NCBI GenBank assembly: GCA_030695565.1
Contig: JAUYRZ010000040.1
Span: 1 to 52,822 of the forward strand
Direction of reading: 5' to 3'
Length of the DNA: 52,822 nt
Source of the DNA: Archangium sp.
Lineage (GTDB): Bacteria; Myxococcota; Myxococcia; Myxococcales; Myxococcaceae
Below, piece by piece: positions 1-52,822 of the stretch. The stretch's first letter is position 1. Each line of letters opens with the position of its first letter. Under the pieces are notes generated by a model that ran no database searches, had not been told where the DNA came from, and was given only the letters and a program-made list of their open reading frames with translations. The translations under genes and the position numbers were made by a program.

Positions 1-19
1 TGAGGGTCACCGTCCCTCA
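1..19. terminator. Small perfect inverted repeat, possible terminator of an upstream gene
   Basis: The first six bases TGAGGG pair perfectly with CCCTCA at 14-19 around a 7-base loop. A short G+C-rich hairpin directly at the window edge could be the terminator of a gene that ends just upstream. No T-tract follows, so the assignment is tentative. Confidence 0.3.
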
Positions 20-417
20 GCCAGCGCGACCCGCAAGGATCCGGCTGCTCAATGGCGACTGATTCGCCTGCAACGCACCTACCCGGCAACGAGTTGGATC
101 GAATCCGCCCGTGGATCCCTCAAGCAACTCGCTCGGCAACAGTGGTGGGAGGGACGACAGGGCGAACCGGAGCAGGAATTCGGATGGGCACGGTGGCGAC
201 TCCCCAGTGTGGCGGGTGATGTCGGATAATCGGCGCAGCCGGGGGCTCGGATTCTGGGAGCGCTGTGAAGCGCCGCGACATTTCCGGCGTGATTTGCCTT
301 TGAATTCCCGGGTCACTTGTTCGACCCTGATGGCCGAGTGACCCACCGGTCTCGCTCGTAACCAGCCACAACCGTTGCGCACCAGGCACCGGAACGCCGC
401 CTGCAGTCATCTGCCGG
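20..417. other. Intergenic region without a convincing gene
   Basis: About 400 bases precede the first credible start codon. Open frames exist on both strands here, but their translations are Arg/Ser/Pro-rich, lack domain-like character and have no credible start signal. No RNA gene or clear promoter was recognised. It presumably holds the promoter of the gene pair starting at 418. Confidence 0.4.
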
Positions 418-1008
418 GTGAACACCCGCGGCCCCCTGCCTCCCCGTCGGATCCTCGCGGGGCTCGCGCTCGCGGCGTGGGCCCTCGCCGTCACCGCGGC
501 GGTCTTGCCGTTGTTCGCGAGCCACCTGGTGGTCTTCAAGCCCGGTGGCACGGCGTCAGCGGCCATCGTGCCCGGCGCGTGGTCGATGACGCACGTGCTG
601 GCGCAGGCGTGCGCGTGTTCGCAGACGGTGGTGCCCTACCTGTTGAAGCGCGGGCCCGTCGACGCACACGAGAAGGTGCTGTTCTTCGGCCGTCAGCTCA
701 CCCTCGAGGCCGAGCTGCGGGCCCGGGGCTTCGAGGTCGAGGTGCGCGACCCGGCGACGCGCGACCGCAGCGAGATCACCGCCGTGCCCTTCTTGATGAT
801 CTCCAACCCCGCGGGGGTGGTGGTGTACGCCGGGGGCTACTCGGACCACCGCGTCTCGGTGACCACCGCGCTCCAGGACGTGGCCTTGCTCGAACAACTG
901 CGCGCACACGCAGACTCGGGCGCGCTGCCCGTCATCGGCTGCGCGGTGAGCGCGCAAGACCAGGCCCGCCTCGACCCCTTCGGGATCAAGCGCATCGGAG
1001 CTGAATGA
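418..1008 (+). CDS. RedB-like thioredoxin-fold protein, membrane anchored
   Basis: This 196-residue protein starts at a GTG. It has one N-terminal membrane segment (about residues 12-35), followed by an exported domain resembling the RedB-like thioredoxin-fold family. The usual CxxC is replaced by C65-A-C67-S, the CxCS pattern I associate with that family. A later segment, FLMISNPAGVVVYAGGY, fits the strand after the cis-Pro loop of thioredoxins, and a C-terminal LPVIGCAVSAQDQA segment carries a third Cys. Its stop codon overlaps the start of the chemotaxis receptor by four bases (ATGA), so the two are probably co-translated. A redox or metal-related role feeding the receptor is inference. 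Family recognition is moderate and no enzyme activity is established. Confidence 0.7.
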   Translation: MNTRGPLPPRRILAGLALAAWALAVTAAVLPLFASHLVVFKPGGTASAAIVPGAWSMTHVLAQACACSQTVVPYLLKRGPVDAHEKVLFFGRQLTLEAELRARGFEVEVRDPATRDRSEITAVPFLMISNPAGVVVYAGGYSDHRVSVTTALQDVALLEQLRAHADSGALPVIGCAVSAQDQARLDPFGIKRIGAE

Positions 1009-2288
1009 TGACCTACCGTGAGCAACACAACCGTCACACCAGCCTCGTCTTTCTCATCGCGCTGGGCCTGCACGTGCCCGTCTTCCTGGTGGTCGGCGCG
1101 GTCACGGGCAAGCCCGCCTGGGTCACGCTGCTGCTCAGCGCCTTGTTCCTCGCAGGGCCGGTGGCGCTGTACCTGTCGGGCGTCACCTCGTCGTTGCTGC
1201 CCTGCGTGGTGAGCTTCACCGGCATCGCGTTCTCGGGGCTGCTGATTCACCTGAGCGGGGGGATGATCGAGATGCACTTCCACATCTTCGTGATGACCGC
1301 GGCCTTCATCGCCTTCGGGCTCGGCAGCCCGATCGTGGTGGGGCTTGCGACCACGGCGGTGCACCACCTGGCCTTCTTCTTCCTGCTGCCGCGCAGCGTC
1401 TTCAACTACGAGGCCTCCATCTGGATCGTGCTGCTGCACGCGGGCTTCGTCATCATCGAGACGGTGCCCGCGCTCCTCATCGCCCGCCGCTTCCAGAAGC
1501 TCATCGACAGCCAGGACTCGACGATGGGTGAGTTGAGCTCCATCACCGCGAGGGTCAGCCAGTCGGTCTCCGAGTTGCACGAGGCGGGGCAGACCCTGGC
1601 GTCGAGCAGCTCCGGCACCGCCACCTCGCTGCAGGAGACGGGCGCAGCGCTCGAGCAAATCAACTCGATGGTGCAGCTCAGCTCTTCCCACGCGCAGCAG
1701 GTGGCTGATCTCTCGCGTACCTCGAGCGAGTTCGCCCTGAAGGGCGAGGCCGAGGTCTCCAACCTGGTGGGCGCCATGCAAGGCATGTCTGAGTTCTCGC
1801 GGCGCATCGAGGAGGTCACCGACATCATCGACGACCTCGCGTTTCAGACCAACCTGCTCGCCTTGAACGCAGCGGTCGAAGCGGCGCGCGCAGGTGATCA
1901 GGGCAACGGCTTTGCCGTGGTGGCCGAAGCGGTACGCGAGCTCGCGCAGCGCAGCGGGGTCGCTGCAAAAGACATCTCGGCCCTCATCACGCAGAGCCGG
2001 CAACTGGTGGAGAGCGGAGTGGGTGCCACCAGGCGCAGCGGCGACGCCCTGCAGAAGATCGTCCACTCGGTGAAGAAGGTGGCCCAGCTCAACCAGGAGA
2101 TCGCCAGCGCCAGCCGCGAGCAGGCCTCGGGCATTCAGGACATGATGCGTGGCGTCTCCTCCCTCGACTCGGCCGCCCAGAGTACCGCCCACACCTCGGC
2201 GAGCTTCACCCTGTCAGCCGACGCGCTGGCTCAGGAGTCAGCGCGCATGAAGGACCTGCTCGTCGACCTGCAGACCGCCATGGCCTGA
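1005..2288 (+). CDS. Methyl-accepting chemotaxis protein with polytopic N-terminus
   Basis: The 427-residue product has about six membrane segments in residues 12-160 and then a long coiled-coil cytoplasmic signalling domain. The highly conserved hairpin tip is clear (FQTNLLALNAAVEAARAG, near residues 280-297), so it should dock CheA/CheW arrays. There is no periplasmic ligand domain and no evident HAMP domain. Sensing therefore probably occurs in the membrane region, which contains a Met/His-rich stretch (HLSGGMIEMHFHIFVM, residues 82-97) that could bind a metal or haem. It is translationally coupled to the RedB-like gene upstream. No other che genes are nearby, so it must use a pathway encoded elsewhere. 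The receptor assignment is secure; the ligand is unknown. Confidence 0.93.
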   Translation: MMTYREQHNRHTSLVFLIALGLHVPVFLVVGAVTGKPAWVTLLLSALFLAGPVALYLSGVTSSLLPCVVSFTGIAFSGLLIHLSGGMIEMHFHIFVMTAAFIAFGLGSPIVVGLATTAVHHLAFFFLLPRSVFNYEASIWIVLLHAGFVIIETVPALLIARRFQKLIDSQDSTMGELSSITARVSQSVSELHEAGQTLASSSSGTATSLQETGAALEQINSMVQLSSSHAQQVADLSRTSSEFALKGEAEVSNLVGAMQGMSEFSRRIEEVTDIIDDLAFQTNLLALNAAVEAARAGDQGNGFAVVAEAVRELAQRSGVAAKDISALITQSRQLVESGVGATRRSGDALQKIVHSVKKVAQLNQEIASASREQASGIQDMMRGVSSLDSAAQSTAHTSASFTLSADALAQESARMKDLLVDLQTAMA

Positions 2289-2516
2289 GGTCTGCCGGGC
2301 GCTACTTCAAGAGGTCTTTGCACGCGGCTGACAGGCCACCGAAGGCGCCGAATGCACAGGCTGTCCCCTTGCCGGCGGGTCGCTTCGCCAGACGAGCTGC
2401 GCCTGGGGCCCCACCGGGCCCGGCGTCACGCAGACCTATCTCGATGGTGACTGCGCGGCCTGGTGCTGCCTGCCCTGAAAGCCGCGCCACGCCGTCGAAA
2501 GAGCTAAAGGGCGCTC

Positions 2517-4139
2517 ATGATTTCGCGGCGGGAGGTCATCGTTTCGTTCCTCGGCGCCGCTGCGCTGCAGGGGTGCCGCCGCCGGGCTCCTGAAGTCCCA
2601 GGCTCGCTCGTCGATCGCATTCACCAAGTCGGTCACCTGCTGCGGCAAGGCGAGCTCCCGCGCGCCCAGGAAGACACCGCCAAACTCGACTGCCTGGTGG
2701 TGGGCGGTGGCGCGGCAGGGCTCTCCGCTGCGTGGCGACTGCGCGGCGCGGGCCTCGAGTCAGTGCGCGTCGTCGAAGTGGAAGACGTCTTCGGAGGCAC
2801 CGCGCAGAGCGGGAAGAACGACATCTCCGCGTTTCCCTGGGGCGCGCACTACTTACCTGCCCCCCTGACGAACTCAGGCCCGGTGCCGCGGTTGTTGAGA
2901 GAGCTGGGCGTGGTGACCGGCGTCGACGAACAAGGCGCTCCCACGTTCGCTGAAGAGGCCCTCATTCGGGAACCCGAAGAGCGCCTCTTCTACAAAGGCC
3001 ATTGGTACGAAGGGCTCTACCTGCGCGCCGGCGCTTCGCCCGAAGACCTGGCCCAGCTGCACCGCTTCGAGCAGGTGACCGCGTCGCTGGCCGCAGCGCG
3101 TGATGCCAAAGGTCGCAAGGCCTTCGCCGTGCCCATCGAGACCGGCAGCGACGACGCGGAGTGGACCCAGCTCGATCGCCTCAGCATGGCCGACTGGCTC
3201 ACCCGCGAAGGCTTCACCTCGCCGCGGCTGACCTGGCTGGTCGACTACGCGTGCCGCGATGACTACGGCGCGACCGCGCAGCACATCAGCGCGTGGGCCG
3301 GGCTCTGGTACTTCTGCGCGCGGCAGACCGGCGAGGAGAAGAACGACGGCTACCTCTCCTGGCCCGAAGGCAACGGCCGGTTGGTGAGCCAGCTGGCCAA
3401 GAGCCTGAGCCCTGATCAGCTGCAGAAGAACGTGCTGATCCACTCACTCGAAGAAGCCGAAGGCGGTTGGCACGCCCACGGTCTCGACGCGAAGACGCGC
3501 ACGCCCGTCCGCTACTTCGCGCGCCAGGTGGTGCTGGCCACCCCACGTCACGTGGCCGGCCGGGTGCTCAGCGCGTGGAGAACCGCGCGCCCGAAGTTCC
3601 TCGAGGCCTTCGTCAGTGGCCCGTGGGTGGTGGCCAACCTGACCTTGAACGAACGACCCCGCGGCCGTGGCTTTCCGCTCGCCTGGGACAACGTGCTCTA
3701 CGACTCGAAGTCGCTGGGCTACGTGATGGCCAACCACCAGGCCGCGCGCGCCAGCGACGTGGGGCCCGCGGTGGCCACCTGGTACTACCCGCTGGCCGAC
3801 GGCGACGTGCTCTCCGAACGAAAAAGACTGCTGGCCACCACGTACGAAGACTGGCGCGCCATCATCCTGGCCGACCTGCTGCCTGCTCACTTCGGCCTGG
3901 AAAAACAGCTGCAACGCATCGAGGTGATGCGCTGGGGCCACGCGATGGTGCGGCCGGTGCCGGGCTTCATCTGGGGCCCCGCGCGGCAAGAGGCCCAGGT
4001 TCCGCTCAGCGGCACCCTGCACTTCGCGCACTCCGACCTGGGCGGGTTGGCGGTCTTCGAAGAGGCCAACTGGCACGGCGTGCGCGCGGCCGAAGCGGTG
4101 CTGGCGGGGCTGCAGCGGGTGTCTGCCAGCTGGTTGTGA
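2517..4139 (+). CDS. FAD-dependent oxidoreductase, exported lipoprotein-like
   Basis: The 540-residue protein begins with MISRREVIVSFLGAAALQGC, an Arg-Arg signal sequence ending in a possible lipobox Cys20. This suggests Tat export of a folded flavoprotein and lipid anchoring. The dinucleotide-binding fold follows (LVVGGGAAGLSAAWRLR, with GGGAAG at 63-68 and an acidic EVED at the end of the second strand), typical of FAD/NAD(P) amine-oxidase-like enzymes. The C-terminal HFAHSDLGGLAVFEEANWHG resembles the closing FAD contact of that superfamily. The middle is rich in aromatic residues and probably forms the substrate domain. The substrate is unknown. It stands alone, with 228 non-coding bases before it and a hybrid kinase after it. 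Confidence 0.85.
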   Translation: MISRREVIVSFLGAAALQGCRRRAPEVPGSLVDRIHQVGHLLRQGELPRAQEDTAKLDCLVVGGGAAGLSAAWRLRGAGLESVRVVEVEDVFGGTAQSGKNDISAFPWGAHYLPAPLTNSGPVPRLLRELGVVTGVDEQGAPTFAEEALIREPEERLFYKGHWYEGLYLRAGASPEDLAQLHRFEQVTASLAAARDAKGRKAFAVPIETGSDDAEWTQLDRLSMADWLTREGFTSPRLTWLVDYACRDDYGATAQHISAWAGLWYFCARQTGEEKNDGYLSWPEGNGRLVSQLAKSLSPDQLQKNVLIHSLEEAEGGWHAHGLDAKTRTPVRYFARQVVLATPRHVAGRVLSAWRTARPKFLEAFVSGPWVVANLTLNERPRGRGFPLAWDNVLYDSKSLGYVMANHQAARASDVGPAVATWYYPLADGDVLSERKRLLATTYEDWRAIILADLLPAHFGLEKQLQRIEVMRWGHAMVRPVPGFIWGPARQEAQVPLSGTLHFAHSDLGGLAVFEEANWHGVRAAEAVLAGLQRVSASWL

Positions 4140-4208
4140 CGACTCCCCAGTCTCAGCGATGACGGGTGACCCTCGCGGGTGCTCTCATCCTGGCGGGGGG
4201 CGGCCACC

Positions 4209-6509
4209 ATGGAGGAAGCAGCACCATTCGACGACAGCGCGTTCCGGAGACTCGCGTCGTTTTCACCAGACTCACTGATCGCGCATCGCGACGGGTTGAT
4301 CATCTGGGCGAACCAGGCCACGGCGCGGCTGCTGGGGTTCGAGTCTGAGGGGCTCATCGAAGGTCGCAGGGTGCTCAGCTTCCTCGCCCCCGAGAGCCTG
4401 GAGCGCGCCCGCCAACGTCTCGCCCGGCTGATCGACACGGGGCAACCCGAGCCACGTGACGAGTTCTATCTGATCAGCGCGCAGGGCGAGCGCGTGCTGA
4501 CCGAGGTCTCCACGTCGGCTGCGGGCGGCGGGCTGATGGTGACCTCGGTGCGTGACCTGCGGGAACGGCAACGGGCCGAAGCGCGGGCGCGGGCGGTCTT
4601 CGAGGTGAGCAGCGAAGCGATGGGCGTGTGCCGCGAGGGCAAACACATCGAGGTCAACGCCGCCTTCGCGCGGCTGTTCGGCTACGACTCGCCTGACGAG
4701 CTGGTGGGGCTGCCGGTGGTCGATCTGGTCGAGCCTTCGGAGCACTCCCGGTTCACGTGGTTGATGGAGCGCCGGGAGCGGGGTGAAGCGACGCCCTCGA
4801 ACGACACGGTCCGGGCGCGCCGCAAGGACGGCTCGAAGCTGCTGATCGAGGTGCAGGCCTCCTCGTACCGCGAGGCTGACGCACACACCTCGGTGGTGGT
4901 GATGCGCGACGTCACCGCGCAACGCGAGTTCGAAGACCGGCTGGCGGCCAGCGAACACCGGCTGCGGCAGCTGTGCCATCAGATGCCGGTCGGCGTGTGG
5001 GAGGTCGATCTCTCCGAGACCCGGCGCACGGTCGACGCGCTGCGGGCCCGGGGCGTGACCGACTGCGCGACCCATTTTCGAGATCACCATGAAGACACGC
5101 TGCGCTGCCTGGGGGCGATCGCGATCCTCTCCGCCAACCAGGCCGCCTGCGAACAGGCTGGCGTGAGAGACGAAGCCGAGCTGCTCGGCAGCATGTACCG
5201 CTTCATTCCGCCCGAGTCGGTAGCAGACGTGACGCAAATCTTCGCGGAGTTCGCTGCGGGCGTGAAAGTGGTGACCACCGAGACCTGGGCCCGCACGCTC
5301 AGCGGGGAACGACGCTGGGTCTCGATGCGGGCCACAGCCATCTCCGGGAACGAAGGAGACTGGGCGCGGGTGTTGGTCACCACCACCGACCTGACCGAGC
5401 GCAAGAAGGCGCGCGAAGAGAAGGAGCACCTGCAGGAACAGCTGCGTCACAAGGAGAAGCTGGAGGCCATCGGCCGGCTGGCGGGCGGCGTGGCGCACGA
5501 CTTCAACAACCTGCTGGCGGCCATCTTGAGCAGCGTGGAGGTCTCGCTCGACGACCCCACGGCCGGGCCGCCCGTCAGAGAGAGCCTCACCCTCATTCGG
5601 GAAGCCTCGTTGCGCGCGAAGGATCTGGTGCAGCAGATCCTCACCTTCGGCCGCAAGGACAAGCCGAAGCTGGTGCCGCTGGACCTCGCCGAGGTGGTGA
5701 CCGGGGCGCTCACCCTGGCCCGCGCTGCGCTGTCTTCGAACATTCAGCTCGAGGCGAAGATCGACGACGTGGGCACGGTGCTGGCCGATCGCACGCAGGT
5801 GCATCAGGTGTTGCTCAACCTCTGCTCCAACGCGCGCGACGCGGTGCAGCCGGGCGGCCACATCACCATCACCCTCGAGCGGCTGGCGGCGAGGGCGCGT
5901 CTGCGGGTGAAAGACGACGGCGCCGGCATGGACGAGGCGATCCGCGCGCGGTTGTTCGAGCCGTACCTGACCACCAAACCCAACGGTCACGGGCTGGGCC
6001 TGGCGGTGGTGCACGGCATCGTCGCAGGGCTCGGTGGCACCATTCACGTGGAGAGCGCGCCGGGCCAGGGCACCTGCTTCGACGTGTTCCTCCCGCTGGT
6101 GGAGACGCAGGTGACCCCGTGCGCCGGCGTGTCGAACGTGAGCGCCCAGGAGCGGCTGCTGCTGGTCGATGATCAGCCGCTGGTGCGCGCTGGCCTGTGC
6201 CGGCTCTTGCAATCGATGGGCTACCGGGTGACGGAGGCGAGCGACGGGCAAGACGCGCTCGAGCGCTTGCGCGCGACGCCGCACGACTTCGACCTGGTCA
6301 TCTCGGATCAAATGATGCCCCGGCTCTCCGGGCTCGAGCTGGCGCGGGCCTTGAGGGCTGACGGCTCGCGCATGCCCATCATCCTCTGCAGTGGTTTCAG
6401 CGAGGCCCTCGACGAGGAGAACGCGATGAAGTCGGGGGTATCAGGTGTGCTTGCCAAGCCGATCGATCGCACGTCGATGGCTACGGCGGTGAGGCGAGCG
6501 CTCGGGTAG
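4209..6509 (+). CDS. Hybrid sensor histidine kinase (three PAS domains, kinase, receiver)
   Basis: This is a soluble hybrid histidine kinase of about 766 residues. Domains in order are PAS (about 15-120), PAS (about 130-240), a longer divergent PAS (about 250-400), the dimerisation/phosphoacceptor helix (GRLAGGVAHDFNNLLAAIL, His near 430), an ATPase domain with N-box NLCSNARDAV and GLGLAVVHG glycine box, and a C-terminal receiver with phosphoacceptor Asp in LVISDQMMPRLSG. There is no membrane segment, so it senses a cytoplasmic signal. I start at the ATG of MEEAAPFDDS; a GTG 30 bases upstream (4179) is in frame and possible. The gene runs into the next one after ten bases, so they may share a transcript. 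Confidence 0.92.
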   Translation: MEEAAPFDDSAFRRLASFSPDSLIAHRDGLIIWANQATARLLGFESEGLIEGRRVLSFLAPESLERARQRLARLIDTGQPEPRDEFYLISAQGERVLTEVSTSAAGGGLMVTSVRDLRERQRAEARARAVFEVSSEAMGVCREGKHIEVNAAFARLFGYDSPDELVGLPVVDLVEPSEHSRFTWLMERRERGEATPSNDTVRARRKDGSKLLIEVQASSYREADAHTSVVVMRDVTAQREFEDRLAASEHRLRQLCHQMPVGVWEVDLSETRRTVDALRARGVTDCATHFRDHHEDTLRCLGAIAILSANQAACEQAGVRDEAELLGSMYRFIPPESVADVTQIFAEFAAGVKVVTTETWARTLSGERRWVSMRATAISGNEGDWARVLVTTTDLTERKKAREEKEHLQEQLRHKEKLEAIGRLAGGVAHDFNNLLAAILSSVEVSLDDPTAGPPVRESLTLIREASLRAKDLVQQILTFGRKDKPKLVPLDLAEVVTGALTLARAALSSNIQLEAKIDDVGTVLADRTQVHQVLLNLCSNARDAVQPGGHITITLERLAARARLRVKDDGAGMDEAIRARLFEPYLTTKPNGHGLGLAVVHGIVAGLGGTIHVESAPGQGTCFDVFLPLVETQVTPCAGVSNVSAQERLLLVDDQPLVRAGLCRLLQSMGYRVTEASDGQDALERLRATPHDFDLVISDQMMPRLSGLELARALRADGSRMPIILCSGFSEALDEENAMKSGVSGVLAKPIDRTSMATAVRRALG

Positions 6510-6519
6510 GAGAGCGGCC

Positions 6520-7020
6520 GTGCGACACCTGTTCTGGCTCCTCGTGTTTTCCGGCTGCAACCTCGTCAAGGGGCTGCCGAAGGATCACGAGTGCCGCTCC
6601 AACCTGCGGCAGATCGCCGGCAAGCAGTTCGCCTTCTTCTCGGAGCACCAGCGCTACGCGATTCACCCGGTCGAGCTCGGCTTCGTACCCAGCCAGGGCA
6701 ATCGCTACCTGTACCTGTTCAACAGCGAAGGGCCGCTGACCCGGCGTGACGAGCTCGCGTCGCCGCCGCACGGGGAGTCGGTGGGCTATGGGCCCGACTC
6801 GAAGCGGCGGCCGGTGCTGCTGGAAGACCTGCTGGCGAAGTTGCCCGCGGAAATTCGTTCGACGGTGGGCCTGTCGGGCACCTGCCCTTCGTGCGAGGTG
6901 ACCATCGCCTGCGTGGGCAACCTCGACGAGGATCCCGACGTCGACGTGTGGACCATCTCCACCGCGGATCGTGCGGGGGCATCGCGCGGCACTCCGATTC
7001 ATCACCTGAAGGATTTGTGA
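6520..7020 (+). CDS. Lipoprotein with a type IV pilin-like soluble domain
   Basis: A GTG opens 166 residues starting MRHLFWLLVFSGC, a short hydrophobic segment with a possible lipobox ending at Cys13. The following CRSNLRQIAGKQFAFFSE helix, the turn-rich middle and a C-terminal CVGNLDEDPDVDVWTIST resemble the globular part of myxobacterial pilins and minor pilins, in which Asn-Asp-Asp-x-Trp-x-Ile is common. The hydrophobic prepilin helix is missing, so it cannot be a normal pilin subunit. Four Cys residues, including CPSC, may form disulfides. It starts ten bases after the hybrid kinase and overlaps the next gene by four bases, so the three probably form an operon. Function is unknown. Confidence 0.65.
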   Translation: MRHLFWLLVFSGCNLVKGLPKDHECRSNLRQIAGKQFAFFSEHQRYAIHPVELGFVPSQGNRYLYLFNSEGPLTRRDELASPPHGESVGYGPDSKRRPVLLEDLLAKLPAEIRSTVGLSGTCPSCEVTIACVGNLDEDPDVDVWTISTADRAGASRGTPIHHLKDL

Positions 7021-7505
7021 GAGCGCTCTTCCTGGTTTCGCTGTCGTTGTTGTGCTGCACGCGCGCCACCGCCGTGGTCATCGATGCAGGCGCGCCGCCT
7101 GAAGAGTGCACCTCGGCCACGGTGCTCGTGCCCGGTGTGCCGGGGAGCCCAGGTCACCTGATCGCCTCGGAGCGAAACCCCAACGGCGCCAGCGAGCTGG
7201 CCGCCTTGATGCGCACGTTCGTCGACGATTGGAGGGCCGCGCGGGTGGCGCTGGAGGCCGACGCGGGGGTGAACGCGCGGCTGCCCATCCATCGCAAAAT
7301 TCGCTGCACGTGGCCCACCGACGCGGCCGATCGCAACCCGGTGTTCGATTCGTTCGCGGTCGGGTACCTCGAGAAAGTGAAGGCCTTCGACGCGAAACCT
7401 TCGCGCGAGACGTACGAAGGGGTGCTCGACGGGTGCAAGGCGTGCCACGAGGTCTCGTGTGGGGGCCCGCTCGAGGTGATCGAAGGCCTGCGCTGGGCTC
7501 GTTGA
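7017..7505 (+). CDS. Small exported mono-haem cytochrome c (c'-like)
   Basis: The start chosen is the GTG at 7017, which overlaps the preceding stop (GTGA) and gives a clean hydrophobic signal, MRALFLVSLSLLCC, possibly a lipobox. The 162-residue product has two long helical stretches and a single haem-binding motif C140-K-A-C-H144 close to the C-terminus. That arrangement fits class II (c'-type) cytochromes, whose CxxCH lies in the last helix. It is presumably periplasmic and haem is attached by the Ccm or Ccs system. Coupling to the pilin-like lipoprotein suggests a shared surface role, but no electron partner is encoded here. The haem motif is certain; the c' fold is an inference. Confidence 0.75.
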   Translation: MRALFLVSLSLLCCTRATAVVIDAGAPPEECTSATVLVPGVPGSPGHLIASERNPNGASELAALMRTFVDDWRAARVALEADAGVNARLPIHRKIRCTWPTDAADRNPVFDSFAVGYLEKVKAFDAKPSRETYEGVLDGCKACHEVSCGGPLEVIEGLRWAR

Positions 7506-7607
7506 AAACAGTGAGAGAACATTCGAGCCGTGGGTCGGGTGCGACCACTGCTCGCGGTGTTCAGCATGGCGGGTGCTGGGTAGTTCGAAGCAGCCCGAAG
7601 GAGCGTG

Positions 7608-7645
7608 GTCGGGTGGGTCTTGCCCGACGGCGCACGCCGCGTGCG
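7608..7645. repeat. Two adjacent short inverted repeats
   Basis: GTCGGG (7608-7613) pairs with CCCGAC (7623-7628) across nine bases. CGCACG (7631-7636) pairs with CGTGCG (7640-7645) across three. Two G+C-rich hairpins back to back could form a terminator for the cytochrome operon or part of a structured RNA. Short G+C-rich dyads also arise by chance in such DNA. Confidence 0.35.
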
Positions 7646-7717
7646 GGCCTCTCAGCACGGCGCTTTTCGGGGGCGCGCTGATCTTGGCTTCGGCTCGGGG
7701 TGTGCTTCTTCGGGACG

Positions 7718-7773
7718 CTGCCATTGATACGCGATAAGCCTTGTTTTTTAGTGTTATCGCGTATCGATGGCAG
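7718..7773. repeat. 20-base near-perfect inverted repeat with 16-base T-rich loop
   Basis: The left arm CTGCCATTGATACGCGATAA (7718-7737) is complementary to the right arm TTATCGCGTATCGATGGCAG (7754-7773) at 19 of 20 positions, and the exception is a G-T pair that would still form in RNA. The loop (7738-7753) includes TTTTTT. The arms are less G+C rich than the surroundings and contain TACGCGATAA / TTATCGCGTA. The perfection and length far exceed chance. Candidates are an intrinsic terminator-like RNA hairpin, a dimeric repressor or recombinase site, or the end of a small mobile repeat. Confidence 0.75.
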
Positions 7774-7958
7774 GTCGCCGGAAACAGGGCCAGCAGGCCA
7801 CATGCGGATCTTTGATCGACGCGAGAGGCCTGCTCATTTCGAGCACGAACGAGGCCATTCAACACCACCTCGCGCTGGTGCCTTTGACGCCAGAAAGCTC
7901 CTCAGCCGCCGCATCCGCGTCACCTGCCCGTCACGAACGCCGATGAGTCTTCCCGCTC

Positions 7959-8753
7959 ATGAAGACCCTCATTCCGAGCCAGTGGACGGTGCCGAAGCGA
8001 TTTCGTGAGCGGGTCGGCGAGAGCGCCGGCCGCCAGCGACAGATGACCGAGGAGGGGCACCTGTTGCTGGTGCTCCACGGGCTGCCTCAACCGGGAAATC
8101 CCGAACGCGCGGCGCGGCTCTTCTGGCGCGACAAGGCGGGCGCGTGGAAGTCGGCAGGTCAAGGCACCGGCGTCGGCCCGCTGCGTGCCCACCTGACCGA
8201 GTTCGAAGAAGCGGTCGATCGCCATGAAGATCGCCTGCGCACCGCCTCGACGGCCGCCGACTACTTCGACGTGCTCAAGGCGGCCACGCCGTTGCACCGC
8301 ACCAGCCGCAACCTGCTGCGCACGCTTCAAGAAGCCCGAGAAGCCATCGATGATCGCGAGCTGATCAACCTGCGCGACCGCGCGGGCGAAATCGAACGCG
8401 CGAGCGAGCTGCTGGTGGCCGAAGCGCGAGACGGCCTCGACTACACCTCTGCGCAGCAGGCCGAAGCGCAGTCGAAGGTCAGCCTTCAACTCGCGCGTGA
8501 TGGTCACAAGCTCAACACCATCGCCGCCGTCTTCCTCCCCATCACGGCGCTCGCGTCGATCTTCAGCATGACGCTGCGCAGTGGACTCGAGACGTGGTTC
8601 TCCCCCTGGCTCTTCTGGGTCATCGTGGGCGCGGGCGTGGCGTTGGGCTTCACCATGAAGGCGCGCGTGGCGCCTTCTGAACAACCGGTCGAACCCGTCA
8701 CGCCCCCCGTGAAGACGCGGCGTGCGTTGGTGCGGGTGAGCGCCGAAGCCTAA
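7959..8753 (+). CDS. CorA-like membrane protein lacking the GMN signature
   Basis: The 264-residue protein has a long, charged, alpha-helical N-terminal part (about 60-200) like the cytoplasmic funnel of CorA magnesium transporters, followed by two C-terminal membrane helices. The segment before the first helix, KLNTIAAVFLPITALASIFS, is the conserved CorA pore-helix entry. However, the canonical Gly-Met-Asn selectivity motif is replaced by Ser-Met-Thr, and the protein lacks the beta-rich N-terminal domain of full CorA (about 320 residues). It is therefore a divergent member that may not conduct magnesium. It converges with the SnoaL-like gene, overlapping it by four bases at the 3' ends. Confidence 0.75.
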   Translation: MKTLIPSQWTVPKRFRERVGESAGRQRQMTEEGHLLLVLHGLPQPGNPERAARLFWRDKAGAWKSAGQGTGVGPLRAHLTEFEEAVDRHEDRLRTASTAADYFDVLKAATPLHRTSRNLLRTLQEAREAIDDRELINLRDRAGEIERASELLVAEARDGLDYTSAQQAEAQSKVSLQLARDGHKLNTIAAVFLPITALASIFSMTLRSGLETWFSPWLFWVIVGAGVALGFTMKARVAPSEQPVEPVTPPVKTRRALVRVSAEA

Positions 8754-9208
8754 GGCCGGGCCTGCTGCATCACGGGCTTGCGCACCGCCAGCGGCAGGCT
8801 CACGTCTTCAAGACCGAGCTGACGGAAGAGGGCCAGGGCATCCCACTCCGAGTATTCGGAGACGAGCTTGCCGTTGCGCAGCTCGGCGAGGTTGAGGCCA
8901 GTGACCTGCGCGGTCTTGCCACTCGACTCCGTGCCGAGGAAGGGACCGAGGTGCGTGCAGCGCATCGTCCACCGGGTGGTCACGTGGTTGTCGGAGGCCA
9001 CCACCGCGTTGAGCTCGAAGCGCACGTCGGGAAACGCGAGCCGGAAGCCCTTCACCGCGTTGCGATACTGCTCGGCGTTCAGCGGCCCCCGGAGCGGATC
9101 GCGCCCTTCGAAGGCGGGGTCGAGCAGCTCGTCGAGGGCCTGCAGCTTGCCGCCGTTCCACACGTCTTCGAGCAGCCGGCGCGTCACCTGCGTGTTGTCG
9201 TGAGCCAT
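8750..9208 (-). CDS. SnoaL-like (NTF2-fold) protein, ester cyclase type
   Basis: The 152-residue product, starting MAHDNTQVTRRLLEDVWNGG, matches the SnoaL-like polyketide-cyclase/ester-cyclase branch of the NTF2 fold. An N-terminal helix with the VWN segment is followed by LDPAFEGRDPLRG, a helix with FRLAFPDVRFELN, the strand pair VTTRWTMRCTHLGPFLG, and GLNLAELRNGKLVSEYSEWD. The start is the ATG whose context gives the family's usual N-terminus; frames extend further upstream without conservation-like sequence. These proteins are often annotated as cyclases, but most have no known substrate, and no polyketide genes lie nearby. It is followed on the same strand by nothing obvious and preceded by the FKBP gene. 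Confidence 0.8.
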   Translation of the reverse strand: MAHDNTQVTRRLLEDVWNGGKLQALDELLDPAFEGRDPLRGPLNAEQYRNAVKGFRLAFPDVRFELNAVVASDNHVTTRWTMRCTHLGPFLGTESSGKTAQVTGLNLAELRNGKLVSEYSEWDALALFRQLGLEDVSLPLAVRKPVMQQARP

Positions 9209-9269
9209 GGGGTGAGGGCTAACGGTTCTGCACGAGGGCTGCTCCGACCTTTCGGATGGGTAACGTCGA

Positions 9270-9686
9270 TCAGCGAACGTCGAGCATCTCGACCTCGAAG
9301 ACCAGGGTGGAGCCCCGCGGAATCTTCGGCTTCTCATCGTTGCCGTAAGCGAGCGCCGCCGGCACGGTGATCACCCGCAGCTCACCTTCGGCCATGCCCA
9401 GCAGCCCTTCATCGAGACCGGGGAGCACCTGGCCCTCTCCCACCCAGAAGTTGAACGCGCCCCGCCCGTGCGAGTCGTCGAACACGCCGCCGTCGAGCAG
9501 CGTGCCGGTGAAGTGAATGGAGATCTTGTCGCCCTTCTTCGCCACGTCGGCGCCGTCGAAGCCGGCCCGCAGTTTCTGAACCACCACCCCGCTCTCCAAC
9601 CGCTCAGAGGGCTGCGGCGCGAGGGGCTTCAGTTCTTTCTTGCAGGTGAGGAAGACGAGACACACCACGAGCCAACGAAGCGACAT
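9270..9686 (-). CDS. FKBP-type peptidyl-prolyl cis-trans isomerase, lipoprotein
   Basis: The 138-residue protein starts MSLRWLVVCLVFLTC, a short lipoprotein signal with the modified Cys at position 15. A single FKBP domain fills residues 45-138. Its hallmarks are visible: GDKISIHFTGTLLDGGVFD, FWVGEGQVLPGLDEGLLGM, the AALAYGN loop and the closing STLVFEVEMLDV strand. It should catalyse prolyl isomerisation for proteins in the periplasm or outer membrane. The start at 9686 is preferred over longer frames because it alone supplies the signal peptide. The gene is divergent from ddl with a 121-base shared promoter region. Confidence 0.92.
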   Translation of the reverse strand: MSLRWLVVCLVFLTCKKELKPLAPQPSERLESGVVVQKLRAGFDGADVAKKGDKISIHFTGTLLDGGVFDDSHGRGAFNFWVGEGQVLPGLDEGLLGMAEGELRVITVPAALAYGNDEKPKIPRGSTLVFEVEMLDVR

Positions 9687-9807
9687 GGTTCGCAGGCTAG
9701 CCCACCCGAGCAGGGCAATTCCCCCTGCGTCACCGGTCTCCCCGAGCCCAGTCGAGGGGTGAACGGTGAAGTGGCAGGCCGCTTCAAAAGCGGCGACTGT
9801 GCGGCCC

Positions 9808-10845
9808 ATGTCTTCTGACGTCATCATCCTCTTCGGGGGCAGCTCGAGTGAGCGTCACGTCTCCGTGGCTTCCGCCCAAAACGTGAGCAAGCACCTCCCC
9901 GAGGCCGCGTGCTGGTTCATCGCCCCGCAAGGTGCAGTGTTCGCAGTCGAGCGCGCCGAGCTCGCCGCCCACGCGAACCCGTTCGAGGCGCAGTTCGCGC
10001 CCCGTGGCAACGCGTTGTTCCCGTCATTGGGAGCTGCGCTCGACTCACCCGCCGCAAAGGCGCACACGTTCTTCCTCGCGCTGCACGGAGGCGACGGAGA
10101 GAACGGCGTCACCCAACTCCTGCTCGAAGAGCGCGGCCTTGCTTTCACGGGCTCCGGCAGCAAAGCGAGCGCAGACGCGTTCGACAAGGCGAAGACCAAG
10201 AAGCTCGCTTCAGCCCAGGGCGCGAAGGTGGCCGAGGCGCGCATTCTCCCGCCGATGAACGTGGCAGAGGCGAAGGCCGCGTTGACCGAGCTGCTCACCC
10301 TGAATCCACGCTGGGTGCTCAAGCCGCAAGCCGATGGTTCGAGTCACGGCCTCATTCACCTGCGCAACGCAGGGCAGCTCGAGGCCTCCGCGGAGGCGCT
10401 CGCAGGGTTCAAGCTGCACTACCTGGCCGAGGTGTTCATCGAAGGCCGCGAGCTGACGGTGGGCGTGGTGGACGATGAAGGTGGGACCGCGGCACTGCCG
10501 GTCTCTGAGGTGCGGCTGATTCCCGGGGGCGCGTTCGACTACGCCGGTAAGTACCTGGGCCGCGGCACGGAGGAGATCACCCCGGCCGAGCTGACCGCCG
10601 CAGAGTCGCAAGCAGCGCAGGCGTTGGCGGTGCTCACGCATCGCGCGCTGAGCTGTGCGGGCTATTCGCGCACCGACATGATCCTCACCCCGAGCGGCCT
10701 GGTGCTGCTGGAGATCAACACCCTGCCCGGCATGACGAAGGCCTCCTTCATTCCCCAACAACTCGCGGCAGCAGGTCGCGACGTGATGGCGTTCATCACG
10801 CGGCAGCTCACCCTCGCGCGCAACCGCCGCGACGGAGGTCGCTGA
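9808..10845 (+). CDS. ddl: D-alanine--D-alanine ligase
   Basis: The 345-residue protein is an ATP-grasp ligase of the Ddl family. It makes the D-Ala-D-Ala dipeptide for peptidoglycan precursors in the cytoplasm. Visible signatures are the N-terminal ILFGGSSSERHVSVASA (family signature GGxSxExxVS), ALHGGDGENG, FTGSGSKASADAFDKAKTK around the adenine site, WVLKPQADGSSHGL with its ATP-contacting Lys, EVFIEGRELTVGV, and the metal-binding EINTLPGMTKASF. Length is close to the family norm (about 300-370). The start at MSSDVIILFGG removes an upstream in-frame extension without family character. Eight bases separate it from the downstream Ser/Thr kinase, so the two are likely co-transcribed. Confidence 0.92.
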   Translation: MSSDVIILFGGSSSERHVSVASAQNVSKHLPEAACWFIAPQGAVFAVERAELAAHANPFEAQFAPRGNALFPSLGAALDSPAAKAHTFFLALHGGDGENGVTQLLLEERGLAFTGSGSKASADAFDKAKTKKLASAQGAKVAEARILPPMNVAEAKAALTELLTLNPRWVLKPQADGSSHGLIHLRNAGQLEASAEALAGFKLHYLAEVFIEGRELTVGVVDDEGGTAALPVSEVRLIPGGAFDYAGKYLGRGTEEITPAELTAAESQAAQALAVLTHRALSCAGYSRTDMILTPSGLVLLEINTLPGMTKASFIPQQLAAAGRDVMAFITRQLTLARNRRDGGR

Positions 10846-10853
10846 AAGCAGCC

Positions 10854-12188
10854 ATGTCTGATCCCGGGCGCAGCACCGTGAAGATGCCGATGCCCGATCA
10901 GATCATCGCGGGCCGGTATCGAATCATCTCGCGCCTGGGCAGCGGCGGCATGGGCATGGTCTTTCTGGCCGAACAACTCGGCGTGGGGAACAAGGTCGCC
11001 CTCAAGTTCCTCGACCCGGAGCCCACGACCGACGAGACGCGCGCGACCCGTTTTCTTCGTGAGGCGAAGGTCGCGCTCGAGGTGCAGCACCCCGGGGCGA
11101 CGCAGATTCTCGATCTCGGCCGTGACGAGGCGATGCGCTTGTTCATGTGCTTCGAGCTGGTCGAAGGAGAAGACCTGCGCGAGGTGATCAAACGGGAAGG
11201 CCGGCTGCGCTTCGGCGAGGCGAAGTCGATCTGCATTCAGGTGGCCCAGGTGCTCGCCTTCGCGCACGAACGCGGCATCGTTCATCGCGACGTGAAGCCC
11301 GAGAACCTGCGGGTGCGCCGCGATCTCGGCGGCACGCACGTGAAGGTGCTCGACTTCGGAATTGCCCGGCTGCTCAAAGACACCGGCGTGCGCTTGACGG
11401 CAGAAGGCATGCTCGCCGGCACGCCGCGGTACATGGCGCCCGAGCAGGTGAAAGATGAGCCCATCGATGGGCGCATCGATCAATACGCGTTGGGGCTGGT
11501 GCTGTTCGAGATGCTCACCGGCGCGGTGGCGATCGGCGGGAAGAACATCACGCAGATTCTGATGCACCAGCTCAAGACGTTGGTGGCCCCGCTGGCCTGG
11601 GTGGATCCGCAGCTGGCGAACCCGGCGATCGATGCGTTCATCGCGAAGGCGTGCGCGAAGGATCCATTGGATCGTTTTGCGTCGATGGCAGACTTCGTGG
11701 TGGGGCTGCAGGCGCTGCAGGTGGATGAGCGCTCGTGGCCTGAGCCCAAGTCGCCTCCGGCCAACCCGGGGAGCAGCACCGCGCAGACGCGTGATGGGGC
11801 CCCAGTGCTCGCTCCGAAAGAGGGCGAGAGCGACACGTTGGTTCGCGTGCCGGTGCAGACGCAGCAGGAGCGCCGGCTGGAGGTGCCCACCGAGCCGGAT
11901 CGCGAGCCCGTGGCGCGCAGGGCATCGTCAGAGCGGAAGACCGATCCGGAGCAGGTCAGGCAGAGCGCGAAGGTCGCGCATCCGGCGCTGGAGCTGCCGA
12001 CGGATCCCGATCGGCCGATGGTGTCTCGCGAGAAGCTGACCCTGCCTTCGCGGCGTGAAGCGTCGCGGCAGAAGGTGGTCGGCCTGGTGGTTCCTCAGCG
12101 GCCCCGCAGGTGGTGGGGGTGGGTGCTGACTTTGGCACTTGTGGGTCTCGGCGCCGCCGCCGTGTGGTGGTGGTTACGGCTGCGCTGA
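10854..12188 (+). CDS. Ser/Thr protein kinase with C-terminal membrane anchor
   Basis: This is a Hanks-type kinase of 444 residues. The kinase domain (about 21-285) is complete: glycine loop LGSGGMGMV at 29-37, ATP-binding Lys51, HRDVKPEN at 144-151, DFG at 167-169, APEQ at 195-198. A Pro/Glu-rich linker with several acidic PTDPD-like repeats leads to one membrane helix near 420-440 and a very short tail, so there is no extracellular sensor domain. Activation may therefore depend on partners. It lies directly after ddl, which suggests but does not prove a link to cell-wall synthesis. It converges with the hipA-like gene at a distance of eleven bases. Confidence 0.92.
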   Translation: MSDPGRSTVKMPMPDQIIAGRYRIISRLGSGGMGMVFLAEQLGVGNKVALKFLDPEPTTDETRATRFLREAKVALEVQHPGATQILDLGRDEAMRLFMCFELVEGEDLREVIKREGRLRFGEAKSICIQVAQVLAFAHERGIVHRDVKPENLRVRRDLGGTHVKVLDFGIARLLKDTGVRLTAEGMLAGTPRYMAPEQVKDEPIDGRIDQYALGLVLFEMLTGAVAIGGKNITQILMHQLKTLVAPLAWVDPQLANPAIDAFIAKACAKDPLDRFASMADFVVGLQALQVDERSWPEPKSPPANPGSSTAQTRDGAPVLAPKEGESDTLVRVPVQTQQERRLEVPTEPDREPVARRASSERKTDPEQVRQSAKVAHPALELPTDPDRPMVSREKLTLPSRREASRQKVVGLVVPQRPRRWWGWVLTLALVGLGAAAVWWWLRLR

Positions 12189-12199
12189 GAGCGACCAAC

Positions 12200-13369
12200 T
12201 CAGATTTTCAAACTTGAGAGATGAGCCTGAATCCTCGCCCGCTCTTCTTCACTCAGGTCGCTCTCCACTGCCCCGAAGGCAGTCCTGACACTTCTGAGTG
12301 CCGCAGTAAGACGCTCCACCAGGTCGTCGAGTGAAAGCGAAAGGGCGTGAGCCATCGGCGCGAAGTCATCAGCCACGATCGAGGCGAACGGAAAGTCACC
12401 GCGTGAGTGGAGCTTCAGCGCTACCACACGCGGGAGCTCCGGATAGACGACCGTAGCGATCTGATCATACGCAGGAGAGAGTCGCCCGCGCCGTCCATCA
12501 GGGTAGACCACTGACCAGTTCTTGAGATGAGCGTCCGCGTTCCCCGACCCGAGCATGAACGCCACTCTTCCGATGAACTCGGCCACATCGGTGGGCGACT
12601 CGCTCGCAACGAACGCGGCCATTTCCTCGAACGACCCGCCGAACTGATCAGGCCGGTCGAGTACCTGAGCAAAATCTTCTTGGTGCGTTCGCTCCGTGCC
12701 GGTGCGATCGAAACGCCGAATGAGGAGTGCCGATCCATCACCGGTTGGAATGGAAGCCGGCAACCCTTGAATCGACCTCGCATCGACGAGCTCGACGTCA
12801 GGCACTGAAAGACCACAGGCGGCCGCCCAGCGCATGGTGGCGTATTCAACCTGAACAAGCCGGGGGAACTCGCGGCCCTGAAACTTGGCCATCCATTCGG
12901 CGCTCTCGCCTCGCACAGGAAGAGTCAGGCCCCTCGCCGTCCTCGAAAGACCTACCTTCCACTGCATGCCCGCGAGCGAGACACGGAGGGTCGAGGGCCG
13001 GGAGTCGAAGTCGGGTCGACCAGCAGACCGTCGGTATACGGGGGCGTTGGACTCATGAACGACGCGAACAGCGCCTGGGAGGTCCTCCCCCAGCCAGGTC
13101 AGAAGTCCCAGTTCGTCATCATCGTCAATTCCAGCCTCAGCGACGATCGCTTTGCGGAGAGGTCCCTGCGGCAAGACGTTTTGAAACCACGGCAGCAACC
13201 GGTACGTCTCGACCCTGTGAGGAATTCGATCTTCGAACAACTGACCCAGCACGGGGCGATGGGGAAGTTTGAGGTAGTCGCGATCGAACGTAAGCACATG
13301 CGTCTCATCGTGGAATCGCTCGAGCTGCCCTACACGAACGTCGTTCAGCCAGACCGACGTCGAGGTCAA
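12200..13369 (-). CDS. HipA-family Ser/Thr kinase (toxin-like)
   Basis: The 389-residue protein has the two parts of HipA toxins: an N-terminal domain (about 1-110, with GQLFEDRIPHRVE and LPQGPLRKAI) and a kinase domain. Key elements are visible: the P-loop-like SLAGMQWK (131-138), LLIRRFDR and the HQEDFAQVL segment, the catalytic loop GNADAHLKNWS with Asp279 and Asn284, and the metal-binding LSPAYDQIA with Asp302. It should be an active kinase. Known HipA proteins phosphorylate tRNA synthetases or other targets and are neutralised by a HipB repressor. No hipB is present; the upstream partner is a DUF262 protein whose 3' end overlaps this start by four bases. Its G+C content is visibly lower than that of the flanks, suggesting transfer. 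Confidence 0.85.
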   Translation of the reverse strand: MTSTSVWLNDVRVGQLERFHDETHVLTFDRDYLKLPHRPVLGQLFEDRIPHRVETYRLLPWFQNVLPQGPLRKAIVAEAGIDDDDELGLLTWLGEDLPGAVRVVHESNAPVYRRSAGRPDFDSRPSTLRVSLAGMQWKVGLSRTARGLTLPVRGESAEWMAKFQGREFPRLVQVEYATMRWAAACGLSVPDVELVDARSIQGLPASIPTGDGSALLIRRFDRTGTERTHQEDFAQVLDRPDQFGGSFEEMAAFVASESPTDVAEFIGRVAFMLGSGNADAHLKNWSVVYPDGRRGRLSPAYDQIATVVYPELPRVVALKLHSRGDFPFASIVADDFAPMAHALSLSLDDLVERLTAALRSVRTAFGAVESDLSEEERARIQAHLSSLKI

Positions 13370-14934
13370 GCAGCGCCCACCAGTTGAGAAATGGAGGGCC
13401 GATCACTCAGGTCCACTTCACATCTTTCGACCACGAACGCGTTCAACATGAGCTCCAGCATGACGCGTCGGTGCTTGAGAACCAGGCCGAGGTCGCCTTG
13501 CTCGAGAGCCTCGATGGCTGTGCGGTCGAAGCCGAGCGCTTCAAGCTGGCCCGAGACCCGTTCGAAAGGAACGGGAACCCAGGCTTCGGGTGCCTCGCTC
13601 TCGGTCAACCAAGTTCCAGATTTGGCCATGCCCTTGCGCGTCAGATCCTCGAGAGCCATCTCATACGCTGCGTCATCCAGCCCTCGCAGCAGCATCGCGA
13701 CGAGCATCTTGCACTCGAGCGACCGCGGTACCCATCGGTCTGGCAACTCGAAGTGTCTCAGCTCGGAGCCGACCAGCGCCAACATCTGTCGTGCCACTTC
13801 CTCTTCATGGAGTTCGCTCGAGATGGCCGATTGGTACTTTCTGACGGGCCCGAACCCGGTTTGCTCGAATGAGCCCGTCACCAGACCCCTCCACACCCAC
13901 CGCCTCAGCAACCTTCGAGCGCGCAGGCTGGGCCTGGGAAACAGGGCGAAGTACCGGGCGAGTGGCATCAGAAAGAAGCGCTGCGGAACCAGATCGAGAT
14001 GGGGGAGTTGGCAGTCGTCACTTACAAAGCCCAGCACCGCCCGAATCGCCGACTCCGCCCGTTCGACGAACTGTGGGTCAATGCCCTCGAGGTCTTCGGG
14101 CCGTGCCCCAGGGTCCATTCCTGCGACGTGCTTTGCGCATCGGAGCAACGTGTTCGCTTCGAGTTCACCCATCGGACCGCTGGAGAGTCGAGCAGCCGCA
14201 GCGGCAAGACTCCGTTGAGGGGTCAGGCCATAGAGCGCTTCGAAGACCTCAGACTCCTGCATGTCGACGCCAGCTCGATTCGTTCGAACGAAGATGCTTC
14301 TGAGCAGTGCGTCGTCACCCTCCACGATTGCGGCAGCGACCGTGAACTCACGAATCGCCTGGCTCAGTTCAAACACCCGCGGCTCCAGATCGGGTCGTTC
14401 GCTCGCAAGGGGCCACCGCCGAAGCCATGACAAGACGGTCGTCGAGTCACGAAGCTCTCGGAGCGGAATTGAGGTCGGTGTCACCTCACGCCGACGACGC
14501 ACGAAGAACTCTTCACGCTCGAGTTCGAAATAGACGGAGAACTGATCCGAACGCGGCTCCAGGTCGGGGTGAAGCAGCGTGCCGACGATGCTCGTGACCC
14601 GCTGCTGCCCATCAATAATCCAATGGGTATCTGCTCCCGCAACCGGGGGAACGACGACGCTTCCGAAGCGCGAAGAGGCTGGCGGGAGCCCACGTTTGGC
14701 GAAGAGCAGGGTTCCGATTGGGTACGAGCGATAGATGCTGTCGAAAAGCTCGACGACATTCTTGGGCTCCCAGCGAAGCTTTCGCTGGAAGTCCGGTACC
14801 CTGAGCCGACCCGCCTTCGCCCAATCGAGCAGTTCCTCGACACGGAAGGACCGAATCTGCGTTTTTCCCCGAGTCACCATGCAGTCAATTTCTATCACTC
14901 CGTCAGGCCCCGCGCGCGATAGCTCTCCACCCAT
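13366..14934 (-). CDS. DUF262 (GmrSD N-terminal-like) protein
   Basis: The 522-residue product opens with a DUF262 domain: RVPDFQRKLRW near 45-55, SYPIGTLLF near 70-78, and the hallmark WIIDGQQRVTS at 105-115. In GmrSD type IV restriction and related defence proteins this ParB-like fold senses or hydrolyses nucleotides and is paired with an effector. The C-terminal 300 residues are helical, and no HNH nuclease (DUF1524) motif is visible, so the effector is probably the overlapping HipA-like kinase. An alternative start at 14880 (MVTRGKTQ) would shorten it by 18 residues; neither has a strong ribosome-binding site. It diverges from the Lgt-like gene with only 39 bases between starts. Confidence 0.82.
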   Translation of the reverse strand: MGGELSRAGPDGVIEIDCMVTRGKTQIRSFRVEELLDWAKAGRLRVPDFQRKLRWEPKNVVELFDSIYRSYPIGTLLFAKRGLPPASSRFGSVVVPPVAGADTHWIIDGQQRVTSIVGTLLHPDLEPRSDQFSVYFELEREEFFVRRRREVTPTSIPLRELRDSTTVLSWLRRWPLASERPDLEPRVFELSQAIREFTVAAAIVEGDDALLRSIFVRTNRAGVDMQESEVFEALYGLTPQRSLAAAAARLSSGPMGELEANTLLRCAKHVAGMDPGARPEDLEGIDPQFVERAESAIRAVLGFVSDDCQLPHLDLVPQRFFLMPLARYFALFPRPSLRARRLLRRWVWRGLVTGSFEQTGFGPVRKYQSAISSELHEEEVARQMLALVGSELRHFELPDRWVPRSLECKMLVAMLLRGLDDAAYEMALEDLTRKGMAKSGTWLTESEAPEAWVPVPFERVSGQLEALGFDRTAIEALEQGDLGLVLKHRRVMLELMLNAFVVERCEVDLSDRPSISQLVGAA

Positions 14935-14973
14935 GCCGAAGGCGGGTCACGACGTTCTCGAAGAGCCGGCGAG

Positions 14974-15717
14974 GTGAGCTGGCTCTCGTCTTCTGACAGT
15001 GCGTTGCCACACCTGGTGCTCGAGATGCTGGCGTATGGCCTGGGCGCGCGCGTCTACTGGCGGGGTGCCCGAGCGCAGCCTGCTCCGGTGGCGAAGATCG
15101 ATCGCTGGTTGTTGTTCGGCTGCGCGGTCTTCGGCGCTGCCGTCGGGAGCAAGGGCCTGCACGTGCTCGAGCACCTGCCAGCGCTGCTCGAGCGCAACGA
15201 GCCGACGCTGTGGTTCGGCGGCAAGTCGGTGCTCGGCGGCTTTCTCGGCGGAACGCTCGGCGTCGAGTTCGGCAAGAGGGCCATCGGCTGGAACAACTCG
15301 ACGGGCGACGCCTGGGTACCTGCGCTCACGCTCGGGCTCGTGCTCGGGCGGCTGGGCTGCCAGCTCAGCGGCACCTGGGATCAGACCTACGGCAACGTCA
15401 CCTCGCTGCCTTGGGCGTGGGACTTCGGCGATGGAATCGGTCGACACCCGGTCGCGCTCTACGAGGCGCTGCTGGTGGCATCACTGTGGGCCATCACCCG
15501 GCGCCGCTGGCTCGCCGCACCCGGCGCCACCTTCGCGGCCTTCATGGGCGGCTACTGCGCGCTGCGCTTCGGCCTGGAGTTTCTGAAGCCACCCTTCGGG
15601 CCGGCAGGCCCGGGCACGCTCGAGGTCGCGCACTTCGCCGGCCTCAGCGCCATTCAGTGGGCGGCGCTGTTCGGCGGCTCGGCCTCCTTCTTATTGTGGC
15701 GGTTCCGGGTGCGCTGA
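14974..15717 (+). CDS. Divergent Lgt-like prolipoprotein diacylglyceryl transferase homologue
   Basis: A GTG opens a 247-residue protein with about six membrane segments. GRLGCQLSGTWDQTYG and RHPVALYEALL correspond to the Lgt signature and the HPxQLYE segment, so it belongs to the Lgt superfamily. The essential His of E. coli Lgt (His103 in its FHGG motif) appears as Leu in GKSVLGG, and the Glu equivalent to Glu151 after the signature is not evident. Another Lgt is presumably elsewhere, because many lipoproteins are encoded nearby. It may transfer a different group or act on a different lipid; that is inference. It diverges from the DUF262 gene. Confidence 0.75.
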   Translation: MSWLSSSDSALPHLVLEMLAYGLGARVYWRGARAQPAPVAKIDRWLLFGCAVFGAAVGSKGLHVLEHLPALLERNEPTLWFGGKSVLGGFLGGTLGVEFGKRAIGWNNSTGDAWVPALTLGLVLGRLGCQLSGTWDQTYGNVTSLPWAWDFGDGIGRHPVALYEALLVASLWAITRRRWLAAPGATFAAFMGGYCALRFGLEFLKPPFGPAGPGTLEVAHFAGLSAIQWAALFGGSASFLLWRFRVR

Positions 15718-15755
15718 TGTTTCCATCGCGATGAATCAGCGGCATCGTCTGGGGC

Positions 15756-16022
15756 GTGGAACCAGAAAGGCCGAGCGCAGTGGGAAAGATGTTCGCTGGC
15801 GTCGTGCTGGTGGGCCTGGGTCTGACCGGGCTGGGCATGAGCCTCTGCGGCGGCTTCTTCACGGTGCTCTCACTGATCGAAGCGATTGAGGGAAAGCAGG
15901 GGCGTGAGGCCGAGGCCTGGTCGCCGGTCTTGATCCTCACCGGCTCGCTGTCCCTCGTGCTGGGGCTGGGCGCCATCGTGCTGACCCTCGTGGTGTGGCA
16001 GCGGGTGTTCAAACGGCGCTGA
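15756..16022 (+). CDS. Small hypothetical protein with two membrane helices
   Basis: The 88-residue product starts at GTG and contains two strongly hydrophobic stretches (about 12-38 and 54-80) separated by a charged loop, EAIEGKQGREAEAW. It ends with the basic RVFKRR, so both termini are probably cytoplasmic. I do not recognise a family. It lies 38 bases after the Lgt-like gene and 42 bases before the hybrid kinase in the same direction. Confidence 0.6.
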   Translation: MEPERPSAVGKMFAGVVLVGLGLTGLGMSLCGGFFTVLSLIEAIEGKQGREAEAWSPVLILTGSLSLVLGLGAIVLTLVVWQRVFKRR

Positions 16023-16064
16023 GTCGCGAGGCGAGAAGGAACGGCGCTTGCTCATGGCTGACGT

Positions 16065-18650
<2,586 letters not shown>

Positions 18651-18679
18651 GCGCCCCGCGTTCGTGACATGGTGCGCGC

Positions 18680-19789
18680 ATGACGCTCGCTGCCGTTCAG
18701 CTGGAGGCCGATCGAAAGAGGCTCGGGCGTTCTCCTTCGTTGCTGCGCCGCAAGTGGCAGCGCATGGCGGCTTCACCGTTCGCGTTCTTGCGAGGGGCTT
18801 CGGCGTTGTGGGCCGAGGCGCTCAGGCTCGAGCCCGCCTTGCTGCGCGGCCTGCCGGGAGCGGGAACGCTGGTGGGCGATCTGCACCTGGAGAACATCGG
18901 CACCTTCCGCACCGCGCGCGGTGTGGCGCTGCACGTGAACGACTTCGACGAGACGTTCGAGGGGCCGTGGAGCTTCGACGTGGCGCGGCTGCTCACGTCG
19001 ACGTTGTTGGCGCGGCCCGAGCTGCAGGTCACCGGGCTCGAGGTGATCGCGCTCGCGGAGCAACTGCTCGAAGGTCACGCGGCCGGCGTCGCGGGTGCCC
19101 CGGGCAAGTTGCCCACCACGCTCACCCGCACGGTGCAGGCAGCCGCCGGCAAGCTCGATGAGAAGCTGCTCGCCAAGCGGTTGGAGACCCCGGACCGGCT
19201 GCTGCGCGACGAGAAGAATCCGCCCGCACCGGCGTGGTGTGTGCCGTTGGTGAAGCAGGCGTTGACGGCGTGGAGTGAAGCGACGAGCCAGTCAGAACCG
19301 GTCTCGTTGGTCGACCTCACCCGGCGCGTCGCGGGCACGGGGAGCCTCGGCGTGGAGCGGCTGATGGCCTTGGTGAAGGTGGGCGAGGTGTCGCGTTTGC
19401 TCGAGTTCAAAGAGGTGCGCGGGAGCAGCTTTGCGGAGCTCCAGGCCGACGCGACGTCACTGCTCGCGGCGTGGGGGAAGTGTCTGCCTCGGCCGCCGTT
19501 GGAGGTCGCGGCGGCGGCGCTCGGTGCGATTCCCATCATCGTGCGGCCGTTGTTCGCGTGCGACGACAAGCTCGCCGTGGAGGACTTCGATCGCGAGGCG
19601 TTGCCCCAGACGTTGCGCGCGATCGGCGTGATGGCGGGCGAGGTGCATCGGCGTGGTGCGAAGACGATGGGCAAGTGGAACGCAGGGCACCGGCGCGTGT
19701 TGATGGACCGGGCCGCGCACCTGGCGGGGTTGCACGAGCAGGCGTTCGTCGCGTTCTGTCAGGGCGTGCACGAGCAGTTCGGCGACTGA
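18680..19789 (+). CDS. DUF2252 family protein (kinase-like fold)
   Basis: The 369-residue product has the DUF2252 pattern: an N-terminal KWQRMAASPFAFLRGAS segment, then LVGDLHLENIGTF and HVNDFDETFEGPWSFDVARL. These look like the catalytic Asp-x-His-x-x-Asn and metal-binding Asp-Phe-Asp motifs of aminoglycoside-phosphotransferase-like kinases. C-terminal GEVHRRGAKTMG and HEQAFVAFCQGVHEQFGD complete it. No substrate is known for the family. It is encoded 29 bases after the hybrid kinase and could be co-transcribed. Confidence 0.82.
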   Translation: MTLAAVQLEADRKRLGRSPSLLRRKWQRMAASPFAFLRGASALWAEALRLEPALLRGLPGAGTLVGDLHLENIGTFRTARGVALHVNDFDETFEGPWSFDVARLLTSTLLARPELQVTGLEVIALAEQLLEGHAAGVAGAPGKLPTTLTRTVQAAAGKLDEKLLAKRLETPDRLLRDEKNPPAPAWCVPLVKQALTAWSEATSQSEPVSLVDLTRRVAGTGSLGVERLMALVKVGEVSRLLEFKEVRGSSFAELQADATSLLAAWGKCLPRPPLEVAAAALGAIPIIVRPLFACDDKLAVEDFDREALPQTLRAIGVMAGEVHRRGAKTMGKWNAGHRRVLMDRAAHLAGLHEQAFVAFCQGVHEQFGD

Positions 19790-19897
19790 CTCCGCGTCAA
19801 CTGGAGCGTCGAAGTCCCATGACTGTGGACTCCAACCCACACCAATTTCGCGAACAAACCGAAGCGTTCCAAGCCATTGCAGCATGGCCCGCGAATT

Positions 19898-19906
19898 GGA
19901 AGAGGG
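19898..19906 (+). promoter_or_regulatory. Ribosome-binding site selecting the PilZ gene start
   Basis: GGAAGAGGG lies seven bases before the ATG at 19914. The longer in-frame ATG at 19884 has no comparable site upstream, so translation probably begins at 19914. Confidence 0.6.
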
Positions 19907-19913
19907 CAGCCGC

Positions 19914-20270
19914 ATGTACCCTCAGGACAACCGCAACAACCGCCGCGTGCTGTGCCAGGCCCGTTTCCTTGGCGCCACTTCGAGCGTGCTGCGCGGGGAC
20001 ATCATCGACGTGTCGCCCACCGGCCTGTGCCTCGCGCTCGACGCCGCGTTGGAGCGGGGCCGCGAGCTGCACCTCGACTTCGATCTGCCGACCGGCCGCG
20101 TCGAAGCGGTGGGTGAAGTGCGCTGGGTGGTGGAGAAGAACGGGTGCGTGGAGCTCGGTATCCGCTTCGTGCGGATTTCGTCGGAAGCACAGGCGGTGAT
20201 TGCCGCGCATACGGCGCCGAAGGTTCACCCCGTCAGCGCGTCGTGGTTCAGCCAGTTCGCCTTGCGTTGA
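19914..20270 (+). CDS. PilZ domain protein
   Basis: The start at MYPQDNRNNRR has a good ribosome-binding site; an ATG 30 bases upstream is the alternative. The roughly 118-residue protein is a single PilZ domain, the cyclic di-GMP receptor fold. It shows an Arg-rich RNNRR segment (RxxxR motif) near the N-terminus, then IIDVSPTGLCL containing the DxSxxG motif, and the strand VEAVGEVRWVVEKNGCVELGIRFV. Myxobacteria use many stand-alone PilZ proteins as c-di-GMP adaptors for motility and development. The binding motifs appear intact. No target can be named from context. Confidence 0.88.
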   Translation: MYPQDNRNNRRVLCQARFLGATSSVLRGDIIDVSPTGLCLALDAALERGRELHLDFDLPTGRVEAVGEVRWVVEKNGCVELGIRFVRISSEAQAVIAAHTAPKVHPVSASWFSQFALR

Positions 20271-20282
20271 ACCTCTCGCCGT

Positions 20283-20735
20283 TCAGGCGTCGTAACGCGA
20301 CGGCGGCATGCGCGCTTCGATGGCCTTCGCGAGCGCCTCGAAGTCAGCGCGTTTGGCGAAGAGGTGAGCGGGTACGAGCACGCGTTGCTCCTCCACCAAC
20401 CACAACGCGAGGGTGTCGCGCTTCTCACCGAGCCTTCGCACCTCCTTCACCGAGACCCACGGCACTTCGATGAGCCCCGTGCGCGGCCTCGAGACCAACA
20501 CGGCGAGTGGCGTCACGCGAACGCCCCACTCCTTGCGCGGCCGAAAGCGGAAGAAGCCCACCCCCATCGCGGCAGCGAGCCCGAGGGAGAGTCCCGCTCG
20601 CAGAATCTCGCGCGGCGACTGGCTCTGCGCGAAACCGATGACGGCCCAGATGGTCAGGGCCAGCGCCACCACGCAGGAACCGAGCAGCCACAGACGCAGC
20701 CGCAGCGGGTGATAGGGGAAGAAGTCGCCGGACAT
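20283..20735 (-). CDS. Hypothetical membrane protein with PH-like C-terminal domain
   Basis: The 150-residue product has two hydrophobic helices (about 14-36 and 45-63), followed by a beta-rich domain with VRVTPLAVLVSRPRTGLIEVPWVSVKEV and a final helix FEALAKAIEARM. That layout resembles small bacterial PH-domain membrane proteins, though similarity is only structural in feel. It converges with the PilZ gene and lies 61 bases from the efflux pump gene on the same strand. Its function is unknown. Confidence 0.65.
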   Translation of the reverse strand: MSGDFFPYHPLRLRLWLLGSCVVALALTIWAVIGFAQSQSPREILRAGLSLGLAAAMGVGFFRFRPRKEWGVRVTPLAVLVSRPRTGLIEVPWVSVKEVRRLGEKRDTLALWLVEEQRVLVPAHLFAKRADFEALAKAIEARMPPSRYDA

Positions 20736-20796
20736 CGCCCCCGGTTCCTACCGTTCGCCTCGAGCGCAGTCGAGGCGCGAGACGTCGAGGGTCACC

Positions 20797-23700
20797 TCAG
20801 GTGCGCTCGAACCGCCGGGCGTACACCAGGTACATCACCGGCAGCAGCACCAGCGTCAGCACGCAGGCCGACAGGGTGCCGAAGACGATCACCACCGCCA
20901 GGGGCCGCTGCGTCTCGCTGCCCATCGCCCGGCTCATCGCCGCCGGCACCAGGCCCAACGCCGCCAGGGCCGCGGTCATCAGCACCGGCCGCAGCCGCTC
21001 GCGCGCGCCTTCGAGGATCGCGTGCTCGAGCACCTCCCCTTTTCGGATGCGCTCCGCGATGGCCGAAGAGACCAGCACGCCGTTGAGCGAAGCCTGCCCG
21101 ATGAGCGCGATGAAACCGACCGCCGCCGCCACCGACAGCGGCATACCCGCCAGCGACAGACCGAACACCCCGCCGGTCAGCGCGAAGGGAACGTTGAGCA
21201 GCGTGAGCACCGCGCGGGGGAAGCTGTCGAACGCCTTGAACAGCAGCAACAAGGTGAGCAACAACGCCATCGGCACCACCTGCAGCAGCCGGCTCATCGC
21301 CCGCTCCTTGTTCTCGAACTCGCCGCCCCACTCGAGGCGCTGCCCCGGCTGCAGGGGGGCTTCGGCCTCCACCCGCGCGCGGGCCTGGTCGACGAAGCCA
21401 CCCAGATCCCGATCGCGCACGTTCATGCGGAGGCCGATGTACCGGCGGCCATTCTCGCGGGTGATCGACGCGCGGCCCTGGCTGGTCGACAGCTGGGCCA
21501 CCGCCTCGAGCGGCACCGTGACGCCACCTTCGACCGCCATGCGCAGCTTGCCCAGCTTCTCCACGTCGTCGCGCTCGGTGGTGGGCAGCCGCAGCACCAC
21601 GTCGAAGCGCCGCTCGCCTTCCCAGAACTCGTCGACCGGCCGGCCACCGACCGCGGTCTGGAACACGTGCTGAAAGTCACCCAGCGTCATGCCGTAGCGG
21701 GCGAGCGCCTGTCGATCGGGGATGACCCGCAGCTGCGGCACCTCACCACTCTTCACGATGCCCAGGTCTGCCACGCCCTCGACCGTGCTGATCACCGCCT
21801 TCACCCGCTCGGCTTGCTGCTGCAGCGCGACCAGGTCGTCGCCGTACAGCTTGACGGCGATCTGCCCGAACTGGCCGCTGATGCTCTCGTTCACGTTGTC
21901 ACGAATGGGCTGACTGAAGTTCACCTCGAGGCCGGGCACCTCTTCGATGCTCTTGTGCAGGGCCGCGATGACGTCGCCCAGGTCGGGCGTCTCCTTCGGC
22001 CACTGGCTGGCGGGCTTGAGCTTGACGAAGAACTCCAGGTTGCTGGTGAGCGTCGCGTCGGTGCCGTCTTCAGGCCGGCCGAGCTGGCTGAGCACCGCCT
22101 CGACCTGCGGCTGCGCCGAGATGAGCGCGTTGAGCTTCGGCGCGATGCGCCTGCCTTCGGAGAGCGACACGTTCGAAGGCAACGTGAAGGTCATGTAGAG
22201 CGCGCCTTCATTGAGCTCAGGCAGGAACTCACTGCCCAGGCGCGAGCCCACCACGCCGGTGGCGCACAGCAGCACCGCGGCCAGGCCCAGCACCAGCTTG
22301 GGCCGGCGCAGCGAGAAGCGGAGCGTGGGCAGGTACAGCCGCTGCGCCCACCTCAACACCGGCGACTCGCGGTGATGAAACGGCTTGTCGTAGGCGTACG
22401 AGGCGAGCGCGGGCACCAGGGTGACCGAGAAGAGCAGCGCGCCTGCGAGCGCGGCGGCCACGGTGTTGGCCATGGGCGAGAAGATGCGGCCCTCCACCCG
22501 CTCGAGCATGAAGATGGGCAGGTACGCCGCGATGATGATCAGCAACGCGAAGACGGTGGGCCGCACCACCGCCGAGGCCGCCCTGCGAATGCGCTCCTGC
22601 GTGGGGAGCGAGTCGTGATCCTTCAACATCAACGCAGCGAGGATCGCCTCGATGATCACCACCCCGCCATCGACGATGACCCCGAAGTCGACCGCGCCCA
22701 TCGAGAGCAGGTTGGCCGACATGCCTCGCTGCTGCAGGTAGATGAAGGCCACCGCCAACGAGAGGGGGATGAGCGTGCAGACGATCAACGCCGCGCGCAG
22801 ATCGAGCAGAAAGACGAACAGCACCAGCAACACCAGCACCGCGCCTTCCACCAGGTTGCGGGCCACCGTCTCGAGGGTGGCGTCGACCAGCTCGCGGCGA
22901 TCGTAGAAGGGGCTGACCCGCACGCCGTCTTCGGCCAGCTGCAGGTTGAGGCCGGTCAGTTGCTCCTTGAGGCGCTCCAGCACCGCCGAGGGGTTCTCGC
23001 CGCGTCGCATCAGCACGATGCCTTCGACCACGTCGGCGTTCTCGCCCCGGCTCACCACCCCTTGCCGCGGCGCCCAGCCCTCGGACACCGTGGCCACGTC
23101 CTTGACGAACACCGGCGTGCCGTCGCGCGCAGCCACTCCGACGTTGCGGAGGTCGTCGAGTGACTTGAAGAGGCCTTCGCTGCGAATGACGAACTGTTCG
23201 GTGCCGCGCTCCAGCACGCCGCCCGACGCGTTCTGTGAGCCCCGCTGCACCGCCTCTTCGAGATCCTGCAGGGTGAGCCCGAACCCTGCGAGCGATTGAG
23301 GCCGCGGCTCGACGTGAATCACCTTCTGCAGGCCGCCATAGCTCACCACGTCGGCCACGCCGTTGACGCGCATCAGGCTGGGGCGCACCACCCAGTCCTG
23401 CAGCGTGCGCAGCTTCATCGGGTCGCCCTTCGCGCCCTCGAGCGTGTAGCGGTACACCTCGCCGATGGGCGTCGCATACGGACCGAGCTGGGGGCTCACG
23501 CCTTCGGGGAGCTCGGCTTCGCGCAGCCGCTCGAGCACCTGCTGCCGAGCCCACAAGCCGTCGGTGCCGTCGCGGAAGGTGAGCGTCACCATCGACAGGC
23601 CGAACATCGAGAGGTTGCGCAGCCGGGTCATGTTCGGCGTGCCGTTGAGCGCGCGCTCGAGCGGGAGCCCGAGCTGCCGTTCGACTTCTTCGGTGGGCTG

Positions 23701-23865
23701 GCCATCGAACAAGGTGATGACGTTGACCTGCGTGTCGGTGGGGTCGGGGAACGCCTCGATGGTGAGCTTCTGAAAGCTCACCACCCCGAACACGCCCACC
23801 ACGCAGGCGAAGAAGACGACGGCGAGCCGGTTGCGCAGGCTGAAGCTGACGAGATGTTCGAACAT
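20797..23865 (-). CDS. Heavy-metal type RND efflux pump (CusA/CzcA family)
   Basis: The 1022-residue inner-membrane pump starts MFEHLVSFSLRNRLAVVFFA. RND hallmarks include EAFPDPTDTQVNV, PTEEVERQLGLPLERALNG, a porter domain with PDRQALARYGM, and twelve membrane helices in two groups with the conserved AVDFGVIVDGGVV in the first. Length and motifs place it in the HME branch that exports Cu/Ag or Co/Zn/Cd with proton antiport. I cannot name the metal from sequence alone. It is the last gene of a TolC-adaptor-pump operon and probably responds to the two-component system upstream. The longer frame upstream of this start lies within the adaptor gene and is rejected. Confidence 0.95.
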   Translation of the reverse strand: MFEHLVSFSLRNRLAVVFFACVVGVFGVVSFQKLTIEAFPDPTDTQVNVITLFDGQPTEEVERQLGLPLERALNGTPNMTRLRNLSMFGLSMVTLTFRDGTDGLWARQQVLERLREAELPEGVSPQLGPYATPIGEVYRYTLEGAKGDPMKLRTLQDWVVRPSLMRVNGVADVVSYGGLQKVIHVEPRPQSLAGFGLTLQDLEEAVQRGSQNASGGVLERGTEQFVIRSEGLFKSLDDLRNVGVAARDGTPVFVKDVATVSEGWAPRQGVVSRGENADVVEGIVLMRRGENPSAVLERLKEQLTGLNLQLAEDGVRVSPFYDRRELVDATLETVARNLVEGAVLVLLVLFVFLLDLRAALIVCTLIPLSLAVAFIYLQQRGMSANLLSMGAVDFGVIVDGGVVIIEAILAALMLKDHDSLPTQERIRRAASAVVRPTVFALLIIIAAYLPIFMLERVEGRIFSPMANTVAAALAGALLFSVTLVPALASYAYDKPFHHRESPVLRWAQRLYLPTLRFSLRRPKLVLGLAAVLLCATGVVGSRLGSEFLPELNEGALYMTFTLPSNVSLSEGRRIAPKLNALISAQPQVEAVLSQLGRPEDGTDATLTSNLEFFVKLKPASQWPKETPDLGDVIAALHKSIEEVPGLEVNFSQPIRDNVNESISGQFGQIAVKLYGDDLVALQQQAERVKAVISTVEGVADLGIVKSGEVPQLRVIPDRQALARYGMTLGDFQHVFQTAVGGRPVDEFWEGERRFDVVLRLPTTERDDVEKLGKLRMAVEGGVTVPLEAVAQLSTSQGRASITRENGRRYIGLRMNVRDRDLGGFVDQARARVEAEAPLQPGQRLEWGGEFENKERAMSRLLQVVPMALLLTLLLLFKAFDSFPRAVLTLLNVPFALTGGVFGLSLAGMPLSVAAAVGFIALIGQASLNGVLVSSAIAERIRKGEVLEHAILEGARERLRPVLMTAALAALGLVPAAMSRAMGSETQRPLAVVIVFGTLSACVLTLVLLPVMYLVYARRFERT

Positions 23866-23872
23866 CGTGCGC

Positions 23873-24982
23873 TCAGGTGTCCGACGAGAGATCGACCTGG
23901 TTGAGCAACAGCAGCGCGCCGCGCGAGACGAACCGGGTGCCCACCTCGAGCCCAGCACGGATCTCGGTCTCACCATCGCGGCGGCGGCCGAGCTGCACGG
24001 CGCGGGGCTCGAGCCTCCCGGGGTGCAACGAGACGAAGATCACCGAGCGCGTCCCCTGCGTCACCACCGCGGCATCGGGCACGCGCACCTTCGGGGCAGC
24101 GGCGTCGGGCTGAATCACCACCTCGACGAAGCCATTGGGGCGAAGCAGGCGATCGGTGTTCTTCGCGCGCACCCAGACCTCGACGGTGCGGCGGCGCGGC
24201 TCGACGACCTCGCTGATGAAGTCGACCACGCCTTGCCGCTCTTCAGAGCCGGTCTGCGGCCGAATGGTGACCAGCTCGCCCCGGCTCACGTCGCGCACGT
24301 CGCCCTCGGGCACGTCGGCGATCACCAGGACCTCGTCGAGATCGGAGACCCGAAGCAGCGGCTTCTCGCGGTCGGGCGCCACCTCCTGACCGGGCGACAA
24401 CGCGAGCTCGACCACCGTCCCAGACCGCGCAGCGCGCACCCAGAAGAGGTTGTCGCCGTCACCCGCCACCGCGAGGCTGCGCTGCTTCGACTCGGCGGCC
24501 TTCAAGGTGAGCTGCACCTCCTTGAGCTCGGCTTCCGCGGCGTAGACGTCTTTCTGCGCGGCGGCCTTGAGCTCGAAGAGATCCTTCGCGCGATCCAGCA
24601 GCCGTTGACGCACCGCCACCTGCGCGCGCGCCGCTTCGGTCTCACGATCGAGCTCGGCGAAGGCGCCGCTGCGCACCGAGAAGAGCCGGTCGCCCTGCTT
24701 CACGCGCGCGCCCAGCCGAACGAGCACCGACTCGACGCGGCCGGGGAGCGGCACGCCCACCGCCGCGGTGCGCTGGGGATCGAGCTCGACGTGCCCCGGC
24801 ACCGGCAGAGGAGCGAGCGCCGGCGAGGCCGCCGCCACCGAGAGCTCGACGTACTTCCACTGCGGCGCGTCGGGGCTGAGCGTGACGCCCCGGGCGTCGG
24901 CGGAGATCGCCGGGGCGCGCTCGGGCGTGGGTGAAGGAGTGCAGGCGACGAACGACAGACAGAGCAGGAGGAGCGTCTTCAC
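23873..24982 (-). CDS. RND efflux membrane-fusion (adaptor) lipoprotein
   Basis: The 369-residue periplasmic adaptor begins MKTLLLLCLSFVACTPSP, a lipoprotein signal with Cys14. A barrel-sandwich (lipoyl-like) domain (GVPLPGRVESVLVRLGARVKQGDRL) precedes a helical hairpin of about 70 residues, then the second half of the lipoyl domain with GTVVELALSPGQEV, a beta barrel (VLVIADVPEGDVRDV) and a membrane-proximal domain. These are the parts of CusB/CzcB proteins that link pump to outer-membrane channel. Its start overlaps the tolC-like stop by four bases and seven bases separate it from the pump gene, so the operon is tightly coupled. Confidence 0.93.
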   Translation of the reverse strand: MKTLLLLCLSFVACTPSPTPERAPAISADARGVTLSPDAPQWKYVELSVAAASPALAPLPVPGHVELDPQRTAAVGVPLPGRVESVLVRLGARVKQGDRLFSVRSGAFAELDRETEAARAQVAVRQRLLDRAKDLFELKAAAQKDVYAAEAELKEVQLTLKAAESKQRSLAVAGDGDNLFWVRAARSGTVVELALSPGQEVAPDREKPLLRVSDLDEVLVIADVPEGDVRDVSRGELVTIRPQTGSEERQGVVDFISEVVEPRRRTVEVWVRAKNTDRLLRPNGFVEVVIQPDAAAPKVRVPDAAVVTQGTRSVIFVSLHPGRLEPRAVQLGRRRDGETEIRAGLEVGTRFVSRGALLLLNQVDLSSDT

Positions 24983-26250
24983 GGGAGGTCTTTCAGAGGC
25001 GCAAGGGGTGCATCGAGCGTGCTGGTGAGCCGGGCGCGCGCGACGTGCAGGTGGAAGTCGGTGCGATCGAGTTCGGTCGCGGTGAGGAGCAACTCGGCCA
25101 GCGAGCGGCGCGCGAGCAGCAGCTCCTGCAGCGGCGCGGCACCGCGGTTGACGGCGGTGTTCAAGCGCTCCACCACGCTCTGGGCGAGCGGGAGCGAATG
25201 TTCACGCAGCCGGCGCTGCCTCGTCTCCACCGCGACGAGCTGCGCGCCGACCTGCTCGAGCTGAGCACGGGCGGTCGAGAGCAACTGCTCTCTTTGCCGG
25301 TCCGCGGCGGCGGCGGCGAGGGCAGCGGCCGCGGCGTCATCCGCCCCGCGCTCGAAGAGCGGCAGCGGAAACGTGACGCCCAGGTACAGGCTGTTCTGCT
25401 GATTTCCCGAGGCGACGAATTGATCCCTCACGTAGCCGACGCGCACCGTGGGGTCGGGGATCCAGCCGTTCTGTGCCAGCCTTTGGGAGGCTCGAGCGGC
25501 GGCGGCGGTCGCCTCGAGCGCGCGGAGATCAGGGCGGCGCTCCAGCCCCGCGGCGACGGGCCCGCCGTGCCGATCCAACCAGCGGGTGGCCTGCTCCACC
25601 TTCGAGAACGCGATGCACGGGGTGGCGACCAGCTCGGCACACTGCCTCAGCCGGTCCGCCAACTGCGCGCGGGCCTCACCCAACGCCGTCGAGGTGCTCT
25701 CGTACTCCAGCCGCGCGCGATCCGCGTCGAGCTCCGAGGTGTCACCCTTCTCGACGCGGGCCTGCTGCAGCTCGGTGAGCCGGGCGCCGGTGAGGGCGAG
25801 CCCCTCGAGCGCGTCGACCCGCAGTTGTTCGGCGGCCACGTCACCCACCACGTCTTCCAGCTCGAGCTGCTTCTGCCGCAGCTGCTCCAGGGCCTCGAGC
25901 GCGGCGGCGCGCGCCGCATGGGAGGTCGCGTCTTGACGCGGCTCGCGTTTCCCCAGCTCGAGCAGCACCGAGAGCCCCACGGCCACGTTGGGCACGTTGA
26001 GGAAGGGGTCCTTCAGCTCGGGAGGATTGAGCGGCCCGACAGGGAGCGTGTTGACCGAGAGATCGAGCCCCGGGTTCGGCAGGCGCAGGGCCTTCCTGCG
26101 CTCGGCTTCGGCCTGGGCCACCCGGGCGCGCGCGGGCTGCAGCGCGGCCGACTGTTGCCACAGCAGCGCCTGGAGCGCCGCGTCTTCACCGAGCGAGGAG
26201 AGTTCGAGGGGCGCCGCGAGCAGCGACGAGACCATGAGGACTGACCACAT
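24979..26250 (-). CDS. TolC-family outer membrane efflux protein
   Basis: The 423-residue product has a short signal-like N-terminus (MWSVLMVSSLLAAP) followed by two repeats of long helices with short beta segments. QAEAERRKALRLPNPGLDLSV and WIPDPTVRVGYVRDQFV are the paired beta-strand signatures of TolC/CusC channels. It should form the outer-membrane exit duct of the RND pump encoded downstream. It is first in the three-gene operon; 103 bases before it contain two dyads that may control it. A Met five codons downstream is an alternative start. Confidence 0.92.
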   Translation of the reverse strand: MWSVLMVSSLLAAPLELSSLGEDAALQALLWQQSAALQPARARVAQAEAERRKALRLPNPGLDLSVNTLPVGPLNPPELKDPFLNVPNVAVGLSVLLELGKREPRQDATSHAARAAALEALEQLRQKQLELEDVVGDVAAEQLRVDALEGLALTGARLTELQQARVEKGDTSELDADRARLEYESTSTALGEARAQLADRLRQCAELVATPCIAFSKVEQATRWLDRHGGPVAAGLERRPDLRALEATAAAARASQRLAQNGWIPDPTVRVGYVRDQFVASGNQQNSLYLGVTFPLPLFERGADDAAAAALAAAAADRQREQLLSTARAQLEQVGAQLVAVETRQRRLREHSLPLAQSVVERLNTAVNRGAAPLQELLLARRSLAELLLTATELDRTDFHLHVARARLTSTLDAPLAPLKDLP

Positions 26251-26319
26251 GGGGGCCGCTCATTCCAAGCGGCGGGCCAACGCCAAGCGCACGGAATGAG
26301 TCAGCTGCCCTCGGGGCGG

Positions 26320-26353
26320 TGAAAGAATTCTTCAGGGGCGCTGAAAGAAAGTT

Positions 26354-26357
<4 letters not shown>
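26320..26357 (-). promoter_or_regulatory. Pair of TGAAAGAA dyads, candidate activator sites upstream of the efflux operon
   Basis: TGAAAGAATTCTTCA (26320-26334) and CTGAAAGAAAGTTTCAG (26341-26357) are both palindromic and share the element TGAAAGAA, with 22 bases between copies, about two helical turns. They lie between the sigma-54 response regulator gene and the tolC-like gene, 70 or more bases upstream of the efflux start. Tandem dyads there are what an NtrC-type activator would bind. The distal one overlaps the regulator stop codon and could alternatively be a weak terminator. No clean -24/-12 promoter was seen downstream. Confidence 0.45.
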
Positions 26358-27687
<1,330 letters not shown>

Positions 27688-27688
<1 letters not shown>

Positions 27689-29292
27689 CACGTGGCTCCA
27701 GTCTTCAGTGGCAGCTCGAGCTCGAACACGCTGCCCTCCTTCGAGCGCTCGAAACGCAGGCGGCCGCCCAGTTGTTCGACCGCCCGCTGGGTCATCGCCA
27801 GGCCCAGGCCAATGCCCCGCGGCTTGGTGGTGAAGAACGGTTCTCCCAGCCGGCTCTCGAGCTCGGCCGACGCCCCCCCTGCGTTGTCCTCGACCCGCAC
27901 CACGGCGCACCCACGTTCGGCGCGCACCCTCACCAACACGGCAGGCTGGCCCACCTTCCCCAGATCTTTCGCGCCCACCGCGGCTTCGATGGCGTTGCGC
28001 ACCAGGTTGTCGATGGCGGTGGTCAGCAGCAACGGGTCACTCTCGATAGTGAGGGGCAACGGCGCGTCGATGGTCAGCTGCGCTTCCGGCCACTCGGGGA
28101 GCGCCTCGAGCGACTGCACGGTGGAGCGCACCAGGCTGTCGAGGTGCACGGTCACCCGCTTGAGCTCGGTGGGGCGGGCGAAGGAGAGCAACGAGCGCGC
28201 GAGGTACCCCAGCCGGTTCACCTGGCCTTCGATGGTGCGGGTGGCGAGCGCCGCGTCACCGCCCGCGGTGAGCAGCGAAGAAGCGGCCTTCAGCCCGTTG
28301 AGTGAGTTCTTCACCTCGTGCGCGATCAAGCTGGAGGCGGTGCCCAGGGCCGCCATCTTCTCTTGCGCGGCGATGCGCTTTTCGGCCTCGAGGAACGCCC
28401 GCCAGGTGCGGCGGAGGAAGAGCACGAAGGCCCCCAGCGCACCGGCCTGCACCACCAGGAGGAAGGCGAGCTGCGCTTCGAGCCTGTGACGAATCGGGGT
28501 GATGGCCGTCTCCTCAGACTCGAGGGCCAGCACCTGCAGCCCGGTGTTCTTCACCGGAAAGGCCTCGGCCATCACCTGGTGCCCCTCGAGCGTCCAGCTG
28601 GCGCCGAGGTTCTGGGCGCGCAGCGCTTCGACCCGCGCGTCGAAGTCCATCGCGTGGCTCCAGGTGGGCTCGGCCAGCGGCAGCACCACGCGCTCGTTCG
28701 AAGAGAGGAGCAGCAGCTGTTCGCCCGGCCGCTCCACGCCGAAGACGAGGCGATCGTTGGCGCCCACGAGGCCGACCAGCACGCCCGCGAGCGCCCCGGC
28801 TTCTTTCACCGGCAAGGCCACCGCGAGCCGCGAAGAGTCATCGCCCAGCAGCTCGTCGACGGTGGCGGTCTCGTAGAGGAGCACGTGCTGGAACCACGGG
28901 CGCACGCGCACCTCGGGGCCGAGCTCGAGGGTGGGCACCGACCACACCACCTTGCCCTCGAGGTCGAGCAGCATCACGCCGCCCCCGAAGAGCGTGCGGT
29001 CTTCTCGAATGGCCTCGAGCACGGTGCTGTCGAGTGAAGAGAGACCGCGGTCGGCCAGCCGCTGCAGCTCGGAGCGCAGCACGTCGAAGTGCAGGCCCAT
29101 CGAGTCAGCGTAGAGGCGGCCCTGATTGGCCACCCGCTCGCGCACCTGGTTGCGCGCCTCGCGCACGTCGGCCCGGTACGCGACCACCGAGGCGATCGAC
29201 CCGAGCAGCGCGACGAGGATGAGCGCCACCAACACGGAGCGCACCGTTTCCAGCGCGGCCTTCGCCCGGAGCTCTCTGTCGACGACCGCCAT
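27688..29292 (-). CDS. Membrane sensor histidine kinase of the efflux locus
   Basis: The 534-residue kinase has a first membrane helix near 18-40, a large periplasmic domain with Cache-like character (about 45-265), and a second helix near 268-292. The phosphoacceptor region AHEVKNSLNGLKAASSLL follows (His near 322), then an ATPase domain with DNLVRNAIEAAVGA, EDNAGGAS and GIGLGLAMTQ boxes. It should sense a periplasmic signal, plausibly a metal or toxic compound, and phosphorylate the sigma-54 regulator. The two genes overlap by one base (TGATG). There is no HAMP domain obvious between helix 2 and the phosphoacceptor. Confidence 0.93.
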
Positions 29293-29337
29293 GGGGCGGC
29301 ACCCTACTCTTCCCTATTTCTTCGCGGACGACACACG

Positions 29338-31863
29338 TCAGGCCCGACGGCGGCGGAGCAGTGCGAGCGCGAGCAACCCCAGCGTCTCGAAGCCCATGCC
29401 CGTCGAACACCCACCACACCCACCCTTGGCCATGCCGGGCTCCATCGCAGACACCTTCCGGGTGACGGTGATGCGCGCAACCGCGCTCTGACCCGTGACA
29501 CCGATCGCCGTCGCCTCGAGCACGTTCTCGCCCTCGACCAGCGGCACCGTCGCCGAGAACCCGCCGGCGCCGAGCAGCTCAGCTGCGACCTCGTTCACCT
29601 TCACGGTCGCCACGTCGAACCCGGTCACCACGCCGTACACCGTCACCGTGTCGGTGTTGATGGTCGCGCCATCCGCCGGCTCGACGAACGCCACCGTGGC
29701 CTCGGCCGCTTCATCCATGCCCGCGGTGAGCGCGACGTTCAGCGACGCGCGCGACTCGGCCGTCACCGACACCGTCTCGCTCGCCGTCATGTACCCGGCC
29801 TTCTTCACCACCACGAGGTAGTCGGCCGGCACCATCATCACGGGCGCGTAGTACGCCCCGCTCGCATCGGTGGTGACCGTGGAGACCACCGTGCCACTCG
29901 CAGGCTCACGCAGCTCGACCGTCGCCGCGTCGATGCGGGTGGCCTCGTCACCCGCCAGGTGCACGAAGCCCGCGACGCCGGCGTGGTAGGTCGCCGTGGT
30001 GGTGACGCTGCCCCGGTTGCCCGCGGCGTCGACCGCCGACACCGTGATGGAGTTCACCCCGGGCCGCAGCTGCACCTCGACCGAGAAGCCGCCGCTGGTC
30101 ACCGCGACGTCGCTCTCGGCACCGCCGTTGAGCGCGACCTTCACCGTCGCGATGGCACCTCGATCATCCGAGGCCGTGCCGCTCAGGTCGATGCGCCCGA
30201 GGTCGAGCGCCGCTTCGTTGGTGGGAAAGGTGATCGCCACCTGCGGCAGCTGCGTATCGGCCATGCTGGTCGACGACAACCCCACCGAACCCCAGGTGGT
30301 GGTGGTGGCAGTCACCGCGCGGCTCACCTGGTTGTTGATGAAGCCGCTCTTGCTCACCGCCACCGTGTACGTGCCGGGCGGCAGGGTGAAGAGGTACATG
30401 CCATCGCTCGCGGTGGTGACGGTGCGGCCTCCGGCGGTGACCACCGCGCCCTCGACGGCGACGGCAGTGTCTCCGGCGTTCGCCGGGTTGAACACGTAGA
30501 TCTTCCCGCGCAGGGTGCCGGTGGCCGCCGACGCGTTGATCTCCATGGAGCCCCAGGCCTGCGCGCCTGCCGTCACGACCCGGGTCACGCTGGTGGAGGT
30601 GAAGCCCGACTTGGCGACCGTCGCCGTGTAGCTGCCGGGGTTCAAGGTGAACTGGTACAGCCCGTCGGCGCCGGTGGTGACGCTCTGGCTGCCCACGGTG
30701 ACCGTCGCGCCCGAGACGCGGTTGGCCGCGTTGCCGCCGGTGTAGATGGCGCCGATCAACACGCCGGTGCCGGTGGTGGGCGCCGAGCCGTTCACGTACG
30801 TCATGTACTTCGACCAGTTCCAGCCGCTGCCAGGGTCCGTGTGGCCGCCGGTGTTGCAGGCGCGCGGCACTTCGGCGTGACCGATGATGCGCGCGCGCGT
30901 CTTGGGGATGCCGTGGCGATCACAGATCCACTTCGTGAGCTTCGCCGACTCCCGGTACATCGCGTCGGTGTACCAACGGGCGGGATCCTGAACGAACCCC
31001 TCGTGCTCGAGGCCGATCGATCGGCCGTTGTAACACTGCGCGTGCCACGCGGTGTTCTTGTGCTCGACCATCTGGGTGACCTCGCCATCCGACGAACGCA
31101 GGATGTAGTGCGACGACACGTTCGAGCTCGGGTTCTGGAACCACGACTTGGTGCCCGCGTAGCTGCCCTGCATGGTGTGAATGAGCACGAACTCGTAGCT
31201 GGAGCGGCCCGACGAATAGTGCGGCGAACGCACCCACGCAGCCCCACCTGGATACTCGAGCACCGCGTCACGCCGCGCGCTGGCCACCGGCGCGTGGTTG
31301 CGCCAACGGGAAGCCGCCGGGCCCTGGGTGATCACACCCTCGGCGCCCTGCACCGAGAAGCCGGTCTCCAACGCGAGGAAGACGTCGGCCGCGTAGTCCG
31401 CCGAGAAGGTCGCCGAGTCGAAGCCCGGATAGTTCGAGACCGCGAGGTACCAATCGCCCACGTCGTTCGCGTCGAGTGCAGCGTCTGACTGCTGCGAACG
31501 CTCGAACAGCTGGCGCAGCACCGCCGCCGCCCCGCGCACGTTGGCCTTCGGGTCGACGCGCAGCTTGCCTTCGGTCGCGCCGGTCAACCGCATCGCTTCG
31601 CCCAGGCGATCCTGATCACCGCGGCGCGCCAGCTGCATCACACCCACGCCGCCCGAACCCGACTCGAGGTTGGGCGTGAACGAGAGCCGGGTCTCCACGT
31701 AGCCGACGGCCTTCAACACGCCGACAGGCACCTGGTACTCGCGCGAAGCTGCTTGAAAGGTCGCCTCCAGCGGGGATGAACGCTGTTCGACAACCGGGGA
31801 AGCCGTCTCGAGCTCGACGCCACAACCGGCCAACATCACCACCAGCAGGAGTCTCGCGGTCAT
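29338..31863 (-). CDS. N-acetylmuramoyl-L-alanine amidase with transglycosylase-like and Ig-like domains, MYXO-CTERM
   Basis: The 841-residue protein starts MTARLLLVVMLAGCG, a lipoprotein signal. Residues 33-170 resemble lytic transglycosylases (VPVGVLKAVGYVETRLSF with Glu57, GGVGVMQLARR). Residues 215-355 form an amidase_2 domain with zinc-ligand candidates His229 (VLIHTMQGS) and His341/Asp343 (GGHTDPGSG), plus IGLEHEGF and ARIIGHAEV. Two carboxypeptidase-regulatory-like repeats, an Ig-like domain, another regulatory repeat and another Ig-like domain follow. The end, GGCGGCSTGMGF plus a hydrophobic helix and RRRRA, is a MYXO-CTERM sorting signal. It should cleave peptidoglycan at the cell surface. 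Having both a lipobox and MYXO-CTERM is unusual. Confidence 0.9.
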   Translation of the reverse strand: MTARLLLVVMLAGCGVELETASPVVEQRSSPLEATFQAASREYQVPVGVLKAVGYVETRLSFTPNLESGSGGVGVMQLARRGDQDRLGEAMRLTGATEGKLRVDPKANVRGAAAVLRQLFERSQQSDAALDANDVGDWYLAVSNYPGFDSATFSADYAADVFLALETGFSVQGAEGVITQGPAASRWRNHAPVASARRDAVLEYPGGAAWVRSPHYSSGRSSYEFVLIHTMQGSYAGTKSWFQNPSSNVSSHYILRSSDGEVTQMVEHKNTAWHAQCYNGRSIGLEHEGFVQDPARWYTDAMYRESAKLTKWICDRHGIPKTRARIIGHAEVPRACNTGGHTDPGSGWNWSKYMTYVNGSAPTTGTGVLIGAIYTGGNAANRVSGATVTVGSQSVTTGADGLYQFTLNPGSYTATVAKSGFTSTSVTRVVTAGAQAWGSMEINASAATGTLRGKIYVFNPANAGDTAVAVEGAVVTAGGRTVTTASDGMYLFTLPPGTYTVAVSKSGFINNQVSRAVTATTTTWGSVGLSSTSMADTQLPQVAITFPTNEAALDLGRIDLSGTASDDRGAIATVKVALNGGAESDVAVTSGGFSVEVQLRPGVNSITVSAVDAAGNRGSVTTTATYHAGVAGFVHLAGDEATRIDAATVELREPASGTVVSTVTTDASGAYYAPVMMVPADYLVVVKKAGYMTASETVSVTAESRASLNVALTAGMDEAAEATVAFVEPADGATINTDTVTVYGVVTGFDVATVKVNEVAAELLGAGGFSATVPLVEGENVLEATAIGVTGQSAVARITVTRKVSAMEPGMAKGGCGGCSTGMGFETLGLLALALLRRRRA

Positions 31864-32044
31864 TGCGTGGGCGTAGGCCAACGGCGCACTGGTTTGAAGG
31901 CCTTCGGATCTCGACTGTCGCCCCCAGGTGACAGGTGAGAAAGACCGGTAACGAGGGCGCAAACCGGGCCGGTTCTGAGCGCAGCCAGTGCGTACTTCAG
32001 GGGCGATCCTTCCCCTGTCTTCGCGACTTGCCGTCGACGTGGGC

Positions 32045-32049
32045 GGAGG
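32045..32049 (+). promoter_or_regulatory. Ribosome-binding site for the PP-loop ATPase-like gene
   Basis: GGAGG lies eight bases before the ATG at 32058, supporting that start over the in-frame ATGs further downstream. Confidence 0.55.
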
Positions 32050-32057
32050 CATGGTGA

Positions 32058-33638
32058 ATGCACACCTGCCCTTCCATGGATGCCCTTCCGCGAATGACGG
32101 TGCGCCGTGACGAAACGCTGCCAAAACTCGCGTGGTACGCAGTCATCGATCGCCGCGCCGACACCTGCGACGCCGAGGTGGGCCGCTTCGTCGAGGTCGA
32201 CCCGGCACCTTCGCCCCGGTGGTTCGTCTCGGGCATGTGGAGCGGTGACTTCGTCGCCGGGAGCTTCCACACCGCCGAGCATCTCTACGGCAGCGGCATC
32301 CGCATCGATGATGATGAGGTCGTGGTGGCCACCGCACACACCACCATCGAGCGCTGCGTGTACCTGCGCGACGGGCACCTGTGGCACGTGTCGAACTCGC
32401 TCCCGGTGCTGCTGGGCCGCACGGGAGCGCGGTTGCACCCCGAGGTGGACCATCGACGCTGGAGCGAGTCGAGCTGCCTGGGCGTGCACAACTACATGCG
32501 CCAGTTCAGCATCGCGCACCCGCGCCTGGAGGTGGCCAACCAGCTCATGTTCGAGGCGATGCACCTCGACGCGAAAGGTGAAGCGGCCTACCGCACGCAC
32601 GACGTCCCGCACACGTTCACGGGCTTCTCCGACTACGTTTCCCAACTCTCCGGCGCGCTGCGCCAGCTGTGGAACAACGCGACCGACCCGCGCCGCGTGC
32701 GCCCGATGCGAGCGGTCTCCACCGCCAGCCGCGGCTACGACAGCCCGACCATCGTGGCGTTGATGCAGCCCATCGTGGGCACCCCGCTGCTCACCTGGAG
32801 CTCGGCGCACTCCAACACCCGCATTCCGGCGCTGGTGCAGAAGCTCATGAAGACCGAGTTGTCGAACGACGACGGCTCGGACATCGCCCGGCTGCTCGGC
32901 GCGCAGCCCAAACATCTGGAGCTCGACGAGCGCGAGGTGCCCGCCGACGTCGAAGCCTGGTTCTGGGCCAGCTCGCAGACCTCGCCTGAGCTGCTGTTCC
33001 ACTCGCTGATGCGTGAAGCCGACGTGCACGACGTGCCCACCGTGTGGTTCGGCGGTCACATGGGCGACGGCATCTGGGGCGTCGATCTCTCTTCGGTCAA
33101 GCTCACCGGCCAGCTCGTGCGGGGTTCACCCAGCGGCGTCTCGCTCAACGAAGCGCGCGCCCGATTCGGCGTGGTGGAGTGCAGCCCTTCGTACCTCTTC
33201 AGCCGCAGCGTCGCAGCGGTGCACCGGGTGACCGTGTCTGACGAGATGGCGCCCTGGCGCCTGGGCAACGGCTACGACCGACCCATCTGCCGCCGCATTC
33301 TCGAGGAGCGCGGGGTACCCCGCGAGGCCTTCGGCTGGGGCAAGAAGGCCGTGGCCGAAGACGCAGAGTCGCCTCGAGGTGATGAGCTGCGCGCCTTGTT
33401 CTTCGAGCAGACCGGCTGGTCGAAGCTGACCGAGACCCTCTACCGGGATCTGAACCTCGGCTACTACCTGAGCACCCGCGCGCTCACGCTCGTTCAGCAG
33501 CGCGGCAGTCGAACCAAGATGATGCTCAACCCGGGCCGGAGCGACGGCAAACACCGGCTGGCGCGGTTCGCCGACCTGCAGAGGAGCACCTTCCTGATGG
33601 CGTCGGGGTGGCTCGCGGATCGCTACGCGAAGGACTGA
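32058..33638 (+). CDS. Asparagine-synthase-like PP-loop ATPase without glutaminase
   Basis: The 526-residue product has an N-terminal part that reads like a degenerate asparagine-synthetase front domain (YLRDGHLWHVSNSLPVLLG) but lacks the leading Cys nucleophile. The ATP pyrophosphatase domain follows, with MRAVSTASRGYDSPTIVAL, a variant of the SGGxDS PP-loop in which the first Gly is Arg. WFGGHMGDGIWGVDL and PICRRILEERGVPREAFGWGKKA match later parts of the synthetase domain. Such proteins adenylate a carboxyl group and add an amine in antibiotic, surface or amino-acid pathways, but the substrate here is unknown. It is divergent from the amidase gene across 194 bases. Confidence 0.7.
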   Translation: MHTCPSMDALPRMTVRRDETLPKLAWYAVIDRRADTCDAEVGRFVEVDPAPSPRWFVSGMWSGDFVAGSFHTAEHLYGSGIRIDDDEVVVATAHTTIERCVYLRDGHLWHVSNSLPVLLGRTGARLHPEVDHRRWSESSCLGVHNYMRQFSIAHPRLEVANQLMFEAMHLDAKGEAAYRTHDVPHTFTGFSDYVSQLSGALRQLWNNATDPRRVRPMRAVSTASRGYDSPTIVALMQPIVGTPLLTWSSAHSNTRIPALVQKLMKTELSNDDGSDIARLLGAQPKHLELDEREVPADVEAWFWASSQTSPELLFHSLMREADVHDVPTVWFGGHMGDGIWGVDLSSVKLTGQLVRGSPSGVSLNEARARFGVVECSPSYLFSRSVAAVHRVTVSDEMAPWRLGNGYDRPICRRILEERGVPREAFGWGKKAVAEDAESPRGDELRALFFEQTGWSKLTETLYRDLNLGYYLSTRALTLVQQRGSRTKMMLNPGRSDGKHRLARFADLQRSTFLMASGWLADRYAKD

Positions 33639-33731
33639 GCACCTCAGAATTTCGTGATGAATGCCGGGGCACTGGCTGATCATTCCGGGGCGCGCGGCTG
33701 CGAAAGCGCAGCAAACACTGAAGTTGTGGGG

Positions 33732-33746
33732 TGGCACGCATTCTGC
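33732..33746 (+). promoter_or_regulatory. Sigma-54 (-24/-12) promoter
   Basis: TGGCACG, four bases, CTGC matches the sigma-54 consensus TGGCACG-N4-TTGC at all but one position, with the obligatory GG and GC separated by exactly ten bases. It ends 39 bases before the DUF2330 gene start on the same strand, in a non-coding gap, which is the expected geometry. Confidence 0.65.
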
Positions 33747-33785
33747 GACGAGCGGTTCGCTTTCCTCCCACCCCAAGGTCTCTTC

Positions 33786-35474
33786 ATGATCGCTCGACTC
33801 AGCAGTGCAGCGCTGGTGGCCACCCTCGGAGTTGCACTCAGCAGCCAACCCGCCGAGGCCTGTGGGTGTTTCGCGCCGCCCGACCCGACCGTGCCCATCG
33901 TGCAGGCGGGCGAGCGCATCCTCTTCTCAGCGAAGAACGGCATGGTGAACGCCCACATCCAGATTCAGTACGCGGGTGAAGCGAAGGACTTCGGCTGGCT
34001 CTTGCCGCTGCCCTCCATCCCCACCTTGAAGCTGGGCAGTGAAGAGCTCTTCACGCAGCTGATCAACACCACCCAGCCGCGCTACTTCGTGAACACCACC
34101 ACCACGGGCACCTGCGGCGGGTTCAACCGCTTCGGAGCGCCCACGGCGGCGGGAGGCTTCGAGAACGACTCCAGCGGCGGCGCTGGCGGAGGCCAGTCGG
34201 TGCTGGTCACCCAGTCTTCCATCGGGCCCTACGACTACGCGGTGCTCCGGGCCGATCGCAAAGACGACATGCTCCAGTGGCTGGCGACCAACCGCTACTT
34301 CATCCCCACCGGCACGGAAGACGTGGTGGGCCCCTACATCCGCCCGGGCGCCTACTTCCTCGCGCTCAAGCTGAAGAGCGGCAAGTCGGCGGGCGACATT
34401 CAGCCGGTGGTGCTCGACTACCCGTCGGACCTGCCGATGATCCCCATCATCCTCACCAGCGTGGCGGCGCAGCCGAACATGGGCATCCAGGTGTGGATGC
34501 TCGGTGAAGGGCGCGCGATCCCCCGCAACTACAACCACGTGGTGCTCAATGACTCACAGATCGACTGGCTCAACCGCGCGCAGAACTACAACGACGTGGT
34601 GATCAAGGCCGTCTCGGAAGCGCCTGAGAAGCACGCCTTCGTCACGGAGTACGCGGGCACCAGCGCCATCATGCAGGGCGTGCTCGACGCGCCGTCGCGA
34701 TTCGGTGACAACGCAGCGCTGGCGGCCATCACCGACCCGGGCTTGTTCGTCGACTACCTGTTCGAGCACGGCTTCGCGCCCGCGGCGAACAACAACGGCG
34801 GCTTCGGCTTCGTGCAGCCCGTGTTGCCCCCGCTGCTCAAGACGCTGGTGCTCACGCAGATTCCCTTCCCCGCGTCGCTCAGCACGGAGACCACCGAAGA
34901 CGAGTTCCTCCGCCGGCTGCAGTTCTACCTGGGTGAGTACCGCACGCAGCACCCGGACAAGTTCGTGGGCTACCAGACCAGCTTCGATCCTTCGGCGCTC
35001 GCCGCGCAGATCAAAGAGAAGATCGTCGACCCGGCGCTCGCCGCGGGCGCGCTCTTCCGCCAGCACACGCACCTCACCCGCCTGTACACCACGCTCTCGC
35101 CCGAAGACATGAACCGCGACCCGGTGTTCAGCTTCAACCCCTCGTTGCCCGACGTGTCGAGAGATCACACCGCGCAGCTGCGCATCGACTGCGGCCTGGG
35201 TGGCGACCCTTCGACGTCGCCGGCCACCTTGACCACCGAGCAGGGGTGGACGTTCTCGCTCCCCAACCGCACCACCGCGCCCGACGTGAGCGGCGGCCCC
35301 GGCGCGCTGCGCGTGGAGACGCTCGCCGAAGAAGGCAGCCCCCTGGTCATCCTCGACAACGGGAAGAACATCGCGACGGCCACGGGGTGTGGTGGTTGCT
35401 CCAGCGTCGACCCGTCGATCGCGTTCGGTCTGCTCGCGTTGATCGCCGCGCGCCGCCGCCGTCAGCGCAGCTAA
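33786..35474 (+). CDS. DUF2330 family surface protein with MYXO-CTERM
   Basis: The 562-residue protein starts MIARLSSAALVATLGVALSS with signal cleavage after AEA, then CGCFAPPDPTVPIVQAGERI, the usual opening of DUF2330 proteins. The body has mixed beta structure with a Gly-rich insert (NDSSGGAGGGQ). The C-terminus (CGGCSSVDPS, then a hydrophobic helix and RRRRQRS) is a MYXO-CTERM signal, so the protein is probably anchored or processed at the cell surface. DUF2330 proteins have no assigned function. A near-consensus sigma-54 promoter precedes it, suggesting developmentally or environmentally regulated expression. An in-frame extension to 33654 lacks a signal peptide and is rejected. Confidence 0.85.
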   Translation: MIARLSSAALVATLGVALSSQPAEACGCFAPPDPTVPIVQAGERILFSAKNGMVNAHIQIQYAGEAKDFGWLLPLPSIPTLKLGSEELFTQLINTTQPRYFVNTTTTGTCGGFNRFGAPTAAGGFENDSSGGAGGGQSVLVTQSSIGPYDYAVLRADRKDDMLQWLATNRYFIPTGTEDVVGPYIRPGAYFLALKLKSGKSAGDIQPVVLDYPSDLPMIPIILTSVAAQPNMGIQVWMLGEGRAIPRNYNHVVLNDSQIDWLNRAQNYNDVVIKAVSEAPEKHAFVTEYAGTSAIMQGVLDAPSRFGDNAALAAITDPGLFVDYLFEHGFAPAANNNGGFGFVQPVLPPLLKTLVLTQIPFPASLSTETTEDEFLRRLQFYLGEYRTQHPDKFVGYQTSFDPSALAAQIKEKIVDPALAAGALFRQHTHLTRLYTTLSPEDMNRDPVFSFNPSLPDVSRDHTAQLRIDCGLGGDPSTSPATLTTEQGWTFSLPNRTTAPDVSGGPGALRVETLAEEGSPLVILDNGKNIATATGCGGCSSVDPSIAFGLLALIAARRRRQRS

Positions 35475-35483
35475 GTTCACGGC

Positions 35484-36014
35484 ATGAAGCCGTCGCTGCT
35501 CCTGCCGATCATCGTCGGACTGGTTGGCTGTGATGTGGGCCCCATCGAGCCTGATGGGGGCATCGATGGTGGTGTCGCGCTCTGGCCGGAAGGCACGCTG
35601 GAGCTCGGCGGCGACGATGCCGGCGCCTTCACGGCGTTCCCCGCTGAAGTGCAGGCGATTCCCGGTGCGCAAGGCGGCTTTCACGTCGGCGTGATGTACC
35701 GGGTCACCGGCCAGGCCCTGGCGGGCGTGAAGTTCGAGCATCGGGTCACGCGCGTGCGCGATGGGGTGCTGGTGAGCAAAGGCACCCGCATCCTCGACGT
35801 GAATCCCGTGGCCGCGGGCGCGAGTTGGACCACTGAAGATCCCATCACCGTTTTCATCTGCCCCACGCCGGTCGGCGTCAACGTGCTCGATGAAGCGCTT
35901 CGGTTCGAAGTGAAGGCGCTCAAGAACGACGCGGTGCTGAGCGAGGCGAGCGCGACCACCACCTTGCGCTGTCCTCCCGGCAACGGCTTCTGCGCCTCCA
36001 TCTGCGCAGGGTGA
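35484..36014 (+). CDS. Hypothetical lipoprotein
   Basis: The 176-residue product starts MKPSLLLPIIVGLVGC with the lipobox Cys at 16, then an Asp/Gly-rich linker and a beta-rich domain, with WPEGTLELGGDDAG at its start and RCPPGNGFCASICAG at its end. Four Cys residues in the second half could form disulfides. It begins nine bases after the DUF2330 gene, so both probably depend on the sigma-54 promoter upstream. I recognise no family. Confidence 0.7.
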   Translation: MKPSLLLPIIVGLVGCDVGPIEPDGGIDGGVALWPEGTLELGGDDAGAFTAFPAEVQAIPGAQGGFHVGVMYRVTGQALAGVKFEHRVTRVRDGVLVSKGTRILDVNPVAAGASWTTEDPITVFICPTPVGVNVLDEALRFEVKALKNDAVLSEASATTTLRCPPGNGFCASICAG

Positions 36015-36021
36015 CCGAGCC

Positions 36022-36042
36022 CCCTCTCCCTTCGGGAGAGGG
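36022..36042 (+). terminator. Hairpin with UUCG tetraloop between convergent genes
   Basis: CCCTCTCCC (36022-36030) pairs perfectly with GGGAGAGGG (36034-36042); the loop can close as the very stable C(UUCG)G. It sits between the lipoprotein gene and the convergent glycosidase gene. No T-run follows on either strand, so it may terminate weakly or simply be part of a dispersed repeat. Confidence 0.45.
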
Positions 36043-36054
36043 TCGGGGTGAGGG
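36034..36054 (+). repeat. 21-base repeat, copy 1 (flanks GH92 gene)
   Basis: These 21 bases recur exactly at 38302-38322 in the same orientation. The element resembles the G-rich REP-like sequences that proteobacterial genomes carry between genes. Confidence 0.6.
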
Positions 36055-36061
36055 CCTCGAG

Positions 36062-38269
36062 TCAGTGACCCCAGCTCGAAGGAGAAGCACCCATCACGAG
36101 CACCAACTTCCCGCCGTCAACGAGCTCCGACTGGGTGAACTCAGCCTTGTTGAGAGCCACCCCATTCAACCGCGCCGACTGCACATAGATGTTCTCGGTC
36201 GAAACGCCCTGAGCTTCGACAGTGAACGTACCCGCGGGAAGCTTCAGCTCGATCTTCGGAAACAACGGACTCCCGACGATCCACAAGTCACTTCCCGGAA
36301 CCGGATAGAGGCCGGCCGCGGCGAAGACGAACCAGCTTCCCAGTGTGCCGCCGTCATCATTCCCCGGAACCCCATCTGGAGCCGACGAGAAGTACGTGTC
36401 GCGCGCCCAGTCGCTCCACTTCGCCGTGAGGTCAGGCCGGCCCGCCCGCGCGAACATGAACGGAGCCTGAATGTCGGGCTCGTTGCTCGGCCAGTAGTGA
36501 TTGCGAGGCAGGTACCGCAGCTCGTACGTCGGCTGCGCCAACGCCTCTGCTTCTTCCGCCGGAGCAGCATCGAAGAACGCCTCCAGCTCATTCAAGAACG
36601 CTTCACGCGAACCGAACATCGTGTCGAAACCCGCCACATCCCAGAACGGCATGAAGGTGGTCTGCAGCGCGTTGGCCTCTGCGTAGTGATCCCAGCTCGT
36701 CAGCGAATACGGCTCAGCGACGAGCGACCCATCGAGGTGGCGCGCGCGGAGCACCTTGTGCGCAGGGTCGAACAGTTTCCGCCAACCGAGCGCACGCGTG
36801 GTCAACGTGTCGGCCTCTGCTTGATGCCCGAGCTTGCGAGCGAGGTTGGCGAGGGCGAAGTCAGCGTGTGCGTACTCCACGGTGATGCCGACGCTGCGGT
36901 CTGACTCTTCGACCGGCACGTAGCCGAGCGTGGTGTAGCTGCCCATCGACGCCCGCGAACCACGCGTCGGAGCACCCAACGCCTCCGCCGACACCTGCTG
37001 CCACGCCGCCTCCGCATCGACTCCGGGGACCCCACGGAGCACCGCATCGGCGATGACGATGTCCGACGGCGCGCCCACCATGGTGCCCGACTCGCCCGTG
37101 CCCATCGGCCACCGCGGCAGCCCGCGGCCTTGCGCTGCCATGCGCAGCAGACTGCTCACCGAAGCGCGCGCAGCCTCTTCATCAACGAGCGCGTAGAGCG
37201 GATGCACCGTGCGGTAGGTGTCCCAGAGCGAGAAGTCGCTGAGCATCGGCTCACCCGCGGGCATCACGCCGCGTTCGCCACCGTAGACATACGCGCCGTC
37301 GACGTCGCTGATCACCGTGGGCATCAAGAAGGCGAGGCGCAGCGCAGAATAGAAAGTGGTGCGATCGGCCTCTGACCCTCCGAACACCTTCACCCGCGAG
37401 AGCTTCGAGCGCCAGGCGTCCTCCGCGGTGGCACGGTGCGCGTCGAAATCGAAGCGCGGCATCTCTGCGTTGAGGTTGGCCGTCGCGCCCTCAGGTGAGA
37501 CGAGGGAGACACCGATCAACAACTCCACCGCTGACTGGCCGAACGAGAGCAACACCACGTGACCGTCGGCCGAGGTTTGCGAGATCGAATACGGCGAGAG
37601 GGTGCGCACCTCGAAGAAGACACGATTACCGCCGAAGCCGTCGCTCATCTGCCCCGAGAGCAAGAAGCTGCCCTTGAGCGTGTTCGCGTCGACGGCGGTG
37701 ATGGTCTGCTGGGTCAGCTTCCCCGGAGCGAGCGCGCGCGACAGATCGAGCACCACGTTGCGCGGATCATTCTCCGCGAAGGTGTAGCGGTGATGCGCTG
37801 CGTGAGTGGAAGCAGTGAGCTCGGCCTTCACGCTCCACTTCTGCAAGGTGATCTCATAGCTGCCGGGTGAAGCAAGCTCGGACCGTTTGCTGAAACGGCT
37901 CATGTACGTGTCGCGATTGAGCACGTTGGGATCATTCGAGCTGACGGGCTGCACGATGAGCGCGCCCCAATCGGTGGCGCCCGCTCCGTGCAGATGCAAG
38001 TGCGAGAAGCCGAGCGCGGTGTCGTCGCCCGCCCAGTAGCCCGAGTAGTGAATGAAGCGGAGATCGCCATACTTCGCCCCGCGCGTGTCGGGCCCCACCT
38101 TCACCAGTCCGTGTGGAACACACGCGCCGGGGAACGCGCTCCCGTGAAAGTAGGCAAAGCCACCCGTGCCCATGAGCGGCGAGGCATACGGAATCGGATC
38201 AGCCACCGCTTCAGGGCCAGGCGCCGCGGGTACACAAGCGGCGAGGACGAAGAACAGGAACCAACGCAT
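36062..38269 (-). CDS. Glycoside hydrolase family 92 (alpha-mannosidase type) lipoprotein
   Basis: The 735-residue protein begins MRWFLFFVLAACVP, a lipoprotein signal with Cys12. GH92 features are visible throughout: PLMGTGGFAYFHGSAFPGA near the N-terminus, LGFSHLHLHGAG, the LWDTYRTVHPLYALVDEE segment, NHYWPSNEPDIQAPFMF, and GVPGNDDGGTLGSWFVFAAA near the end. GH92 enzymes are calcium-dependent exo-alpha-mannosidases acting on mannan or N-glycans outside the cytoplasm; which linkage is cut cannot be told. It stands alone, flanked on both sides by the same 21-base repeat. Length fits the family (about 700-780). Confidence 0.92.
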   Translation of the reverse strand: MRWFLFFVLAACVPAAPGPEAVADPIPYASPLMGTGGFAYFHGSAFPGACVPHGLVKVGPDTRGAKYGDLRFIHYSGYWAGDDTALGFSHLHLHGAGATDWGALIVQPVSSNDPNVLNRDTYMSRFSKRSELASPGSYEITLQKWSVKAELTASTHAAHHRYTFAENDPRNVVLDLSRALAPGKLTQQTITAVDANTLKGSFLLSGQMSDGFGGNRVFFEVRTLSPYSISQTSADGHVVLLSFGQSAVELLIGVSLVSPEGATANLNAEMPRFDFDAHRATAEDAWRSKLSRVKVFGGSEADRTTFYSALRLAFLMPTVISDVDGAYVYGGERGVMPAGEPMLSDFSLWDTYRTVHPLYALVDEEAARASVSSLLRMAAQGRGLPRWPMGTGESGTMVGAPSDIVIADAVLRGVPGVDAEAAWQQVSAEALGAPTRGSRASMGSYTTLGYVPVEESDRSVGITVEYAHADFALANLARKLGHQAEADTLTTRALGWRKLFDPAHKVLRARHLDGSLVAEPYSLTSWDHYAEANALQTTFMPFWDVAGFDTMFGSREAFLNELEAFFDAAPAEEAEALAQPTYELRYLPRNHYWPSNEPDIQAPFMFARAGRPDLTAKWSDWARDTYFSSAPDGVPGNDDGGTLGSWFVFAAAGLYPVPGSDLWIVGSPLFPKIELKLPAGTFTVEAQGVSTENIYVQSARLNGVALNKAEFTQSELVDGGKLVLVMGASPSSWGH

Positions 38270-38301
38270 CGCACCTCTTTACTCCCTCGCCTCGCGCAGC
38301 G

Positions 38302-38322
38302 GGGAGAGGGTCGGGGTGAGGG
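38302..38322 (+). repeat. 21-base repeat, copy 2
   Basis: Exact copy of 36034-36054, in the same orientation, just beyond the 5' end of the GH92 gene. The preceding bases here do not reconstruct the perfect hairpin of copy 1. Confidence 0.6.
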
Positions 38323-38389
38323 GCAATTCGATCAACGAACTGCCGTAGAAGAGCACGCCACCCAACCGATCTCCGAACACCTCGAGGTC

Positions 38390-38575
38390 CCGGCGGACAG
38401 GAGCGCCATCACCCTCGGCAACCTCTGGTGGCTCGATGAACTGCAGCTGCTCTTCAGCGTGCCCGCGCTCGAGCTGGTCGTCGTCTCGACGGGCGGCAAC
38501 GACAACTCACCGAAGCGGTCGATCGGCTTTCAGCTCTTCGGTTCAGGTGTGCTGCGCGCGGTGACGGACCGCTGA
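38390..38575 (+). pseudogene. C-terminal remnant of a serine hydrolase (beta-lactamase family)
   Basis: In a plus-strand frame ending in TGA at 38573-38575 the sequence reads LGNLWWLDELQLLFSVPAL and then ELVVVSTGGNDNS. This closely resembles the C-terminal end of class C beta-lactamase-like serine hydrolases (an LWWL strand and then VVPxLDLVVVxTGG). No start, no SxxK or YxN motif and no further coding sequence is present upstream; the repeat copy at 38302 sits just before it. It is most simply a decayed gene end left after a deletion. The remaining 38270-38389 holds only the repeat and nothing else recognisable. Confidence 0.5.
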
Positions 38576-38580
38576 GCGAC

Positions 38581-40545
38581 TCACTGCGGTGGCGGGGTGC
38601 CAGGGTCTGCGCGAGCGATGCGAACCGTCAGACCACCGAGCACGAGCACGGCCAGCGCCAGCACCGCCCAGAAGATCCACCGGGTCACCCCACCGGTGCG
38701 CTCGACCCACGTGGACGCGATGAACGCCGGGTTTGTTTCCGCGCGCTCGGCTTCGTGCGGCGTGGTGCGGAGCTCGCGCAGCACCTCGCTCACCCGCTCC
38801 ACGTCATAGCGGGGCGCGCGCAGCGTCGGCACACCCCACACCGCCCGGTAATCCCCGGCCGCGAGCAACGCCGTGAGCTGCGGCACCTTCACCACCGCCT
38901 CGAGTGACAGGTTGTTCAGCGGCGCGTCGCCTCCGTCATCGAGGTCGAGCGTGTACGTTCCTTCGCCCCGCGCTTTGCCGTCGAGCCAGAGCACCAGCTC
39001 TGTGCGCACGCCCCGCTCATTCGGGTTCGACGTCAGCCACCCCGACCACACCTGCACCGGACGAAGCCCCTCGCCCGCGAACGAGAGCGTCGCGTTGCGC
39101 GAGAAGTACGGCACGCCCGCGGGTGGAAGGAGCGTCAACGACGCCACCCGCCCCCCCATCGAGAACGTCCACGCCGAGTGGCCTGTGAGCTCTGCCGACG
39201 CCGCCGTCAGCGCCACCGGCAGCGTCGCGGTGCTCTCGTGCAGCACATACGGCCACTGCAGGCCTTGCCCATCCACCAGGCGCAGATCTCGGAAGTCCGG
39301 AGCCATCGTCTGCGCGTGCGTCGCAGTGAAGGTCACACTCGAGACCTCCGTGCCGCTCACCCCTCGCACCCACGCCTGCAGCGGGAACGGGGCAACCTCC
39401 AGCGCCGCGCCCGCCTTGCGGAACTCAGCGAGCGGTGACGTGGGCACGTACTCCGGGTTCTTCTGGGGCTCGCCCAGCGGCGCCGGCGCGAGGTCGAAAG
39501 GCAGCCGCACCTCGTTGTCAGAGGTGTCGAAGTGCGCGCGGCGCGTGCGGTGTCCTCCGAAGAAGAGCGTCACCGGCTGAGAGGGGGGCGTGACGAAGAC
39601 CAGCTCGGGCTGCTCGATGACGAAGGCCAACTCGAGCTGCTCGAGCATCGGGCTGTCCTCGTCCTCGATGCGCACCTCGAGGTGCTCGTCGCTGATCGCC
39701 GCGAGCGGGAGTTCGAGCCGCTCCACCGGCGTCGAGCCCGCCTGGCGGAACACCCGGCCGCGGCCCAGTTCCCCGCTCGCGCTGCGCACCGTCACCTCGC
39801 GATTGAACCAGGGCGTCGTCGTCTTCACCGACAACCGCATCGGCACGATGCCGCGCGGCTTCTCGAGCTGCCACACCGTCGACGTTCCCTCGCGCTGCGG
39901 CGACGGCGTGATGGGCCACGCCAACGTCGTCTCAGGTGGGCCCCGCTCGGCAAACGTCGCCACCGCCGACGGCGTGATGAACCCGTCGTCCTGCCCGCTC
40001 AAGGTCACGCGCAGCCGCTGTGCGTCCTTCTCCAGCGCAGGGAGCCACACCACCATCCGTTCACCGGTGCCCGGAAGGCGGAACAGGGTCGTCTCGATGC
40101 GAGCCACCACCACGCCTTTCTCGGTGAGCGCCTCGATGACCGCACGGCGAACGAAGCGAGACACGTGACTGTTGAACTCGAGCCGGGGCGTGCGCGCGCG
40201 TTGAGACGGCAGCGCAAAGGTCGCGGTCTCCGCGAAGAGGTGGGGCGTGCCCGGGTCAGCCGCCGTCTCTTGACGGCTGGCGGAGACCTGAGTGAGCCAG
40301 ACCCGCTGCTCGGCCTCGAACGGCCGCTCCCGCTGCACCACGAAGGGCACCAGCTTCCCCGAGGCATCGAACAGCCGCACGTCGGCCAGATCACGATCGA
40401 CCTGGCTCAGCACCGCGTCGGGCAGGGGCAGGCGGGCCCACGCACCGACCCGGCCTTCCAGCCTGACGGCGGCCAGCTGGGGGAAGACCGTGCGCAGTTG
40501 TTCGGGCGACTGAGCGAGCAGCAGCAGCGTGACGAGCGGGGTCAT
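38581..40545 (-). CDS. DUF3999 family exported membrane protein
   Basis: About 654 residues beginning MTPLVTLLLLAQSPEQLRT: signal sequence, long beta-rich extracytoplasmic region, and a single C-terminal membrane helix (about 625-645) with a short cytoplasmic tail. WARLPLPDAVLSQVDRDL and ADVRLFDASGKLVPFVVQR match the opening of DUF3999 proteins, and LRDLRLVDGQGLQWPYV-like repeats recur later. Its ATG overlaps the stop of the DUF2339 gene by four bases. DUF3999 and DUF2339 genes commonly neighbour each other, so they are thought to act together at the membrane; no function is established. Confidence 0.8.
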   Translation of the reverse strand: MTPLVTLLLLAQSPEQLRTVFPQLAAVRLEGRVGAWARLPLPDAVLSQVDRDLADVRLFDASGKLVPFVVQRERPFEAEQRVWLTQVSASRQETAADPGTPHLFAETATFALPSQRARTPRLEFNSHVSRFVRRAVIEALTEKGVVVARIETTLFRLPGTGERMVVWLPALEKDAQRLRVTLSGQDDGFITPSAVATFAERGPPETTLAWPITPSPQREGTSTVWQLEKPRGIVPMRLSVKTTTPWFNREVTVRSASGELGRGRVFRQAGSTPVERLELPLAAISDEHLEVRIEDEDSPMLEQLELAFVIEQPELVFVTPPSQPVTLFFGGHRTRRAHFDTSDNEVRLPFDLAPAPLGEPQKNPEYVPTSPLAEFRKAGAALEVAPFPLQAWVRGVSGTEVSSVTFTATHAQTMAPDFRDLRLVDGQGLQWPYVLHESTATLPVALTAASAELTGHSAWTFSMGGRVASLTLLPPAGVPYFSRNATLSFAGEGLRPVQVWSGWLTSNPNERGVRTELVLWLDGKARGEGTYTLDLDDGGDAPLNNLSLEAVVKVPQLTALLAAGDYRAVWGVPTLRAPRYDVERVSEVLRELRTTPHEAERAETNPAFIASTWVERTGGVTRWIFWAVLALAVLVLGGLTVRIARADPGTPPPQ

Positions 40546-43514
40546 TTCGAGTCCTTCTCGACGACGTCGGCGCGCTTGAAGACGAAGCGCTGGTACGCCA
40601 GAGAGATGATGATCAACGAGACCGCGAGGCCCATCAGCGAGGCCACCCGGTAGAGGTCCTTGAGCTGGCCCAGGTCGGAGAGGAAGACCTTGCCGATGCT
40701 CGCCAGCAGGAAGACGAGGCTCATCCAGCGCAACGCGCGCGACTTGCGCCACATGCCGACCGCCAGCAACGCCACCGCGTAGAGCACCCAGCTCAACGAC
40801 AGCGCCACGTCACGCGCGGGCAACCGGTCGAAGGTCACCGTCACCGTCGACGACTGCGAGAAGAAGTCGAACACGCTCAAGGTGACCCACGCGAACACCA
40901 CCAGCGCCGCGCCGATGGCCGACGTCGAAGCGCCCCAGGGAATCTTCCCCGCGTAGAGCCCGGTCTCCCAGCCGCGCGCACGCTGCACTTCGTGTTCGGT
41001 GAGCAACCACGTCGCCGCCATCAGGCACGCCGCGGGGATGAGGTACGTGTACGTCAGCCAGTTGAAGAAGATGACGCCGCTGCGCTGGTGGTACTCGAGC
41101 ACCCAGGGGTTGAAGAGCAGGCGCACGCTGACCAGCGTGAGCAGGGTCAGGGCCAACCACTTGAGCCCGCGCGAGTCGAAGCGCTTCCACAGCCCGAGGT
41201 AGCCCACCGCCATCAGCGCCCACGAGAGGGTGACCCACTGGTTCTCCAGCTGCAGCGGCACGGCGATCGCGATCAGCGTGCACGCGGCGGCCAGCAGCCA
41301 CATCACGCCGCGGCTGCCCAGCGAGCGTGCTGAACGTTGAGCCAGCAAGGCCGAACCGAGGGCGATGACCGCCAGGCCCACCGCCAACGCACCCTGCATT
41401 TCGCGGCCGAACGCCTCCCGCCAGAAGAGAAGCATTCCGGGGAAGGCGGCAGGGAGAGCCGTCGCCAACGCCACCGGGCCCCAGGGCCGCTCGTGGAACT
41501 TCTGCCCCGCGAAGAACAGGAGCGCGTGCAGCACCAGCGCCACGCACGTCGCCACCAGGAAGAGCTGCGTCCACGGCATCAGCTCGCCTTCGCCCGAGCG
41601 AAGTGGCTCCACCAACCGCAGTCCGAAGAGCAGGACCGTCGTGAACGCCGCGGCTCGCAGCGTGCCGCGAATCGAGGCCGCGACTCCCAGCGCGGTGATC
41701 AACCCGAGCGCCACCAGCACCTGCATCGGCTGCGTCGGCAGCTCGGTCACCGAGAGGATCGCGATGCTCAGCGTCGCGATGACGAACGCCACCAGCACCC
41801 GCTCGACCCTCGCGAAGAAGGTGGCACCGAGCAGGGCGAGACCGAGCACGAGGGACGAGCCCAGCGTCAGCACCGGGTCTGCGTTCACGCTCGCGTCCAC
41901 GAAGGTGCTTCGGGTCGCGAGGTTCAGGTAGTCGACCGCGAAGGCCAGGGCAGGTGCGAGGCCGACGACGAGTTGCCAGCCTGGCGCCGTGTCTTTGCGG
42001 CCCATCGCGACGAACAGCAGCGTGATGACTCCGAAGCCGATGGAGAAGGTGAGGTGCGATTCGTCGTGCACGCTTCGGACGGCGGCCAGCAGCAGCACGC
42101 CCATGATGCCGGCCAGCAGCCAACGCCCCGCAGTCAGCGCGGTGGTGCGACGGGCTTCGGCTTGTCGCGGCCACTCGACGTTCAGCACGCCCACGGCAGC
42201 GAGCGCGAGGTTGACCAGCAGGAAGGTGACCGAGGTCAGCTCCGTCGCCGCCCGGTTCGAGGCCGCGAGCCCCAACACCAGCAACACCGCCGCCACGGCG
42301 GTCGAGAGCAGCGCTTCTTCTCCCTCCTTTGCCTTGCGGTGAATGAAGCCCGCGCCGACGAGGAGGATCGCGAGGAAGCCTGCGGTCGGTGCCAGGGGGA
42401 CTGCCAGCGAGTTGCTCGCTCCGAAGTAGACCAGCACCACCGTCGGCGTCAGCAACGCGAACCCTTGCAGCAGCCGCGAGGCCGGCGTCGGGGCGTCGTC
42501 GTCATCGGTGAAGCGACTGGAGAAGACGCCGAAGAGCACCGCGAAGACCGCCATCACCACGAAGGCGATCCACACCTGCTGCGGCTCCATCTTCGTGAAG
42601 ACCCAGCCGAACTCCATGAGCAGCGTGCCGCCCAACGCGAGGGCCGCGATGCTCTTCCACTTCTTGAGGTAGGCGATCCCCAACAGCGCGACGTCGAGGA
42701 GGAAGACGTAGGTGAAGAGTGGGCCGGGTGCGTTCTGGCCCGTCGAGAGCAGGAGCGGGGTGGCAAAGCCTCCGACCAGCCCGAGGTAGGCCGCGATGCG
42801 ATTGTCTTGTTTGACGGCGAACACCACGGCGACTGCGGTGATCAACACCATCAGCAGGAAGGCGACGGGAAGCGGGATGAGATCGTAGAGCGCCTTGGAC
42901 GCCCACGTCGCTGCGTAGAGCACCACGATGCCGCCGCCCCCGAGCGCCTGGCCGGTGACTTCGTAGCGGGCACGGAGCTTTTGTGAGGCCACCAGCGCGG
43001 AGAGGCCGGTCAGCACAGCTCCGATGACTCGAATGGTCGGGGAGAGCCACCCCTGTGCGATGGAGTATTTGAAGAGGTAGAGGCCCGCCATCGCGAACAC
43101 GATGCCGCCGAGGACTGCGGCGCCGCGGACTCCGATCCACTTCTCCCACTCGACGGGTGCGGCCGCTGGTGCAGCGGGCGGCTGCGGTTCTGCTTCGCGC
43201 TCTTCCCCACGAGGCGCCGACGACACTGGCTCCGGCAGTGGCACTGGCTCCGGCAGTGGCACCGGCACCGGCTCGGGCAGCGATGCGGGCGCCACGTGCG
43301 CTTGCAGCTCTTCTCGTGGGGCCTCGATGACCTGTGGGGGCGTGGCCCGCATCGTCTGCAGCTGACGCTGCAGCACCTCGAGCCGCAGCATCGTCATGTC
43401 GGAGCGCTTGATCGCCTCCTCCGCGCGACCCCGCGCCATCCACGCGATGACGACCGACGCGATGACAGGGACCGCCGTGCAGCAGAGTCCGAAACCGAAG
43501 ACCGCTTCGTCCAT
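40542..43514 (-). CDS. DUF2339 polytopic membrane protein
   Basis: The 990-residue product starts MDEAVFGFGLCCTAVPVIAS with an N-terminal membrane helix, a coiled stretch and a Pro/Glu linker, then over twenty hydrophobic helices to the end. EWEKWIGVRGAAVLGGIVF and QALGGGGIVVLYAATWAS are the DUF2339 signatures. Family members are about 700-1100 residues; the role is unknown but is suspected to concern the cell envelope. The linker carries an 18-base tandem repeat coding for PEPVPL units. An upstream in-frame extension to 43613 is Arg-rich and rejected. Confidence 0.85.
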   Translation of the reverse strand: MDEAVFGFGLCCTAVPVIASVVIAWMARGRAEEAIKRSDMTMLRLEVLQRQLQTMRATPPQVIEAPREELQAHVAPASLPEPVPVPLPEPVPLPEPVSSAPRGEEREAEPQPPAAPAAAPVEWEKWIGVRGAAVLGGIVFAMAGLYLFKYSIAQGWLSPTIRVIGAVLTGLSALVASQKLRARYEVTGQALGGGGIVVLYAATWASKALYDLIPLPVAFLLMVLITAVAVVFAVKQDNRIAAYLGLVGGFATPLLLSTGQNAPGPLFTYVFLLDVALLGIAYLKKWKSIAALALGGTLLMEFGWVFTKMEPQQVWIAFVVMAVFAVLFGVFSSRFTDDDDAPTPASRLLQGFALLTPTVVLVYFGASNSLAVPLAPTAGFLAILLVGAGFIHRKAKEGEEALLSTAVAAVLLVLGLAASNRAATELTSVTFLLVNLALAAVGVLNVEWPRQAEARRTTALTAGRWLLAGIMGVLLLAAVRSVHDESHLTFSIGFGVITLLFVAMGRKDTAPGWQLVVGLAPALAFAVDYLNLATRSTFVDASVNADPVLTLGSSLVLGLALLGATFFARVERVLVAFVIATLSIAILSVTELPTQPMQVLVALGLITALGVAASIRGTLRAAAFTTVLLFGLRLVEPLRSGEGELMPWTQLFLVATCVALVLHALLFFAGQKFHERPWGPVALATALPAAFPGMLLFWREAFGREMQGALAVGLAVIALGSALLAQRSARSLGSRGVMWLLAAACTLIAIAVPLQLENQWVTLSWALMAVGYLGLWKRFDSRGLKWLALTLLTLVSVRLLFNPWVLEYHQRSGVIFFNWLTYTYLIPAACLMAATWLLTEHEVQRARGWETGLYAGKIPWGASTSAIGAALVVFAWVTLSVFDFFSQSSTVTVTFDRLPARDVALSLSWVLYAVALLAVGMWRKSRALRWMSLVFLLASIGKVFLSDLGQLKDLYRVASLMGLAVSLIIISLAYQRFVFKRADVVEKDSK
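43225..43260. repeat. Two perfect 18-base tandem repeats inside the DUF2339 gene
   Basis: ACTGGCTCCGGCAGTGGC occurs at 43225-43242 and again at 43243-43260, followed by a diverged third unit. Because the unit is a multiple of three, copy changes alter only the number of Pro-Glu-Pro-Val units in the linker. Confidence 0.8.
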
Positions 43515-43625
43515 GGAGCCTGGCCTAACACCGCTCGCGTCAGCTCCTTCCTTCAGACTGCGGTTGCGCACGTTGCTGCGCAGCGACGTGCAGTCGTTTC
43601 GGCGCTCGAGCACGGACCGCTGAAG

Positions 43626-43757
43626 TCACTCGGCGTCTTTCTCGCCATCGAAGTCGCCGGCCGCGCCTGACTTCTTGAACATGAAGCGCTTCGCCTCGGG
43701 AGGAAAGCCGACCACCGAAGCCACCTTCTCGGAGTCGGGGTAGTCCACGAGGTCCAT
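43626..43757 (-). CDS. Short hypothetical protein or gene remnant
   Basis: This 43-codon frame reads MDLVDYPDSEKVASVVGFPP and then a basic FMFKKS and an acidic end GDFDGEKDAE. The composition is protein-like, unlike the other frames here. The frame stays open upstream (ARPRASKG) with no start, so it may be the end of a decayed gene. No family was recognised. Confidence 0.3.
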   Translation of the reverse strand: MDLVDYPDSEKVASVVGFPPEAKRFMFKKSGAAGDFDGEKDAE

Positions 43758-43777
43758 GCCCTTGGAAGCGCGCGGCC

Positions 43778-43969
43778 GTGCCAGTGGCAGAGCGCCGCGC
43801 CTTCCTCGAACGATTCAGCGAAGCGCTCCCTCTCGCTGTGCAGCCTCGCTTCGTCGCCATGGCAGAGCTGGAGGTCGAGGCGCTCAGCGAGAGCACCTTC
43901 GCTCGGTATGGCCTGCGGCCCTCGGAGTTCGAGACCTGGCTCGCCTCACAACCCGCGCCCGGATCGTGA
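43778..43969 (+). CDS. Short hypothetical protein
   Basis: A GTG opens 63 codons reading MPVAERRAFLERFSEALP, then a hydrophobic/acidic helix and FARYGLRPSEFETWLASQ. The sequence looks like a genuine helical domain and could be the surviving end of a larger protein. No ribosome-binding site or family is evident. It converges with the copper-site lipoprotein gene. Confidence 0.35.
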   Translation: MPVAERRAFLERFSEALPLAVQPRFVAMAELEVEALSESTFARYGLRPSEFETWLASQPAPGS

Positions 43970-43975
43970 CGCAGT

Positions 43976-45007
43976 TCAAGGAACGCGAATCGAGCCCTGC
44001 TCGAAGGCCGGGTGATCCGCGCAGCGATAGCCGTAGGTGCCGAAGTCGGAGAAGCGCACCGTCTTCGTGATGCCCGTCGTGGTGGTCATCTGGCGATTGC
44101 TGGGGCCGCACGTCTGCTGCAGCCGGTGGAGCGTGAACGTGCCCGAGAACGTGACGTCCTGGCTGGTGGTCACCCGCATACACCTGGGTGAATAGCCGCT
44201 GCTGCCGAAGGTGACGGTGCGGCTGGCGCCAGCAGCGGTGCGGTCGTCGTAGACCGTGCAGTTCGCCGGGAAACCCGTGCACGGAGGCGGCGCGCAGACG
44301 TGACTCGAATTGCACACCCAGGGCAGACCACCCGCAGTGCACTCGGCATCTTCACAGCAGCCCGCGGTGGGAACGCAGGTGTCGGGGCACGCGCGCTGGC
44401 CGGAGGGGCAGTCGATGGCCAACGTCTCCAGACCGGCATCGAGGCCCGTCGAGGTGACCTGCAACGTGGGCGCGCCCGGTACGGAGTCCTGCACGTGCAG
44501 CTCGAGCTCGCTGCGGCCCGAGCTGATCACCCAGTTGAGCGGCATGTTGGAGCAGGTGTTCTCGCTGTAGAGCGTCATCGTCGCGGAGGATGGCGTGAAG
44601 GAGAGCGGCACATCGGCGGTCGCGATGACCGGCGCTCCGCAGCGATCCTGCATCTGAACCTTCAAGGCAGGTGAGCAGACGTCTCTGAGGATCTGCGCCG
44701 GGGGAATGATGACGAGCTGCGCTGCGCCACCGCAGCCGGCATCGACACCCGCGTCTTCTCCCGCATCTGGCGTGCCCGCGTCGGGCTCCACCACGCCCGC
44801 GTCGGGAGGGCCCGCGTCCGGGGCGCCCGCATCGACCTCGACTCCGCCACCACCTCCTCCGCCGCCGCCCGTCGAACCGCTGTCCACACTGCCGCCCCCG
44901 CTGCCCGCGTCGCAGTACCCACCCGCGCAGTACGCACGATCGAGGTCGAAGCACGCTGAGAGAGCCGACACCGCCAACGACAGAACCAGGATCCGGGAGG
45001 GCTTCAT
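43976..45007 (-). CDS. Lipoprotein with cupredoxin (stellacyanin-like) C-terminal domain
   Basis: The 343-residue protein begins MKPSRILVLSLAVSALSAC with lipobox Cys19, then a low-complexity Gly and Asp-Ala-Gly linker, a beta domain with disulfide-prone Cys residues, and a Cys-rich strip (CPSGQRACPDTCVPTAGCC). The last 100 residues look like a cupredoxin: SPRCMRVTTSQDVTFSG, His in FTLHRL, and YGYRCADHPAFEQGSI. Cys and His in CADH would bind type 1 copper, and the residue five after that His is Gln, the axial ligand of stellacyanins, rather than Met. It is probably an outer-membrane electron carrier or copper protein. The copper assignment is inference from ligand spacing. Confidence 0.75.
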   Translation of the reverse strand: MKPSRILVLSLAVSALSACFDLDRAYCAGGYCDAGSGGGSVDSGSTGGGGGGGGGVEVDAGAPDAGPPDAGVVEPDAGTPDAGEDAGVDAGCGGAAQLVIIPPAQILRDVCSPALKVQMQDRCGAPVIATADVPLSFTPSSATMTLYSENTCSNMPLNWVISSGRSELELHVQDSVPGAPTLQVTSTGLDAGLETLAIDCPSGQRACPDTCVPTAGCCEDAECTAGGLPWVCNSSHVCAPPPCTGFPANCTVYDDRTAAGASRTVTFGSSGYSPRCMRVTTSQDVTFSGTFTLHRLQQTCGPSNRQMTTTTGITKTVRFSDFGTYGYRCADHPAFEQGSIRVP

Positions 45008-45108
45008 CTGTGGGGGTTCATAGTACGGCTCATCGCACCAGCTTCCACGCGAAGGAGCGCGAACGTTTCGCCAGCGCGCCCCCCAGCTGGCTCGAGCAAC
45101 GGGCTGCT

Positions 45109-47109
45109 CTACTTCCGCTTCGCCGGCTTCTTCTTCGGCGCCGGAGCCCGCGTCGCCTTCGGTACGGGCTTCAAGTCGACCGACAGCGACACATTCTCCG
45201 AGAGCACCACTTCACGCGTCTCCTCGAGATAGTCGGTGAGCACCAGCGACAGTGAAGCTGCTTCACCCCTCGGCAGCTCGACGTGCAGCGGCGTGACACC
45301 CAGCACCTCGGCACCCCGCTTCACCTGCGCACCCACGGGCGTCGACTTCACATCGAGCCACACCGTCTTCGGCACCGGCGCGGGCGGCTCGATCACCTTC
45401 ACGGGCACCGGCGTGGGCGTCACCTCAGCCGGCGGCGGGCTCACGAACGTCCACGCGACGGCTGCCGCGAGCAACAGCACCACCACCACCGCGGCGATCA
45501 ACGGCAGCCGCGACGGTCGCACCGCCGCGGCCAGCGCCGCTTCGTCGATCTCCACCACCGGCGCAGGTGCACCGGTGAACGGCTGCAACGCATCCGCGAG
45601 CGCGGCGGCGCTGGGGAAACGGTCGGCTGGATCCTTCTCCAGGCACCGCATCACCACCGCGCCCAGCCCCGAAGGAATGCGCTCACCACCCGGCGTCACG
45701 TTCGGCAGCGGCGGCGGCGGGCTCTGGGTGATCTCGATGACCAGCTTCCCGAAGTTGTCCGCGATGAACGGCTGCCGGCCCGTGAGCAGCTCGTAGATCA
45801 CCAGCCCCACCGCGTAGACGTCGACGCGCGCGTCGGCGAGGCCACCCATCGCCTGCTCCGGCGCCATGTACTCGGGCGTGCCGACCACCACGCCCGCCTT
45901 GGTGCCCACCAGCTTCAAATCACCGATCGGCCTGAGCAACTTCGCGACCCCGAAGTCGAGCACCTTCACGAAGTCGGGCTCACCATGGCGCGTGATGAGG
46001 AAGATGTTCTCTGGCTTCACGTCGCGGTGCACCACGCCGACTTCATGCGCCGCGTGGAGCGCACGCGCGACCTGCTGCCCCAGGTTGACCGTGCGCCTGA
46101 TGGCGAACGGCCCGTGGTTGATGGCCTCGGCGAGCGCGAACCCCTCGAGCACCTCCATCACGCAGTACACGCAGCGCCGGCCGTCGGGCAGCGGCTCGTC
46201 ACCGAAGTGCGTGACGCCGACGATGTGCTGGTTCTCGATGGCGTTGACCGCCTGCACCTCCTGCACGAAACGATGCACGAACTCGGGCTCGAGCAGGTGT
46301 TCCTGCTTGAGCACCTTGAGCGCTGCCTTCTCACCGGTGCGCGTGTCGGTGGCCAGATAGACCTTCGCCATCGCGCCTTCGCCGAGCACCTTCTCGATCT
46401 TCCACGCGGAGAGTGTCTGCCCCTCGAGCTGAGGCTCCATCACCTCGACCTCGACCACCAAATGGTTGCCGGAGACCGTGCGCGCCTGGGCCCGCGCCCG
46501 CAGTGACTCCAGCGTCTGGCTCAAGGTAGCGGCCGAGACCCGATCCGCGATGGACCGCTGCAACGCCGTCTCGAAGGGGCTGGCGTCTTTCGAGCCCGAG
46601 CCCGCGGCGAGCAACACCTGCGCGAGAGACCGCACGTCACTTTCCGCGCTCGCATCGCGGGGAGCGAGCCCCACCAACGACGCGTCGAGCACCGCCGGCG
46701 AACCGGGGAAGAGATCGGCCGGGCTCACCTGCCCCAGGGACAGCCCCGCGGCGTGCAAGGTGGCCAGCGCATCGGCGACCTCCACGCCCAACGAGACGAG
46801 CGACTCCACCGGCTGACGCGCGCTGCGATGCAGGGTGGTCCACGGCACCAACGAGAGCACCGCGGCCGGTCGGCCATCGTCGAGCACCACCCCACCGCGA
46901 ATCATGCGCAACGAAGGGTGGCTCAGCTGGGCGAGCGCCTCGAGGCCATCGAGAAAGCGGGCCTTGTCGACCACGAGGCCGTCTTTGACCACCCGAAGCT
47001 CGACCTCGACGCCATCCACCTTGCCCCGTCGACGCTCAGAGCGGGGATCACCCGAGAGCAGTTCCCCCACCTCGATTGCGCGCTTCGTCACGGCGGTGGG
47101 GCTACTCAC
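45109..47109 (-). CDS. Tandem pseudokinase-Ser/Thr kinase with PEGA domain
   Basis: The 666-residue protein has two kinase-like regions. Residues about 30-205 have kinase-like helices (LEALAQLSHPSLRMI, VADALATLHAAGLSLGQVSP) but neither HRD nor DFG, so this is a pseudokinase. Residues 236-511 are a complete Hanks kinase: GEGAMAKV 243-250, Lys265, HRDVKPEN 361-368, DFG 385-387, APEQ 416-419. A membrane helix at 536-555 is followed by a PEGA domain (WLDVKSTPVGAQVKRG, GVTPLHVELPRGE) and a Lys-rich tail, presumably outside the cytoplasm. Its start overlaps the end of hrcA by eight bases, so the two are co-expressed. Confidence 0.88.
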   Translation of the reverse strand: MSSPTAVTKRAIEVGELLSGDPRSERRRGKVDGVEVELRVVKDGLVVDKARFLDGLEALAQLSHPSLRMIRGGVVLDDGRPAAVLSLVPWTTLHRSARQPVESLVSLGVEVADALATLHAAGLSLGQVSPADLFPGSPAVLDASLVGLAPRDASAESDVRSLAQVLLAAGSGSKDASPFETALQRSIADRVSAATLSQTLESLRARAQARTVSGNHLVVEVEVMEPQLEGQTLSAWKIEKVLGEGAMAKVYLATDTRTGEKAALKVLKQEHLLEPEFVHRFVQEVQAVNAIENQHIVGVTHFGDEPLPDGRRCVYCVMEVLEGFALAEAINHGPFAIRRTVNLGQQVARALHAAHEVGVVHRDVKPENIFLITRHGEPDFVKVLDFGVAKLLRPIGDLKLVGTKAGVVVGTPEYMAPEQAMGGLADARVDVYAVGLVIYELLTGRQPFIADNFGKLVIEITQSPPPPLPNVTPGGERIPSGLGAVVMRCLEKDPADRFPSAAALADALQPFTGAPAPVVEIDEAALAAAVRPSRLPLIAAVVVVLLLAAAVAWTFVSPPPAEVTPTPVPVKVIEPPAPVPKTVWLDVKSTPVGAQVKRGAEVLGVTPLHVELPRGEAASLSLVLTDYLEETREVVLSENVSLSVDLKPVPKATRAPAPKKKPAKRK

Positions 47110-48145
47110 TCTTGAGTACGCGGGAGAGCACCCGGGCGGTGAAATTCACCAGTGGAATGACGCGCTGGTAGTCGAGCCGGGTGGGGCCGATGACGCCCAC
47201 CGTACCGAGCACCTGATCATCCGTGCCGTACGGGCTCGCGATGACCGTGACATCACCCTGGCTGCCGAACTCGCTCTCGGCACCGATGAAGATCTGCATC
47301 TCACGCGCGCGCTGCACGCGGTCGAGCAACGAGAGCAGCTTGTGCTTGTCGTCGAGCGCCTTGAACAACGCGCGCATGCGGCGCACGTCTTCGGCGAACT
47401 CCGGGCTCTCCAGAAAACTGCCGGTGCCTTCGATGACCACGCGCTCCGCCGAAGACACGTCGGTCGCTGCCGCACCCAACTTCAGCGCGCGCGCCACCAC
47501 CTCGTCGTACTGCGTGCGCTGCGTCTCGAGCTCCTGGAGAATGCGGCTGCGCACGTCTTCGATGGAGGCCGCCGAACGCAGCAGCTCGTTGAGATAGTTG
47601 CTCGCGTGAATCAGCTCTTCCGCGCTGACCGGGCGATCGAGCATCACCAGCTTGTTCTGCACCTGCCCGCCCTGCCCCACGAGAATGGCGAGCGCGCGAT
47701 CGTCACCCAGGCGCACGAACTCGATGCGTTGCAACGAACCCGCAGACGGCCGGGGAATCAGCACCACGCCCGCGTGACGCGAGAGCTGGTGCAGCACCTT
47801 GCCGGCTTCCTGCAGCCGCTCCTCCACGCCGCCCGACCCCACGTTGGCCAGGCCCGCTTCGATCAACTGCTGATCAGCCGGCGAAGGCGACTTGAGCTGC
47901 AACAACGAGTCGACGAAGAAGCGATAGCCCTGGTTGGTGGGAATGCGGCCGGCCGAGGTGTGCGGCTTCTCGAGGTAGCCCAGCGCCTCGAGCTCGGAGA
48001 GCACGTTGCGCATGGTGGCCGGTGAAACCTCGAACTCGCCCCGGCGTGTCAGTTGCTGACTGCCGACCGGGTCTCCCGACGTGATGAACTCCTGCACGAC
48101 CGCCCGGAGCACGTCTCGGGCACGGTCATCCAACTCTTCAGCCAT
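47102..48145 (-). CDS. hrcA: Heat-inducible transcription repressor HrcA
   Basis: The 347-residue protein, starting MAEELDDRARDVLRAVV, is HrcA. The winged helix shows VQEFITSGDPVGSQQLTRR and SPATMRNVLSELEALGYLEKPHTSAGRIPT, and the C-terminal GAF-like dimer domain ends GTVGVIGPTRLDYQRVIPLV. HrcA represses groESL or dnaK operons by binding the CIRCE inverted repeat and is inactivated when GroEL is occupied. No CIRCE element is seen in the short upstream gap, and no chaperone gene is in the window, so it appears to act in trans. The downstream kinase gene overlaps it by eight bases. Confidence 0.95.
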   Translation of the reverse strand: MAEELDDRARDVLRAVVQEFITSGDPVGSQQLTRRGEFEVSPATMRNVLSELEALGYLEKPHTSAGRIPTNQGYRFFVDSLLQLKSPSPADQQLIEAGLANVGSGGVEERLQEAGKVLHQLSRHAGVVLIPRPSAGSLQRIEFVRLGDDRALAILVGQGGQVQNKLVMLDRPVSAEELIHASNYLNELLRSAASIEDVRSRILQELETQRTQYDEVVARALKLGAAATDVSSAERVVIEGTGSFLESPEFAEDVRRMRALFKALDDKHKLLSLLDRVQRAREMQIFIGAESEFGSQGDVTVIASPYGTDDQVLGTVGVIGPTRLDYQRVIPLVNFTARVLSRVLKSE

Positions 48146-48167
48146 TGCCGCGCATTGTGTCACAGCC

Positions 48168-48422
48168 CTACTTTCGCCGCTTCGCCACCAGCACCAGCTT
48201 CTCCGCCCGGCTCAGCTGCTTGACCCGCGCCTCCCGGGAAAGGGCCGCCGACCGGTCCTTGACCCGCACGCTCCACACCACCTGCACCGGCCCCCGGGAG
48301 CGGGTGTACCGGGCCCCTTTGCCTGCGTTGTGCGCGGCCACCCGGCGGGCCAGGTCGTTCGTGCAACCCGTGTAGAGCGAGTCGTCAGCGCAGCGGACCA
48401 TGTAGACGTGCCAGCTCGGCAT
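48168..48422 (-). CDS. GIY-YIG nuclease family protein (UPF0213 type)
   Basis: The 84-residue protein has the minimal GIY-YIG fold: WHVYMVRCADDSLYTGCTND with the paired Tyr motifs, the catalytic-type Arg in LARRVAAHNAGKGARYTRS, and the final Glu-containing helix EARVKQLSRAEKLVLV. Stand-alone members of this size are widespread; a role in DNA processing is presumed and unproven. It precedes hrcA on the same strand by 22 bases and is divergent from the amidohydrolase gene. Confidence 0.92.
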   Translation of the reverse strand: MPSWHVYMVRCADDSLYTGCTNDLARRVAAHNAGKGARYTRSRGPVQVVWSVRVKDRSAALSREARVKQLSRAEKLVLVAKRRK

Positions 48423-48473
48423 GGCGTGTTCTACCGCGCGCAGGCATTTCGCTTCTGCAATGTTCCCGGCCCC

Positions 48474-49730
48474 ATGAAGCCCACCTCGACGCGTGTCATC
48501 GCCGATTTGAAGGAGTTCGCCGCCCTCACCTCAGATGAGCGCGGGGCGCAGCGCGTGGCCTGGGGCCCGGTCTGGCGCACGGCGCGCGCGTGGTTTCAGA
48601 AGAAGCTGCAGGACGAGCTGCAGCTGGGTACCACCCGCGACGCGGCGGGCAACCTGTGGGCCACCCTGCCCGGCAAGTCGAAGAAGAGCATCGTCATCGG
48701 CAGCCACCTCGACTCGGTGCCCGGCGGCGGTTGGCTCGATGGCTGCCTGGGCGTCATCTCCGGCCTCGAAGTGCTGCGGCGCGCGAAGGCGGAAGGCACC
48801 CCGCCGCTCACCCTTCACCTGGTCGACTGGGCCGATGAAGAAGGCGCGCGTTTCGGCCGCAGCTTGATGGGCTCTGCGGCTTCGGCGGGCGCCCTCGATG
48901 CGAACAAAGAGCTGGCGCACCTGGTGGATCGCAATGGCATCAAGCTGCCCGACGCGCTGGCGGAGAACGGCATCAAGCTCGACGAGCTGAGCCAGGCGAA
49001 GAAGTACTTCGAGGCGCTCGACGCGGTCGCCTACCTCGAGCTGCACATCGAGCAGGGGCCGGTGCTGGAGTCGATCAAGAAACCGGCGGGCGTGGTCTTA
49101 GGCACCATGGGCGTGGAGCGCCACAACCTGCGCTTCGTCGGCCAGGCCGCTCACTCGGGCGCCGCGCCCATTCACCTGCGCAAAGACGCCTTCCTCGCAG
49201 CGGCCGAGTTCGCGCTCGCCACGCGGGAGATCAGCGTGAAGTATTCGGGCAAGACGCCGCGCACGCGCGTGGTGGCGACCTGTGGCGTGGTGAAGGTCGA
49301 GCCGAACTTCGTCACCGCGGTGCCGGGTTCGACGGAGATCTCCATCGACCTGCGCGCGCTCGACGGCAAGGTGCTCGCGAAGATGCTGAAGGACTCGAAG
49401 AAGGCGTCCGAGAAGGCGGCGAAGAAGTTCCAGGTGAAGGTGAGCTGGAGCCCGCTGCTGCACATCACCCCGCGGCCGTTCGACCCGCTGCTGATGAAGT
49501 TCGTCTCGCAGTCACTGAAGGAAGTGGTGGGCTCGGCGCCGGAACTCCCTTCTGGTCCGCTCCACGACGCGGCAGAGATGGCAGCCGTGGTGCCCACGGC
49601 GATGTTGTTCGCGATGAGCTCGCCTGGCATCTCGCACACGCGGCTGGAAGACACCCCCATTCCCGCGCTCGACAAGTCCATCCGAGCGTTCCTGCGCACG
49701 GTCGATCGGACGCAAGATCACTTCTCCTAA
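48474..49730 (+). CDS. M20-family Zn amidohydrolase (N-carbamoylase/allantoate amidohydrolase type)
   Basis: The 418-residue enzyme has the di-zinc M20 core: GSHLDSVPGGGWLDGCLGV with His78 and Asp89, the catalytic DWADEEGARFG with the Glu pair at 122-123, the LELHIEQGPVLE His, and LHDAAEMA near the C-terminus. The HIEQGPVLE segment is typical of the carbamoylase, ureidoglycolate and allantoate amidohydrolase branch rather than of peptidases. The substrate is therefore probably an N-carbamoyl or ureido compound; no purine or hydantoin genes are nearby to decide. The start at MKPTSTRVIADL is preferred; the frame is open much further upstream without family similarity. Confidence 0.9.
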   Translation: MKPTSTRVIADLKEFAALTSDERGAQRVAWGPVWRTARAWFQKKLQDELQLGTTRDAAGNLWATLPGKSKKSIVIGSHLDSVPGGGWLDGCLGVISGLEVLRRAKAEGTPPLTLHLVDWADEEGARFGRSLMGSAASAGALDANKELAHLVDRNGIKLPDALAENGIKLDELSQAKKYFEALDAVAYLELHIEQGPVLESIKKPAGVVLGTMGVERHNLRFVGQAAHSGAAPIHLRKDAFLAAAEFALATREISVKYSGKTPRTRVVATCGVVKVEPNFVTAVPGSTEISIDLRALDGKVLAKMLKDSKKASEKAAKKFQVKVSWSPLLHITPRPFDPLLMKFVSQSLKEVVGSAPELPSGPLHDAAEMAAVVPTAMLFAMSSPGISHTRLEDTPIPALDKSIRAFLRTVDRTQDHFS

Positions 49731-49765
49731 TCAGGTTCTCGGCGCGCATGAACTCGTTAAGGCGA

Positions 49766-49786
49766 AGTAGCCAAGAGCTGGCTACT
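49766..49786. repeat. 8-base perfect inverted repeat at the left edge of the low-G+C cassette
   Basis: AGTAGCCA (49766-49773) pairs with TGGCTACT (49779-49786) across AGAGC. It lies between the amidohydrolase stop and the first cassette gene. It could be a weak terminator or an operator; there is no T-run. Confidence 0.4.
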
Positions 49787-49791
49787 GAGAG

Positions 49792-50142
49792 ATGGTTCGC
49801 GAAAATTCCTTGGCGGGGGTAGGCGTGAGCAATCACCACGGGCAGTGGCAGGCGCAGGGCGACGACATTCCAAAGCCCGGCCATAGGCGTATGTGGGGGC
49901 AAGAATTAGTGCCAACCAAGCAGCAAGGGCGTGAATGGCTGATCGAAGTTCAGGAAATGTGTCAACGAGCCGAACTGCGTCGTCGTGAAGAGGCATTTCG
50001 AGATGCCCAACGTTTTCTTTCTCGTGCTCCAGTTGAAGGATACCCAAGCACAATGAAGCCGTTCTACGCGTATGACGACTCCTATCCAAATGCGCGTGTT
50101 GATCTCGAAATCTACGGCTTGGCATTTCAAGGTCCGCCATGA
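49792..50142 (+). CDS. Unknown protein, first gene of methyltransferase cassette
   Basis: This 116-residue protein is unlike anything I can name. It starts at ATG 49792 or more likely at GTG 49825 (SNHHGQWQAQGDDI). It has a conserved-looking Trp/Gln/Gly-rich opening, a helical middle rich in Arg/Glu (LRRREEAFRDAQRFLS) and a C-terminal strand pair PNARVDLEIYGLAF. It overlaps the next gene by four bases (ATGA), which strongly supports that it is translated. Codon third positions are A/T richer than in the flanking genes. A small accessory or control protein of the cassette is a possible role. Confidence 0.65.
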   Translation: MVRENSLAGVGVSNHHGQWQAQGDDIPKPGHRRMWGQELVPTKQQGREWLIEVQEMCQRAELRRREEAFRDAQRFLSRAPVEGYPSTMKPFYAYDDSYPNARVDLEIYGLAFQGPP

Positions 50143-51809
50143 ACTTGGAGGGTTTTCCAGCGGAGCTAGCGGCCGCGAGTGAGGTGGGCCCGCGAGAAGT
50201 CATGTCAATCGCGGAAGCCATGGGAAACGAAGAGCTTGGCTTGCTGGCGCTCTGGGTAAAGCAACTCGGAGGTACCGACGTAGAATACAGCAGGGTCTTG
50301 GCGATCTACTGCGAGAAGATCGATTCACCGATCGCAAGCGCATGTCGCCTCTGGCTAGCGGAAAATACGGCATCCGACTTAGGCGTCGTCCACACGCTCT
50401 TGGGTCATATTCGAAGAACCGTCGCAGCGACCGGCCGGTGGCCAGCGCTAATGGTCGGTCATCTTGGGTTCTTCCTTTCTAGGGCTTTCGATCACCCCGA
50501 AGTGTCTGTTCGCGCCGAGGCGTTGGCGATTGTGCACGTGGGCGCCCGACGAAACATCCTCAGCGAGCTTCTGTACAAAGGCGGGCTGGAAGCATTCCTG
50601 AGGCAGGTCCGGTCATCAACTCAGCCGTTCGTAGATGAAGAAGAAGCGCTTCGCTTGTCATTTGTTGAAGAGTATCTGGCAAGTGCGCAAATCCCAATCT
50701 CTCCAAGTCAGAATCCAAGGGCCCTGCAGCGATTGGCGCTCGACCTCTTAGATCTAGAAGACCTACATCCGGATGTTTTGCGATGGATTGAGGAACTGCT
50801 GGCCGCTGTACGAGAGCGAAGTCTACTTGAGGACGCCGGCGCTCGTTCGGGTCAAACAGAGCGTCCAATTCAAACAATACGAGTCAAAGCTGCTACCGCC
50901 GCGGCGAGGCTAGTCCGCTCAGTCGTAGAGTTTTGTGAAACAGTTGTTGCTACTGTGCGCGACCCAGACTTCGTAGAAGACGAAGCACCCGACTTCGGAC
51001 TGGAACTCGGATGGGCGACAGCGGCCTCCGTTCCAATACACCTAACATTCACGGCTGACGATGCGCGACCTGCGTTTGAACTACTTGAACGTCTCGTCAA
51101 GATCAGCAACACGCGAGGTCAGTTCGAATCCGAAATCGGTGACTTACCCCCAACGTCGGTAGCTGCGTACGTTCGCCTTCTGCAACGAACTCGACTTCAT
51201 AAAGAGAGTGTCGAGATCATCCTCACAGATCCCTCATCCTCGATGTGGCAACGACGCATTGTCGTCTCACCCCATCTGCTCGCAAATACAAGCACCGCAG
51301 TGCTGATGAAAGAAGGAAGGGGAGCTCGGCGCGCCAACAAGTCAATCTACTTGGCCGCAGAGCACGTCCCACAGGCCAATACGGTCCGACAAGTATTCCA
51401 AGCCGTCGATGCCATTCTCAGGAAGGGTGATGCGACGTATGACGACATCGACGAAATCAACTCGAACCGGCAGGTCAACTATTACAAGCAAGGCGCCCGC
51501 GTACTGGACTTTTTGGATGCGGACAACCAGCCGACCGCACGCGCTCGAACACTGATCGGCGTCAGCCATGAAAGACGCCTAGAATTGACAGCGCTCTATT
51601 TCGAAGACAGTTTAATCGGCAGAGCGTGGCGAACGTGGTCTGGCGTCAATCGGCTGACCGAAATCGATCCAGAGACCGCCACTCAGTTCATCAGCGATTG
51701 TGTTCGCGGCCTAGGCGGCACAACGCCTGGTCGCCGAGCCTCCACGCTAAAGACGTGGCATGCGGAATTGATGCCCCATTACCTGTCGGGTCGCGCAGGC
51801 AAGAAGTAA
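50139..51809 (+). CDS. Unknown protein with restriction-enzyme-like DNA-binding tail, DNA methyltransferase partner
   Basis: The 556-residue protein is largely helical, with HEAT-like features in the first 250 residues. A mixed alpha/beta centre (about 290-430, VEIILTDPSSSMWQRRIVV) follows. The C-terminal NRQVNYYKQGARVLDFLD and GTTPGRRASTLKTWHAELM resemble the winged-helix ends of some type II restriction enzymes and related proteins. No PD-(D/E)xK, HNH or other nuclease motif is convincing. It overlaps the 116-aa gene and is followed after two bases by the methyltransferase. The context suggests the restriction or effector side of a modification system; this is inference. Confidence 0.6.
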   Translation: MNLEGFPAELAAASEVGPREVMSIAEAMGNEELGLLALWVKQLGGTDVEYSRVLAIYCEKIDSPIASACRLWLAENTASDLGVVHTLLGHIRRTVAATGRWPALMVGHLGFFLSRAFDHPEVSVRAEALAIVHVGARRNILSELLYKGGLEAFLRQVRSSTQPFVDEEEALRLSFVEEYLASAQIPISPSQNPRALQRLALDLLDLEDLHPDVLRWIEELLAAVRERSLLEDAGARSGQTERPIQTIRVKAATAAARLVRSVVEFCETVVATVRDPDFVEDEAPDFGLELGWATAASVPIHLTFTADDARPAFELLERLVKISNTRGQFESEIGDLPPTSVAAYVRLLQRTRLHKESVEIILTDPSSSMWQRRIVVSPHLLANTSTAVLMKEGRGARRANKSIYLAAEHVPQANTVRQVFQAVDAILRKGDATYDDIDEINSNRQVNYYKQGARVLDFLDADNQPTARARTLIGVSHERRLELTALYFEDSLIGRAWRTWSGVNRLTEIDPETATQFISDCVRGLGGTTPGRRASTLKTWHAELMPHYLSGRAGKK

Positions 51810-51811
51810 CT

Positions 51812-52555
51812 ATGACATCGCGCGTCAGGCCAGATTTTGAGCTCTCGAGTCTAGATGCAGTGTCGTGGCTTTCGGCACTTGCCGATCAAAGCGTTGATCT
51901 ACTCATTACCGATCCACCCTACGAGTCGCTCGAGAAGCATCGTGCGATAGGGACAACAACGCGGCTCAAACACAGCAAATCTTCGAGCAACGATTGGTTT
52001 TCGATATTTCCGAATACACGATTCCCTGAGCTCTTCGCGCATGTTTACCGTGTCTTGGCACGCAACTCACACTTCTATCTTTTTTGCGACCCTGAAACTG
52101 CGTTTGTGACCAAGCCATTGGCGGAAGCGGCCGGCTTTAGATTTTGGAAGCCGCTAGTCTGGGACAAGAAGGCGATCGGTATGGGCTATCACTACCGAGC
52201 CAGGTACGAGTTCATTCTCTTCTTCGAGAAGGGGAAACGAAAACTGACAAATTTAAGCATTCCCGATGTCTTGGAAGCAAAACGAATCCGCGGCGGCTAC
52301 CCGACTGAAAAGCCACCCGAGATTAGCGAGATCCTCATCAATCAGAGCTCATCCCTTGGAGAGGTGGTTGCGGACCCTTTCATGGGTTCCGGGTCGACGG
52401 GCATCGCAGCGCTGCGGTCCGGGCGAGCTTTCGCGGGCAACGATACCAATGCCAAGGCGGTAGATTTGGCGCGAAACAGACTTACAGAGCTGGGCAAGGA
52501 GAGTGCACAACTCTTGGCAAGAAAAGGAACAGCGAAGCAACTGGCGCTCGTCTGA
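51812..52555 (+). CDS. Beta-class DNA methyltransferase (N6-adenine type)
   Basis: The 247-residue protein has the catalytic motif IV TDPPYE near the N-terminus (Asp34-Pro-Pro-Tyr37) and the SAM-binding motif I ADPFMGSGST (188-196) near the C-terminus, the order that defines the beta class. DPPY favours N6-adenine methylation. GYPTEKPPEISEILINQSS is the usual segment just before motif I. The variable region between (about 55-165) presumably holds the target recognition. It is complete and should be active, methylating host DNA at one short site. It is the last gene of the cassette, two bases after the 556-aa gene. The ATG at 51812 starts just after that stop; longer frames overlap it. Confidence 0.92.
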   Translation: MTSRVRPDFELSSLDAVSWLSALADQSVDLLITDPPYESLEKHRAIGTTTRLKHSKSSSNDWFSIFPNTRFPELFAHVYRVLARNSHFYLFCDPETAFVTKPLAEAAGFRFWKPLVWDKKAIGMGYHYRARYEFILFFEKGKRKLTNLSIPDVLEAKRIRGGYPTEKPPEISEILINQSSSLGEVVADPFMGSGSTGIAALRSGRAFAGNDTNAKAVDLARNRLTELGKESAQLLARKGTAKQLALV

Positions 52556-52574
52556 GTCTGAGATTCAATTGCGT

Positions 52575-52822
52575 GTGAGAAGAAGCGATAATGAGACGTC
52601 GGTTGATAGTCCCTCTGGGGCGGCCGAGTTAGTCGATTGGCAGCGCCGACGCCGCCGTCGTGAGGTGGACTCCGCCGCTCCACCCATCGATCCGAGCAGC
52701 CCCTTCTGGGTGCACTTCGTCGAAGGCACCACCCTGCTGGCGACCTTCGACGAGCCGCGCGCGCTCGAGCTGCTCACCCGCGCCGATTCCTGCTGTCCAC
52801 ACGACCCGGCCACCCGCGCCGC
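52575..52822 (+). CDS. Unknown protein, 3' end beyond the window
   Basis: An open frame runs from GTG 52575 (a TTG at 52569 is possible) to the window edge. It reads MRRSDNETSVDSPSGAAELVD, then a run of Arg and FVEGTTLLATFDEPRALELL and ADSCCPHDPATRA. The first 20 codons share the low G+C of the cassette; from about 52640 the codons are typical of the chromosome. The gene may thus begin in foreign DNA and continue into host sequence, or have a different start. I recognise no family. Confidence 0.5.
   Translation, partial: MRRSDNETSVDSPSGAAELVDWQRRRRRREVDSAAPPIDPSSPFWVHFVEGTTLLATFDEPRALELLTRADSCCPHDPATRA

Follow-up and report, generated by a model that had tools for sequence, protein, structure and literature searches.

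A single open reading frame in the window (the whole 52,822-nucleotide stretch of Archangium sp. DNA analysed here, contig C74 of a source genome of 8.5 Mb in 134 contigs) encodes an active-type Ser/Thr kinase preceded by a second domain that, judged by predicted fold and motif loss, is a pseudokinase. We lean towards reading the product as a membrane-anchored kinase whose dead, compact front domain now binds in cis, as a modulator or a docking platform. The original prediction, made from the letters of the window, had proposed just such a fusion of a pseudokinase ahead of an active kinase; it is borne out here, and the fusion is conserved in relatives. The gene, the parts of its product and its upstream neighbour are as follows.

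45109..47109, minus strand: tandem pseudokinase-kinase gene, a single open frame with a GTG start, 666 aa
46492..47085, minus strand: compact pseudokinase domain, residues 9–206, assigned from AlphaFold2, PDB kinase Z scores of 18–20, a motif census and a shuffle control
46426..46491, minus strand: interdomain linker, residues 207–228, of low pLDDT, containing TVSG at 211 as well as an acidic run that closes with EPQL
45598..46401, minus strand: active-type Hanks Ser/Thr kinase domain, residues 237–504, Pfam PF00069 (Pkinase), E 7.9e-44
45442..45507, minus strand: single transmembrane helix, residues 535–556, hydropathy peak 2.79
45166..45357, minus strand: PEGA-like tail, residues 585–648, presumably periplasmic, PF08308 at 16.9 bits
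47102..48163, minus strand: hrcA, heat-shock repressor, PF01628, E 2.2e-58, directly upstream of the tandem kinase gene

AlphaFold2 modelling of residues 9–228 with 10 aligned sequences (pLDDT 88.6, pTM 0.83, with pLDDT below 50 only from residue 214 on) predicts a compact, two-lobed protein kinase for residues 9–206, which contains the stretch at residues 30–205 first noted as kinase-like. The best Foldseek matches of this model in the PDB are kinases, and VIA-align places it on PknA (Z 20.1, rmsd 2.6, 197 residues), PknI (Z 19.6), PknB (Z 19.2) and the MviN pseudokinase (Z 18.7, rmsd 2.9, 201 residues), with Z of at least 8 for all 1000 chains compared. The structural comparison suggested alongside the original prediction has therefore returned a kinase fold, and a non-kinase fold for residues 1–230 is ruled out by the AlphaFold2 model, the Foldseek matches and PDB Z scores of 18–20. 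At the level of sequence, an HMM built from 54 single-domain kinases gives the front segment 46.3 bits, where the best of 2000 shuffles of the same segment reaches 11.6 bits, and hhalign relates the front domains to the active domains with probability 99.0 (E 3e-18); the shuffles and this profile-profile comparison rule out a chance resemblance. Pfam gives no kinase match in residues 9–228 of the window protein, and a genome-wide PF00069 scan at E<=1 gives none over the front segment; six of ten family members match PF07714 unaided at E<=1 (best 1.2e-07). Among records with a name, those most similar to the front domain come from two MAGs, one of an Archangium sp. (83% identity) and one of a Myxococcales bacterium (87% over 143 residues).

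Most catalytic features are absent from this front domain. The β3 lysine is Arg39 (motif VELR), the αC glutamate position holds Gly, HRD is replaced by LGQ (125–127) and the catalytic-loop Asn by Asp; the glycine-rich loop is gone, and the activation segment, from the DFG position to the αF region, is 12 residues long, where the active domain has 41. The initial description of the front half as having neither HRD nor DFG holds for the motifs as such, but the DFG Asp survives as D142, within DAS. Residues 9–206, which combine the predicted kinase fold with loss of at least one motif of the catalytic triad (here K and HRD), are a pseudokinase by these measures, and their residues make phosphorylation by this domain very unlikely.

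The domain behind it, residues 237–504, is a canonical PknB-like Ser/Thr kinase. It carries GEGAM, and all five Hanks-type hallmarks are present: the β3 Lys (K265), the αC Glu (E284), HRD (361–363), Asn (N368) and DFG (385–387). The Pfam Pkinase bounds (237–504, E 7.9e-44) agree with the complete kinase proposed at 236–511, PknB is the closest solved structure by sequence (E 2e-47), and a model of the tandem compared with the PDB gave PknB at Z 33.6, in a comparison that spanned the C-terminal kinase only. A clear transmembrane helix follows at residues 535–556, as anticipated. The proposed PEGA tail is likely, although the PF08308 match in the window protein, at 16.9 bits, lies below the curated cut-off of 20.8; two of eight relatives scanned pass the cut-off (L044, 25.1 bits; L049, 25.8 bits), one falls below it and five have no match at E<=0.01. 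PknB itself bears PASTA sensors and is not known to carry a pseudokinase in front. PknB/PknA-type Hanks kinases share with the window protein a PknB-matching kinase followed by one transmembrane helix; the window protein differs in its PEGA-like tail and tandem layout. Presumably, the tail would respond to a signal from the envelope, and the strength or the partner of kinase action would be set by the front domain.

Eight other genomes contain window-type relatives with the same layout (G002, G003, G004, G005, G007, G010, G018 and G068), and a compact type akin to these is present in G011, G097 and G066. Since orthologues in several genomes have the same fusion, a one-off or misassembled fusion is ruled out. 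The window's own genome, with 141 PF00069 matches in all, encodes two more tandem proteins, on contigs C123 (L053) and C65 (L112). Across a sample of 195 genomes from the phylum, a tandem profile matched end to end at at least 31 places in at least 21 genomes, a lower bound, as the six best candidates per genome were scored; among the matches listed, the 21 genomes comprise 20 from the window's own family and a single one from a different family in its order.

A motif census of these proteins shows how unevenly the two halves have been preserved. K, HRD and the DFG Asp are intact in only 3 of 35 N-domains (L097, L099 and L100), against intact catalytic residues in all 34 C-domains; the census covered loci with an N-lobe, so that the C-lobe remnants L137–L146 were left aside, as were the incomplete copies L050, L051 and L052, and L126 contributed its N-domain only. 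Of the 35 N-domains, 31 no longer have the HRD Arg, with Gly in its place in 27 of those, and the front domain of L150 is without the DFG Asp. The three tandems with intact motifs, found in G015 and G014, have the same order as the window protein and homologous domains in both halves, with a front kinase that is intact where the window's is dead; they look like the ancestral state because this front kinase keeps K, the αC Glu, HRD, Asn and DFG. At the other end of the range, L137–L142 and L143–L146 have lost the N-lobe, and their C-lobe half alone matches the N-domain profile at 44–100 bits. These remnants, from G096, G070, G073, G080, G090, G085, G067, G106, G009 and G103, fall at two separate positions in a kinase tree that included eight of the ten loci, suggesting at least two origins, and the C-lobe remnant could be a general cryptic module ahead of myxobacterial kinases. 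Finally, loss of the front domain is complete in L115 (G009:C347), which groups with the window protein in a subclade of eight rows (100/99); its frame starts near the linker, and its kinase is intact. The family therefore contains a series from intact kinase to full pseudokinase, compact pseudokinase (the window), C-lobe-only remnant and loss, and because members without the module exist, the module is dispensable in some lineages. L115 amounts to a natural deletion control.

In phylogenetic trees, the back kinases of the tandems form one clade together with nine single kinases (96/96 in one tree, 99/95 in another); these C-domain trees were built without the truncated L047 and L101, and the second of them also without the singles L128, L130 and L134 and the remnants L140 and L141. 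For the N-domains, an earlier, larger tree of 88 rows splits them in two, with eight window-type domains apart on a long branch, whereas in a later tree of 52 rows a single branch (support 100/98) separates 31 N-domains from 21 others. The larger tree requires two changes for the N-domains and the smaller one, with different singles, requires one; we prefer the latter, and regard the deep attachment of the long branch with the window-type N-domains as uncertain. With the N-domains as one clade, a single ancestral tandem of two kinases probably lost catalysis in the front one and kept it intact in the back one.

Despite its lost motifs, the front domain appears to be maintained, because dN/dS lies well under 1. 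Estimates by the Nei-Gojobori method, rough owing to GC-rich DNA and large distances, are 0.15 and 0.14 for the N-domain of the window against G003 and G004 (220 and 141 codons), with 0.32 and 0.22 for the kinase; other pairs among five window-type genomes span 0.13–0.80 for the N-domain and 0.29–0.61 for the kinase. For the other groups, the ranges are 0.18–0.50 (N-module) and 0.15–0.35 (kinase), and C-lobe remnants give 0.27–0.50. These values do not look like neutral decay, and partly relaxed constraint is possible, since the N-module is the faster in those other groups and the more distant window-type pairs have N-domain values of 0.41–0.80. The notion that the front domain is a functionless relic in slow decay would fit the graded erosion and loss across the family and an N-module that usually evolves faster than the kinase, but is hard to square with an open frame, a well-packed predicted fold, ratios of about 0.14–0.15 among close relatives and the ratios retained even by C-lobe remnants, and we consider it highly improbable.

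A front domain that is maintained in this way and no longer phosphorylates would act by binding. D142 and Arg39 could be compatible with nucleotide or metal binding, and the domain might on this basis be a ligand sensor, holding a nucleotide or metal or having acquired a new transfer chemistry. The DFG Asp is present in each of the eight window-type N-domains, seven of which have Arg and one Lys at the β3 position, and the bacterial pseudokinases SidJ and SelO set a precedent for new chemistry (PMC12599244, cited throughout from the available part of its text). Weighing on the other side, the window domain has neither glycine-rich loop nor HRD, the αC Glu is absent in seven of the eight window-type N-domains, and the nucleotide-binding N-lobe is missing altogether in the most reduced relatives, which makes a ligand sensor improbable. 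What survives longest in those relatives is the C-lobe with the linker, and for this reason the C-lobe face by the linker, rather than the nucleotide pocket or the N-lobe, would be the working surface through which the domain modulates the following kinase in cis or serves it as a docking platform. In the linker just after the dead domain, many proteins, clearly not all, have a T-x(0,1)-[VILM]-S motif, which is also found in the intact and remnant types; as a lead only, it is a possible candidate for an autophosphorylation or FHA docking site.

The same erosion of the N-lobe bears on a second arrangement, in which the pseudokinase would be the activating partner of the active kinase in a back-to-back N-lobe pair. 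Pairs of this kind are formed by PknB-type kinases and by the MviN pseudokinase (PMC12599244), and our model resembles both. The positions of PknB L33 and D76 are, however, L or I in 22 of 27 and D in 25 of 27 C-domains, against L in 3 of 27 and D in 1 of 27 N-domains; the window kinase has T258 and H301 there, and several relatives have no N-lobe at all. Because the interface residues persist in the C-domains and not in the N-domains, simple back-to-back pairing between the halves is disfavoured, and we give this arrangement little chance.

JAKs are the best-known case of a dead kinase domain placed before an active one, in a FERM-SH2-pseudokinase-tyrosine kinase architecture. Like the window protein, JAK JH2-JH1, wheat TKPs and obscurin unite dead and active kinase domains in a single polypeptide, whereas the window tandem is bacterial and of Ser/Thr type, has a membrane helix in the chain and has its own origin in a myxobacterial kinase clade. 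Membership of the JAK family was rejected, as Pfam finds no FERM or SH2 domain, the kinase is of Ser/Thr type and the membrane helix is C-terminal, and the comparison is an analogy of layout only. By that analogy, the pseudokinase might pack on the active kinase and hold it off until a signal reaches the PEGA-like tail: the order is the same, with the dead domain first and a short linker, and the front domain is maintained. Yet a two-domain model (pTM 0.55) shows no confident docking of the domains, relatives without the module such as L115 retain an intact kinase and show no other domain that would compensate, and the longest-lasting part is the C-lobe only, so that autoinhibition of the JAK kind seems to us rather unlikely. 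The tandem model, with this pTM and a PDB comparison limited to the C-terminal kinase, does not predict domain orientation with confidence. Intramolecular regulation as such is plausible, and a modulator or docking role of the C-lobe is favoured over JAK-like inhibition.

Among bacterial pseudokinases, MviN (Rv3910) of Mycobacterium tuberculosis, in the ActPs3 family, resembles the window domain in its compact kinase fold, degraded motifs and deleted activation loop; its β3 motif is VALT, whereas the window has VELR and keeps the DFG Asp (PMC12599244). Since all three motifs are degraded in ActPs3, with loss of the DFG Asp among them (PMC12599244, Table 1), membership of that family was rejected, as was membership of the GLW pseudokinases, which require GLW for HRD and a poly-leucine β3 (PMC12599244) where the window has LGQ and VELR. 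The MviN pseudokinase is part of a peptidoglycan-synthesis membrane protein, whereas the window's sits in a kinase chain. The MviN domain is not known to be followed by an active kinase.

Our literature search found no description of a bacterial pseudokinase-kinase tandem, the kinase-pseudokinase tandems in the accessible texts being those of plant, muscle and JAK papers; an earlier mention in a 2008 myxobacterial kinome paper is possible. The available text of PMC12599244, a review of bacterial pseudokinase families, makes no mention of tandem, fused or dual kinases, of two kinase domains, of myxobacteria or of PEGA, and that of PMC2877116 and PMC7694542 does not describe a tandem pseudokinase-kinase layout. 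Eleven pseudokinases among 99 M. xanthus kinases are cited in PMC6791715, in the part available. Myxobacterial kinome counts probably understate tandem proteins, because Pfam and the genome-wide PF00069 scan miss the front domain. We tentatively propose that myxobacteria hold a complete living series from kinase to regulator, in which the C-lobe and linker may form an in-cis docking or control module, the JAK logic invented independently and largely invisible to domain databases. Accounts of regulatory gain by pseudoenzymes mostly rely on eukaryotic cases that lie far apart. In the related bacteria studied here, the same conserved kinase is found behind front domains that are intact, dead, halved or missing, which makes the consequence of every step for kinase output directly measurable and the family a natural experiment on the passage from dead enzyme to regulator.

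With the first GTG as start, the tandem kinase gene overlaps hrcA by 8 bases. Orthologues of the 666-aa protein align from about residue 7 (VTK...), which is also a GTG, six codons later, and as they begin near there it may be the true start. The hrcA neighbour is kept at 5 of 13 relative loci examined; it was not found at L043, L048 and L096, each with more than 3 kb of upstream sequence, and at the other five loci the sequence ahead of the frame extends for no more than 2.5 kb. This is suggestive of a possible tie between the tandem kinase and heat-shock control. Downstream of the kinase gene, also on the minus strand, lie a secreted-looking protein of 343 aa with an Asp/Ala/Gly-rich linker and no Pfam match (43976–45007) and a DUF2339 membrane protein of 1023 aa (40542–43613). 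Elsewhere in the window, a single Hanks kinase (10854–12188, plus strand) adjoins a protein that looks HipA-type kinase-like by eye (12200–13369, minus strand).
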